This document shows positions 1 through 64,000 of a stretch of 64,000 bases of DNA, piece after piece. The stretch's first letter is position 1. Every line of letters starts with the position of its first letter. The notes below the pieces were generated by a model. The model was given only the letters and a program-made list of their open reading frames with translations. It had not been told where the DNA came from and ran no database searches. The DNA comes from Spiroplasma eriocheiris (GTDB lineage: Bacteria; Bacillota_I; Bacilli_A; Mycoplasmatales; Mycoplasmataceae), in NCBI RefSeq assembly GCF_001029265.1, contig NZ_CP011856.1, positions 62,001-126,000 on the forward strand, given 5' to 3'. A program made the position numbers and the translations under genes.

Positions 1-1205
1 AATTATTTACTTTTAATGAAGCAAAATTAATTTGTGAAAAATATCTTAAAATTTTACGAACAGAAATTGTTTACCAGCGTTACCATATTTTTAAAGCGCG
101 GAAATCTTTAAAAAAATATCGTTTTAATGTTGTTAATATTTTAATGAAAGATAATCAAAAAAAGGAAATTTTAAAAGCAATTTTAAAAAAAAGAAATAAT
201 AGTATTTTAAAAACTTGAATCCAACTTTCAGATGATCAGTGGTATGAATATAATGAGAAGCAAGAACAGTTAATTGTCACTTTATTACCCGATGAGGCTT
301 CAATTATAAAGGGAAAAGTTATTGAATATTTTCACAAATATCATTTAGCAATGTTAAATGACACGTTTATTACAAAAAAAGAAGATTATAGTGAATTAAT
401 TGAGAAAACTAAAAATAAAATTGTAAGCGTTTCTAATCAAGCATATAATTATGTTAAAGAACTAATGTTTGATTTAAATATTAAGATGAATTGACTAAGA
501 TTAACCAAAAATTTAAGTAGTTTTGACCACACCAAAATTCGGTTAATTAATGCATTATTAGCTAAAAAAGAACTAATTGTTTTGCATCATACTTTTGATA
601 ACTTAACCCAGAGTGAAGCAAATGAGTTATATAATATTATTAATAATATTAAAAGTTATAATCCTCAAATTACTGTTCTTGTGATTGTTAAAAATGTTGA
701 AAATATCAAAAATTATGTTAATGGATTTCTACTATTTGATAAACAAAATCATTATAAAGTGATTTCCCAAGTGGAAGCCACGACTACCCCGATGACATTG
801 GAATTATACAAAACAATGTTTGCAACTTCCGAAAATATTTTTCAGGGAATTTATCATTTATCCAACAAAACAATACAATTAGATGATATTATCATTAAAG
901 CGGCTAATTTACCTTTAACAAATAATCAAGAGTATATAATTGCGATTAATCCAAAGTATCTTAGCTTTGAAAAGACAAAATTATATAATAAAGAAACCGC
1001 TTTGCATTTTAAAGGGAGTGTTAAAACTGTTAAAAAATCAGGCGGAGCCATTGTTTGCTATTTTGAAACCCATCATAATAAGATTTTTAAATTAATTGTT
1101 GATAATCAACAATTAAATTTGCGAAAATTAACAATGATTTATTTTGAAAAAGGAGCAGTTTTGGTATATGATAAAGAAACGCAAAAATTATTAGGAATTA
1201 TCTAA
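1..1205 (+). CDS. ABC-transporter-like ATPase, degenerate, 5' end outside window
   Basis: The open frame enters from the left edge (codons from base 3) and ends at TAA 1203-1205, about 400 residues visible. The central part resembles the second half of an ABC ATPase: a signature-like segment LSSFDHTKIRLINALLA in place of LSGGQ..RVALARAL, followed directly by LIVLHHTFDNLT where Walker B and the D-loop should be (LLLDEPTSGLD). The canonical Walker B Asp-Glu pair is replaced by His-His, so ATP hydrolysis here looks impaired. The last 80 residues look like a small beta-rich TOBE-type domain, as in importer ATPases. Walker A would lie outside the window. Several TGA codons are read as Trp. Assignment to the ABC family is by pattern only, so treat as tentative; a structural or regulatory ABC-like protein is possible. 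Confidence 0.5.
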
Positions 1206-1217
1206 GATAGAAAAGAG

Positions 1218-2192
1218 ATGTTAAAAATGCGCGAAAAAATGGACTTGATCTTAGCAAAAATTAAAGAATACGACAAAATAATTTGTTTACGTCATATTTC
1301 TCCAGATGGGGATGCTTATGGCTCATCATTTGGGTTAGCTAATTTTATTAAGGAAAACTATCCAACTAAAAAAGTCTTAACAGATGGGGAAACAAATGAT
1401 AATTTATCATTTTTAGGGGTTCCCGAAAAGTTAACAGCTGCAGATTACCAAAATGCGTTAGTAATTGTCACTGATACTGCTAATACTGAACGCATTGATA
1501 GTTTGTATTGGCAAACAGCCCAAGAAGTTATTAAAATTGACCATCATCCTGATGATACCCCTTATGGAGATCTTTCCTGAGTGGATGCGAAACGAATCGC
1601 TGCTTCAGAAATGGTGAGTGAGTTAGTTTTTCATAGTAAATTAAAAGTTTCATCCCAAACTGCGCGGTTGCTATACACGGGAATTATTACTGATTCAAAT
1701 CGTTTTTTATTTCGTAACACCACGAGTACAACTTTAATTCTGGCAAGTAAGCTTTTAGCAACTGGTTTTGATGTGCAAGAAATTTATCAACATTTATATT
1801 TGGAATCATGAGTTAATGTGAAGTTTAAAAATTACTTACAAAGTTTAGTTGAAATTAGTGCGCATGGTGTTGGATACATTAAAATTACCGATGAGATGTT
1901 ACAACAACATCAAATGGCATATGATCTTGTTAAAGGCTGAGTTAATATCTTAGCTAATATTAAAGAAATTAAAATTTGATTATTTTTTATTGAAAATAAA
2001 GCTGAAAATTTTGTTAGTGTTAGTATGCGCAGTCGCCACTATAATGTTAATAAGGTTGCAAAAAAATACCATGGCGGAGGACATTTGCTAGCAAGTGGAA
2101 TTAAAATGCCAAACTGGAATTGGTGGGTCGCTATTATTAACGACTTAGATAATTTAATTATTAATAATGATGTTGTGGAGGGGGCAAATTAA
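1218..2192 (+). CDS. nrnA: DHH/DHHA1 phosphoesterase, NrnA-type nanoRNase/pAp phosphatase
   Basis: A 324-residue protein of the DHH phosphoesterase superfamily, rebuilt across TGA (Trp) codons at 1578-1580 and 1809-1811. The metal-binding motifs are present in order: HISPDGDAYGSS near residue 25, VTDTAN, and the DHHPDD signature near residue 110. The C-terminal DHHA1 substrate motif GGGHLLASG is near residue 285. Family members degrade 2-5 nt RNAs and dephosphorylate 3'-phosphoadenosine 5'-phosphate in the cytoplasm; Mollicutes lack Orn and rely on NrnA-like enzymes. The first ATG (1218) sits only one base after AAAAGAG, so the ATG at 1227 is an equally good start and has better ribosome-site spacing. 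It is followed after 1 bp by tdk, so the two are probably co-transcribed. Confidence 0.9.
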
Positions 2193-2193
2193 A

Positions 2194-2778
2194 ATGTATT
2201 TTTTAAATAGAAATGCCAAAATTGGGTGAGTTGAAGTTATTACGGGTTGTATGTTTGCAGGAAAAACCGAAGAATTTATTCGCCGGATTGTGCGCTTAAG
2301 TTATGCCAAATTTAAAATTCAGGTTTTTAAACCAGCAATTGATAATCGCTATAGTAATGATAATGTTGTTAGTCATAGTCAAAAATCAATTAAAGCAATT
2401 TCAGTTAATAATACTAAAGAATTATTAGCAAATCTAGCACCCGATACGGATGTGGTAGGCATTGATGAAGTTCAATTCTTTGATAATGAAATTGTGAAAG
2501 TAGCAGATGATTTGGCTAATAAGGGAATTATTGTGATTGTGAATGGTTTGGATAAAGATTTTCGGGCTGAGCCATTTCTAAATGTTGAACAACTAATGAG
2601 TAAGGCAGAAGAAGTTAAAAAGTTACATGCTATTTGTGTTAAATGTGGTAATTTAGCTAACCGTACGCAACGATTAATTAACGGGAAACCCGCTAATTAC
2701 CACGATCCAATTGTTTTAATTGGTGAAAAAGATAAATATGAAGCGTGTTGTCGCCATTGTCATGAGGTTGTTTACTAA
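2194..2778 (+). CDS. tdk: Thymidine kinase (type II)
   Basis: A 194-residue type II thymidine kinase, phosphorylating thymidine to dTMP with ATP for pyrimidine salvage. Visible features: the P-loop GCMFAGKTEE near residue 20, the Walker-B-like DEVQFFD near residue 91, and a zinc ribbon in the C-terminal lasso region made by CVKCG and a later CCRHC. The length is normal for the family. The start is the ATG at 2194, one base after the nrnA stop; a TGA in the fifth line of the N-terminus (GWVEV) encodes Trp. In Mollicutes this enzyme supports growth on imported nucleosides, consistent with the nucleoside importer and upp elsewhere in the window. A hairpin terminator overlaps its stop codon. Confidence 0.95.
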
Positions 2779-2793
2779 CAACTTCTTTTTTTT
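2764..2793 (+). terminator. Rho-independent terminator after tdk
   Basis: Nine-base-pair stem (GAGGTTGTT / AACAACTTC) with loop TACT, followed by a run of eight T. It overlaps the last codons and stop of tdk and closes the nrnA-tdk unit. Confidence 0.75.
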
Positions 2794-2821
2794 GTAATGG
2801 GAAATGAAAGAGTGATATAAT
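2792..2821 (+). promoter_or_regulatory. Promoter abutting the next start codon (possible leaderless mRNA)
   Basis: TTGTAA (2792-2797), an 18-base spacer and TATAAT (2816-2821). A start about 7 bases after the -10 box would fall on the ATG at 2828, and no ribosome-binding site precedes that ATG, so the transcript may be leaderless. Confidence 0.45.
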
Positions 2822-2827
2822 TTTAAT

Positions 2828-3268
2828 ATGGCTTTGAATCGAAAAAAAGACATATATAAGGGTATTAGTATTGTGGAAGGAGACATAGTTGTTTTTTGAC
2901 ATAAAAATAAAGGATTAACACCAATTCGACATCCGTTTATTGTGATTGAAGTCAATCAAAAAGGATTTAAAGCATTACAAATAACATCAGTTAAATACGA
3001 TGAGCATGATAATCTTAAACTTAGTTATTATCAAGAGCAATTAGTTCGCAATGATAATTTTGTGCAAGTTGATGAGCGCAATGGGTTTAAATATCATTCA
3101 TTAGTTATTTGTGATACATATTAATTTATTAAATGAGGAAAAGACAAGTATGAATTATCAAAAAAAGGACATATTAAACCTAGTAGTAAGTTGTTAGAAA
3201 TTCAAGCAAAATTCTATGGATATAAAAAGCGTATTCCCGCCTTTTTATCCAAATTACCAATTATCTAA
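2828..3268 (+). pseudogene. Small protein gene interrupted by an in-frame TAA; weakly PemK/MazF-like start
   Basis: ATG 2828 opens a 98-residue frame that stops at TAA 3122-3124 after ..VICDTY. The same frame continues without another stop for 47 more codons (FIKWGKDKYELSKKGHIKP.. to TAA 3266-3268), including a UGA-Trp, and the extension has ordinary protein composition. The simplest reading is a gene of about 146 codons split by one nonsense codon. The N-terminal stretch VEGDIVVFWHKNKGL..IRHPFIVIEV loosely recalls the first strands of PemK/MazF-fold proteins (GDIV....RP.lVI), but I cannot confirm this. The 98-residue part could still be made. The gene stands alone between a terminator and the next ribosome site. 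Confidence 0.55.
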
Positions 3269-3309
3269 AATAATATTAAATAATGTTAAGAACTAAGGAG
3301 GATATACTT

Positions 3310-3621
3310 ATGCCAAATAAATCAGGGTTAAATGCCGAAGCAATTTTCTTTACGGGAGCCAAACCAAAAGTTGTCTATAAAGAAAAAGTCCATTTTGTTG
3401 AAAACTTACCAATGAATTCCCGCCTTACTTTATTTAAGGAATCAAATTTACAAGAAGGCGACTATGTTGTGGTGGGAGTTAATGTTTTTAAAGTAAGTTT
3501 AAGAATTATTAAAAAACACCCGGTTAAAAAAACTTTTGAAAGTGGGGAATACCGCCTTTCCTGAGTTGATGCTTTAGCTAATTTGCCAAAAATCCAAACA
3601 ATTGTAAATGAACATAAATAA
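3310..3621 (+). CDS. Hypothetical protein, Spiroplasma-type, 103 aa
   Basis: A 103-residue soluble protein starting at ATG 3310, nine bases after a strong AAGGAGG, reading through a TGA (Trp) at 3562 to TAA 3619-3621. No signal peptide or membrane segment. The middle part, with alternating hydrophobic residues and EGDYVVVGVNVFKVSLRI, suggests a small beta-barrel or sandwich. I do not recognise the family. It is followed immediately by a terminator whose stem includes its stop codon, so it is the last gene of its transcript, possibly shared with the broken gene upstream. Confidence 0.7.
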
Positions 3622-3649
3622 GAAATTCTTTGCCTGAATTTCTTATTTT
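3616..3649 (+). terminator. Rho-independent terminator
   Basis: Stem AAATAAGAAATTC / GAATTTCTTATTTT around loop TTTGCCT, starting inside the stop codon of the 103-aa gene. Confidence 0.75.
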
Positions 3650-3710
3650 AATTTCAATTGATAATTAATAAATTATTTAAATAACTATTATTCTTTAAAA
3701 AGATATATTA

Positions 3711-3716
3711 TATAAT
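3711..3716 (+). promoter_or_regulatory. -10 box for prfA-prmC
   Basis: TATAAT 38 bases upstream of prfA, in an AT-rich gap following a terminator. A convincing -35 box is not visible. Confidence 0.4.
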
Positions 3717-3753
3717 TGTTAAGTATTAAATAGTAATTTGAGGTGGGAAGAAA

Positions 3754-4830
3754 ATGAATCAGAAAACAATTGACCGTTTAGAAACAATGTTAAAACGAAA
3801 ACAACAAATTGAGGGAGAACTAGTAAATCCAGAAATTGTTAATGATGTTAAAAAACTGACAGCACTATCAAAAGAGCAAGCACAAATTGCTGACATTGTT
3901 GATGTTTATTTACGATATAAAAATATTTTGCAAAATATTAAAGAAGCAAAACTGATTTTAGAAACGGAAAAAGAAGAAGAATTAATTGAATTAGCAAAAG
4001 AGGAAATTAAAACTTCGGAAGTAGCGAAAGAAGAGTTGGAAGCAGAATTAAAAATAATGTTATTACCAAAAGATCCCAATGATGAAAAAAATGTTATTGT
4101 AGAAATTCGCGGAGCTGCTGGCGGAGATGAGGGTAATATTTTTGCTGGTGATTTGTATCGAATGTATTTGAAATATGCGGAGCAACAAGGTTGAAAAATT
4201 GATGTGATTGAAGAAAATGATTCAGAAGCAGGGGGATTTTCCGCAATTTCTTTCATCTTAAAAGGTGACCGGGTTTATTCAAAAATGAAATTTGAATCGG
4301 GAGCCCACCGGGTGCAAAGAGTTCCGAAAACTGAAAGTAAAGGACGAGTTCATACTTCAACTGCTACTGTGGCAGTTCTTCCTGAGATTGAAGAAGTTGA
4401 TTTTGAAATTAAACCAGCTGATTTAAAAATTGATACTTACCGAGCTTCTGGCGCTGGTGGACAGCACGTTAACACTACTGATTCTGCTGTTCGAATTACC
4501 CACATTCCAACCGGAACGGTGGTAACTTCCCAAGATGGTCGTAGTCAACATGATAATAAAGCATTAGCAATGCAACATTTAAGAAGCAAACTATATGAAG
4601 AACAACAACGGAAAATTAATGAAGAACGTGGTAATTTACGAAAAGATGCCGTTGGTACCGGTGATCGCAGTGAAAAAATCCGCACTTATAATTATCCACA
4701 AAACCGGGTAACTGATCATCGCATTAACTTAACTTTGCAAAAATTAGATCAGATTATGGAAGGCAATTTGGATGAAATTATTACAGCATTAATGAATGAA
4801 GAACAACGTTTAAAAATGGAAGGTAATTAA
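3754..4830 (+). CDS. prfA: Peptide chain release factor 1
   Basis: A 358-residue class I release factor, full length for RF1. The catalytic GGQ lies at residues 235-237 ([15 protein letters not shown]). The codon-recognition region reads [18 protein letters not shown], with the PxT tripeptide (here P-K-T) that marks RF1, which recognises UAA and UAG, rather than RF2 (SPF). This fits a genome where UGA is Trp and RF2 is not needed. The frame crosses one TGA (Trp, 4192-4194). It starts at ATG 3754 after a GAGGTGGGAAG ribosome site, and its stop overlaps the prmC start by one base (TAATG), giving translational coupling with the enzyme that methylates its GGQ glutamine. Confidence 0.95.
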
Positions 4831-5687
4831 TGACTGTTAATGAATTAATTAAAAAATCAGAAGATTTTTTAGCGGATAGTGACTTTATTAATTATAGTGC
4901 TGATATTAAAACATTAATTGCATATTATAGTAAAACAACAATTTCAAAATTATATGCTTGTCAGAATGAATCAATTCCTTTTGCTTTTGATCAGTATTGA
5001 CAAGATTTAATTGCTTACAAAAATGGTAAACCAATTCAACACATTACAAATGTGCAATTTTTTTATGGTTATAATTTTTATGTGGATAATAATGTTTTAA
5101 TTCCGCGTTATGAAACAGAAGAATTAGTAGATGAAGTTAATAATTTAATTGATCAATATCATTGGGATGATCCCCACAATTTAACTTTAATTGATATTGG
5201 AACTGGTAGTGGAGCGATTGCTATTAGTTTGGGGTTAGAAAATCCCCAGTTGAAAGTGTATGCGAGTGATATTTCCCCTGCTGCCTTGGCAGTTGCGGCA
5301 AAAAATATTAACATCTTAAATGCTCACAATGTTAAGTTATTAGAAGGTGACATGTTAGAACCGTTTGTTAAAAATAATATTAAAGCTGATATTTTAGTGT
5401 GTAACCCCCCCTATATTCCCCAACACCAAGCAATTAGTAAGCGTGTTAAAAATTATGAGCCGCATGTTGCTTTATTTGGCCAAGAAGATGGGTTATTTTT
5501 CTATCGAAAAATTTTTGAAAATTGACAAGCAGTTGTAAAAACAAAAGCAATTTTATGCTTTGAATATGGTTATGACCAAAAAAAAGATCTCGAAAAACTA
5601 GTTAAACAATTTTTTAAACATTCCCAATATAAATTTATGAAAGATATCAATAAAAAATGAAGAATGTTATTTATATTTGTTTTGTAG
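4830..5687 (+). CDS. prmC: Protein-(glutamine-N5) methyltransferase, release-factor specific
   Basis: A 285-residue SAM-dependent methyltransferase of the HemK/PrmC family, which methylates the Gln of the GGQ motif in release factors. The SAM-binding motif DIGTGSGAIAISLGLE is near residue 125 and the catalytic NPPY at residues 192-195. The N-terminal helical domain of about 75 residues is present, with a conserved IQHIT linker before the catalytic domain. TGA codons are read as Trp. Its ATG overlaps the prfA stop. The run of seven C at the NPPY codons is a simple consequence of AAC CCC CCC TAT. Confidence 0.93.
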
Positions 5688-5729
5688 TAAAATATATACA
5701 ATCAAAAAGTTAGTAGTGAGGTCAAATCA

Positions 5730-7145
5730 ATGAATGAAACTAAGAACGCAAAAAAATGGAAGATGATAGTCACTGCTTTTGCAGTAATTTTGGCCATTAT
5801 GGTTCCTTATTTCATTTTTATTTTTGTTTCACATAGTGATAATGTACTAAAAGAATATTTTCAATTTTTAAAAGAAGTCCCAACTACAAGTTTACAAACA
5901 TTTACAGATCCACCGTTACCATCAAAACTTTATATTTTAGTTTTTCCCTATATTGCTTTTGGGTTATTAGGAGTAACAATTTTATTTGCCTGTTTTTATG
6001 CTGGTTTTCACCACCGTGTTATTTATTTTCGTAAGGAGTTGTTTTTAATTTCCATTATCTTAATTTTAGGGTTGTTGTTTGCTAGTTGTTTATTATTTTC
6101 TTTCGCAGAATATCAATATGGAATTTTTAATGATTGGTGTAAATCAATCAAGGGTGGTTCGGATAAATTTAATGAAATTTTAGCGCATATTGATTCATTA
6201 GTTCCTACAACATTACCAAACCGTGATCAAGTAATTGATCATTTAATTAATTTAGCAACAGGAACTGGCACTCATAATCCCTATCCTTTTGTATGAATTG
6301 GGATTAACACCATTTGATGAATTACTGGCTTACAAATTTTCTTTATTATTTTTATTACCTTACGAACAAGTTTTAAAATTGAACAATTATTAAGTACAAC
6401 AATAACAATTCAAAAAAATGAAGAAATTACTGTTTTGAAAAATACTTTTAACCAGGGGTTTGCGAAAAAAATTTTAGGGTTATTTCTAATTCCAACTGAA
6501 TTTAACATTTCATTATGAACAATTATTTTTTCGGTTGTTATTTTTGCTCCTTACTTAGGCTATACTTTTAGTATTGCAATTACTTCAACACAAGCTTATC
6601 GTTTTTTATTATATTCATTTATATATCCTAAATTAACAAGAAATATTATTATTCCGGGAACAACCGATTTAAATGACTTACCAAATAAAGAATATTATGA
6701 CACAATGGCTAATCATGCTCCGGGTAATTTTTTTCTTATTGTAAACTTACCAATTATTGCAACTGCCTTAATTGCCGCGATGTTATTTGCTTTCATTTTT
6801 GTAATGCTAAAAAGACCTAATTTATCAAAAGTCGGATTTATTAGTTTATATAGTGGTTTTTTAGCGATAGTTTGTTTTGGATTAATTGTCTATTTATATT
6901 CACAATTTTCACTAGGACGGTTAGTTGAGTTTTGAAATAACCAAAGTGGAACTTTTAAACAACAGATTACCACAAAAATTTTTGGAACACCTAATATTAG
7001 TTACTTTTGAGTTCATGGGAATGAATTAATTGCGAGTGGGATTCTTTCGTTCTTTTTTTTAGGGGTCTTATCAATTATTGCCATTTCTCATATTTTAAAA
7101 ATTAAAAAACAAGATCAAACAACCAAGATTGTTCGTCAAGTTTAA
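5730..7145 (+). CDS. Polytopic membrane protein of unknown function, 471 aa
   Basis: A 471-residue protein rebuilt over many TGA (Trp) codons; it contains about eight hydrophobic segments. The first runs from roughly residue 10 to 32 after a short basic N-terminus. Further segments are near 70-92, 100-125, 190-215, 265-300, 335-360, 370-395 and 435-460. The loop after the third segment is hydrophilic and probably extracellular. No transporter signature that I recognise is present. It starts at ATG 5730 with a GTGAGG ribosome site, 42 bases after prmC, with a weak TATACA in between, so it may be co-transcribed with prfA-prmC. It ends in front of a terminator. Confidence 0.8.
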
Positions 7146-7147
7146 GC

Positions 7148-7182
7148 CATTATTTAATTAAACTTTAAAATAATGTTTTTTT
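7148..7182 (+). terminator. Rho-independent terminator
   Basis: CATTATTT / AAATAATG stem with a 12-base AT loop, followed by a run of T, directly after the 471-aa membrane protein gene. Confidence 0.6.
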
Positions 7183-7210
7183 CTTCTATAAATACTTCTT
7201 AAACTTTAAG

Positions 7211-7216
7211 ATATAA
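7211..7216 (+). promoter_or_regulatory. -10 box for the Sua5/YrdC gene
   Basis: TATAAT 28 bases before ATG 7245, just after a terminator. No good -35 box is visible. Confidence 0.4.
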
Positions 7217-7244
7217 TTAAATTAAAAGATAATGAGGGATTGTT

Positions 7245-7784
7245 ATGAAAATTTATCATCTTGCCGACAAGAAAAAAATTATTGCAGCATTTAAAGAACA
7301 GCAAGTATTAATTATTCCAACTGATACAATTTATGGTTTTGCGTGCACCATTGATAATTTAACAGGTAAAAAAAGAATTTATGAGTTAAAACAACGTTCG
7401 GAAAAAATGTACTTATCATTAGTAGTTGATTCATTACGAACAGCAAAAAAACTAATTAAAATTAATAAAAATGATTTGAAATATTTTAAATCTAAAAATT
7501 CAATTACTATAATTGGTGAAATTTATGCGGGAGTTAATGACCAATACCATATTACTTTTGATAATACGATTGCGGTGCGGATTACAAAATGGAAATGATT
7601 AAAACAAATCTTAAAAAAAACAGGACCAATTTTTGCTACCAGTGTTAATATTACTGGCCAACGTTATGGAAAAGAACTTAATGATTTTAAAAATTTTGCG
7701 GTAGATGTTATTGTTGATAATGGTTATTTAGATAACCAACCATCAAAAATTTATAATGCTTTAACAAGAGAATTTGTTAGATAG
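7245..7784 (+). CDS. Sua5/YciO/YrdC family protein, probable threonylcarbamoyl-AMP synthase
   Basis: A 179-residue protein of the YrdC fold, the enzyme that makes threonylcarbamoyl-AMP from threonine, bicarbonate and ATP for the t6A modification of tRNAs. Motifs seen: IIPTDTIYGFACT near residue 25, the basic KQRSEKMYLSLVV segment, and ATSVNITGQRYGKEL in the C-terminal half, matching PTDTxYGL, KxR and (T)SxNxSG of the family. It is the short single-domain form (TsaC size), without the C-terminal Sua5 domain. One TGA (Trp) interrupts the standard-code frame at 7596. The start follows a GAGGG ribosome site. A membrane-protein gene follows 15 bases downstream. Confidence 0.87.
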
Positions 7785-7799
7785 GAGCTAAATTAAAAA

Positions 7800-8168
7800 A
7801 TGAAAAAGAAAAAAAGACCATGGTTTAAAATTATCAATTTTAGTGCAATTAGTATTTTATTTGTGTTAACAATTATTTTTTTGGTGCTCTATATTTTATA
7901 TCCAGGTAAATATGATGTGGCATTTTTCATTTTTGTTTTTATTTTTGGATTGTGAATTGTGATCCTCTTTACTGGAACATTTTTATTTTATAAAAAAGAT
8001 GATATTGCAGAAGGAGCAAAAAAACTAGTAGCTGATTATAAGAAAAAGCCTAAAAATGATGATGAAGATCCAAGTGATGATCAACCATCAGTCGAAAAAG
8101 AAACTAAAGAAGAGAAAATTAAGCGTTTAGAAGAAGAACTTAAAAAATTAAAAGATCCTGAAAAATAA
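7800..8168 (+). CDS. Small membrane protein with charged coiled-coil tail, 122 aa
   Basis: ATG 7800 lies 11 bases after AGGAGC. The 122-residue protein has a basic start (MKKKKRPWFK), two hydrophobic segments (about residues 12-33 and 40-64) and a cytoplasmic, highly charged tail. The tail passes through an acidic stretch (DDEDPSDDQPS) and ends in a heptad-like helix KIKRLEEELKKLK. The ending is very like that of the 107-aa protein at 38308-38631. No known family recognised. It probably shares a transcript with the Sua5/YrdC gene 15 bases upstream. Confidence 0.7.
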
Positions 8169-8255
8169 GGATTTTTATTTTGAAAAAAGCATAATATCAT
8201 ACCAAATTGTAAATGGAAATGCAATTTTTTTTCAAATTTTTTTTATAAATTATGT

Positions 8256-8261
8256 TATAAT
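8256..8261 (+). promoter_or_regulatory. Extended -10 promoter
   Basis: TGTTATAAT (TATAAT 8256-8261) 35 bases before the 337-aa gene. The upstream region is nearly all T, with no clear -35 box. Confidence 0.45.
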
Positions 8262-8295
8262 TAATACGTGGATAAATGATGCAGGAGGGCTAGAC

Positions 8296-9309
8296 ATGTA
8301 CATCAATCCGTATGAGAGAATGAAAAACTTAAAACTTAATACTGACGAGGATGAAAATAAGGCAACAAAAGAATTTGATTATCGAAATCTTGTGCGAGGA
8401 AGAAAAAATAAACCAGAAACATTTAACGAAGGATTGGATTTAGAAAACCATAATTTACAACAAAGTTTTCATAATAACGATCAAACGACAGCAACTCAAA
8501 AAATCAAAGGTGCAATTTCTTTAAATAGTTATGAAATAATTCGTGATATTGTTAAAATCTTTAAAGAAAAAGATAGTTTAGTGCAATTTTTTTTAACTCT
8601 AAATACTAAAGGTGATAATGATGTTATTACTGAGTTATCAAATTCATTTTTTTCAGTCCCATTAGTTAATTTAGATATGGCAAAAATTGATTTATATGGT
8701 TCACCATTTTTATTTTTGTTAAAAAAAATTGTAAAGGGGCTGCCACAAGTCGGATTAGAAGATAAAAAAGTCTTATGGGATCGTGTTAAATTATTCGCCA
8801 GAACATTAAAAAGCAACGAAAAAAGTAACAATACCTCTGATTCAAATACCGCGGTTATTATTAATGAACTAGAATTTGATGATCCGATTGAATATATTCG
8901 CAAGGAATTTAGTGAAATAATTCGGGCTTATGAAATTAAAGAAAATATTATCATCTTGTTTAATAATGTTGATCTTGTTGGTTATGAAAAATTCCGTGAA
9001 TTATTTATTTTAATTCATACTATTTTCAAAGGACTGACAACATTTAAAGTGATTACGGGATTTAATCCAATTTTAGTGGAAAGTTTTATTAAAAAGAATT
9101 ATGATGAAAGCTTAGTTAACGAGTTAATTAACCATGAATTACAAATCTTTGACCGTAAGTACAATTTACTTACAAATGATAATTCGGAACAAGATTATGG
9201 GCAACAACCAGAAACAATGACAACACCAATTGACAATAGCGAAGAACGGCTAGATCAAGAAGAAGACACAATTGGTTTTGATTATTGAGCACTACGTGGT
9301 GGGCGATAA
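8296..9309 (+). CDS. Hypothetical cytoplasmic protein, 337 aa
   Basis: ATG 8296 follows a GGAGGG ribosome site by eight bases; the frame crosses one TGA (Trp) near its end and stops at TAA 9307-9309. No signal or membrane segment. Residues 1-75 and the last 45 are hydrophilic and probably disordered. The central 220 residues alternate helices and strands; the segment NIIILFNNVDLVGYEKFRELF, with a hydrophobic strand ending next to an acidic residue, recalls a Walker B strand of P-loop ATPases. No Walker A is visible, so I do not assign an ATPase function. The next gene (985 aa) starts 42 bases downstream on the same strand, suggesting a joint role. Confidence 0.75.
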
Positions 9310-9351
9310 GGTTGTAGGAACATAGAGAGATTTTTAGGAAGGAAAAAGAAA

Positions 9352-12309
9352 ATGTTTATATTTTTAGTTACATTTGGTTGAATATTATTCATTGTTGGGG
9401 CAATTGTCCAGATTTTTGCCGCTATTATTCAAGCTTTAGTAGTCGCTAAAGTGACGCTTCCCGGTACTATTTTTGATATTAATGATGTTTTCCAAAAAAC
9501 AATTTTTAAACAAGATAAAATTATTGATACCTTAGTTGGAAATGGATGAACTTATGCAATTATTGCCTTATTGTTATTTACAGCATTGGTAACAATTACA
9601 TTAGCATCATTCGAATTAGCAAGAATAAGAAAAGGACAACGCATTGCGAAGCCATATATTAAAATGTTTTTTGTTGCATTAATTATTGCATCATTAGTAT
9701 TTGGCAAAGTATCAGCATTAATCATGCCAGCCTTTATCTTTGTTGGATTATTATTTGTTGAATCAACCCTATTTGATGTTGAGGCGATCCGCAACTATGC
9801 TGATGAACGAAATATGATTATTGTTTACCGTGAGGACAAACGTTTTGAAAGAGAGGTAAACAAAGAGGGAAAGTATCTTGGAAGCGTCACTTCGGGAGTT
9901 GGAGCGACTACCGTCGAGACCGCAGACAGCGCAACAAATTTCAAAAACAATGACTTAACAAACGGGGATGATAATAACAATGGAGCATCACCAATAACTA
10001 AGAAAACACTATTTAGAAAAGCTGAATTGGATGACATATTTAATGTTGCTAACGATAAAGCAAACGAAGCGGAAATTGCTAATTTAATTAATGATATGAA
10101 TCGCCCGGCAGAAGCAGTGCAAAACCTAGTGTCTTCAAAACCTAGTGATTTAAAAAACTTAACAACTGAACCACTTGCGAGCCCAGTTGCAACAAAAAGC
10201 AACCAGGATGAAACTAAACCGCAAGAAATCATCTTGCAAGAAACAGTTGGTTTTTCGCCAAATACATATGATTATAAAAATGATCAGCCAGTGGCAGTGA
10301 ATGCAAATGTTGAAATATTAGCCGACTATGTTGAACCAGTTGTAAATGATAATCCAGAAGAACCAGCAACTGCCGTCCCTAACGAACCAGCGGTGTCACC
10401 ATCAAGCGTTGCAGAAGATGATGTTTTAGCGAATGGAAATGTGAATTCAAATTTTGATGAAGCACTTAATGATATTATTGAAAGTAATGATCAAGTTAAT
10501 TATTCTAAAAAAGAACAAAAGTTATTTGCAAAATGAGAGCAATTATATCAACAAGCAAAAAATTTACAAAATGAAGTTGACGAAGAAGCCCAAACAGTTT
10601 CTCAACCAACAAAAGCAATTAAAAAGAAAGCTAAAATTTATAATAATTTAGCTAAAGAGGCCAATACCTTAGCAAATAAATTAAATCTTAGTTCAGATAA
10701 ACAATTAAAATTAATGCAAGTTACTGAAATTTTTGGCAATGCTTCAATGAGCACCGAAGAATTTATTAACGATAATGTATTAGATTTTAATTTAGACGAT
10801 GTATTAAGTGATGATCTGCCCGAACAAGAACCGATTGAACAAGGTTATGATTTTCAAGAAGAAGTACCAACAGAAAGTGAAAATTCATTTATGACAAATA
10901 CCCCTGATGAAACACCATCAACTGGTTCCGAAGATTTAATGGGAACAATTAAAGAAAATATTGCAGAAGATGTCAAAGTAATCAATGATGAAATTGCAGT
11001 GTCAATTCCCGATGTACCAACTGCCAAAAAAGTTGAAACAGATGATATTAATGGTTCAGAGTTAGAATTTGAATTATTAGAAGATAAGCAAAGCTCTGAA
11101 GATAATTTAGAAGAATATAATAATGAAGATGAAAATGCAGAAAGTGCATTTCTAAAACATTTAGAACAACTTGACCATGGGATTACTGAATTTAATGATT
11201 TAGATAATTTATCAGCCGAATTAGATGATATTTTAACCGATAATTTTGATAAATCCCAATTAGATGTTTCCGTTACTGAACCAGTTAAAGTTACTAGCGA
11301 AGGAGAAAATAATGATCAAGTTGTATCATCTGCTGTTATTGAAGAAGAACCAACCCCAGTTGGTGAATTATTAAATGAAGAAGTGAGTTCAGAAGAATTT
11401 GCGGATGAACCAACAATTGAAACTGTTGCAAGCCCAATCCCATCAGAAACACCAATTAGCACATCTTCGGAACCAGTAATTCAAGAGCCAGTTATTTCTA
11501 AACAAGTTAATGTTGAACCTAATTTTGAAGATGAAGTATCTTATAGTTTGGATGAATTAGATAATAAAATTATGAATGATGATTTTAGTGATTTAGAAGA
11601 TGAAGATGTTTTAGCAAATCTTAAAAAACAAAGTGACAACGTTTGGGAGGAAAGTTCACAAGGGCATGCTACTCCGGTTGCTAGTGAGATTCAAAACCCA
11701 GTGTTTAAAGAAGAACCCGTTTCTTCACCAGGGCTACCAACAAATCAAATTAGTGAAGAACTTAGTCATTTAACGATTAATCAGACAACTTTTGCTAGTC
11801 AATTTAATAATAAAATTGATAAGTTAGAACAGTTAATTATTAATTCAACAAATACGCAACTTGAACAAGGACAGTCATTGGAAAAAATCCAATCAAATAT
11901 TAAAGACTTAACAATGAAGTTAGAATTATTAGAGGAACAAGCAAATGACTTGGCCAAAAAATTTGATGAAGATGAATTACGACAAATTGAACTTCGTCGC
12001 GGAGTAACGCCAATTGACCAGTTCTATCCAAAGGTTGATGGAATGAGTTTTGCTTCAGCGCGTTATAATTTATATAATCGTACTGGATGTTCAAATACCT
12101 ATGGTGCGTTAGCAACCAGTGGGGTGTCTCACCAAAGCGGTGACTTATACCAAAATAAAGATCCAAAACGAAAAGTTCAAGATATTTTAGGAACAGGTAT
12201 GAACCGAGTAGACTATAACCACATTAATTTACATAATATTTCAAAATATACTAAACAAGACATTCCGTATGAAACAGATTGCCCATTATGTCAAAAAGCA
12301 AAAAAATAA
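9352..12309 (+). CDS. Membrane-anchored large acidic protein with C-terminal coiled coil, 985 aa
   Basis: A single frame of 985 residues when UGA is read as Trp, from ATG 9352 (after AGGAAGGAAA) to TAA 12307-12309. Residues 1-145 hold three or four membrane segments (about 1-32, 66-90, 102-145). The following 650 residues are acidic, low in complexity, rich in E, D, N, P, S, T and V, and likely disordered. About residues 820-890 form a predicted coiled coil (KIDKLEQLI..IKDLTMKLELLEEQ). The final 100 residues are aromatic- and Gly-rich and compact, ending in a CPLC motif nine residues from the end. The shape (membrane anchor, long acidic linker, coil, globular tip) recalls Mollicute cytoskeletal or attachment proteins, but I find no diagnostic domain. 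No homologue recognised; role unknown. Confidence 0.8.
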
Positions 12310-12332
12310 AAATCCCATTAGGGATTTTTATT
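12308..12332. terminator. Bidirectional terminator between convergent genes
   Basis: Perfect stem AAAAATCCC / GGGATTTTT with loop ATTA, flanked by A and T runs, so it can serve both the 985-aa gene and the convergent 140-aa gene. Confidence 0.8.
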
Positions 12333-12338
12333 TTATAC

Positions 12339-12761
12339 TTAATTTTTAATAAAGATACATGCCACACCGGTAATAATTGCTAAACCAGCTGCAATTGGGA
12401 CTAGGATAACTGAAAAGATAACTCCGACTTTAACTGTTTGGTAAAAAGTAATTTGTTTGCCCATCGCATCTATCATATCTTGTGGGGCACCGCTCGTTTC
12501 TGCCGCTGTTTTTTGATCTTTTAGACTATCAATTAAATCTTGATAATCTTTTGAAAGAACATTGTCAACTCCGGATTCGATTTCTTTTGCCTCATTACCA
12601 ATTGAAATGTTTTTAGTAACGGGAGCTAAGTATTTATAACCGTTCACTGATCCCCCCATCCCATCATCAATTTTTACTCCTAAACATCCCAGGCCAATTA
12701 CTAGAAAGATAATAGTTAGTATTCAGAAACCAGCCATTGCTAAAAGAACTTTTTTCTTCAT
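12339..12761 (-). CDS. Membrane protein with external domain, 140 aa
   Basis: Reverse-strand gene from ATG at 12761-12759 to TAA at 12341-12339; a TGA (Trp) at residue 12 hides the true start in the standard code. The 140-residue protein has a basic start and a membrane segment at about residues 4-30. A hydrophilic middle of 80 residues, probably extracellular, follows, and a second membrane segment lies at about residues 113-137. The N-terminal segment contains a Cys (LGCLGV), but it is not a clear lipobox. It converges on the 985-aa gene. Function unknown. Ribosome site GAAATGAGG lies upstream on the reverse strand. Confidence 0.75.
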
Positions 12762-12953
12762 ATTTCTTTACCTCATTTCTTTCTATTTTTGATACTAAGT
12801 AAATTTTATTAATAAACAGGGAACAATACAATTATTCGCTATTAAAAAAATTTTTTAAATTATGAAAATTAAGTTCTAACTAAGATTTCTATTCTTTTAA
12901 ACAACAATGGCAAAGATTAGTTTTAATCGAGATTTCATAAAAATAAATTTTAA

Positions 12954-12981
12954 TTGTAAAAATATTATTTTGATATATAAT
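12954..12981 (+). promoter_or_regulatory. Promoter of the nucleoside ABC importer operon (distal)
   Basis: TTGTAA (12954-12959), 16-base spacer, TATAAT (12976-12981). A start near 12988 would give a 5' leader of about 345 bases. The divergent 140-aa gene lies on the other side. Confidence 0.5.
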
Positions 12982-12984
12982 GGT

Positions 12985-13320
12985 GGTAGAAATGAAGCGG
13001 TACATTCTTTTCTACGGAGATTTCTTGAAAAAAAGGACGGAAATTCAGATTAAAAATAAAGGCTAGCATTTTATTATTTAATTAATGACAATTTTCTTTG
13101 CTTTTAAGTATTCTTTTTTAATTAAGAAGTTATTTTTAGAAAAGATAATTCGTTTCTTGACTTACAATCTTATTAATTTAAAATTTAATTAAGCAATAAA
13201 GTGAAGAAAAGTTGGTAGTTGTTAGTTCTGATAAGGGCAAGGAAATAATACATTAAATAATATTGCGATCATTTTTATATGAAAAAAGTACTTAATTGAG
13301 AACAAATTTAAAAATTATAT
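12985..13320 (+). other. Long untranslated leader with hairpins, no gene
   Basis: No open frame with a ribosome site is found in 12762-13334. Just after the likely start, GTAGAA..GAA (from 12986) can pair with TTC..TTCTAC (ending 13014). A second weaker stem may form between GGAGATTTC (13016-13024) and GAAATTC (13040-13046). Downstream of this the leader is AT-rich. I compared it by eye with purine, preQ1, TPP, FMN, SAM, fluoride and c-di-GMP consensus cores and matched none. A cis-acting regulatory RNA is possible but unproven. Confidence 0.35.
13157..13184 (+). promoter_or_regulatory. Possible proximal promoter of the ABC importer operon
   Basis: TTGACT (13157-13162), 16-base spacer, TAAAAT (13179-13184), about 150 bases before the lipoprotein start. 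The -35 is the better of the two candidate promoters here, the -10 the poorer. Confidence 0.4.
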
Positions 13321-13334
13321 AGGAGGTTAATGGA

Positions 13335-14741
13335 ATGAAAAAACTTCTTGGATCATTAATGGCATTGTCACTAGTGGCAACATCAGTAACATCAGTTGTT
13401 TCATGTACCAAAAAATACACTTTTGATAGTGATGTTTGAGTTATAACTGATGGGGGAACAATCAGTGATAATTCATTTAATCAATCCGCATGAGAAGGAG
13501 CTAGTGCTTATGTGGTATCTAAGCAAGATCCGACTCATTATGGACCTGGTGATAAATGAAAAAGTAGTAAATGACGAGCAAGTTATTTTGAAGCAGCTTC
13601 ACAAACAACATCTGATTTTAGGATGGCATATGTAACATCTAAAATTGCGGGAGCTAAAACAATGATTTTACCAGGGTTTAACCATGGAAATACCATCGGT
13701 TGGGCAGCAAATCTTGCTGATAACCTAATTTATATTGATGGTTCTGGTCAGGGAGTTCATTTAGATATGGATAAAAATAAACCAGTTGCCAAAAATATTA
13801 TTGGTTTACAATATGAAGCTGAATCATCAGGTTTTTTTGCTGGTTTAGCAGCAGCAGTATATCTAAATGCAAATGTTAAAGAATTCGGTACTGATCTTAA
13901 AATAGCCACATACGGGGGGATGGATAATCCTGGGGCTGTTTCAAACTATATGTGAGGATTCTTAGTTGCTTTTGATATTTTTAACAAAATTATTAAAGAA
14001 GATCCAAAATATCCTAAACTAGGGGCTTTAAAATCAACAGTATTAAATCTTGTTAATACTTTGAACCCTGATGCCAAAACATTACAGTCAATTAGTAAAG
14101 TAGAAAATGTTCTAAATCCGGATGAATCATGATTTTCTCAATCATTTGAAGCTGGGCATGGAAAAGATATTTCTGACTCATTAATTAGTAAAGGGGCAAA
14201 TGTTATTTTTCCAGTGGCGGGGCCACAAACCCAAGACACAATTGATCGGATTAAATATAATAAATCAAATGCCAAAATTGTCGGAGTTGATACTGAACAA
14301 TCAAAAATTTATGGTGAATATTATATTATTACTAGTGCGCTAAAAGAAATTGCAACATCAACTCAAGATGCATTAAAAAATATTTATTCTTTAGCTTGTG
14401 GATTTGACCCAAGTTCAAATAGTTGGAATAAACCACAAACAGATACTTGTTGAATTAATACCGACCAATCTTCGCTTCACCACCCAAGTTGAACTGGAAT
14501 TGAACCAACAAAATCAATTCCTAAAACAGTTACTGAGTTAATTCATAACACTAGTGGGGATAGTACGAAAGATACGGCGTTTGATAAAATTGTTGCTGTG
14601 CTAGAAGCAGTTTATTCAGTTGGAGTTGGTGGAAACAAGCCAGTGGCGGCAAAATTCTTCCCTGGTACTTTAGCCAATACTTACCAAAGCCAAAATGAAT
14701 TAAAAGATTATATTTGACAAGCTATTGAGGATAAATTGTAG
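13335..14741 (+). CDS. BMP family lipoprotein, substrate-binding protein of a nucleoside-type ABC importer
   Basis: A 468-residue lipoprotein rebuilt across many TGA (Trp) codons. Basic n-region and hydrophobic core MKKLLGSLMALSLVATSV, then a lipobox ending VVSC at residue 24. The mature part begins with the basic-membrane-protein (PnrA/Med-like) pattern VWVITDGGTISDNSFNQSAWEG, followed by GFNHGNTIGWAANL and GGMDNPGAVSNYMWGF. Proteins of this family bind purine or other nucleosides outside the membrane and pass them to an ABC permease. It starts at ATG 13335 after AGGAGG with eight-base spacing; its stop is 12 bases before the ATPase gene, whose ribosome site overlaps the TAG. The four genes 13335-19393 form one operon. 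Confidence 0.9.
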
Positions 14742-14753
14742 GAGGCAAATTGT

Positions 14754-16325
14754 ATGAGTAGTCAAAATGAATATGCAATTGAAATGAATAATATTACCAA
14801 AATTTTTGGCGAATTAGTGGCAAATGATGATATTACTTTAAAAGTTAAAAAAGGTGAAATTCATGCGCTAATTGGTGAAAACGGGGCAGGAAAATCAACC
14901 TTAATGAGTATTTTATTTGGATTATACGAACCAACAAAAGGTGAAATCTTTGTAAATGGGAAGTCCGAATATATTAGTAATCCCATTAAAGCAAATAAAT
15001 TGGGAATTGGAATGGTGCACCAACACTTTAAACTAGTAGATATCTTTACTGTGTTAGATAATATTGCGTTAGGACATGAAAAGATTACTGGAAAAGTGTT
15101 TTTGGATCGAACTTCTGAAATTCGGGAAATTTCAAAAATTGCTACAAAATATAACTTAGAAGTTGATTTCCGGGCAAAAGTTTCTAATATTTCAGTTGGA
15201 ATGCAACAACGGGTAGAAATATTAAAAATTCTTTATCGGGGAGCAGATATTCTAGTATTCGATGAACCAACAGCGGTTTTAACACCCCAAGAAATTGAAG
15301 GGTTATTAAATATTATGTTAGATTTAAAAAAAGATGGTAAAACAATTATTTTTATTTCGCATAAATTAGATGAAGTTAAAAAATTGGCTGATAGTGCTAC
15401 GGTTATTCGTAAAGGAAAAGTAGTTGATACCTTTAGTGTAAAAGATAAAACCCAAAAAGAAATTGCCGAAGCAATGGTTGGTCGTCAGTTAATTGAAATC
15501 AAGAATACAGGGGTCAAACCACAAGATCAGGTTCTTTTAAAAGTTGAAAACTTATCAATTAAGAAAAAAGGAATCACTAAAGTAATGGCGCTGGATAACT
15601 TTAATGTTGAAGTGCACGCTGGTGAAATTGTGGCGATTGCCGGAGTTGAAGGAAATGGACAGTCGGAATTGGTAAATGCAATTACTGGATTAGAACATTT
15701 CCACCAAGGAAAAATTCTTTTTAATGATATTGATGTTACAAAAGTATCAATTCATCAAAAATATGAAAATGGAATGTCTCATATTCCTGAGGATCGTCAT
15801 AAACATGGGTTAGTATTAGACTTTAATGTTATTGACAATGTTGTTTTGCAAAATATTGATGAAAAACCATTTTCAAACTATGGATTATTAAACAAATCTG
15901 CGATTCAGTTATATGCTCAAGATATTATTACTAAATATGATGTGCGGGGTGCAAACTCAGGATTCGCAGTTGCCCGAGGATTATCAGGGGGTAATCAACA
16001 AAAATTAATTATTGGACGAGAATTAAGTCGTAAACATAAAATTTTGGTTGTGGTCCAACCAACACGGGGATTAGATGTTGGGGCGATTGAATATATTCAT
16101 ACTAAAATTTTAGAAGAAAAAGCAAATGGGAATGCAATCTTACTAGTTTCTTATGAATTAGAAGAAATTATGGGATTAGCAGACCGGATCATTGTTTTAC
16201 ATGCTGGTAAAATTAGTGGAGAAGTAGCTGGTAATCAAGTAAAACGTGAGGAAATTGGATTAATGATGGCAGGTACATATCACCAAAGTAGCAAAGGAGA
16301 AGGTAAATATGAATCAAGCAATTAA
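14754..16325 (+). CDS. Nucleoside/sugar-type ABC importer ATPase with two ABC domains
   Basis: A 523-residue ATPase with two tandem nucleotide-binding domains, the architecture of MglA/RbsA/NupA importers. Domain 1 is intact: GENGAGKST near residue 45, VGMQQRVEILKILYRGADILVFDEPT near residue 160. Domain 2 is degenerate, as is usual for this family: the P-loop reads GVEGNGQSELVN, the signature LSGGNQQKLIIGREL is good, but Walker B reads ILVVVQPTRGLD, with Gln instead of the catalytic Glu. It energises uptake through the two permeases that follow. Start ATG 14754 after AGGAGGC. The last 17 bases overlap the first permease gene. Confidence 0.92.
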   Translation: MSSQNEYAIEMNNITKIFGELVANDDITLKVKKGEIHALIGENGAGKSTLMSILFGLYEPTKGEIFVNGKSEYISNPIKANKLGIGMVHQHFKLVDIFTVLDNIALGHEKITGKVFLDRTSEIREISKIATKYNLEVDFRAKVSNISVGMQQRVEILKILYRGADILVFDEPTAVLTPQEIEGLLNIMLDLKKDGKTIIFISHKLDEVKKLADSATVIRKGKVVDTFSVKDKTQKEIAEAMVGRQLIEIKNTGVKPQDQVLLKVENLSIKKKGITKVMALDNFNVEVHAGEIVAIAGVEGNGQSELVNAITGLEHFHQGKILFNDIDVTKVSIHQKYENGMSHIPEDRHKHGLVLDFNVIDNVVLQNIDEKPFSNYGLLNKSAIQLYAQDIITKYDVRGANSGFAVARGLSGGNQQKLIIGRELSRKHKILVVVQPTRGLDVGAIEYIHTKILEEKANGNAILLVSYELEEIMGLADRIIVLHAGKISGEVAGNQVKREEIGLMMAGTYHQSSKGEGKYESSN

Positions 16326-18477
16326 AAACAATTCTTGGTTGCTAACGCAAAAGACAAGAATCTTCTTTCGTTCTAATGAGTTTAAAACAAAAATGAACTA
16401 TGTAAAAGCTTCAATTTGTGCCATTATTGCCGGAGCAATTTTAAGTTTCATTATTATTGGTGCTAATGATGCTAATCCACTATTATTTTTTAAATATGTT
16501 TTTTCATTAGCATTTCAACCGCTAATGTTAGATCAAACATTAACGTACTGAGCAATTTATATTGTAGCGGGGTTATCTGTTGCAATTGGATTCAAAGCCG
16601 GATTATTTAACATTGGAGCGCCAGGCCAAATGTTATTAGCCGGAAGTATGAGTTTAGTGTTGGGATTAAAAAATCCCCACATTTCACAGGGGGGGGGAGT
16701 TGTTAGTGCATTAATCATTTCCATTCTAGTTGGTTCTTGTTTAGCTGCAATTGCCGGAGCGTTAAAAGCTTACTTTAATATTCATGAAGTTGTAACAACA
16801 ATTATGTTAAACTGAATTGTTTGATATGTAATGAAATGGATGTTTATGAACCAATCATTTGGGTTATGAGAAGCAAGTAGAAACTCAACCAAAGATATTA
16901 CCCAAGTTACTGATAATTTTAACTTGGCACTAAATGGTCAAAACTGAATTATTCCCTTTATTATTGCGATTATTCTATTAGCCTTAGCAATCTTTGTTAT
17001 TAACTACACAGTGTTAGGATTTAGAATTAAAGCAGTGGGAAAATCACGTGATGCTTCATTATATGCCGGGACAAATGTTAAATTCTATATGATTGTTTCA
17101 ATGGCAATTTCCGGGGGACTCGCCGGCGTCTTGGGAATGCTTTATTACATGACCCAGTCAACGGTATTACAGTTTACCACCGATGCCTTGCCAACGGTTG
17201 GATTTGATGCGATTGCGGTAGCATTAGTAGCCTTTACCAACGGATTGTCCATCTTGCCAATTGCTTTGTTATGGGTGATTATTAAGACTTCAGCGATGTC
17301 GACCACCCAACTTCCAGCGTTCCAAATGTCAAAACAAATGGGACAATTAATTTTCGGGATTATTATTTATATGACAGCTATTTCAGCGTTATTTATCTAT
17401 TTAAAACCGATTTTATGAATCCGTCGTTGTTTTAATATTTACCATAATAAAGACGCACGGAGTGAATATCAAAAATATCGATTAAAAATTAAAGAATATA
17501 AAAAAGAAATTAAAAATATTAATAAAGAATATTATGTTCAACTAAAAGCTTTAAAAGCAAAAGGTAATAAAGAAGAAGTTTTAAATTATAAAGAAGAAGT
17601 TAATAGTCAATTAACTAACTTAGTTGGTCGCATCAATAATTTAAAAACTGAAATTAATTTCTTTATTCAAAAACGTTACAAAGATTCATTTATGGAAGGG
17701 CGAAAAGCAATTCGTACTAGTTACAACAATGCTATTTTTGGTTCAATTGCCGCCGCCATGGATCGCTATGTGCAAGCGAATACCGAATATACCTTGAAAA
17801 AACAACAAGTTGCTTTTGCCAAAAGACATTATGAACAAACTGTTAAAGAGTTAACCGGAAAAGCAAAACATGAATGTTATGAATTATTAAATAATTATAA
17901 AAAAGATGCTTATTTGCAGTTAACTAATTTACATTCAGCGTATAGTGAATTAATTTCACGTCAAAATGAGGAAATTAAAGTATTAAAAGAAAGTTACTAT
18001 CCAATTTTTGATCAAATTCATCATCAATATGAAAATGACCATGTGTTATTAAAACAACATGAAAAAGAAACAATGGCAAAATTGAATAGTGAAGTTAAAG
18101 CGTTAAAAGTTAAACATAAACAACAATTATATGATTTAAAACAACAACAAAAAGTTGTCAAACAACAAATTAAAGCACAGCTAAAAGAATTAAAACTAGC
18201 TCGTGATAATGATCCAGTATTAAAACAACAAGTGGCAACAATTAAAGAAAATTTAAACCTTAAATTGCAAGAACTTAAAAAAGAACACCTTGCTAATTTA
18301 GGAAAATTACGAATTGAGCAACGAAATGAATTGCCAGAATTACGTAATAAATATAATCACGAAGTATCCTTAATTATTCAAGCGGTTAAAGATGACAATA
18401 AATTATTACGTCAAGAATTACTTCGGAAAAAAGAAACTTATAAAAAAGCAAAATTAGCTCAGAAAGGGGGGCAATAA
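16309..18477 (+). CDS. ABC importer permease 1 with a long C-terminal coiled-coil extension
   Basis: One continuous 722-codon frame when UGA is Trp. Residues 1-370 are a BPD_transp_2-type permease as found with BMP lipoproteins: about nine or ten membrane segments, with motifs GFKAGLFNIGAPGQM and the EAA-like GFRIKAVGKSRDASLYAG. After the last membrane segment (IYLKPILWIRR) comes an uninterrupted, lysine- and glutamine-rich helical tail of about 350 residues, with heptad patterning (for example KVKHKQQLYDLKQQQKVVKQ) and few Pro or Gly. Related permeases are about 300-380 residues, so the tail doubles the protein. It should face the cytoplasm next to the ATPase. A run of nine G (16689-16697) lies in the coding sequence. 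The stop is one base before the next ATG. Confidence 0.88.
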
Positions 18478-18478
18478 G

Positions 18479-19393
18479 ATGCCAGCTGCAGGTCAATTAT
18501 TTGCCAATGGTTCCATATTATTTGCTGTTTTATTAATTGCATCAATGGCTGGACTTTATTCAGAACGCGCCGGAGTTGTTAACATCGCCATTGACGGGAT
18601 GATGATTATTGGGGCTTTAGTGTATGCTTTATTAGGAAAAGCCTTTGCCCAACAGGGAAATGCAATGCAATTAGTAGCATTAGTAATATCTTCAATGATT
18701 GCCGGATTATTTGCCGTCCTTCATGCGTTTGCTTCGGTCACCTTGCGTGCCCAACAAGTCGTATCCGGGACCGCTATTAACTTGTTAGCAACCGGATTAG
18801 GATTGTTCTTTGTAACAATTCCTTCGTTAGCACCTGGAAACATGATCCAAACTGGATTTACAACCATTGGAATTGATAAATATCAAATTGTTAATATCTT
18901 TGTTATTATTGCCGGGGTGATTGCTTTATTCACATTCTTCTTCTTTAGATTTACTAAAAGAGGAACACGCTATGTGGCAGCCGGGGAAAACCCTAATGCC
19001 ATTGATGCAGCGGGAATCAGTGTTATTAAAACTAGATATGTAGCAGTAATTATCTCAGGATGTTTAGCAGGTTTAGCTGGGGCAATGTTTACCCACTTTG
19101 TGTCAGGACAATTCCGTGGTGATGTCCAAGGACAAGGTTATATTGCCTTAGCAATTATGATTTTTGGTCAATGAAGAATTCAATATATTACTCTAGGAAG
19201 TATGCTCTTCAGTTTCTTAATTGCGTTAGCTAATAGTTTATGAAGATTTACTGGTTGAAATATTGCTGATCCTTCAAACCAATTATTAAAAATTATTCCA
19301 TTTGCCTTAGCTTTATTAACAATGGTCGCCTTTTCAAAATATTCGAAAATGCCGAAAGCCGATGGAATTCCATTTAATAAATCCTTACGGTAA
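18479..19393 (+). CDS. ABC importer permease 2
   Basis: A 304-residue permease, the second membrane subunit of the nucleoside-type importer. It has about eight to ten membrane segments, with the family motifs LYSERAGVVNIAIDGMMIIGAL near residue 25, QVVSGTAINLLATGLG near 95, and RYVAAGENPNAIDAAGISV near 165. No C-terminal extension, unlike its partner. TGA codons in the last third are Trp, so the standard-code frame stops early at 19174. The start ATG lies one base after the previous stop, with ribosome site AAAGGGGGG, so translation is probably coupled. A strong terminator follows. Confidence 0.9.
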
Positions 19394-19422
19394 GAAAACT
19401 TTAATATTTAATTATCTAAAAT

Positions 19423-19452
19423 AAAAATACCTATTATAATAGGTATTTTTAT
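19423..19452. terminator. Strong bidirectional terminator
   Basis: Thirteen-base-pair perfect stem (AAAAATACCTATT / AATAGGTATTTTT) with a two-base gap between arms, between the permease gene and a convergent reverse-strand gene. Confidence 0.85.
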
Positions 19453-19466
19453 TTATAAATGGACAA

Positions 19467-19688
19467 TTAAAGTTGTTGTCCTTCTTTTCAATATTTTTTT
19501 ACGGCGGCTAATAGTTTTTCATCGTATTCTGCTTCAAGGTTTTGATTTGGATCATTGCTTTCTTTTTTTTGAATGATTTGGTGTTTCAAGACATTAAGAT
19601 ATTCATAAATATCTTCCCCTAATGTTAAATAGCGGTTAACAATTTCTATGGCCTCTTGATCCACATTTTTAGTTTGGACTGTTTTCAT
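19467..19688 (-). CDS. Small helical cytoplasmic protein, 73 aa
   Basis: Reverse-strand gene, ATG at 19688-19686 to TAA at 19469-19467, reading through one TGA (Trp) near the C-terminus (KKYWKEGQQL). Ribosome site AAGGAGGAAATAACT is excellent. The 73-residue product is charged and helical, with no membrane segment or cysteine motif. I do not recognise the family. Confidence 0.7.
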
Positions 19689-19877
19689 AGTTATTTCCTC
19701 CTTCTATTATTATAAACTTTTCTGATTATAAAAAAAACAAATTTCCGCTAAAAAATTATTACAACTAAAATTTTTAGTGATGTTGGTTAATAACCCGAAG
19801 GATATATCTGCTTTGAAATTTGCTTTTTAGTTCAGAAAAATTTAAAATATAATTATCCACAAATAAGGAGGGATAAG

Positions 19878-20033
19878 ATGGCAGATTTTGATCCAAGATG
19901 TTTTAAATGTGTTAATGAGCAAGAAAAAGCGGGAAAGGGAGGAGCTGCTGCGAATGTTTTATTTAATAAAATGAAACAAGGAATGGTTGGTTCAGTAAAT
20001 GACGAGATTTATGTATGTGCTCGTCATAAATAA
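19878..20033 (+). CDS. Small CxxC protein, 51 aa
   Basis: ATG 19878 follows AAGGAGGG by seven bases, and the 51-codon frame ends at TAA 20031-20033 just before a terminator. The product carries CFKC at residues 8-11 and a second site CARH near the C-terminus (YVCARHK). This C-x2-C ... C-x2-H spacing could bind one zinc ion. Between them is a Gly/Ala-rich and helical part. The gene stands alone with its own terminator upstream of rpoB. Too short to appear in a 60-codon scan; start and terminator context support it as real. Function unknown. Confidence 0.65.
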   Translation: MADFDPRCFKCVNEQEKAGKGGAAANVLFNKMKQGMVGSVNDEIYVCARHK

Positions 20034-20052
20034 CCTGAGATTTTAATAGAGT

Positions 20053-20086
20053 AAATAGTCTTGATTTTTAAATTAAGACTATTTTT
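20053..20086 (+). terminator. Rho-independent terminator upstream of rpoB
   Basis: AAATAGTCTT / AAGACTATTT stem with AT loop and T run, closing the 51-aa gene. Confidence 0.75.
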
Positions 20087-20112
20087 AATTTTAAAATAAA
20101 ACCAAATATTTG

Positions 20113-20141
20113 TTGACTTTTTTACAAAACCAATATAAAAT
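20113..20141 (+). promoter_or_regulatory. rpoBC promoter
   Basis: TTGACT (20113-20118), 17-base spacer, TAAAAT (20136-20141), about 50 bases before rpoB. It is the only visible promoter for rpoB-rpoC, since rplJL is not upstream. Confidence 0.6.
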
Positions 20142-20189
20142 TTATAAGCATGTATTGTGAAAATTTTGAAAAGTGAGGTTTAGAAATTA

Positions 20190-23100
20190 ATGGCATTAAA
20201 AGAAAAAGAATTTGGGCATTACGCTAAAAGAATTGATTATACAAAAGTAAGTGGGAATTTGGACCTGCCTAACTTAATTGAAATTCAAACTGAGACGTAT
20301 GATTGATTTAAAAAACAAGGAATTAGCCAAGTGTTCGAAGAAGTATTTCCAATTGTTGGGCATGAAGGAAATGTTGTTTTAGAAATGTTAGATTGAGAAT
20401 TTAGAGAACCACGACGAACAATTCCCCAAGCTAAAGAAGAATCTAAGATTTATGAAGCACCAATTTATTCAAATTTAAAACTAACAATTAATTCAAAAGA
20501 TTTAGAAATTGAAAAAGGAATTATTAAAGGTGACGCTGAATTAATTAAGTCATGAATTGAAGAGAAAATCGGGCATAATATTACTATTTTGAAAAAAACA
20601 GCTGATGTTGTGTATTTCGACATCCATTCAGGTGATGAAGAAGCAACTTGCATTGCAACAATTAAAGAACGCACAGATTTAAAATTAGTCATTGAAATCA
20701 CAATTGAAAAAATTGGTGAAGTTTTTTTTGGTGATTTTCCGTTAATGACTGGAAAAGGAACTTTTATTGTTAATGGTTCAGAAAAAGTTGTTGTTTCACA
20801 ATTAGTCCGTTCCCCAGGGGCTTATTATAAGAAAGATTTTAACCGTAAAACCGGAGAAAACATTTACTATGTTGATTTAATTCCGTCTCGGGGAACATGG
20901 TTGGAATTTGAATCAGATATGAAAAAAATTAAGGCCGGGAAAGAAGAACGTTTTGATACTGTTTATTATGTCAAAATTGATAAATCAAGAAAAGTTTCGG
21001 TTGCTAGTTTATTTACAGCCTTAGGAGTAACTAGAGAAACTGTTTTTGATATTTTTGGTGATAATAAATATGTTGGAAACACTTATGATTTAGAACAATA
21101 TAGTGGTGATATTAACTATGATCAGCAAGTAGCAGTCCAAGAAATTTATAAAAAAATCCGTGCGGGAGAAACTGCCACTCCTGATGGAGCTACTAAATAT
21201 TTATATGGATTATTATTTGATAAACGTAAATATGATTTAACAAAAGCCGGAAGATTCAAATTAATTCAAAAATTATCAGTTGAAAACCGAATTTATAATA
21301 AGGTTTTAGCAGAAGATATTAAAGATGTTAATGGTAAAGTAATTTTTAGTGAAGGAACTTTATTTGATAAAGAAAATGTTAATAAATTAAAAGAGGTTTT
21401 AAAAGCGGGGGCATGTTTAGAAGAAGTTTACTTTAATACTGAAATTCCAGGGAATAATAGAATCCAAAAAATTAAAGTATATGTGGATAACGAATTAAGA
21501 AATCAAGTTGAAAATATTATTGGAATTGATCCGAATGCAACAGATGAATTTGTGACGGTACCAGATATTTTAGCAACTTTCTCATATTTATTAAACTTAA
21601 AACATGATATTGGAGAAGTTGATGATATTGATCACTTAGGAAATCGTCGGGTTCGGACAATTGGAGAGTTACTACAAAACCAATTTCGAATTGGGCTTTT
21701 AAGAATTGAAAAAAATGTTAAAGAAAAAATGTCAACTTCAAATATTTTCAAAATGAAGCCATCAAATATTATTAATAATAAGCCTTTATCAGCAATTATT
21801 GGTGAGTTTTTTAACTTGTCACAGTTGTCACAGTTTATGGACCAAACTAACCCCTTAGCAGAGTTAACAAACAAGCGCCGGTTAACAGCCTTAGGACCAG
21901 GTGGGTTATCACGTGAACGTGCTGGTTTAGAAGTACGGGATGTTCACTACTCACACTATGGAAGAATTTGTCCAATTGAAACTCCAGAAGGACCTAACAT
22001 TGGATTAATTAATAACTTAGCAACTTACGCAAAAATTAATTCATTTGGTTTTATTGAAACACCATATCGTAAAGTAATTGATAATAAAGTTACTAGTCAA
22101 AATGATTATTTAACCGCTGATGAAGAAAAAAATTATGTGGTGGCGCAAGCTAACATTCGTTTAAGTGATAAAGGTGAAATTTTAGACGACCAAGTAATTG
22201 CTCGGTTTCAAGGCGAAAACATTATTGCATTACGAACTGAAGTTGATTATGTTGACGTGTCACCAAAACAAATTGTTTCAATTGCGACAAGTTGTATTCC
22301 GTTCTTGGAAAATGATGATGCTAACCGGGCATTAATGGGAGCTAACATGCAACGACAAGCAATTCCACTAATTAATCCCCAATCACCATATGTGGGAACC
22401 GGAGTTGAGTATGCGGCTGCGAAAGACTCAGGGTTAGCAATTGTTTCCCAATATGATGGCGTAATTGATTTTGTTGATGCAACAAAAATTATTTTAAAAA
22501 CCAAAGAGGGGTTAAAAACATATAACCTAGATACTTTTGTGCGTAGTAACCAGGGAACTTCATTAACGCATGTTCCGTTAGTTAAACAGGGCCAAAAAGT
22601 TGTGAAAGGGCAAATTTTAGCAGATGGTCCATCAATTGATAAAGGTGAATTAGCCTTAGGACAAAATGTTGTAGTTGCTTTTACAACTTGAAATGGTTAT
22701 AACTATGAGGATGCGATTATTGTTTCTGAACGGTTAGTTGCGGATGATGTTTTTACTTCAATTCATATTGAAGAATATACAATTGAAAGACGCCAAACAA
22801 AACAAGGGGCCGAAGAAATTACGAGAGAAATTCCTAATATTTCTGAAAATGCGCGGAAATTCTTAGATGATGATGGGTTAGTTATTATTGGAACTGAAGT
22901 TAAACCAGGTGATATTTTGGTGGGAAAAGTTACTCCAAAAGGGCAAACTCAACTGTCACCAGAAGATAAGTTATTACAAGCAATTTTTGGTGAAAAATCA
23001 AAAAATGTTAAAGATAATTCTTTACGAGTACCAAATGGTGGGGAAGGAATTGTGCAAGCAATTAAACGATTCCCACGTGAAAAATATGAACTAGCAGCGG

Positions 23101-24080
23101 ATGTGCTAGAAGTTGTTAAAGTTTATATTGTTCAAAAACGTAAAATCCAAGAAGGAGATAAAATGGCTGGTCGTCATGGTAACAAAGGGGTTATTTCAAA
23201 AATCTTACCAATTGAAGATATGCCACATTTAGAAGATGGAACCCCAGTTGATATTATGTTAAACCCATTAGGGGTGCCATCACGGATGAATATTGGGCAG
23301 GTGCTAGAAATTCATTTAGGGATGGCAGCTAAAAAATTAGGACAAAAAGTTTCAACGCCAGTTTTTGATGGAATGACAAATGATGAACTAATTGAGTTAA
23401 TGGATAAAGCAGGGATGAAAAACTTTGGGAAAGAAATTTTAGTTGATGGTCGTACTGGTGAAAAATTTGATAACCCAGTTTCAGTGGGAGTAATGTATAT
23501 GTTAAAACTATCACATATGGTTGATGACAAATTACATGCACGGAATGTTGGCCCATACTCATTAATTACCCAACAACCATTAGGAGGAAAAGCCCAAAAT
23601 GGGGGACAACGTTTTGGAGAGATGGAAGTTTGGGCGTTGGAAGCTTATGGAGCAGCGCATACCTTACGCGAAATTTTAACTATCAAATCTGATGATATTA
23701 AAGGAAGAACCCGTGCTTACGAAGCAATTGTTAAAGATAAGAAAATTCCTGAACCAGGAATTCCTGAATCATTTAATGTTTTAACGCGTGAAATTCAAGG
23801 GTTAGGGTTTAATATTCAGATGATTGATGAAGATGGAAACATCAAAAATATCAATAGTTATGATGATGAAGATAGTTATGTAATTGAAGAATTAACTGAT
23901 ACAACAATTGATGAATTTGAAGATGAGTTTGATATTTCAAACTTTATTCTAAATAACGATAATATTGAAAATGATGAATTTGAATTGGATATTGAAGAAG
24001 ATCCAAATGCAGATGAGGATAGTTATGATGATGGTGACCATAACCCCATTAAACCAGATTATCAAAGTGATGAAGAGTAG
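20190..24080 (+). CDS. rpoB: DNA-directed RNA polymerase subunit beta
   Basis: A 1296-residue beta subunit rebuilt over TGA (Trp) codons at several sites, including 22689-22691. Landmarks: fork and rifampicin region [58 protein letters not shown] and [19 protein letters not shown]. In the rifampicin pocket the residue matching E. coli His526 is Asn (codon AAC 21870-21872, residue 561), a change known to make spiroplasmas and other Mollicutes naturally rifampicin-insensitive. The last 85 residues form a very acidic tail (E/D/N-rich) beyond the usual end. Start ATG 20190 after GTGAGG. It is followed by rpoC after 15 bases containing GGAGG. Confidence 0.98.
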
Positions 24081-24095
24081 GGAGGCAAAGTAAAA

Positions 24096-27851
<3,756 letters not shown>

Positions 27852-27855
27852 GAAT

Positions 27856-27886
27856 AAAAGTTTACAAATTATTGTAAACTTTTTAT
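27856..27886 (+). terminator. Terminator after rpoC
   Basis: Twelve-base-pair stem AAAAGTTTACAA / TTGTAAACTTTT with loop ATTA and a T-rich tail. Confidence 0.85.
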
Positions 27887-27967
27887 TTTATTAAGTTAAG
27901 TAGTAGTAACAGAAATAGTTATTCCATGATTTAAAAAATAAAATTTTAATAAATAATGATGATAATA

Positions 27968-27996
27968 TTGACTATTAATTGAAAAATCGCTATTAT
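27968..27996 (+). promoter_or_regulatory. str operon promoter
   Basis: TTGACT (27968-27973), 17-base spacer, TATTAT (27991-27996), about 55 bases before rpsL. Confidence 0.55.
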
Positions 27997-28051
27997 TATA
28001 TGTGGATTGTATTGTTTGATACACTCGGATATGTGAAAGGAGAACAAGAGG

Positions 28052-28471
28052 ATGCCAACAATTAACCAATTAGTTAGAAAACCACGTAAAGATAAAGTTT
28101 GAAAAACAAAAGCGCCGGCTTTAAACCGTGGGTTGAACTCTTTACAAAAAAAGGTAACTAATACGACATCTCCTCAAAAAAGAGGGGTTTGTACTCGTGT
28201 TGCAACAATGACACCGAAAAAACCTAACTCAGCGTTAAGAAAATATGCTCGTGTTCGTTTAACAAATGGAATGGAAGTTACTGCTTACATTCCTGGTGAA
28301 GGACATAACTTACAAGAACACAGCGTTGTGTTAATTCGTGGTGGTAGGGTCAAAGACTTACCTGGGGTAAGATACCATATCATTCGGGGAACATTGGATA
28401 CTGCTGGTGTTAATAACCGTCAGCAAGGAAGATCACTTTATGGAGCAAAAAAACCTAAAGCAAAATCTTAG
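28052..28471 (+). CDS. rpsL: Ribosomal protein S12
   Basis: A 139-residue S12. The start is ATG 28052 ([13 protein letters not shown]); an early TGA (Trp, DKVWKTKAPAL) hides it from a standard-code scan. The decoding-site loops [15 protein letters not shown] and [14 protein letters not shown] are intact, with the lysines corresponding to E. coli K42 and K87 present, the streptomycin-sensitive state. It is the first gene of the str operon; the ribosome site AAAGGAGAA lies 12 bases upstream. Confidence 0.97.
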
Positions 28472-28516
28472 AATTTAATAGCAAGGAATGATTATTAGTG
28501 GAAGGAGGAAGAAAAA

Positions 28517-28984
<468 letters not shown>

Positions 28985-29014
28985 AAAAGATATAGGTAGA
29001 AAGGAAAATGAGAA

Positions 29015-31099
29015 ATGGCAAGAGAATATTCTCTAGAAAATACGAGAAATATTGGAATTATGGCGCATATTGATGCTGGTAAAACAACAACAACAGAGCG
29101 GATTTTATTCCATACGGGAAAAATTCATAAAATTGGTGAAACCCATGATGGGGCCAGCCAAATGGACTGAATGGCCCAAGAACAAGAAAGAGGTATTACA
29201 ATTACTTCAGCCGCCACAACTGCTTTTTGAAAGCATATGCGGATTAACATCATTGATACCCCTGGCCACGTTGACTTTACAGTTGAAGTTGAAAGGTCAC
29301 TACGGGTATTAGATGGGGCTGTTGCGGTATTAGATGCACAGTCAGGAGTTGAACCCCAAACAGAAACTGTTTGACGTCAAGCGACGACATATAAAGTACC
29401 ACGTATTGTGTTTGTTAACAAAATGGATAAAATTGGTGCTGATTTCCTATATTCAGTAAAAACAATTCATGAACGTTTACAAGGTAATGCTCACCCAGTA
29501 CAATTGCCAATTGGTGCTGAAGACCAGTTTAGTGGTATTATTGATATTATTGAAAGAAAAGCATACCATTATGATGGTCAACCAAATGAAGAAGCGCAAG
29601 AAATTGCAATTCCAGATGATATGAAAGATTTAGTTGAAGAATACCGCACCAAATTAATTGAGGCAGCTGCTAACTTTGATGAAGACCTAATGATGAAATA
29701 TTTAGATGGTCAAGATGTGAGTGTGGCAGATATTAAAGCAGCGGTGCGTAAAGCAACTTTAACTAGTGAATTTTTCCCAGTCTTTTGTGGAAGTGCCTTT
29801 AAAAATAAAGGGGTTAAAGCAATGTTAGATGGCGTAATTGACTACTTACCTTCCCCAGTGGATATTCCCGCAATTAAGGGAGTATTACCAGATGGAAGTG
29901 AAGTGGAAAGACATGCTTCAGATGATGAACCATTCTCAGCATTAGCTTTCAAAATTATGACTGACCCGTTTGTTGGAAAACTAACTTTCTTCCGGGTTTA
30001 TTCCGGAGTCTTAAAAAAAGGAAGTAGTGTTTTAAACTCAACAAAAGATAAGTCAGAACGAATTGGGCGGATTTTACAGATGCATGCTAATAACCGTAAT
30101 GAAATTGAAGAAGTTTATGCGGGAGATATTGCGGCAGCGGTTGGATTAAAATTAACAACAACTGGAGATACTTTATGTGATGAAAAAAATGAAGTAATCT
30201 TAGAATCAATGGTCTTTCCAGAACCAGTTATTAACTTGGCATTAGAACCAAAAACAAAAGCTGACCAAGAAAAAATGAGTTTAGCTTTAGCAAAATTAGC
30301 GGAAGAAGACCCAACTTTTAGAACATGAACCGATGAAGAAACTGGACAAACTATTATTGCGGGAATGGGTGAGTTACACCTTGACATTATTGTTGACCGT
30401 TTAAAACGTGAGTTTAAAGTTGAAGCAAATATTGGAGCACCCCAGGTTTCATATCGTGAAACTTTCAAAGAAACCGCCGAAGTTGAAGGAAAATACATCA
30501 AACAATCTGGAGGTCGGGGACAATATGGGCATGTTTGAATTAAATTTGAACCAAACCATGACAAAGGATTTGAATTTGTGGATGCAATTGTTGGAGGAAA
30601 AATTCCCCGTGAATTTATTGGGTCTGTTAAAAAAGGACTTGAAGATTCAATGCAGACTGGGAAACTAGCGGGTTATCCAATGATTGATATTAAAGCAACT
30701 TTATTTGATGGATCATACCATGATGTCGATTCATCACAAATGGCTTACGAATTTGCCGCTAGTTTAGCGTTACGGGAAGCTTCTAAAAAAGCAAAACCAG
30801 TTATCTTAGAACCAATTATGGCGGTGGAAGTTATTGTTCCCGAAGAATATTACGGGGATGTAATGGGTAACTTATCTTCACGTCGGGGACAAATTGAAGG
30901 AAATGAACAACGGGGAAATGCCCAAGTTGTTAAAGCAAAAGTACCATTATCAGAAATGTTTGGTTATGCAACTGACCTTCGTAGTTTTACCCAAGGGAGA
31001 GGGACCTACACAATGATCTTCTCACACTACCAAGAAGCACCAAAATCAGTTACTGAAGAAATTGTTAAAAAATCAGGAAAAGCCGCACCGGCTGCTTAA
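29015..31099 (+). CDS. fusA: Elongation factor G
   Basis: A 694-residue translocase GTPase, normal length. Start ATG 29015 ([14 protein letters not shown]) after AGAAAGGAAAA. GTPase motifs: [11 protein letters not shown] (P-loop), [11 protein letters not shown] (switch I), DTPGHVDF (switch II), NKMDKIGAD. Domains II-V follow, with [10 protein letters not shown] in domain IV. TGA codons at several places are Trp. Third gene of the str operon, 30 bases after rpsG. tuf follows after 106 bases with its own promoter. Confidence 0.97.
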
Positions 31100-31135
31100 A
31101 AAATACATGGTTAGTCTACCATTTTAAAAAAAGGA

Positions 31136-31164
31136 TTGAAAATATAAATAAATTCTATTAAAAT
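31136..31164 (+). promoter_or_regulatory. tuf promoter
   Basis: TTGAAA (31136-31141), 17-base spacer, TAAAAT (31159-31164) in the fusA-tuf gap, giving tuf independent expression in addition to read-through. Confidence 0.55.
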
Positions 31165-31205
31165 AGTTATGACATTTGTCAATTAATTAGGGAGGAAAAA
31201 ATAAA

Positions 31206-32390
31206 ATGGCAAAACAAAAATTTGACAGAAGTTTACCACACGTAAATGTAGGTACAATTGGACACGTTGACCATGGTAAAACAACTTTAACAGCTGCGAT
31301 TACTACAGTATTAGCTAAAAAAGGATTCGCCGAAGCTAAAGGTTATGATGGAATTGACAACGCCCCAGAAGAAAAAGAACGTGGAATTACAATTAACACA
31401 TCACACGTTGAATACCGTACAGAGAAAAGACACTACGCTCACGTTGACTGTCCAGGTCACGCGGACTACGTTAAAAACATGATTACTGGAGCTGCCCAAA
31501 TGGACGGTGCAATCTTAGTTGTTGCTGCAACTGATGGACCAATGCCTCAAACAAGAGAACATATCTTATTATCAAAACAAGTTGGAGTTCCAAAAATCGT
31601 TGTTTTCTTGAACAAATGTGATATGGTTGATGACGCAGACTTATTAGACTTAGTTGATATGGAAGTTAGAGACTTATTAAGCCAATACGACTTTGATGGT
31701 GATAATGCCCCTGTTATTAAAGGATCAGCATTAGGAGCATTAAACGGTGAACCACAATGAGAAGAAAAAGTAATGGAATTAATGGATGCAGTTGATAATT
31801 ATATCCCAACTCCAGAAAGAGATAAAGATAAACCATTCTTAATGCCAGTTGAAGACGTTTTCACAATTACAGGTCGTGGAACAGTTGCAACTGGACGTGT
31901 TGAACGTGGAGAATTAAAATTAAACGATGAAGTTGAAATTGTTGGAATTAAACCAACTCATAAAACAGTTGTTACAGGAATCGAAATGTTCAGAAAATTA
32001 TTAGACTACGCGGAAGCGGGAGACAACATTGGAGCATTATTACGTGGTGTTGACCGTGATGATATTCAACGGGGACAAGTTTTAGCAAAACCAGGAACTG
32101 TTAAACCACACCAAGAATTTAAAGCTCAAGTTTATGCGTTAACAAAAGAAGAAGGAGGACGTCATACACCATTCTTTGGTCACTACCGTCCACAATTCTA
32201 CTTCCGAACAACTGATGTTACGGGAAGCATTGAATTACCAGCAGGAACAGAAATGGTAATGCCAGGAGACAATGTTGAGTTAACAGTTAAATTAATTAGT
32301 CCAATTGCTGTTGAACAAGGAACTAAATTCTCAATTCGTGAAGGTGGAAGAACAATCGGCGCTGGATCAGTTGTGGAAATTATTAAATAA
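31206..32390 (+). CDS. tuf: Elongation factor Tu
   Basis: A 394-residue EF-Tu, delivering aminoacyl-tRNA to the ribosome. Motifs: [44 protein letters not shown], and the domain III ending SVVEIIK. Only one TGA (Trp, 31758-31760) is used. Codon choice is more C-ending than in neighbours (GAC, AAC, TAC, TTC), as expected of the most highly expressed protein. Start ATG 31206 after GGGAGG. It is followed by a UUCG-loop terminator. Confidence 0.98.
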
Positions 32391-32406
32391 TTGTAAAGAC
32401 ACAATC

Positions 32407-32440
32407 AAATAATAACTTATTCGTAAGTTATTATTTTTTT
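32407..32440 (+). terminator. Terminator after tuf with TTCG tetraloop
   Basis: AAATAATAACTTA / TAAGTTATTATTT stem closed by the stable tetraloop TTCG, followed by T7. Confidence 0.85.
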
Positions 32441-32496
32441 ATTTTAAATATTTAAATTGTCTAAAATTAGTATTAATTGTCACCTCTAAAATATGT

Positions 32497-32582
32497 TATA
32501 TTATAAATGTAAATTAGATATTAATGTTAACAGAGTGCGCAAAGGACCTAACAATCAACGATTATTTGTTAGGTATTTTTTA
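32497..32582 (+). ncRNA. Candidate short transcription unit A (promoter to terminator, no ORF)
   Basis: TTGTCA (32477-32482) lies upstream of TATATT (32497-32502). Five bases later comes the block TGTAAATTAGAT (32508-32519). The unit ends in a hairpin ACCTAACAA..TTGTTAGGT (32546-32574) followed by ATTTTTT. The same -10 box, five-base gap and start block, and nearly the same terminator stem, recur at 42810-42882 (unit B), far away in front of an unrelated gene. A transcript would be about 75 nt. It could be a small RNA or an attenuated leader for the LemA gene 110 bases downstream. No ribosome site is seen for the possible short ATG frame inside. The rest of 32441-32694 is plain AT-rich sequence. 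Confidence 0.45.
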
Positions 32583-32634
32583 TGATTATTTATTCTAATT
32601 TATCTTCATAACAAGAAGATTTACTTAAAAACGC

Positions 32635-32662
32635 TTGTTTTTAGTGGATTTTTAGTTATAAT
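32635..32662 (+). promoter_or_regulatory. Promoter of the LemA-DUF3137 pair
   Basis: TTGTTT (32635-32640), 16-base spacer, TATAAT (32657-32662), 33 bases before the LemA start and after the terminator of unit A. Confidence 0.5.
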
Positions 32663-32694
32663 TCTAATTAAGTCATTTAAAGGAGGTTAATAAG

Positions 32695-33306
32695 ATGGCA
32701 TATAACCCAACAGTCAATAATGTTGAAGAACCAGCAAAAGCAAGTGCTTTTGGGAAGTTTTTTGTATATATTTCATTTATTTTAATTATTCCAATTTTTA
32801 TTTTTATTGGAACAAGAAATAGTTTAATTCGTCAAAAACAACGAATTGAAGAAACAGCATCGGATATTGATGTGCAATTAAAACGAAGAATGGATATGCT
32901 AACAAAATTAGTTGATGCTACAAAGCAATATATGCAATATGAAAAATCAACATTATCAACAATTATTGAATTGAGAAGTCAAACAAGTCCTTTTAAAATG
33001 AAAGATGTTGATCGGATTAACAAAGCTATTAGTGATCAAATGGGGCGCATTAACATGTTAATGGAAAATTACCCTGATTTGAAAGCTAATAATAGTGTAA
33101 TTGAATTACAAACAGGAATTAAAGATTGTGAAGACAACATTGCTGCTGCTCGTAGATTTTATAATTCAGAAGTTCGTGATTTTAACGGAAGAATTAAGAC
33201 CTGACCAACAAATGTATCAGCCGGAACTATTCACGCGCAAACATATTTATATTTTGAAGCAGCTCCTGCTGATCGTCAAGATGTTAAAATTGATTTAGGA
33301 CAATAA
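32695..33306 (+). CDS. LemA family protein
   Basis: A 203-residue protein with a single membrane segment at about residues 22-42 (FFVYISFILIIPIFIFIG). A helical domain typical of LemA follows: RQKQRIEETASDIDVQLKRR, then MLTKLVDATKQYMQYEKSTL, and near the end the conserved pattern ARRFYNSEVRDFNGRIKTWPTN. One TGA (Trp) sits in that last motif. LemA proteins place a four-helix bundle outside or at the membrane; their role is not settled. Start ATG 32695 after AAGGAGG. The next gene, 10 bases downstream, is a DUF3137 protein, a frequent partner of LemA. Confidence 0.9.
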
Positions 33307-33316
33307 TTAACAGCTA

Positions 33317-34369
33317 ATGACAAATAATTTAAATTCAACGATAACTCCGCAGTCACAACGCTGAATTGCCACGGTTACAAATGATGTTAATGATAAATTA
33401 CAACAATTTAGTAACCATAAAATAAGTTTTAAGTATTCTTCAAAAAATTGGCGGGCATTTGCCGCAATTATGTTGAGTGCGGGATTACTCTTCCTTGTCT
33501 TTACAATTTATTTTCTTGCGGCTAGTAAATCCTTGCGCGGTGTTTTTTTGATTGTTGACATTGTTTTCTTAGTGATTGGGGCGTTGCTATTTTTAATTGG
33601 GATTATTTTTTATGTCAAATGATATACATCCCATAATTATGAACAAAAGATTTTAAAAGTTTTAGATTTCCAAAAATATTATCAACTTGCCTTTTTAGAT
33701 GAATTCGCGGGGAAAATCCAGTTAGATGATATTTCGACGAATTTTAAAATTGCTCCTAATGCTTTTGTTCCCCATGAAGGCAAAATTAGAGTGGACCGCG
33801 TTCTTAATTTACAACATCGTAGTTTTCGCTGTTCATTTGGAACTCTAACCCAGGAAATCCGTCGTAGTTATGTTGATAGCCAGGGTCGTCGTACGACATA
33901 TTATTGAAACCGATTCCCTTTTTTAAATAGTATTATTTTAAATAAAAATATTGAAGTCAATGCTATTATTAAACCAGCAAAGTCATTTTTAAAAATTTTT
34001 AAAACTAAGGATAATACTGATTTAGAATCAAGTGAATTTGAAAAAATGTATGCGGTTGATGCTGATGATCAAATTATGATCCGAAAGCTATTAGTCCCCA
34101 AAGTTATTGCTAATTTAATCGATTTGGGTAAGACTGTAAATAATATTCCGCAGATGAATTTTGCCGAAAATTACTTAACCTATGGTTTTGAAAAATTTAG
34201 TGTGGGGGGCTGACAAGACCCAACTGGAGTTTTAGCCGGGATTGATTTAAAAGGTAATTGAGAAGATATCCCTAGTGATATTTGTAACAAAATTATTGCT
34301 GATCTTCAGTATTTCCGTCGGGTATTTGAATGAGTAGTTGCTTACGATTTAATTGGGGAAGATTTATAA
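33317..34369 (+). CDS. DUF3137 domain membrane protein
   Basis: A 350-residue protein that only appears when UGA is read as Trp; six or more TGA codons break it in the standard code. Residues 1-45 are hydrophilic, two membrane segments follow (about 52-75 and 80-105), then a cytoplasmic or external domain. The pattern FGTLTQEIRRSYVDSQGRRT.. then ESSEFEKMYAVDADDQIMIR, RKLLVPKVI and LTYGFEKFSV matches DUF3137 as I know it (..S.eF.k.f.Vys.d...a..lltP..). DUF3137 genes commonly sit beside lemA, as here, where only 10 bases separate them. No catalytic residues are apparent. A terminator follows, shared with the convergent gene. Confidence 0.82.
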
Positions 34370-34370
34370 G

Positions 34371-34402
34371 AATAAAATACTAATCGTATTTTATTTTTTT
34401 AT
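34371..34402. terminator. Bidirectional terminator
   Basis: AATAAAATAC / GTATTTTATT stem with loop TAATC and T run. It overlaps the stop codon of the convergent gene on the reverse strand. Confidence 0.7.
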
Positions 34403-34859
34403 TTAAAATTCTTAAGTTAAAATAACTAAAGCCAAAAATAATTGCAATTGTTCAAAGCATATAACTAACACCAACATACCATTGGTTATGAAGAACTTGC
34501 GAATATGGTTGTTTAGTCGCCATACTAACAGATACTAATGAAATAAAGAAAATTACTAAGGCAATAAAGCAAGTAAAAATATAAATAAAAGCTTTAATTT
34601 TAAAATGTTCTTTTTTTTCATCATAAGCATATGTTTTAACAAAAATAAAAGGATTTTTAATTAATAAGAAATTAATGAACAATAAAATAAGATTTAAAAT
34701 AATGAATATTATTGAATACGTTAGTTTATCAGTGGGACTAATTTTACTAAAAATAAAAGATAATAACACAATAATTAAACTAAGAGCTAAAAAAATAAAT
34801 AATCATAATAGATTAAATTTTATTTTTTTAATAATTAATTTAATGTCCGCAACTTTCAT
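34380..34859 (-). CDS. Membrane protein, 159 aa
   Basis: Reverse-strand gene from ATG at 34859-34857 (ribosome site TAGGTG) to TAG at 34382-34380. TGA (Trp) near residue 19 and again near the end hide the true ends in the standard code. The 159-residue product has four hydrophobic segments at about residues 18-38, 48-70, 88-112 and 130-148. There is a charged loop (YDEKKEHFKIK) between the second and third. It is probably cytoplasmic at both ends. A reverse-strand TATAAT lies at 34913-34908. No family recognised. Confidence 0.75.
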
Positions 34860-35036
34860 ATTACACCTAACTTTTTTTATTAAGTAAATCATAACAAATT
34901 TATGCTCATTATAAAATATTATTAAAATAATAAATCAATACTTTTTTCCGAGTTTATAAAAAAAATAGAATTTTCATTGCTTAATTAAAAAATATGATTT
35001 AAGATATGTATGTAAAAAGGAAAGGATGAAATAAAT

Positions 35037-35945
35037 ATGTATAAAATGATAAAAATAACGCCCTTTTTCTCAGAGCGTTTATGAGGGGGAAGAAAATTAG
35101 AAGAATATGGGTTTAAGTTACCAGCTAATCAACTTATTGGGGAAGCATGAGTAGTTAGTGCGATTGAGAATGGCATGGGATATGTCCAAAGCGGAGAATA
35201 CCAGGGATTATCACTAAAAGAATTATATGAAAAACATCATGATCTTTTTAACGATAATAATTCGCAATTTCCTTTATTATCTAAAATTATTACTGCTAAT
35301 GATTATTTATCAGTTCAAGTTCATCCTGATGATAAATACAGTTTAGCACACAACGGGATTCTAGGAAAACCAGAATGTTGGTATGTCATTGACTGTCCAG
35401 AAGAGGCGGAATTAATTTATGGACACCATGCAAAAACAAAAGCAGAATTAAGTGATTTTGTTAAGAATAAGCAGTGAAATGAATTGTTTGTCAAAGTAAA
35501 AATTAAAAAAGGGGATTTCTTATATGTTCCGCCGGGAAAGATTCATGCCATTACCCCCGGAGTAACTGTTTTTGAACTGCAAAGATCATCAGATGTCACC
35601 TATCGATTTTATGATTTTGATCGGAAAGATAAGGACGGAAATTTACGTCCGTTGCATATTCAAGAATGTTTAGATGTTACCACTGTTCCTGACCCTCAAT
35701 TACCAGTTATTCATAAAGAGCAGGGGCTCTTAATTGATAATGAATATTTCACATTATATTTAATTAAGTCTAATCAACATTTAGAATTGCCAAATATTAA
35801 TTGAGCTCAAGTTACTTTATTAAAAGGTACAGCAGTGATTAATGGTGAAGAATTGCTTCCTGGTGAATCAGCAATTCTAGTAGGTTTCAGTAACAATTTA
35901 ACAATTAAAACTTCGGGTGAGTTGTTATTAAGTTATAAAAAATAA
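35037..35945 (+). CDS. manA: Mannose-6-phosphate isomerase, class I
   Basis: A 302-residue zinc enzyme interconverting mannose 6-phosphate and fructose 6-phosphate. N-terminal TPFFSERLWGGRKLEEYG is the family start; zinc ligands lie in QVHPDD (Gln, His) and KPECWYV (Glu). The fourth, His, is in PPGKIHAITPG. The cupin half and a shorter C-terminal domain complete the B. subtilis-type short form (about 315 residues). TGA codons are Trp. Start ATG 35037 after AAAGGATGAAAT. It probably feeds mannose-derived phosphate into glycolysis beside the fructose PTS gene downstream, from which it is separated by a terminator. Confidence 0.93.
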
Positions 35946-35964
35946 GTGTAAACTTATTTTTTAT
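35937..35964 (+). terminator. Terminator after manA
   Basis: AAAAAATAAGT / ACTTATTTTTT stem with loop GTAA, overlapping the manA stop codon. Confidence 0.75.
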
Positions 35965-36000
35965 TTTTTTCTGAATATTTTTTTTGTTTGGAAAAAACTA

Positions 36001-36028
36001 TTTACAAAAAAAAAAAAAAAACTATAAT
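36001..36028 (+). promoter_or_regulatory. fruA promoter with poly-A spacer
   Basis: TTTACA (36001-36006) and TATAAT (36023-36028) are separated by 16 bases, 15 of which are A; the full A run (36006-36021) is 16 long. Changes in A-run length would change spacer length and thus promoter strength, as known for Mycoplasma vlp genes. Confidence 0.6.
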
Positions 36029-36051
36029 AAGGACAGGAGGTATATATTCAA

Positions 36052-38235
36052 ATGAAATCTAATGATTTGTTCGATCAAGAACATATAATTCTCGATTCAC
36101 AAGCGAAAACACAACAAGAAGCGTTTGTTGAATTAGCAGAATTAGCCAAAAAACTAGGTTGTGTTGATGAAGCAAGTGACTTAGTGGCTGGCTTTAAAGC
36201 TCGTGAAGCAGAATCATCAACTGGTTTTGAAGATGGTTTTGCCATTCCCCATGCGAGAATCAAAGCAGTTAAAAAACCAGCAGTATTATTTGTTAGATAT
36301 CAAAATCCATTGGATTGAAATGCCATGGATGGGAAACCAACTAATATTGCGATTGCGTTAGTCATTCCAGAAGACAAATCAGCTGACATTCACTTGGGAC
36401 TGTTAAGTGATATTGCCAGAAAATTAATGGATGCTGATTTTAAACAAGCAATGAAAACTGAAACTGATAAAGCCAAAATTCAAGAAGCATTAATGGGTAA
36501 AAGTAAGAAAGAAGAATCAGTTACAACAACTAGTGGTTCAAAATTAATTTTAGGAATTTCAGCGTGTCCAACTGGAATTGCACATACATTCTTAGCAGCT
36601 GATAAGTTAACCCAGGCTGGACCAAAATTAGGGTATACAGTTAAAGTTGAGACCCATGGATCAGAAGGAATTCGAAATAACTTTACTGATGATGAGATTC
36701 AACGAGCTGAAGTAATTGTTGCAGCTGTTGATATTGCGGTTGATATGTCAAGATTTGGTGGTAAAAGAGTTTACACTACAAGTACATCAAAAGCAATTAA
36801 AGATCCTGAAGGGGTTATTAATACTGCTTTAAAAGAAGCCAAAGTTCAAGCAGTAGGTGAGTTTAATACTAGCGGTGATAAAAATAGTGGCCAAAGAACA
36901 GGAATTATGAAACACTTAATGTCCGGGGTTTCTTATATGGTTCCAATTGTTATTTTGGGGGGTATTTTTATTGCTCTTGCCTTGGGATTATCAAAAGCTA
37001 TTTATGGCGCTAGTTATCAACACTACCATGGATCATTTAAGGATATGGAATGAGTTTTAAATCCAGGCCAAACAATTCCAACCTGACAAGCGGTTTATTA
37101 TACTGATCCCACTGCTGATCCCCAAAATTTTTTCTATTATTTATTAAAACTAGGGAGTGCAGCCTTCACCCTAATGATTCCAATTTTAGGGGCCTTCATT
37201 GCTAATTCAATTGCCGGAAGAGCGGCAATTGCCCCAGCGTTAGTAGTGTCATTTATTGGAAATGATGCGAGTGCTTTCTTCCCAATTGCTGGAATTGGTG
37301 CTGTTGATACACCAACCGGATTTGTGGGAGCTATCTTAGCGGGGTTGGCTGTTGGTTATACAGTTAAGTGGATTAATACTTGAAAAGTACCAAAATCCTT
37401 ACGTTCGGTAATGCCAATTTTTGTAATTCCGGTTCTAGTTGGATTTGTGTACGGAATGATTATGATGTTTGTAGTTGGATTAGTAGTTGGTTATGTAATG
37501 CACCAATTCAAATGATGAATTTCATCAACATGAGGAAATCCAAACAATGCTGCTGGACTAGGAATCGGATTTGGATTCGGGTTACTAATTGGAGCGATGG
37601 CTGGATTTGATATGGGTGGACCAATTAATAAAGTAGCGTTCTTAGCTTGTACAGGATTAATTGGATCAAAAGTCTATACCCCAATGGGGGCAATGGCTTG
37701 TGCCATCCCAGTTGCACCATTAGGAATGGGAATGGCGACATGAATTTTCCGTCCATTATATAATGATGAACAAAAAGCAATGGGATCATCAGCCTTCTTT
37801 ATGGGATGTATCGGAATTTCGGAAGGGGCAATTCCGTTTGCTATTAATGACCCAAAAAGAGCGATTGTATGTAATGTTGTTTCTTCAGCAATTGCTGGTG
37901 CTGTAGCTGGACTATTAGGAATTGCTGATGCCGCTGCACATGGTGGTCCAATTGTTGCCTTAGTGGGAGCAATTGGTCGTGGAAACGATGGCCAATTATT
38001 AGGGTGAGGAACTGCGTGAGGTTGAACATTATTATCATTAGTTATTATGTTTGGTGGGGCAACAATTAATGCCTTTATGTATGGAACATGAATGATTATT
38101 GATAAAAAACGAACAGGTGAAACAATTTCAATGAAAGAATTTGTTTTAAAAACAAGAGCCGACAAAGTAGCTGCTAAAAAAGCAAATAAACAAGTGAAAC
38201 CTAATAAAGTAGCAAAAAATAATATCAAAGGATAG
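36052..38235 (+). CDS. fruA: PTS fructose transporter subunit IIABC
   Basis: A 727-residue fused fructose permease, rebuilt over many TGA (Trp) codons. Domain order A-B-C. EIIA (1-150) carries the phosphorylated His67 in GFAIPHARI. EIIB (about 165-265) carries the active Cys172 in ISACPTGIAHTFLAA. EIIC (about 280-700) has the usual hydrophobic segments and the PLGMGMATWIFRPLYN and GCIGISEGAIPFAINDP signatures. The tail is basic and hydrophilic. It takes up fructose with phosphorylation to fructose 1-phosphate. Start ATG 36052 after AGGAGG. Its promoter spacer is a poly-A tract (see separate entry). No 1-phosphofructokinase gene is adjacent; a terminator follows directly. Confidence 0.95.
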
Positions 38236-38247
38236 TAGATAACTTAT

Positions 38248-38275
38248 AAAATGGGTAGTAATTACCCATTTTTTT
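38248..38275 (+). terminator. Terminator after fruA
   Basis: AAAATGGGTA / TACCCATTTT stem, short loop, T run. Confidence 0.85.
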
Positions 38276-38307
38276 GTTTATGATATTTGTAAGGAGTTAA
38301 TAAAATT

Positions 38308-38631
38308 ATGCTTAATTTAAATGTTACTTTTAATTTATTTGAGGTTTTACCTTGATGAGCAGCTTTATTAATTTGTATTGCAATTATTATAATAGTTGCT
38401 ATTTTAGTCTGATATTTTAAAAAGAAAACCGATAATATTAAAAATAAAGCTGAAGAAGTTGAATTAAAAAGTTTATGAACAAGAATGCGCGAATTACGAC
38501 GAAAACAAAAAAATAAGAAGAAAACAACTTCCATCCCCGAAAAAACAATTACTGATCAAGAAAAAATTAAAAAATTAGAAGCGGAATTAGAAGAATTAAA
38601 AAATAAAAATAATAATGAAAATGATAATTAA
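38308..38631 (+). CDS. Small single-pass membrane protein with coiled-coil tail, 107 aa
   Basis: Visible only with UGA = Trp (four TGA codons). ATG 38308 after AAGGAG. A 16-residue outside segment is followed by one strong membrane segment (about residues 17-42, WAALLICIAIIIIVAILVWYF). A basic stretch and a C-terminal heptad helix (EKIKKLEAELEELK) complete the 107 residues. The ending closely resembles the tail of the 122-aa protein at 7800-8168. It lies in its own short unit between the fruA terminator and a new promoter. Function unknown. Confidence 0.65.
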
Positions 38632-38712
38632 TTATTATTTTTTTTGATATTTTTTATTTTTTTGTGTATAATATTATCTCGTTTTATTTTTTTAAAATTT
38701 AAACTTTTATGA

Positions 38713-38718
38713 TATAAT
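38713..38718 (+). promoter_or_regulatory. -10 box for the E2-like gene
   Basis: TATAAT (38713-38718) about 85 bases before ATG 38804, in an AT-rich gap. No consensus -35 visible. Confidence 0.4.
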
Positions 38719-38803
38719 TAACATATAACAAATGGGTGAACATGGTTAGTAATAGTATGGTTATCAAAATTTTAATATTTAGAATTTGTGGGGGCACATA
38801 TTA

Positions 38804-41803
38804 ATGGAAAAAATCAAAATATCGAATTTAAAGACAAAAGGTATACTTGAGCGTTTTTTATATAGCAGTGATGTTGTTAATGCTGGTGATAATATTGCGG
38901 TAGTTAAAATAAATAATGATGAAATAATTATTAAAGCCCCTTATAATGGTAAAATCATTAAGCCACTAAAAACAGGTACAACTGTTAAGAAAGGTTCAAC
39001 CATTGCATACTTATTAACCGATGAGAAAGAAATTGCTAAATATAATAATAAACATGGTTATCAAGATGAATTTAGTTATTTAGATAAAGATGGCGTACGA
39101 TTTAATCCTGGTAAAAATGGACAATTTGGAACAAAATGAAAAGATATTGAGGAAGAAGATTATTCAGGGGCTGCTTTTGTTAGTGATGTTGATACTAAAA
39201 CTCCCCCGCAACCACTTAATATTACTGAAACTCCTAGCGAAAATAACCAGTATGCAAACCGAATTGCTAATTTAAAAACTATTGTTGAATCACCAGAAGC
39301 ACCAATCACTGAGGAACCAAAAGCTGTTCTCCTTGAATCAGATGATTTAACTGAGCCATCAGTTATTCCGGTTGAAAATAATCAGCCGATTATTAATCTT
39401 CATCACCCTATTAAAGAACAGACGGATAATTTAATTAAAAAAGAAGAACCAGTGGCTAATTCAAATTCAGAAAAAATAAGTGAAAAACATTTAACATTTG
39501 GTCCCCAAAAGTCACGCCGACTATCATTTAAAAATTTACATTACAATGTTGGACCCCAAGAACGTGCGCAGATTCCTTCAATTGATACAATTAAAGATGT
39601 TAATGTGGAAAATTATGGTGTAAAAGATCGCAACGATAATGTTAAAAACAATCATTCACTAAATAATTCATTTATGCAAATGCATAGTGATATTGCTAAT
39701 GCAGTTAAGGAAAGTGATAATATGTTAAAAGACGAAACTAATGCAAAAACTTATGCGAAATATCTTGTTGAAGAAACAAAAGTGCAAGATCAAGCACCCC
39801 AAAATAACTCAACAACTAATCTTTTTGCTGCTAATGAAGAAGGAAATTCTTCTTTTCGTGATTTAGTAAAAGCGCGTCGTAATCAATTACACCAACAAAA
39901 TAATTTTCATGAAATTATTAATGAACCTGAAAATAATAAAAACGCAATGGATTTCTTAGATGAATATGGGCGTCCTAAAATTATGCGGAACATTATTCAA
40001 GGACGAATGAATAATTTAATGAAAAATAATGGTCAATTAGAGTCAATTGATGGAGTTAACTCAACAGGGGCAAGTAGTAGTGATCATAGTGTAGCAAAAC
40101 AACCTAAAATTTCGGTTGAAGAAGAGCCAGTGGACTATATTACAGCGGATGGTTATGAAATTAAAGTTGGTGAGGATCAAAATACGCCTCCCAAAGATTT
40201 AGGTTATTATTCGCCATTAAAAACCTATCGTGATCGTTTATATGAAAAATTAAATAATAATGATCAACGTGAAAAAATTCTTAAAACACGAAACCAACGA
40301 GAATTAATTAAAAAAAGAATGGAACAATTAGCGCGCGGTGATATTGAAGTTACCGATAACGTTTTAGGGGCAATTAATAATTACAAGCGACCTTCTTATG
40401 AAGAAATTGAAGCTCAATATGATCTTTTAAATGATAATTATAATAAGCAAAAATTATCATCATCAACCCAAGCAATAAATAATAATGAGGAAGTTATTGA
40501 CCCTTACCGGGGAATCATTCCTGATAGTCGCAAGAGTCCTAGCCAACCACCATCATCTTTAGCTCCCCAACCAGTTGCTAATAGCCAACCATTTGTGACT
40601 AACCCTGCGCCCCAAACCCAGCCAGTAATTGTAAACCAACCACCAGTTATTAATAATAGTAACCAGGAAGTATTGGTTGAACTAGCAATTTTAAAAGAAA
40701 AATTAGCACAACAAGAGCAACAAAATAAACACCATGAATTATTACAAGAAATTAAAACATTAAAAGAAAATAATCTTCGTAACAATGTTAACAATAATGA
40801 TCACAATAATTTTGATAAAATGATGCAATACATGTTAATGCAACAAATGATTAAAAGTATGAACCAACCACCTGATCCTTTTTTAACCCAGTTATTACGA
40901 GAATCAATGTCTAATCAGCAGGCAACTAATTTTAATCAATTGTCTCCAGAACCACAGAACCAACCAGTTGTCCATAATAACGAAGGAATTATGGTTAAAA
41001 AATTTGATGAACAATCTAATAGCAACGCAGGAAATTTCATTCAACCATTAAATAATAATCTTAATATTTTACATACAAATACTAATCCTGTTGAACCACA
41101 GGGATTAGAAACGAGAGAAGAAATTAAACGAACTAAATATCCAGTGATTCGGTCAGTTATTTTATCCCAAAGTCAAGTACCACCGTTAACAATTAGTACA
41201 GAAATCGATATGTCAGCGGTCATTGAGCAACAACGAAAATTAAAAAATGCCAATGCTGAAACGGGAGTAAAATTTTCAACAATGAGTTTTATCTTAAAAG
41301 CTGTTTCGTTAGCATTAAGTGAATATCCAAAACTAAATTCATACTATGACCAATCAACTAACCAAATTGTAATTAAAAATTCTCACCATATTGGATTAGC
41401 AACGGAAACAAGTGAGGGACTAGTTATTCCAGTGATTAAGTTTGCAGAACGGCTAAGTTTAAAACAAATTGCTATTAATATTCAAGAAACTCTTGATCGT
41501 TTACGTCAAGGTGAATTATATGATTATGAATTGCAAGGAAGTACAATTACGATTGCTAACTATGGAACAGTTGGTGCAACCCAAGCAACCCCAACAATTT
41601 TCTATCCGAACTCTGCTGTGATTGGAATCGGCAGAATTGTTCGTAAACCAATTGTAATTAAAGGCGACAAGTTGGTAATTCGTTCAATGATGAGTATTTC
41701 ACTAACCATTGATCAAAGAATTATTGATGCCGCGGAAGCAGGAATTTTTATGACTAGATTAAAAGAAATTCTTGAACAACCAGAATTAATTACGTTATCA
41801 TAA
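38804..41803 (+). CDS. Giant E2-like protein: degenerate lipoyl-type domain, long disordered middle, degenerate acyltransferase domain (999 aa)
   Basis: One frame of 999 residues with UGA = Trp. Residues 1-75 have the biotinyl/lipoyl fold pattern (SSDVVNAGDNIAVVKINNDEI..APYNGKIIKPL..GTTVKKGSTIAYL), but the position of the lipoylated Lys is Asn38 or its neighbours, with no Lys in the turn. Residues 75-770 are hydrophilic, N/Q/P-rich, with several coiled-coil stretches and a Met/Gln patch. Residues 770-999 match the 2-oxo-acid dehydrogenase acyltransferase catalytic domain (VPPLTISTEIDMSAV.., TIANYGTVGATQATPTIFYPN, IGIGRIVRKP). The active-site HRxxDG reads QRIIDA (Gln971, Asp975, Ala976): catalytic His and Gly are gone. 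No pdhA/B/D genes are near. It therefore probably acts as a structural oligomer rather than an enzyme (inference). Start ATG 38804; GGGGGC is a poor ribosome site, and TTG 38786 is an alternative. Confidence 0.88.
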
Positions 41804-41804
41804 A

Positions 41805-41836
41805 AAAAACATTATCTTGCCGATAATGTTTTTTAA
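41805..41836. terminator. Bidirectional terminator
   Basis: AAAAACATTATC / GATAATGTTTTT stem with loop TTGCC between two convergent genes. It ends within the stop codon of the reverse-strand YigZ gene. Confidence 0.8.
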
Positions 41837-42432
41837 CGTAAAATTTTATAACTATATATTGTACCCTTCACAATTAATGCATCTAGTTCATGAGTTCAAT
41901 TACTAGTTTTATTAACGATAATGGTATATAGTAAATTCTTGCGATAAAAATCGCGCCGCGTAATTTTAATATTGTATTTAGATAATAGTTCTTTTACAAA
42001 AATCTCATTTAACGGTCGAAATAAAATCCCTACTTTGATATATTCACTAATTTTAGTTAATGGTGCTAAATCAATAACTTTGCGTGTAATTGCTCCATAA
42101 ATAGTTTGTAAAGAATCAAAGCCCAGAAGAACGGGACCAGCATACTTAATAACTAAGACAATAATATTAGTCAACTCTTTGTTAAGAATATTATTTAAAA
42201 TTGCTCGCCCAGCGCTGTTTCTAATTTCACCATTATCAGTTTTATAAATATTTTCTCGACGTTTACCAATAACATAAGCATAGCAATTGCAAGTTGCTGA
42301 TTTATCTTTATACTTTGCTAAGAAATTAATAATATCTTGTTGAGTTTCAACATAACTCATAAAACAAATAAATTTAGAGTTCTTAAAAACTAGTTCACTA
42401 GTAAATACTTCATTTTTGTTGATAATATACAT
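41833..42432 (-). CDS. YigZ/IMPACT (UPF0029) family protein
   Basis: Reverse-strand gene of 199 residues, ATG at 42432-42430 to TAA at 41835-41833; a TGA (Trp) at 41898-41896 lies 22 codons before the true end. The UPF0029 core is present: TDNGEIRNSAGRAILNNIL corresponds to the D(D)GEP..TAG.PiL motif, and NIIVLVIKYAGPVLLGFDSL to nvlvVvtRyfGGikLG. Several conserved Gly and Arg are replaced, so it is a diverged member. YigZ proteins are linked with translation and stress control, but their biochemical activity is not settled. It has an AAGGATTTATTAAAA upstream on its strand. Confidence 0.85.
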
Positions 42433-42544
42433 TTTTAATAAATCCTTAATATCTCCCTACGCTCCCCAAAATAGTTTCACATAAAATATTATATAAAAGG
42501 AAGGTAGTAATTGCTAATGATTTCAGAAATTTAATTATTTTGTA

Positions 42545-42572
42545 TTTACAAATATTTTAGATTAGATATAAT
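42545..42572 (+). promoter_or_regulatory. tRNA-His promoter
   Basis: TTTACA (42545-42550), 16-base spacer, TATAAT (42567-42572), 26 bases before the tRNA. Confidence 0.6.
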
Positions 42573-42597
42573 AATTAAGGTTATGCCAATATATTAT

Positions 42598-42674
42598 GGC
42601 GGTTGTGGCGAAGAGGTTAACGCCCCGGATTGTGGCTCCGGTACTCGTGGGTTCAAGTCCCATCAGCCGCCCCA
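42598..42674 (+). tRNA. tRNA-His (GUG)
   Basis: Cloverleaf built by eye: an extra 5' G (42598) pairs with C42671, the hallmark of tRNA-His. Acceptor stem GCGGTTG / CAGCCGC with one G-T pair; D arm GGCGAAGAGGTTAACGCC; anticodon arm CCGGA-TTGTGGC-TCCGG with anticodon GTG at 42632-42634. T arm GTGGG-TTCAAGT-CCCAT. The 3' CCA is encoded (42672-42674). It stands alone behind its own promoter; I see no clear hairpin terminator after it, only T-rich sequence near 42721. Confidence 0.95.
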
Positions 42675-42809
42675 TTAATTTTAAATAACCAGAAAGTATT
42701 GATCATTCCAGTTGGTGTGATTTTTTTATTTTTATAGTTAATATTTTTAGTTAAAGAAATAATTTAAAATTGTTAATTAAAAACCCCGCAATCTTAAAAT
42801 TAATTGTGC

Positions 42810-42882
42810 TATATTAAAAGTGTAAATTGGATTACTTGAGTACTTAAAGTACCTAGCAAAATAAAATTGTTAGGTTTTTTTT
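42810..42882 (+). ncRNA. Candidate short transcription unit B (paralogue of unit A)
   Basis: TATATT (42810-42815), a five-base gap, then TGTAAATTGGAT (42821-42832), which differs from unit A by one base. The terminator stem ACCTAGCAA / TTGTTAGGT (42851-42875), with loop AATAAAA and T8, also differs from unit A only by a G-T pair and the loop. A transcript would be about 60 nt. A small stem GTAC..GTAC (42840-42852) overlaps the left arm of the terminator and could compete with it. The PQ-loop gene begins 92 bases downstream, so a leader role is also possible. The remainder of 42675-42973 shows no gene. Confidence 0.45.
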
Positions 42883-42973
42883 GGTTAATCACAATTTATA
42901 CTAATACCGCCTTATTAATTAAAGGTTTAAAAAGATAATAATATTTAAAAACCAGGGAAGCGAGGGAAACAAG

Positions 42974-43402
42974 ATGTTCTGCTTTTTTAGTGTTAACAAT
43001 GTTCCACTATCTTTAATTGTGGGGCAAGCAATTGGTTATTTTGCTGCATTATTAGGAATTATTACGTGCTTACCACAACTCATCAAAACATTAAAAACAA
43101 GAAATACAACTAATATTTCCTTAGCAACATATTGCCTATTTAATTTGGCTAATTTATTATGACTTATTTTTGGCGTACTATCAATTAGTTGCCCCCAACT
43201 AAATCCTACCCAATCAGAAGTTACAAAAATTATGTGGAGTTTAACTTTAATCGTACCATATTTTGTAACTTTTACCGGAATTAGTATCATTTTAGGCATT
43301 AAAATTTACAATATTAAAAAACATGGGGAATTATTAGTGGCCGCCCATAAAAAACTGATGGTTGAAAAAATTAATGAAAGCAAGGAACAATCATGTTCTT
43401 AA
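42974..43402 (+). CDS. PQ-loop repeat membrane protein 1 (SemiSWEET-like)
   Basis: A 142-residue protein, rebuilt through a TGA (Trp) at 43160. It has three membrane segments of the PQ-loop/MtN3 half-transporter type (about residues 14-34, 47-68, 82-110). The PQ motif lies in the first loop (CLPQLIKTLKTRNTTNISL), the classic pattern of SemiSWEET and related half-transporters, which work as dimers. The C-terminus is a basic, charged tail. Start ATG 42974 after AGCGAGGGAAACA. Its last 10 bases overlap the next gene, a second PQ-loop protein, suggesting the two form a heteromeric transporter. Substrate unknown; sugars are typical for the family. Confidence 0.82.
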
Positions 43403-43728
43403 ATAGTTTTAGCGATGATCCGCTCTTTTTAACGGTCCATATTATTGGATGATTAGCTGCGTTAATATCAATGTTAGCTTTTATTCTCCAAGCTATTAAA
43501 ACAATTAAAACAAAACAAACCGCCGGACTCTCATTAGGGATGTATTTAATATATAACCTGGCTAATTTTGCTTGAATAATTTGAGCAATCATTGATTGAG
43601 ATAGCGAACCAAATAATATGCTGTCTGATTTAACTGTGATTATTCCAAACCTTGTTTGTATTATAATAACAAGTATAATTATTAGGATGAAGGTTATTAA
43701 TACCAAAAAAAGTTCGCCATTACATTAG
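43393..43728 (+). CDS. PQ-loop repeat membrane protein 2
   Basis: A 111-residue three-segment membrane protein starting at ATG 43393 inside the end of the first PQ-loop gene, so translation is probably coupled (AAGGAACAATCATG). The pattern AFILQAIKTIKTKQTAGLSLGMYL matches the first repeat of PQ-loop proteins, with ILQAIK in place of the canonical xPQ, so the signature Pro is missing here. Four TGA codons encode Trp (for example AWIIWAIIDW), which is why a standard-code scan misses it. Downstream, a MalY-type aminotransferase starts after 14 bases, probably in the same transcript. Confidence 0.8.
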
Positions 43729-43742
43729 AAAGGAAGTTTAGC

Positions 43743-44906
43743 ATGAAAAAATTAGTTTCAAATCATGAGTTTTTATGTGAGCATCATACTAGTCGTCGTT
43801 ATGAAGGAATGAAACATTCTTATGATTTAATGTTAACTTGTGCGGACAGTGATTTTAAAATTCCGTTGGCAATGCAAGAAGATTTAATTAAAGTTATCAA
43901 AGAAGGAGATGTTAGTTATTCATTTTTAGATAATCAATTATTAGAAGCAATTAATACTTGGTATACTAAACAATATAATTTATCGTTTGCTCGTGAAGAG
44001 TTAATTATTGGGAGCGGGGTTATTCATTTAATGCAAATTGCCTTGGAAGTTTTAACAAAACCGGGCGACGGTGTTATTGTTCAACCACCAGTTTATGACC
44101 CTTTTTATGAAATTATTGAAAATAAAGACCGCAAAATAATTATGAACCATTTATTATATGATGAAGAGCAACAATACTATACAATGAACTTTTTAGAATT
44201 AGAAGAATTAATGCAACAGCATAAAGTGATGATTTTATGTAGTCCTCATAATCCGGTGGGAAGAATTTGAAAAGAAGCAGAAATAGCGCAGTTATTATCC
44301 TTAGCTGCAAAATATAATGTTTTCATTATTAGTGATGAAATTTGACAAGATATTGTTTTTAGTAATGCTCACCATCATCCACTTTTTAGTTTTAATTCAC
44401 CCGCAATTAACCAAGTATTAGTATTATCTTCCCAAGCAAAAACTTATAACCTGGGTGGAGCCCAAATTGGTTATGGGTTATCTTATAATCGTGATTTTAT
44501 TGTAAAAATGCACCATGAATTAACCAGATCAATTCATTATGCTTCAACTAATTATTTATCAGCTAAAATGATTATTAGTGGTTATTTGAACCGTGATAAT
44601 TATGATTGGCTAGCAGCATATAAAACAACGTTAGAAGAAAACTACCATTATTTGGTAAGTGAACTTGAAAAGGCAACTAATATTAAAGTCACTAGAATTG
44701 AAGGAACTTATTTAGGGTGGTTAAATATGAGTAAGGTTGTTAAAACACGCACCGAGTTAGAGCAAAAATTAGATAGTGCTCATATCCATGCCATTAATGG
44801 TAGTGTTTTTTCACCAATTTCTGACCTATTTATCCGGGTTGATTTTGCCTTAGATAAAAAAACAATTACTGAAGTAGCACGCCGATTAATTGACTTATTT
44901 AAATAA
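43743..44906 (+). CDS. MalY/PatB-type PLP-dependent aminotransferase (cystathionine beta-lyase family)
   Basis: A 387-residue fold-type I PLP enzyme. The Schiff-base lysine is Lys233 in SSQAKTYNLGGAQIGY, the MalY/PatB pattern. Other landmarks are VIVQPPVYDPFYEIIE, LCSPHNPVGRIW and ISDEIWQDIVF with the Asp that contacts the pyridine nitrogen. Two TGA codons (44268-44270 and 44343-44345) are Trp. Members act as C-S lyases or aminotransferases; activity cannot be assigned by eye. Start ATG 43743 after AAAGGAAG, 14 bases after the second PQ-loop gene. An amino-acid linked role for the whole cluster is possible. Confidence 0.9.
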
Positions 44907-44925
44907 TAAAAGTGTTCTTATATGT

Positions 44926-44992
44926 TTACTAACCTCCATTTGCTTGTTATAATGTATATGTTGGCGTATTAATAATAAGATTTCTTATTATT
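44926..44992 (+). promoter_or_regulatory. Promoter followed by a hairpin in the DUF402 leader
   Basis: TTTACT (44926-44931), 16-base spacer, TATAAT (44948-44953). Starting about 20 bases later is a perfect hairpin AATAATAAGA-TT-TCTTATTATT (44971-44992) that lacks a pure T tail. The coding region starts 150 bases further on, so the hairpin sits in its leader. The rest of the gap up to 45143 is AT-rich with no gene. Confidence 0.45.
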
Positions 44993-45143
44993 AATTTAAT
45001 GTAATATATGTGATATTTATTTTTTAATTTTTACCGAATAATTTAATTTTAAAACAACACAGTTATTAAAATTAAGATATTTTAGTGTATTTAATAAAAT
45101 TAAATAATTAAGTATTAACTATTGATGAAGTGGAGGTGCAATA

Positions 45144-45680
45144 ATGATCGATACCTTAAAAGTTGGGGATAGTCTTGTTGTTCATGCCTATAAACATAAC
45201 GGATCAATTTATCGCTCATGAGAAGAAGCAATTGTGTTAGCGATTGAAGCGGATTATATTGTATTAGTTAATGAAGATGTAACAGTAACGGAAGTTAATG
45301 GGCGGAAATGACGAACAAATGAACCAGCAATTTGAATATTTAATAAAAAAAATTGGAGCAATATTATTTGTATGTTTAAAGATAGTGGTTTAAATTATTA
45401 TTGTAATATTGCCTCACCATTTATTTTGGATGATAAAACAATTAAGTATGTTGACTATGATTTAGATATTAAAGTTTTTACCGATGGTAGTTATAAAATT
45501 TTAGATTTAAAAGAATTTAATCGTAATCGTATTGCTTGAAAATATCCTCGGGAAATTGTTAACATTGTTTGAGCAGAAATTGATAACTTAAAAAAGCAAA
45601 TTAAAAACCGTGAATTTGTTTTTGCTCATGAAGAAGCGCGTAGATTATGACATAAATATGTTGATTTCAAAGCTAAATAA
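45144..45680 (+). CDS. DUF402 domain protein
   Basis: A 178-residue protein found only with UGA = Trp (seven TGA codons). Start ATG 45144 after GGAGGTGCA. The family pattern is visible: an N-terminal beta-rich part (VHAYKHNGSIYRSWEEAIVL), then YYCNIASPFILDDKTIKYVDYDLDIKVF..DLKEF, which matches the conserved (W)YcNia.P......i.YiDyDLDi...dg.......DeeEf core of DUF402. Characterised relatives are nucleoside tri-/diphosphate phosphatases using acidic metal ligands; the Asp-rich core is kept. It forms a single-gene transcript ending in a terminator. Confidence 0.85.
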
Positions 45681-45703
45681 CGCTAATCTTAGCGTTTTTT
45701 TAT
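45679..45703 (+). terminator. Terminator after the DUF402 gene
   Basis: AACGCTAA / TTAGCGTT perfect stem with a two-base gap, followed by T7. Confidence 0.8.
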
Positions 45704-45785
45704 TGTTTTTGATAAAAAAAGTTATTAAAAATTATTTCCGATATATAATAAAAATATATGATTTTTTAATGAAAGAGGTAGTATT

Positions 45786-47192
45786 ATGGCAAAATATAAG
45801 TTTCCAGACCAATTTTTATGAGGAAGTGCTTTCTCAGAACCACAAACCGAAGGAGCTAGTTTAGAAGATGGTAAAGCACCATCAAATTGAGATCATTGAT
45901 TTCAAATTGAAAAATACCGGTTTTTTAACCAAACTCCGTGCTTAAATGATTTTTATCATCGTTATCCAGAGGATATTAAAATTGCTCGGGATTTAAACTT
46001 TAATTCCCTACGAACATCAATTCAATGAACAAGATTAATTCCCGATGGCAAAAATATCAACCCGAAAGGTGTTGAATTTTATAATAATGTTATTAATGAA
46101 ATGCTAAAAAATAAGATTAAACCAATTATTAATTTATTTCATTTTGACATGCCCTTTTGAGCCCAATTAAAAGGTGGCTGGGTTTCGCGCGAAGTTGTAG
46201 ATGCTTTTGTGTTTTATGCTAAAACATGTTTTGAATTATTTGGTGATCGCGTAGAAATGTTTACTACTTTTAACGAACCAATTGTTGTTATTGAAGGTGG
46301 CTATTGGCATGACTGACATTATCCGAATGAGATTAATATGCAAAAAGGAATGCAAGCCCAATGAAATACAGTTATTGCTCATTTAAAAGCAGTCCGCGAA
46401 TATCGCAAACTAAAATTATCAGGTCAAATTGGCTGTATTTTAAACATTTTGCCATCAATTCCTCGTAGTCAACACCCCGCAGATTTAGCTGCCGCTAAAT
46501 GACATGATTTGTTTGCAACCAAATGTTTTTTAGATCCGATGGTTAACCAAAGTTACCCCTACGAATTAAAAGATTTAGCGCAACAATACAATTTTATGTG
46601 AGAAATTCTTCCCGAAGATGAAGCACTAATTAAAGATCCAAATTTAAAAATTGATTTTTTAGGAATGAACTATTATCAACCAGCCCGGGTTAAATGTGTT
46701 GATTTTGTTCCTAATTTTAAAAATGGGGCCATTACCCCCCATTATTTTTACGAAGATTACGCAATGCCAGGACGTCGAATGAACCAATATCGGGGATGAG
46801 AAATTTTTCCAAAGGCAATTTACTTAGCATTAATGAATTTAAAGAATAATTATGGCAATATTCCAGTTTATATTTCGGAAAATGGGATGGGTGTTGAAAA
46901 TGAAGAACGTTTTATTAAAAATGGTGTTATTCAAGATGACTATCGGGTTGAGTTTGTAAAAGAACACTTAGCGTGATTAAACAAAGCAATCCAGGAAGGT
47001 TCTAATTGTTTTGGCTATCATTCGTGAGCCTATATAGATAACTGGTCATGAATGAATACGTACAAAAATCGTTATGGGTTTGTGCAATTGGATCTAAATA
47101 ATAATAGTAAACGAATCTTAAAAAAATCAGCTGATTTTATTAAACAAGTAGCTTCAACTAATGAAGTTGAATTTGACCACGAACTAATTTAA
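45786..47192 (+). CDS. Glycoside hydrolase family 1 (beta-glucosidase or 6-phospho-beta-glucosidase)
   Basis: A 468-residue GH1 enzyme, intact when UGA is Trp; more than ten TGA codons hide it completely in the standard code. Substrate-site start FLWGSAFSEPQTEGA. The acid/base Glu164 is in TTFNEPIVV and the nucleophile Glu365 in YISENGMGVENEERF. The C-terminal NWSWMNTYKNRYGFVQLD matches the region that in 6-phospho enzymes binds the phosphate, which supports action on phosphorylated beta-glucosides delivered by a PTS. Start ATG 45786 after AAAGAGGTAGT. A DUF3284-like gene follows after 14 bases, and the EIIB/EIIC genes lie 1 kb downstream. Confidence 0.93.
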
Positions 47193-47206
47193 GTAATTTT
47201 ATCATT

Positions 47207-47821
47207 ATGAAAATTACTGATGAAAAACAATTAGCTGAGTTAAAACAAGAATATGCTGAAAGACACGTGGCAATTAATAAACCGTTATATAATTCCCGCT
47301 ATAGTGAATCTTCACGAATTATTAAAATGATTAGAGTTATTAAACTTGCCAAACCTGTTAATGAGGTTTTTAAAACTCTATTATCAATGCTTGCCAAAGA
47401 TATGAATGCTAATTTAACTTATGAAGATCTCGAACATGATGCTTTTTACCGCGCTGGTACGAAAAATAAAAAGCATTCAATGCATTTAGCATATTTTAAG
47501 GAGAATGAAGAAGTTACTTTAGAATGGTTTACTTATGAAGCGTGAATTAGTAAAAATTTTAAGTTTTACCAAAAACCAAACAGTAATAAAACAAAAATTA
47601 CTTATTTAGAATTAGTGAAGGGTAACAAGGCAAAAACAAGTCCTTATGAGCAAGTGTTACGTAATAATTATATTAAAGCAGAAATTATTCGCTTTGATAT
47701 GCAAATGTATGAATTAAAAAAGAACCTGGGATTATTAACACATAAAGAAACTAAATTTTATGATTTAAAAATGAGTAAGTATAAAGAACGGTTATCAAAA
47801 ATACGAATTTTCACAAAATAA
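47207..47821 (+). CDS. Hypothetical protein, possibly DUF3284-like, 204 aa
   Basis: A 204-residue soluble protein with one TGA (Trp) at 47543-47545. The first half (KLAKPVNEVFKTLLSMLAKD and later HLAYFKENEEVTLEWFTYEAWISKNF) resembles the DUF3284 proteins that Firmicutes encode beside PTS and 6-phospho-glucosidase genes (k.l..paeeVF..L...). The second half is helical and basic. The location, 14 bases after a GH1 gene, fits that idea, but family membership is by pattern and needs a profile search. No good ribosome site precedes ATG 47207, so translation may depend on the upstream gene. A terminator follows. Confidence 0.7.
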
Positions 47822-47848
47822 AAGGATTTATTTAGAAATCCTTTTTTA
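47820..47848 (+). terminator. Terminator after the DUF3284-like gene
   Basis: AAAAGGATTT / AAATCCTTTT stem with a six-base loop and a T run; it reads into the end of the reverse-strand gene. Confidence 0.75.
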
Positions 47849-48055
47849 TTAGGAAAGCGGTGGTCCTATGAAGAATGACACAATTACAATGATGATAACA
47901 GCAGTAAAACAGATCGCTCCGGCAATAATTAGAATTAAAAACTTATGGTATAAATAACGATGAAAACTAGCCTCCATGACCTTAATTGTCATTCAAATTA
48001 GAAAAAAGATTACTGCTGGGACAAAAGCAAAATAAATATAAATCGATGGTGTCAT
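47849..48055 (-). CDS. Small two-pass membrane protein, 68 aa (paralogue 1)
   Basis: Reverse-strand gene: ATG at 48055-48053 after AAGGAGAATGAT, stop TAA at 47851-47849. The 68-residue product has two membrane segments (about residues 6-25 and 39-64), joined by a basic loop with HRYLYHKF. It is similar in length, layout and several residues (W.TI, RY..H, II..G, long Ile-rich end) to the reverse-strand gene at 50648-50848. The two bracket the EIIB/EIIC genes. Below the size of a usual ORF scan because of a TGA (Trp, LIWMTIK). Function unknown. Confidence 0.65.
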
Positions 48056-48132
48056 ATCATTCTCCTTAATCAATAAGTATTATAACACAGGAAAATTATA
48101 TTATAATAAAAGAAATTTTATCCATTTTATGA

Positions 48133-48215
48133 TATAATAGAATTTTTTTCAAAAACCTATTCCATTTTCGACGCTTATATTATAAAATTTATACAGAAGT
48201 AAGTTAAAACTTCTA
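48133..48215 (+). promoter_or_regulatory. Promoter and hairpin leader of the PTS EIIB operon
   Basis: TATAAT (48133-48138) starts an 80-base leader. AGAAGT (48195-48200) can pair with ACTTCT (48209-48214) around an eight-base loop; an alternative AAGTT..AACTT pairing lies inside. The following CTACGGGGAGAAAGG holds the ribosome site. A regulator-binding or antiterminator role is possible but not shown. Confidence 0.4.
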
Positions 48216-48227
48216 CGGGGAGAAAGG

Positions 48228-48533
48228 ATGAATATTATGAAAAATATTTTATTGGTGTGTTCAGCCGGAATGAGTACTTCAATTTTAGTTAAAAAAATGG
48301 AAGATGCAGCTGCTTTAAAAGGAATTGATGTTCATGTTGAAGCAAAAGCAATGGCGGAAGCACAATCAGTATTAAATGACTGAGATGTCATTTTACTTGG
48401 CCCACAAGTAAAGTTTATGGAAGGAAACATTAAATCAATGACTACAAAACCAGTATCAGTGATTCCTTCTAATATATATGCCTTAGGAAAAGGACCTGAA
48501 GCATTAGACTTAGCATTAAAAATGTTAGGATAA
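48228..48533 (+). CDS. PTS lactose/cellobiose-family EIIB
   Basis: A 101-residue cytoplasmic EIIB. The phosphorylated cysteine is Cys11 in LLVCSAGMSTSILVKKM, the P-loop-like motif of the family, and DWDVILLGPQVKFMEG follows as expected. ATG 48228 and ATG 48237 are in frame; the second gives the usual short N-terminus (MKNILLVCS) but the first has the better spacing from GGGGAG. Acts with the EIIC gene 46 bases downstream and the EIIA gene at 54443. Because EIIC is broken, this EIIB may have no partner unless another EIIC exists. Confidence 0.92.
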
Positions 48534-48579
48534 CTTAGGATAACTCCCTATTTAAAATAGAAGAGGAGGATTTCTATTT

Positions 48580-50612
48580 ATGGGTGAAAATAATAGTGAT
48601 ACACAAAAATTTAGACCCGATAAGAAAATAAACTTTCAGGTTCAAAATTTTAAGAATTGATGAAATAGTAAAGCCCTACCAACTATTTCAAAAATTGGGA
48701 ATCAACGTCATTTTTCAGCAATTCGGGATTCATTTGGAACAATGATCCCTTTGATTATTGCTGGATCAATTGGGATTTTAATTAATGCCATTATTTTTGG
48801 GGGGGCGGGATCAAATAAGATTTCTTTATTAGCCTTATTCGCCAAAGCGGGTAATCCTAATTGGGATTGAAATGCTAGTGCATTTGAATGACCAACCAAA
48901 GCTTGAGCAGATGCTTCTCAAATTGGCGGGTTAGCATTTGGATACATTAATATTGCCACAATTGGTGCAATGTCATTATACTTTTCATTTTTACTAGGGT
49001 ACTTTATTGCCTTATCTAGAAACTTTAAGCAACCGGTAATGGCTGGTTTGGCTTCATTTGCCGCTTTTATTGTGGCATGTATGGGGCAAGTTGCTTTCTT
49101 TATGAGTGCCCAAGGATTGATTACGGCATTAATTGTGGGATTATTTACATCTGAATTATTTATATGGTTTGGAAATATGAAAAAGTTAGAGGTTAAACTT
49201 CCCTCGGGAGTACCTCCCGCTGTTGGGAAGTCCTTTGCGGTCTTTTTACCAATGACCTTTACTTTAGCAAGTGTGGCATTGGTTAACATTTGTTTTTTAG
49301 CACCAGCAATTGCTACAACTGGTTGAAGTGTTGACACTTGGCAAAATCTTGTTATTAGTAGTTACCAAGGTGGTTCAATTTGACAACCAAGTTTTGGCAA
49401 CTTTACAATTAGTGGCAATGACTTTTTAGAATGGGTTACTAAAACTGGGCCATATAAAGATGCCCATATTGATCCCAATTCATTATTTATCAACGGTGCT
49501 ACTGCGAATATTATTAATGGTTATGGAACTGCCAGCGATGTTGCAGGAATTAATAATTATTTTGACACAATCCGAAACGGAATGACAAAAGATGGTTATA
49601 ACTTGTTTGGTCAAATTTAGTTTCGCGGTTTGGCGGTGAAATTAAAGGAATTACTAGTTGACAAGATAGTGTCATTGATATTAAAGCTTCGATGGGAACA
49701 AATGGCATAGTTGTAATTTTAGCGGAACGTTGAAACCAAGTACAAATTGCAAAAGATGCCTTTGGGTTTGGAGCAGCAATTTATAAATTCTTTACTTCAT
49801 GATTCATTGGTTTTGCAACTGGTGATGGTGGATTAGGATTGGCAATCTTATATGCCTTTATGATTTCATTCTTTTGGTTCTTTGGAGTTCACGGGTCAAA
49901 TATTATGGCCGCTATCTTTGAACCAATTTGGTGGATGATTTTAGGAATTAATACCGCGTTAGTATCAGCAGGGATGCCAAAAACTGTAAATGAAAATTCG
50001 GGTTTAGGAATTTTTGCGAAACCATTCTTCGATGTTTTTATGAATATTGGAGGAAGTGGGGCAACTTTAGGACTATTAATTATGACGGTTTTCTTATCTC
50101 GCCGCCGAGAATTAAAAGAAGTTGCTAAATATGCTTTACCAACCGGATGTTTTAATGTTAATGAGCCAGCAATCTTTGGTTATCCATTAGTATTAAACCC
50201 AACCTTTATTACACCATTTATTATTGCGCCAATTGTGGGGTTATTAATTGGATGGGTAGCAACTGGACCAATGCATATTATTAATGTCGTTTATGTTGCT
50301 GTCCCTTGAACCACACCATGGTTTATTGCCGCGATTTTAGCAACAACTTCGCCAATTGCAATTTTGGTAGCGATAATCTCCTTTGTGGTTACAACGGCTA
50401 TTTGGTTACCATTCATTTTACTAGATAATAAATTATACTACCGTAAATTGAAAAAAACTGATCCAACTGCTTATGAAGAAGAAATGAAATACTTACACGA
50501 TAAAGAATATCGTAATAAAGTAAAAGCAGAAGCCAAAGCTGAAAAAGATGCTGCTAAAGCAGAGTTAAAAGCTTTACGAGAAAAAGAAAAAGCCGAAAAA
50601 AATAAAAAATAA
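48580..50612 (+). pseudogene. PTS lactose/cellobiose-family EIIC, frameshifted
   Basis: ATG 48580 (after AGAGGAGGATTT) opens a frame of 346 codons, with TGA as Trp, that ends at TAG 49618-49620. The permease then continues in the -1 frame from about 49617 (LVSRFGGEIKG..) to TAA 50610-50612. One extra T in the TTT at 49616-49618 would restore a single frame of about 677 residues. Both halves are clearly EIIC: membrane segments in the first half, FWFFGVHGSNIM and CFNVNEPAIFGYPLVLNP in the second. A hydrophilic stretch of 130 residues spans the break, and the C-terminus has a 45-residue charged helix (KAEAKAEKDAAKAELKALR). No slippery heptamer is visible, so this is either a mutation or a base-calling error. 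Confidence 0.85.
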
Positions 50613-50639
50613 AACAAAGAGATACCTCTTTGTTTTATT
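50611..50639. terminator. Bidirectional terminator
   Basis: AAAACAAAGAG / CTCTTTGTTTT stem with loop ATAC between the EIIC gene and the convergent small membrane-protein gene. Confidence 0.85.
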
Positions 50640-50647
50640 ACTTTTAT

Positions 50648-50848
50648 TTAAAGTGCCAAGATTGCTACTAATAGTAAGATTAGGAAAATTGGGATGCAAG
50701 TACCAAAAGCAATTATTACACTTAAGCGATGTCATGGAGCATATCTTTGTAACACACGGGTGCGAAATCTGGTTATTGTTCAAACAATAAACGGAATGAA
50801 AAAAAAGACAATTGCGACAATTATTAATGCTTGTTGAACTCCTGACAT
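50648..50848 (-). CDS. Small two-pass membrane protein, 66 aa (paralogue 2)
   Basis: Reverse-strand gene: ATG at 50848-50846 preceded by AAAGGTGGGATTAGG, stop TAA at 50650-50648. Two TGA (Trp) codons hide it in the standard code. The 66-residue protein has two membrane segments (about residues 5-24 and 42-66) with a basic middle loop (RFRTRVLQRYAPWHR). Its similarity to the gene at 47849-48055 in length, topology and loop (RY..H) suggests duplication. Both lie antisense around EIIB/EIIC. Function unknown. Confidence 0.65.
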
Positions 50849-50907
50849 CCTAATCCCACCTTTTTATTTATTATAACTTATTTAAAGAATAGTAAGGAGA
50901 AAAAAAG

Positions 50908-52398
50908 ATGAAATTACCAAAAAATTTTATTTTTGCCGCTTCCACCTGTGCCTTTCAAATTGAAGGGGGGCGTAATTTAGGTGGGCGAACTTCCTCAATT
51001 TGAGATGAGTTTACTGAGCGGAATTATTATATTCCCCCGGCTGGCAGACCTGGGCGGGAAATTAATTCAATTAAAGAAGCTGCTGATTTTTATACGAAAT
51101 ATAAGACCGATGCGCGAATTATGAAACGCTTAGGTTTGCAAGGGTTTGTTTATAATATGGATTGAACAAGAATTTTTCCTAAAAATAGCACTGAAGTTAA
51201 CCCAGAGGGAGTTAAGTTTTATGATGATGTTTTTAAAACTTTAACCGAAAATAATGTGCAACCAATTCCAATCTTATATCATTGAGACACACCATTATGA
51301 GCAGAAATCCAAGGGGGATTTGAAAATCGTGAAGTCTTAGAATGGTTTTGTAAATATGTGCAAACAGTTTTTAAATACTTAGGTAAATATAGCAAAATTT
51401 GATTTGTTAATGATGAAAATTCAACTTTTACCTTATTAGGCTATCTTGATGATTATTTACCACCCGCGAAAAAAAATAAGACTAGTTTTGTAAAAGCTCT
51501 CCATCATTTGCATTTAACCGGAGCAATTGCTAAAGAAGAGTTTGAATTAGCAAAAAAAGCGGGCTATGTTTCTCCCGATGCAATGCTAGGAATTGACCAT
51601 GACTGATCACCAGCAATTCCTTATCAGAAAGATGATGAATCGGTAGTTAAGAAATATGATAAATGATTTAAGAATCTTTTCTTAGATCCTAACTTAAAAG
51701 GAACATATCCCCCAGAATTCTTGACATGAATAAATGAAAATAACATTGATTATCAAATTTTATCAGCTGATTTAGAATTTTTAAAAAAACATCCGTTAGA
51801 TTTAATTGGGTGAAATTACTATCGACCTTGTTACATTACCAAAGGTGATTACCAAGAACAACCTGGTGAAATGCAAAATGAAAGTGCAACTTTTTTTGTT
51901 AAAGACTTTAAACAAGTTTTTCCCAAAAAAAATGTTCGTTATACAAAATGAAACTGAATCATTGATCCCTCAATGTTAGTAACCGGGGCGAAAGTTTTAG
52001 CTGAGGAATACCACAAACCATTAATGATTATTGAAAATGGAATGGGAGCTTTTGATGATAAAACTCACGAATTAATTATTGATGAAGAACGGATTGAATA
52101 TTTAGCCTTGCATATTAATGAAGTTAAAAAAGCAGTTGCTCAGGGGATTAATTTTATTGGTTACTCATTATGAACTTATTGTGACATTTATTCACCAAGT
52201 GGTGGTTATCGCAAAGATTATGGTTTAGTAGCGGTTGATTTTAATAGTAAAACCAAAACTCGTAAACCCAAATTATCTTATGTGTGATATCAACGCGTGA
52301 TTACTAGTGGCGGGGAAAATCTAGTTTACAATGATTTGGACAATCTTAAAAAATTATTAACCACAGAATTATCAACATGAGATATTTGGTATCAATAG
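50908..52398 (+). CDS. Glycoside hydrolase family 1, second copy
   Basis: A 496-residue GH1 protein, continuous with UGA = Trp (about fifteen TGA codons). N-terminal FIFAASTCAFQIEGGRNLGG is the family start. The nucleophile is Glu376 in LMIIENGMGAFDD. At the acid/base site the usual T(F/L)NEP reads VNDEN: Glu170 is kept but Asn becomes Asp and Pro becomes Asn, an unusual change. C-terminal signatures YSLWTYCDIYSPSGGYRKDYGLVAVD are intact. It is less than 35-40% similar by eye to the other GH1 gene at 45786, so not a recent duplicate. Start ATG 50908 after AAGGAG. It leads the run GH1-dehydrogenase-ROK-EIIA-MupG. Confidence 0.9.
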
Positions 52399-52408
52399 GA
52401 GGATAAAG

Positions 52409-53449
52409 ATGAAAGTTGTATTTATTGGAGCGGGGAGAATTACCAGATGATTTTTAGATGATATTAAAAATACTAAATATCATGATAATATTGTTCCCTA
52501 TGGAATTTATAATTTAACAATTGAGCAAGCAAAAGAGTATCAGGCAAAATATCAAATGGCAAAGGTCTATCATAGTTTGGAAGAGTTAATTGATGATTAT
52601 GCAAATTATGATTTAGATTACATTGGGACTAGTGATGGTACTCACTATGAAATTGCGAAACCATTACTAGCCCATAAAATTAATGTTTATTGTGAAAAAC
52701 CATTAGCATTAACTTATCATCAGGCCAAAGAATTATATGAACTTGCACACCAAAATAATGTTTTATTATTTGATGGGATTAAGACTGGCTTTTCAAAAGC
52801 TTACCAAGCAATGAAAAAAGACCTTGCCAATGGAATAATTGGGGAAGTTCAATATGTCCAGGCTAGTCATGCCAAAGTTTCAACATCTGGTAAAATTGCT
52901 AACCCTCAAGCTGATGATAAGAATTTTGTTGGTTTTCACTTAGCAGGAGGAATGTATGCTTTATTTATTAGTCTTGATGTTTTAGGGCCCGCCAAAGTAG
53001 TAAATTATTTAAACAACTACTATAATAATGTTCACCCCGCGATTGCGACATCAGTTTTAAATTTGCGCCATGAAAATAATGGGATTTCAACAGTACTTGG
53101 TAGTGATACCTTAACGAATGATTTATCAGCAATGTTACTAGGTACGAAAGGTTATATTAAATTAGGGGGAAATTTAGCCAAATATAATGAGGATTATCAT
53201 AAGGATTCTTGCCATATGGCGTATACTTACGAAGTTTATAATAACCAAAACCATTTAATTAAAACAGTGGACTTGCCAATTCTAACCGCTGGAGAAGGTT
53301 TATGTTTAGAAATAGAACATGTTTATGAATTATTACAAGCTAACGAAATAACTTCGCCAATTATGACACCAGCAACTTCATTGGCAATTATTAAAATTTT
53401 AGAATTAACAAATAATGTTAATGATACCAAAGTTATTAAATTAATATAA
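52409..53449 (+). CDS. Gfo/Idh/MocA family NAD(P)-dependent oxidoreductase
   Basis: A 346-residue dehydrogenase. The Rossmann glycine motif is GAGRITRW at the very N-terminus, and the family EKP motif lies in VYCEKPLALTYHQAKE near residue 97 with the catalytic-domain Lys. The C-terminal alpha/beta domain follows with HLAGGMYALFISLDVLG. Members oxidise or reduce sugars and sugar derivatives. Start ATG 52409 after AGGAGGATAA, 10 bases after the GH1 stop; it is followed by the ROK gene 10 bases downstream. Substrate not predictable; the operon suggests a modified hexose. Confidence 0.88.
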
Positions 53450-53459
53450 AGGGGACAGT

Positions 53460-54412
53460 ATGGAAAATATCTTAGCGATTGATTTAGGGGGAACAAGTGC
53501 TAAATGTGCAGTTTTTTCCCAACAAAAAGACATTATCTTAGAATTTTTAATTCCAACTAATTTAAATAATATTTTACATAATATTAAGCATGGAATTGAT
53601 AAACAATTTATAAAGCATCAAATTGACTGAACTTCAATTAAGGCCATTGGTTTTGCAATCCCAGGGTTTTTAGATGATAAAGCTGGGTGATTACTTTAGC
53701 AGGAAACTTAGGATGAAAAAATTTTAATATTCGTTCCGAAGCTGCAGCAATTTTTAATAAAGAAATTTATATTATTAATGATGCCAATGCGGCAGCATTA
53801 GGAGAATATTGATGTGGGGATCATGGTGATAAAGCAACCCTTGCTTTATATACATTAGGAACCGGAATTGGTGGGGGGTTAATCCTGAATGGTAATCTTT
53901 GAACAGGAACAACTGGATATGCGGGGGAATTTGGTCACGGGGGTCATTTTCAAGATAAATATCCGTGTACTTGTGGACTCCGACATTGTATTGAACCAGT
54001 GTCTTCCGCAACGGGATTAACTAAATTATTAAATGAGCAAGCTAATCAAAACCCAGAGAGTAGTTTAGGCAAATTAAAAGCAAAGTTAGGTCACCATTTA
54101 AAATTATTAAACATCAAAGAATTATTTGACCAAAAAGATCCGTTGACCATAACTACCATTACCGAAGGATTAATCCCGTTAGCTAATCATATTGCTATTA
54201 TGTTATATATTCTTAATCCCCAGGCGATTATTTTAGCGGGTGGGGTTACTAACTTAGGGGGTAATTTAGCAGAAATTATTAATGAGTTAGTAAAAGAACG
54301 AGTTGGGGATTTTGTCCTCCCAACCTTTAAAATTGAAATTTCCAAATTACAAGCCAAGGCAGGGATGTACGGAACTGCTTATTATGCTTTTAAAAATAGT
54401 GGATTACTATAA
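53460..54412 (+). pseudogene. ROK family sugar kinase, frameshifted
   Basis: ATG 53460 opens with the ROK ATP-binding start ILAIDLGGTSAKCAVF and reads to TAG 53697-53699. From 53687 the -1 frame continues as VITLAGNLGWKNFNIR and carries the rest of the family to TAA 54410-54412. It includes NDANAAALGEYWCGD, LGTGIGGGLILNG, GEFGHGGHF and the zinc site CTCGLRHC. One more G in the GGG at 53685-53687 would give an intact protein of about 317 residues. The kinase would phosphorylate a sugar taken up or released by the neighbouring glycosidase. As written it is inactive; a base-calling error in a short G run cannot be excluded. Confidence 0.85.
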
Positions 54413-54442
54413 ATATAAATATAGATAAAGGAGAACAATAAA

Positions 54443-54775
54443 ATGAAACAAATAAATTTTGAAGAAATCTCATTTGGAATTATTACTTTTGCGGGAATGG
54501 CCAAATCAAATGGAATTATGGCCATCAAGTCAGCAAAAGAAGGAAAAATTAGGGAAGCCCGTAATTTAATTACCGAAGCTGAACAAAATCTTGTGGAAGC
54601 TGAAAAAACTCATATGGATGTTATCCAACAAGAAGCACAAGGGGTTAAACACCAAATCCCAGTCTTATTTATGCATGCCGAAGACCAAATGATGACTAGT
54701 CAAATGGTTGTTGAATTGGCCAAAGAATTTATTGACTTATACGAAAAATTATTAGCAAAAAAAGTTATTGATTAA
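54443..54775 (+). CDS. PTS lactose/cellobiose-family EIIA
   Basis: A 110-residue helical EIIA. The phosphorylated His78 is in LFMHAEDQMMTS, the family HAxDxLM motif; the N-terminal segment ISFGIITFAGMAKSNGIMAIKSAKEG is also characteristic. The protein forms trimers in the cytoplasm and passes phosphate from HPr to EIIB (here at 48228). Start ATG 54443 after AAGGAGAACAATAAA. Intact, although its EIIC partner and both flanking genes are interrupted. MupG follows after 19 bases. Confidence 0.93.
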   Translation: MKQINFEEISFGIITFAGMAKSNGIMAIKSAKEGKIREARNLITEAEQNLVEAEKTHMDVIQQEAQGVKHQIPVLFMHAEDQMMTSQMVVELAKEFIDLYEKLLAKKVID

Positions 54776-54794
54776 ATAAAAGGGGATTACAACA

Positions 54795-55910
54795 ATGAAT
54801 GTCCGAATTGGAACCAGTATTTTTATTCATTTGGTAGCAGATGATTTTGATCTTGAAAAATACCTAACAACTTGTGCAGCGCATCAGATTAGTTTTATTT
54901 TTACAACTTTAATTGGTTTTCAAAAAAATAACCAAAAGTTATTAACTAAAATGAAAGCATTTACCAAAAAAGCGCGGGAATTAAAAATTGCGGTCTATGG
55001 TGATTTAGACCAGCATCTATTTGATGAGTTTAATATTAACAAAAATAACCGCGATTAAATGATGACCTTTTTTGTTCAAGAATTGGGTCTAAGTGGCGTA
55101 CGGTTTGATGATGGAGTAACTGGTCCGGGGATTGCAAAATTATCTAATAATAACCAAAATATTAAAGTAATTTTAAATGGTACTGATCCGAGTCGAGAAC
55201 TCGAATATATTATTTCTGCAAATGCCAACAAGGAAAATTTAATTAGTTGTTGAAATTTTTATCCACAACGCTATACAGCTAGTTCAATTGCTTTTTTTGC
55301 GGAACGGTTGGCTTATGTCCATCAGTGTGGGATTAAAATGCAAGCTTTTGTTGCTCTCCAACGAACAGATACTGTTGGGCCTTGAGCCTATAATGATAAG
55401 TTACCTAGTTTAGAATTTCACCGTGATTTACCATTAGATTTTCAGATCCGCCATTTAATGGCAATGGGGGTTGAAGATATTGCGATATCAACCCAGTTTA
55501 TTAATGAAGCAGAATTTGCCATTATTAAGGATATTAATTTAAATAAGATTAGTTTAGCAATTGCTATTGATCCGGAATTATCACCAGTTGAGCAAGCAAT
55601 TTTATTTGACCAAGAGGTTCATTTTGTCCGCCAAGATCTTGCGGAATATCTTATTCGTAGTACTTGGTCACGAATAAAATACCACGAACAAGATATTCCG
55701 GTGCGGGGGGCAGTAAAAGAATTCCAACCGGGGGATGTTGTTATTCTTAATAATAAGGCAAAAAATTATGCCGGAGAATTACATATTATTTTAAAACCAA
55801 TGCCCAATGATGGAATCCGTAATTTGGTTGGTCATTTAGATGTAAATGAACAAGAAATTGTTAAATATTTGCAACCAAACACCGAGTTTGTGTTTAATCA
55901 GAAAAGATAG
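54795..55910 (+). pseudogene. mupG: MupG/DUF871 6-phospho-N-acetylmuramidase-like, nonsense mutation
   Basis: ATG 54795 (after AGGGGATTACAAC) reads 87 codons to TAA 55056-55058. The same frame continues directly with ATG ATG ACC and stays open to TAG 55908-55910, so one stop codon divides a gene of about 371 codons. Both parts match DUF871: RIGTSIFIH and HQISFIFTTLIGF before the stop; then VQELGLSGVRFDDG, NLISCWNFYPQRYTASS and FHRDLPLDFQIRHL after it. MupG cleaves MurNAc 6-phosphate-GlcNAc-type disaccharides in cell-wall recycling; related DUF871 proteins accompany PTS operons. Restart at the ATG pair straight after the stop could still yield the C-terminal part. Confidence 0.82.
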
Positions 55911-55928
55911 AAGGACTATCTTTTTTAG
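55902..55928 (+). terminator. Terminator after mupG
   Basis: AAAAGATAG / CTATCTTTT stem with loop AAGGA and T run, overlapping the mupG stop. Confidence 0.8.
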
Positions 55929-56044
55929 TTTGAAATAAATTTAATTATTCCATAATAATATTTAAAACTCCTTTATAATAATATTAATAATATTATTTTA
56001 ATAATATTACACTAACCAATTACAAGAAGGGAGAAATTAATAAC

Positions 56045-56668
56045 ATGAGTTTTACCGTAATTAAACATCCATTAATTTTAGATAAGTTAACAAGAATGCG
56101 AAAAAAAGACAGTAATTCCAAAGTTTTTAAAGAAAATCTTGATGAGATTGCCCAGTTAATGGCGTATGAAATTTTTCGTGATTTAGAGTTAAATGAATTT
56201 GAAATTGAAACGCCAGTTGCTAAAACTCAAGGATATAAAATTGCCCGTGATATTGTGCTATTTCCAATTTTACGAGCTGGATTAGGAATGGTTGATGGCA
56301 TTATTAAATTAGTGCCCAATGCTAAAATTGGTCATATTGGGATGTATCGTGATGAAAAAACAATGCAACCGCATGAATATTTTGCCAAAAAACCAAGTAG
56401 TATTGAAAATGCGAATGTCCTAATTTTAGACCCGATGCTAGCAACCGGGGGCAGTGCTTGTTTAGCAATTGAAAAGGTAAAAGAATGGGGAGCACAGGGA
56501 ATCAAATTAGTTTGTTTAGTAGCCGCACCTGAAGGGCGTGATTTTGTGGTCAAAGAACATCCCGATGTGGCAATTTATGTTGCGGCATTAGATGAAAAAT
56601 TAAACGAAAAAGGATATATTGTTCCGGGACTTGGTGATGCAGGAGATCGGATTTTTGGAACCAAATAA
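56045..56668 (+). CDS. upp: Uracil phosphoribosyltransferase
   Basis: A 207-residue UPRTase making UMP from uracil and PRPP. The PRPP-binding loop [17 protein letters not shown] and the uracil-site ending [15 protein letters not shown] are intact, with [14 protein letters not shown] near residue 80. No TGA codon is needed. Start ATG 56045 after GGGAGAAATTAATAAC. The upstream gap has overlapping AATAATATTA repeats (about 55975-56010) with several possible -10 boxes. It lies directly upstream of the ATP synthase operon with no terminator between, as is common in Firmicutes (upp-atp order). Confidence 0.96.
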
Positions 56669-56717
56669 AAAAAATAAATTAATTTGAAAAAATAAGTTTA
56701 AAGGTGTAGAATATAAA

Positions 56718-57083
56718 ATGTCAATGATAAGTGTCATCGCACTTTTTGGGATATTGATTATCGTAACAATTTTATATTTGACACTAAAGTGAAGTTGAAC
56801 TTTATACTCAGGATTAATGCTAGGGTATTTGTTTTCTCTTATAGGTTTCTTAATCATTTTATTTTCCGGGTGATTGTTAAGTATAAGTTTAAATAAGTAT
56901 TTTTTTGTCTTAATGTATCTTGTTCGCTTGATGATTTATGCTATTCCAATAATTATTTATGCTTATTGAGATGAATATTTTAATATATTTACCATTATTA
57001 TTGGTCTTAGCATTTTCTCATTTTCTGCATTGTTTTTAAATATCAAACTCCCAAAAAGAAAAAAGAGAGGAAGTGATGGATAA
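56718..57083 (+). CDS. atpI: ATP synthase operon membrane protein I-like
   Basis: A 121-residue protein with four hydrophobic segments (about residues 4-22, 30-55, 63-82, 87-108) and a very basic C-terminus (LPKRKKRGSDG). Several TGA codons are Trp, so it is invisible to a standard-code scan. Identity as AtpI rests on position at the head of the atp operon and on topology; the sequence itself is poorly conserved. AtpI helps assemble the c ring. Its stop is directly followed by the GTG start of atpB. An in-frame ATG at 56724 is an alternative start. Confidence 0.72.
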
Positions 57084-57899
57084 GTGTTAAAGAACAACTT
57101 GAGTCTTCTAACAATCAATATTATTCCAGATCCTGATAAAAGTGGGATGGATGCCTGAAGTGCTACCATTTTGCTTCCGCAGTTACTAACGTTAGTAATT
57201 ACTACTTTTATTATTATGATGTTATGTATTGGTTATTATAAACGACTTAAAAAACTAGGGCCAATGGATGATCCTAGCGGGTTAGTACTTTTTGCCGAAA
57301 TGGCAATTAAGTGAGTTGAACGGCAAGTAATTGATTTAATGGGTCCAAAATATAAATTCTTAACAGTATATGTAATTTATTTATTATTATATATTGGGAT
57401 TGGGAACTTATTAAGTGTTGTTGGTTTTGAGTCAACAGTAACCGCTTATACAGTGCCTTTATCAATGGGATTAGTAACGTTCTTTGGAATTTACTATTTT
57501 GGGATTAAATATCAAAAACTAGCTTATTTCAAAAAATTCTTAATTAACCCCTTAGAATTATTAACACAGTTTGTTCCTTTAATTTCGATTTCATTCCGTT
57601 TATTCGGGAATATCTTAGGAGGAACTGTTATTGTTACATTATTGACAACCTTATTGGCCTTCATATGAGGACATATTCCTTATATTGGACCAGTGGACTT
57701 ATTAGCAGGAATTATCTTACCATGGTTAAGTATCTACTTTGACCTATTTGATGGATTAATTCAAGCATATATTTTTGCGATATTAACCATTGCCTACTGA
57801 GCGATGGAAATGCAGCATGGCGGTGGCGAAAAACACAAGGAAAAAAGTATCAAGGTAAAAAAAGTTAAAAATGAACAAAAAGTTCATTTAAATGTTTAA
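57084..57899 (+). CDS. atpB: ATP synthase F0 subunit a
   Basis: A 271-residue membrane subunit forming the proton half-channels. GTG 57084 immediately follows the atpI stop and is nine bases after AGAGGAAGT. The conserved C-terminal region with the essential Arg reads SISFRLFGNILGGTVIV, and the last membrane segment YIFAILTIAYWAMEM is present. TGA codons are Trp. The C-terminus is basic and slightly extended. It acts with the c ring encoded next. Confidence 0.93.
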
Positions 57900-57965
57900 A
57901 AAAGAGTTAAAATATTAATTATATAGATTTATATTGTTAAAAAAAGAAAGTAGGAGATTGAAATT

Positions 57966-58253
57966 ATGTTAGATCTATTATCGAATTTTGTAGGAGTTTG
58001 ATTAATGTCAATTGATGGGTCATTCTCAAAAGGGATGAGTCTAGTTGGTGCTGGTTTAGCAGCGATTGGATGTTGTGGTTCAGGAGTTGGACAAGGTTAT
58101 ACTGGAGGGAAAGCAGTTGAAGCGATTGGACGTAACCCCGAAGTTGAAGGAAAAGTTCGTACGCAATATATTATTGCCGCAGCGATTACTGAATCAGGAT
58201 CAATTTACGCATTAGTTATTGCGATTATTTTGGCATTTGTTACTGCCAGCTAA
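57966..58253 (+). CDS. atpE: ATP synthase F0 subunit c
   Basis: A 95-residue hairpin protein of the proton-driven rotor. The glycine-rich first helix (SLVGAGLAAIGCCGSGVGQG), polar loop RNPEVEG and second helix with the proton-binding Glu76 in AAITESGSIYALVIAII are all in place; Glu indicates H+ rather than a full Na+ site. The N-terminus is about 20 residues longer than in Bacillus, as in other Mollicutes. A TGA (Trp) lies at residue 12. Start ATG 57966 after AGTAGGAGATTGAAATT. Confidence 0.95.
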
Positions 58254-58337
58254 TAATTTGAATAACAGACTAAATTACGGAAAATTTGAGAACATCACAA
58301 GAATTTATATATCAGAAAGGTGGGGGACACAATAATT

Positions 58338-58862
58338 ATGTGGTTAATGTCAAGACCAATTGAACCAGCGGAAATTATTAATCAGTTATTCCCTAACTTA
58401 TGAGTCTTCATCGCGCACGTAATTGCGACAATTGTGTTATTAACATTGTTAACAAAATGAGTTTATAACCCATTTCGAAAAGCAATGCGTGCTCGTCGAA
58501 ACAAAATAAGAGAAATTCTACAAGATGCTGCTGATAAACAAGCAAAAGCTAACTATGATCAAAAGGAAGCAACCAGCTTGTTAACAACAGCGAAAGTTGA
58601 AGCAAATACAATTGTGGCAACTGCGCGTAGTGAAGCGGAAAATAAAAAGCATCAAATTATCGATGCGGCAAAAAAAGAAGCGGTTCATTTAAACGAACAA
58701 ATGAAAAAAGAAATTGAAAAAGAAAAAGAACAATACAAAGATGATATTCGAAAATCAATTATTGAAGTTGCGTTTGATGCAGCAGGTCAACTATTAAATA
58801 AAGAGATCAGTAAAGATGAGCACAAAAAAATTGTGGAAAACTTTATTGATAATTTAGAATAA
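58338..58862 (+). CDS. atpF: ATP synthase F0 subunit b
   Basis: A 174-residue peripheral stalk subunit: one N-terminal membrane segment (about residues 21-46, LWVFIAHVIATIVLLTLLTKW) and a long charged dimerising helix. The segment is preceded by 20 residues, with no lipobox such as some mycoplasmas have. Two TGA codons are Trp. Start ATG 58338 after AGAAAGGTGGGGGACACAA. The stop is one base before atpH. Confidence 0.92.
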
Positions 58863-58863
58863 T

Positions 58864-59409
58864 ATGATAGTTAGTCAAAAATTTATTGAAAACTATGCTG
58901 TTGCTTTATTAGAACTTGCTGTTGAAAATAAAAAAATTGATGAATATTTAAAAACAGCAAATGTCATTATTGATTTGTTCAAAGAATATCCCGATTATAT
59001 TAAAATGCTTTCTAATACTTATGAATCAAAAGAAGAACGGAAAGTATTATTGAGCAAGGTTTTTAAAGGTAAAATTGAAGCAGATATTTTGCATGCCTTA
59101 TATTTATTAATCGACAGAGAATCTTTTTATGCTGTTAGATTAATTTTTAAGCATTTACGAAAACTTATTAATGAGCGGAACGATGTTCAATATGGAAATG
59201 TTTATTCAGTAGAACCATTAACGCAAGAGCAAATTAAAAGAATTCAAGATAAATTAATTAAAAAATTTGGTTATAACATTGAATTGGTTAATAAGATTGT
59301 TCCCAATTTAATTGGTGGTGTAAAAGTTAAAATTAAACATGAAATTATTGATGGAACATTAGCTGGTCAATTAAAAACAATGAAAGAAAAAGCATTAGGA
59401 AATAAATAA
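58864..59409 (+). CDS. atpH: ATP synthase F1 subunit delta
   Basis: A 181-residue delta subunit linking the peripheral stalk to the top of F1. N-terminal helical bundle starts [14 protein letters not shown]; the C-terminal signature reads [30 protein letters not shown], matching the delta family (v.dpsLiGGfvv..gd.viDgSv...L). Start ATG 58864, one base after the atpF stop, so probably coupled. Confidence 0.93.
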
Positions 59410-59426
59410 GATGTGAGGTGAATAAA

Positions 59427-60998
59427 GTGGCTTTAAATATAAATGAGATTTCAGAAGTTATTAAAAAGCAAATAAAAGACTATGGTAAAAAAATTGAAAT
59501 CCACGAAGAAGGAACTGTTGTCACAGTTGGAGATGGAATTTCATTAATTGATGGTTTAGATAATGCAATGATGGGTGAGTTATTAATTTTTCCCCATGAC
59601 ATTTACGGAATGGTTTTAAACTTAGAAGAAGGCGCTGTCGGAGCGGTTTTAATGGGAGATGATTCTTTAATTAAAGAAGGAGACCAAGTTCGTCGTTCGA
59701 ACCGGATTGTTGAAACACCAGTGGGTGATCCCCTTTTAGGAAGAGTTGTTAACGCGTTAGGACAACCAATTGATGGGAAAGGACCGTTAAAAACAACGAA
59801 AACAAGACCAGTTGAAAGAATTGCCCCCGGAGTTATGACCAGAAAATCAGTTGACCAACCAATGGAAACCGGAATTATGACAATCGACTCAATGATTCCG
59901 ATTGGAAAAGGACAACGGGAATTAATTATTGGTGATCGTCAAACGGGGAAAACAGCGATTGCCATTGATACCATTCTTAACCAAAAGGGTAAAAATGTTA
60001 AATGTATTTATGTAGCAATTGGGCAAAAAGCATCAACAGTGGCCCAAATTGTGGAAAAATTACGTGCGGCTGGAGCAATGGATTATACAACAATTGTCTC
60101 TGCGACAGCAAGTGAACTAGCACCATTGCAGTATTTAGCACCATATACTGGGGTTACCATCGGTGAAGAATGAATGGAATCCGGAGAAGATGTTTTAATT
60201 ATCTATGATGATTTATCAAAACATGCGGTTGCCTATCGAACAATGGCGTTGTTATTACACCGCCCACCTGGTCGGGAAGCTTACCCCGGGGATGTTTTCT
60301 ACTTACACAGTAGATTATTAGAACGTGCTTGTCGGTTAAATAAAGAGTATGGAGGAGGAAGTATTACTGCCTTACCTATTATTGAAACACAAGCGGGTGA
60401 TATTTCTGCTTATATTCCAACTAATGTTATTTCAATTACTGATGGACAAATTTTCTTAAATTCTGACCAATTTAACGCTGGGGTTCGTCCCGCGGTTGAT
60501 GCTGGATTATCTGTGTCACGGGTAGGATCATCTGCGCAAATTAAAGCGATGAAACAAGTTTCAGGTTCATTAAAACTAGAGCTAGCACAATACCGTGAAT
60601 TACAAGCTTTTGCTCAATTTGGATCAGACTTAGATGATGCAACAAAATCAGTCTTAGAACATGGGAAACGTGTTGTGGAAATTTTAAAACAAAAACAATA
60701 TTCACCATTATCACAAATTGACCAAGCAATCGTGTTGTTATCAGTTAATAAAAAACGAACAAAATGAATTCCAATTGAACAAATTAAAGAATTTAAAGAT
60801 GAAATTATTGAACATTTCCATACATCAGCAAAAGCCTTGCGTGATGAATTAGAAACTAAAAAAGCATTTGATGATGAGTTAATGCAAAAAATTGACCACG
60901 AAATTATTAAAGTTGTCAAAAAAGTTGTTGACAAAATTGCTGATTACAAACCAGAAACTTATGGATTAGCTTCGGAATGAGAAAAGCTAGGAAAGTAA
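59427..60998 (+). CDS. atpA: ATP synthase F1 subunit alpha
   Basis: A 523-residue alpha subunit. Nucleotide-binding loop [13 protein letters not shown] near residue 170, Walker [16 protein letters not shown], and the signature [20 protein letters not shown] 59427 is chosen because TGAGGTG ends six bases before it; an in-frame GTG at 59418 lies inside that ribosome site and is less likely. TGA codons at 60171, 60765 and near the end are Trp. Confidence 0.96.
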
Positions 60999-61011
60999 TG
61001 AGGGCTTAAAA

Positions 61012-63280
<2,269 letters not shown>

Positions 63281-63285
63281 TTGTT

Positions 63286-63561
63286 ATGATTAATAAAACA
63301 AACTTAAAAATTATTACTCCCAAGGGAGTCATGGTTGAACAACCCGTTGACATAGTAACCGTGAAAACAATTACTGGTTATATGGGAGTTCTCCATGGTC
63401 ATATTCCCTTAGTATCAACAATTGTTCCTTCGGAAATGTATTATCGTGTTTATAATAAACAATATAAACTAAGTATTAACGGTGGAATTTTACAAGTTGA
63501 TCAGGAATTTGTTAAAATCTTAGCTGATGAAGTTAACTTTCTTGATAAACAAGGTTCATAA
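63286..63561 (+). CDS. atpC: ATP synthase F1 subunit epsilon, N-terminal domain only
   Basis: A 91-residue protein, five bases after atpD. It contains the N-terminal beta-sandwich: NLKIITPKGVMVEQPVDIVTVKT, TGYMGVLHGHIPLVSTI and the strand pattern INGGILQVDQEFVKILADE. It ends there; the C-terminal two-helix domain of about 40-45 residues, which in other bacteria inhibits ATP hydrolysis, is absent. A terminator follows at once, and the sequence beyond the stop shows no helix-coding frame, so this is a real loss rather than a frameshift. The beta domain still suffices to attach gamma to the c ring. Confidence 0.9.
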   Translation: MINKTNLKIITPKGVMVEQPVDIVTVKTITGYMGVLHGHIPLVSTIVPSEMYYRVYNKQYKLSINGGILQVDQEFVKILADEVNFLDKQGS

Positions 63562-63592
63562 AAAAGATCTTATGAAAAATAAGATTTTTTTA
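63561..63592 (+). terminator. Terminator of the ATP synthase operon
   Basis: AAAAAGATCTTA / TAAGATTTTTTT stem (one G-T pair) with an A-rich loop and T run, directly after atpC. Confidence 0.75.
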
Positions 63593-63738
63593 TTTAACCG
63601 ATATTTTTCAAGCCTTTTTAAAGTAATTAAAAGTTGTCTTTTATTTTAATTGAGTTATAATTAAGAAACTAAACTATAAAAAAACAACAAAAGAATAGAG
63701 AAAAAGTACTGACTATTAATTAAGGAGGTCATATTATT

Positions 63739-64000
63739 ATGAAAAAATTTTTATCAATTTTAGGAGCAGTAGGATTAACAGTATCAGGAGCATCAAGCGT
63801 GATTGCTTGTAATACGCATAAAAGTAATACCCCTAATCCCGAACCTTCAAAAGACAAACGTATTATTACAAAACTAAGTTCATGAACAAATTTAAGACCA
63901 TTATTATTTGATTCAAAAGATTATCAAAGTTTAACCGCTGATAATTTAGTGAACACCATTGCTAACCAATTGCCATTAGATGAAACTAACAAAGTAGTTG
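63739..64000 (+). CDS. Lipoprotein, Spiroplasma type, truncated by window end
   Basis: ATG 63739 after AAGGAGG with 10-base spacing; 87 codons are visible before the window ends. The leader FLSILGAVGLTVSGASSVIAC is the shared signal of Spiroplasma citri-group lipoproteins, with the lipidated Cys at residue 24. The mature protein begins with a short disordered Asn/Pro/Lys linker, then DKRIITKLSSW and helical sequence. The function cannot be told from this part. Confidence 0.85.

Follow-up and report, generated by a model that had tools for sequence, protein, structure and literature searches.

A catalytically dead E2-like protein co-occurring with Fibril and MreB in Spiroplasma: a candidate structural hub

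A gene of the helical and wall-less bacterium Spiroplasma eriocheiris, referred to here as gene B, encodes a 999-aa protein whose C-terminal part is an acyltransferase (E2) core of the 2-oxoacid dehydrogenase type, with an intact fold and with the catalytic residues lost in a fixed way. Within its taxonomic family, B occurs exactly with the Fibril/MreB swimming cytoskeleton. The reading that we favor, with a probability of roughly 0.5, is that an E2 core has been taken out of metabolism and serves as a structural hub of the cytoskeletal system, broadly understood. B would then exemplify a classic self-assembling enzyme core that small, reduced genomes have retained without its catalysis, under constraint like that of an essential enzyme, a case that automatic E2 annotation would conceal.

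Gene and protein architecture

Gene B was analyzed within a 64,000-nucleotide stretch of the S. eriocheiris genome (contig NZ_CP011856.1, positions 62,001 to 126,000), called the window below, to which the coordinates in Table 1 refer. The genome comprises 1,365,714 bases and uses genetic code 4; the full-length frame exists solely under this code, in which the TGA at residue 112 is read as Trp, and is interrupted at that codon under table 11. The possibility that B is a pseudogene was ruled out by the intact frame together with the low dN/dS values given below. The genes around B in the window include those for EF-Tu, LemA, PTS and tRNA-His; no conserved operon partner was found, with the neighbors differing from genus to genus, and B was not seen linked in the genome to fibril or mreB. 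The promoter assigned to the gene is a weak call, because 32 promoter-like sites were observed in the region against 26.3 expected. Just downstream of the EF-Tu gene (31206-32390), a LemA-family gene and, immediately after it, a DUF3137 gene whose N-terminus gave a claudin-like match are located at 32695-34369.

Table 1 Features of gene B and its product (window coordinates)
Feature	Position	Strand	Basis and remarks
Promoter-like site TTGATA-17-TATAAT	38644..38672	+	11/12 consensus; upstream of gene B; weak, consensus match alone
Gene B	38804..41803	+	ATG start, code 4; 999-aa catalytically dead E2-like protein; family of orthologues
Lipoyl/biotinyl-like barrel, residues 1-72	38804..39019	+	profile, model, alignment; without modification lysine
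Asn38 at the lipoyl-lysine column	38915-38917	+	alignment to orthologues and working E2
Low-complexity N/Q/P/S/E-rich linker, residues 85-342, one predicted helix (284-326)	39056..39829	+	composition, model; poorly conserved
Conserved helical block, residues 343-553	39830..40462	+	only in B of fibril-bearing spiroplasmas
Predicted 42-residue helix, coiled-coil-like, residues 619-660	40658..40783	+	model, conservation
Strongly conserved Met/Gln-rich helix, residues 669-685 (MMQYMLMQQMIKS)	40808..40858	+	conservation, model
E2 (2-oxoacid dehydrogenase acyltransferase) core, residues 765-999, C-terminal anchor PELITLS	41096..41800	+	profile, model, alignment
Ala918 at the Ser/Thr position of working E2s	41555..41557	+	alignment: S/T 27/27 working E2s; B: A 33/38, S 3, T 2
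Gln971 replacing the catalytic His	41714..41716	+	alignment: His 27/27 working E2s; Gln 38/38 B
Ala976 replacing the invariant Gly of HxxxDG	41729..41731	+	alignment: Gly 27/27 working E2s; Ala 35/38 B

The initial annotation described an N-terminal domain of the lipoyl type without the modification lysine, which is valid for B itself, where a beta-rich barrel is predicted at residues 1-72 and Asn38 aligns with the lipoyl lysine of the working E2 of the same genome. The sequence match to PF00364 stays under the cut-off (19.7 bits against 22.1), and an orthologue from family f9 clears this profile with 32 bits. The lack of the lysine does not extend to the whole family of orthologues: Lys occupies the lipoyl column in 3 of the 40 aligned (genus g12), and an adjacent Lys is present in two more. 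The copies of genus g10 (L068:5543-7513, L069:5954-7555) have lost the lipoyl-like domain and have shrunk to 533-656 aa.

The long middle of the chain fits its earlier description as N/Q/P-rich and coiled-coil sequence, with 13.2% N, 7.4% Q and 6.8% P in residues 85-764 (N+Q 20.6%, compared to 9.4% in the core) and long helices predicted at residues 284-326 and 619-660. The conserved block at residues 343-553 is recognizable by the motifs FRxLVxxRxxQL ... LDxxGRPxIxRNIIxxRM ... YRDRL. The N-domain and linker evolve faster than the core (dN/dS 0.10-0.24). The model of the full-length protein was poor overall (pLDDT 50), as expected for a chain that is mostly disordered.

E2 core and lost active site

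The acyltransferase fold noticed at the C-terminus of the frame was recovered by several approaches: PF00198 matches residues 769-997 with 222 bits, the core modeled alone reached a pLDDT of 90.7, and this model can be fitted along its whole length to E2 cores of known structure (230+ residues, Z about 30-33, rmsd about 2 Å). The hydrophobic C-terminal anchor is conserved in the form P-E-L/I-L/I-T-x-S.

For the active site, the cores of 38 B orthologues were aligned with those of 27 working E2s from the same order (Table 1). The HRxxDG motif is represented in B by QRIIDA (Q971, D975, A976), just as had been read from the frame, and the Gln and Ala of this motif, whose conservation had been named as a point to check, are shared by all and by nearly all of the orthologues, respectively. 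Gln971 corresponds to His610 of Azotobacter E2p, and Ala918, by alignment and residue count, to Ser558 of the same enzyme; the titles of PDB entries 1dpb, 1dpc and 1dpd point to a role of Ser558, His610 and Asn614 in the E2 mechanism. At the same time, Asp970 and Arg972 are kept in the B cores, and Asp975 is kept in 37 of 38. No HRxxDG was present in any aligned B orthologue. The E3-binding domain (PF02817) was absent at E 0.01 from the B orthologues scanned, compared to a score of 55 bits for the working E2 of the same genome. B is no E2 enzyme by any functional criterion examined.

Ancestry and constraint

The B sequences form a monophyletic group with support of 100/94, the shorter f9 copies (670-692 aa) included, and represent one ancient orthologous family. 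In the same well-resolved pairs, dN/dS was 0.016-0.021 for the B core and 0.022-0.035 for the core of the working E2, and four control genes from a different locus gave 0.009-0.072. The B core is under strong purifying selection and evolves as slowly as the working E2. Relaxed selection, suggested by a high dN/dS between G001 and G005, was discarded, as the control genes are equally inflated in that very close pair. Split matches hinted at broken copies in G210 and G217, and both were read as intact ORFs; a break near the N-domain in G215 is the sole such case among the B genes of fibril-bearing genomes. In G210 (L102; G210:C1:421000-429000), Fibril is matched by two overlapping segments (1-121 and 115-511), which suggests a frameshift, and B is intact and enlarged to 1075 aa with an apparent internal repeat.

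This pattern of loss and constraint bears on one alternative, namely that B is a ligand-binding pseudoenzyme, which would bind CoA, acyl-CoA or lipoamide and signal the energy or acetyl state via its arms without catalysis. The uniform replacement of the catalytic His (Gln in 38/38 B sequences, Glu in 7/7 sequences of the paralogue C described below), with D970, R972 and D975 fixed, suggests a retained site and not decay, and a dN/dS of about 0.02 is in agreement with such a function. However, the same conservation could equally mark the interfaces of a trimer or cage, and ligand binding alone leaves the co-occurrence with Fibril and MreB unexplained, so that we regard this explanation as unlikely.

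Co-occurrence with Fibril and MreB

The survey covered 320 genomes of the order, 60 of which belong to the Spiroplasma family. Fibril was found in 42 of the 320, all within this family (42/60), and B is carried by exactly those 42 genomes, in 40 of them by matches over most of the protein; the other two, from genus g10, were counted as positive on the basis of a diverged copy recognized by its core, gene neighborhood and middle block. The same 42 genomes carry 3-6 strong MreB genes, and the 18 other genomes of the family are without B, without Fibril and without a strong multi-copy MreB set. When the middle block was searched without the E2 core in the own genome and 60 relatives, one locus was obtained in each of the 25 fibril-bearing genomes among these, with no match in the non-fibril genomes of this set. 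In g10, a diverged Fibril (35-42% identity) stands alongside the diverged B. MreB3 of the genome carrying B is 100% identical to PDB 7e1c, an S. eriocheiris entry. Additionally, the lengths of Fibril (512 aa) and of MreB2, 4 and 5 (348, 369 and 350 aa) equal those in the S. eriocheiris table of PMC5289999.

The co-occurrence of B and Fibril rests on few independent events, the underlying losses being those in the non-helical relatives of the family, in which many other genes are also gone, and those in family f9. Family f9 is without Fibril; an intact B is present there in G055, with four MreBs, and in G044, whose MreBs are partly decayed, G312 and G313 have a broken B together with an MreB remnant or none, and G050 has neither B nor MreB. 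G050 has also lost pyruvate dehydrogenase (PDH), and G312 and G313 gave no match to a working E2; since PDH or the working E2 vanishes along with MreB and B, f9 cannot separate a link to the cytoskeleton from a link to PDH. Decay of B and MreB is at various stages in G312 (L101), G313 and G044, with the pieces of the broken B of G313 located at two loci. G045 has a strong MreB and no B.

The small number of independent losses, as well as the joint disappearance of PDH, MreB and B in f9, would also be expected if B were the scaffold of some other trait of helical spiroplasmas (membrane, division, surface or metabolic clustering) and if its link to the cytoskeleton were due to joint loss in the reduced non-helical relatives; the published mass spectrometry of the ribbon, which does not list B (PMC5289999, PMC9582952), points in the same direction. 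Against this explanation, which we consider rather improbable, some fibril-bearing genomes that are without PDH and have broken neighbor genes still possess an intact B, and Fibril and B diverge in parallel in g10.

Relation to pyruvate dehydrogenase

A separate, normal E2, for which the initial annotation had recommended a search near pdhA, was found in the genome carrying B: it is 429 aa long, has HRLIDG and starts about 1.1 kb after the pdhA match. Neither of the findings named beforehand as speaking against the hub, namely orthologues in close relatives with HRxxDG and a lipoyl Lys, or a genome devoid of any other E2 and with pyruvate dehydrogenase activity dependent on B, was encountered. 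B is intact in five Spiroplasma genomes (G001, G005, G007, G011 and G013) in which pdhA has been lost (with a fragment remaining in G005) and the working E2 has been lost or truncated, and, conversely, PDH is kept and B is absent in genera g2, g3, g5 and g9 of the same family. Judging by these gene contents, B is apparently not a part of PDH.

This dissociation in both directions was the reason for rejecting B as a structural or regulatory PDH subunit similar to the E3-binding protein (protein X). Such a subunit would have the fold and the loss of the catalytic His in common with B, would account for the lipoyl-like N-domain, and is structurally close, with the modeled B core aligning to human E3BP (6h60) at Z 28.8 and to fungal PX (7r5m) at Z 27.2. 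Nevertheless, with no E3-binding domain in the orthologues scanned, with B retained in the five genomes and with PDH present without it in the four genera, this role is very improbable. Finally, that B is an active acyltransferase with an altered active site is scarcely credible, because B keeps the fold and D975 but has neither the His that acts as general base nor the Ser/Thr of the transition state.

Paralogue C and other E2-like genes

A second dead E2 paralogue, C, of 621 aa (L005:6326-8191, minus strand; core in the own genome at 1118328-1118981) has Glu at the position of the catalytic His in 7 of 7 aligned sequences and a lipoyl-like N-domain without a lysine at the expected column, and dN/dS of its core is 0.035-0.087. 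In the genus, C always adjoins a YhaM-like HD/OB-fold gene; more degenerate copies were found beside the YhaM-like gene in G020, G024, G031 and G036 and, by position, in G035. In most of the genus (L055, L057, L059, L060, L062, L065 and L066), some 6-7 kb separate C from the working PDH E2 downstream of it, and pgcA-like, phoU-like and pstB-like genes are found upstream of C in those loci; S. eriocheiris and its sister G009 are exceptions, with C distant from PDH. Moreover, family f11 (L076, L052 and L081; 600-700 kb genomes) has E2-like cores with DHRPFDG and very long branches; these cores belong to another type of E2, and a weak E1-like gene is nearby.

Proposed role of B

We return to the preferred reading, that of a structural hub of the cytoskeletal system. 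E2 cores form trimers and 24- or 60-mer cages. By analogy with them, the B core would trimerize and perhaps assemble into a cage of 24 or 60 subunits, with the C-terminal anchor holding it together. Such a cage would display many flexible arms of ~700 residues, each bearing helical segments for binding and a lipoyl-like tip that is unmodified, and these arms may hold or position other proteins and could tie filaments together or anchor them at the pole. The likeliest clients would be the Fibril/MreB ribbon or the polar tip structure, because B shares their genome distribution in the survey. A more specific version, in which B organizes the cytoskeleton as a trimeric or cage-like hub, perhaps forming the core of the polar dumbbell, with arms that bind the ribbon and the 343-553 block as the Fibril-binding part, is put forward tentatively and is doubtful in our own estimation.

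The core of the tip dumbbell of S. eriocheiris was described in 2017, together with 16 proteins in the detergent-insoluble fraction (PMC5289999). A protein of the size of B (about 113 kDa) is not among the bands of the Triton-insoluble structure (PMC5289999, Table 1), and B is not among the six proteins of the isolated S. eriocheiris ribbon (PMC9582952, Table 2), with both lists obtained by peptide mass fingerprinting of stained bands only. It follows that B is probably not a major stable component of the ribbon. A bulk role there is disfavored, and B may instead act at the pole, as a low-abundance cross-linker or in some other way. The proposal of the initial annotation that the E2 core has become a structural hub, perhaps a cytoskeletal scaffold, accordingly stands in part: a core conserved without catalysis or PDH and the exact co-occurrence with Fibril and MreB speak for it, and the published ribbon fractions, which do not list B, speak against it.

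Reconstitution studies are relevant here as well. Fibril and MreBs in JCVI-syn3B gave swimming without long runs and without a tapered pole, for which the authors invoke unknown proteins (PMC9710875), and Fibril and MreBs in Mycoplasma capricolum gave kinking with no polarity, dumbbell or travel (PMC9663586). In JCVI-syn3B, two MreBs are enough for swimming (PMC9710875), which means that the minimal motor can do without B. JCVI-syn3B and M. capricolum are both non-helical relatives, and the fibril-less genomes of the family that were surveyed, among which these hosts were not identified by name, are without B. B has been short-listed, from genomes alone, as a protein that may build the polarized tip and the dumbbell of swimming spiroplasmas, and we consider it a strong candidate for a missing structural part of the Spiroplasma swimming machinery. 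Literature searches returned no account of B and none that links a Spiroplasma E2-like protein to the cytoskeleton.

Comparison with known systems

B shares with the E2p of pyruvate dehydrogenase (1b5s) the core fold, the order of N-terminal lipoyl-like domain, long linker and C-terminal core, and the hydrophobic C-terminal anchor. In contrast to E2p, it is without the catalytic His or Ser/Thr, the lipoyl Lys and the E3-binding domain, is 999 and not 429 aa long, and is kept without PDH. The E3-binding protein, or protein X, has to our knowledge been described only from eukaryotes. This protein (PDHX; 6h60, 7r5m) is, like B, an E2 homologue that has lost catalysis and is structural, but it has the E3-binding domain and belongs to PDH, neither of which is the case for B. 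Paralogue C resembles B in its lipoyl-like N-domain, its acidic linker, its E2 core and the loss of the catalytic His; it differs in its length of 621 aa, Glu at the His position, other neighborhood and separate clade (100/100), and it was not found in all fibril-bearing genera. Fibril itself is a filament former and the main ribbon protein, whereas B has an unrelated fold and was not found in the ribbon fraction. Nevertheless, B is comparable to Fibril in being built on a housekeeping enzyme fold, which in the case of Fibril was recruited into the spiroplasma cytoskeleton, and the distributions of the two among the genomes of the family are identical. Fibril was derived from a nucleosidase (PMC9710875), so that a second such recruitment of a housekeeping fold is plausible in this lineage.
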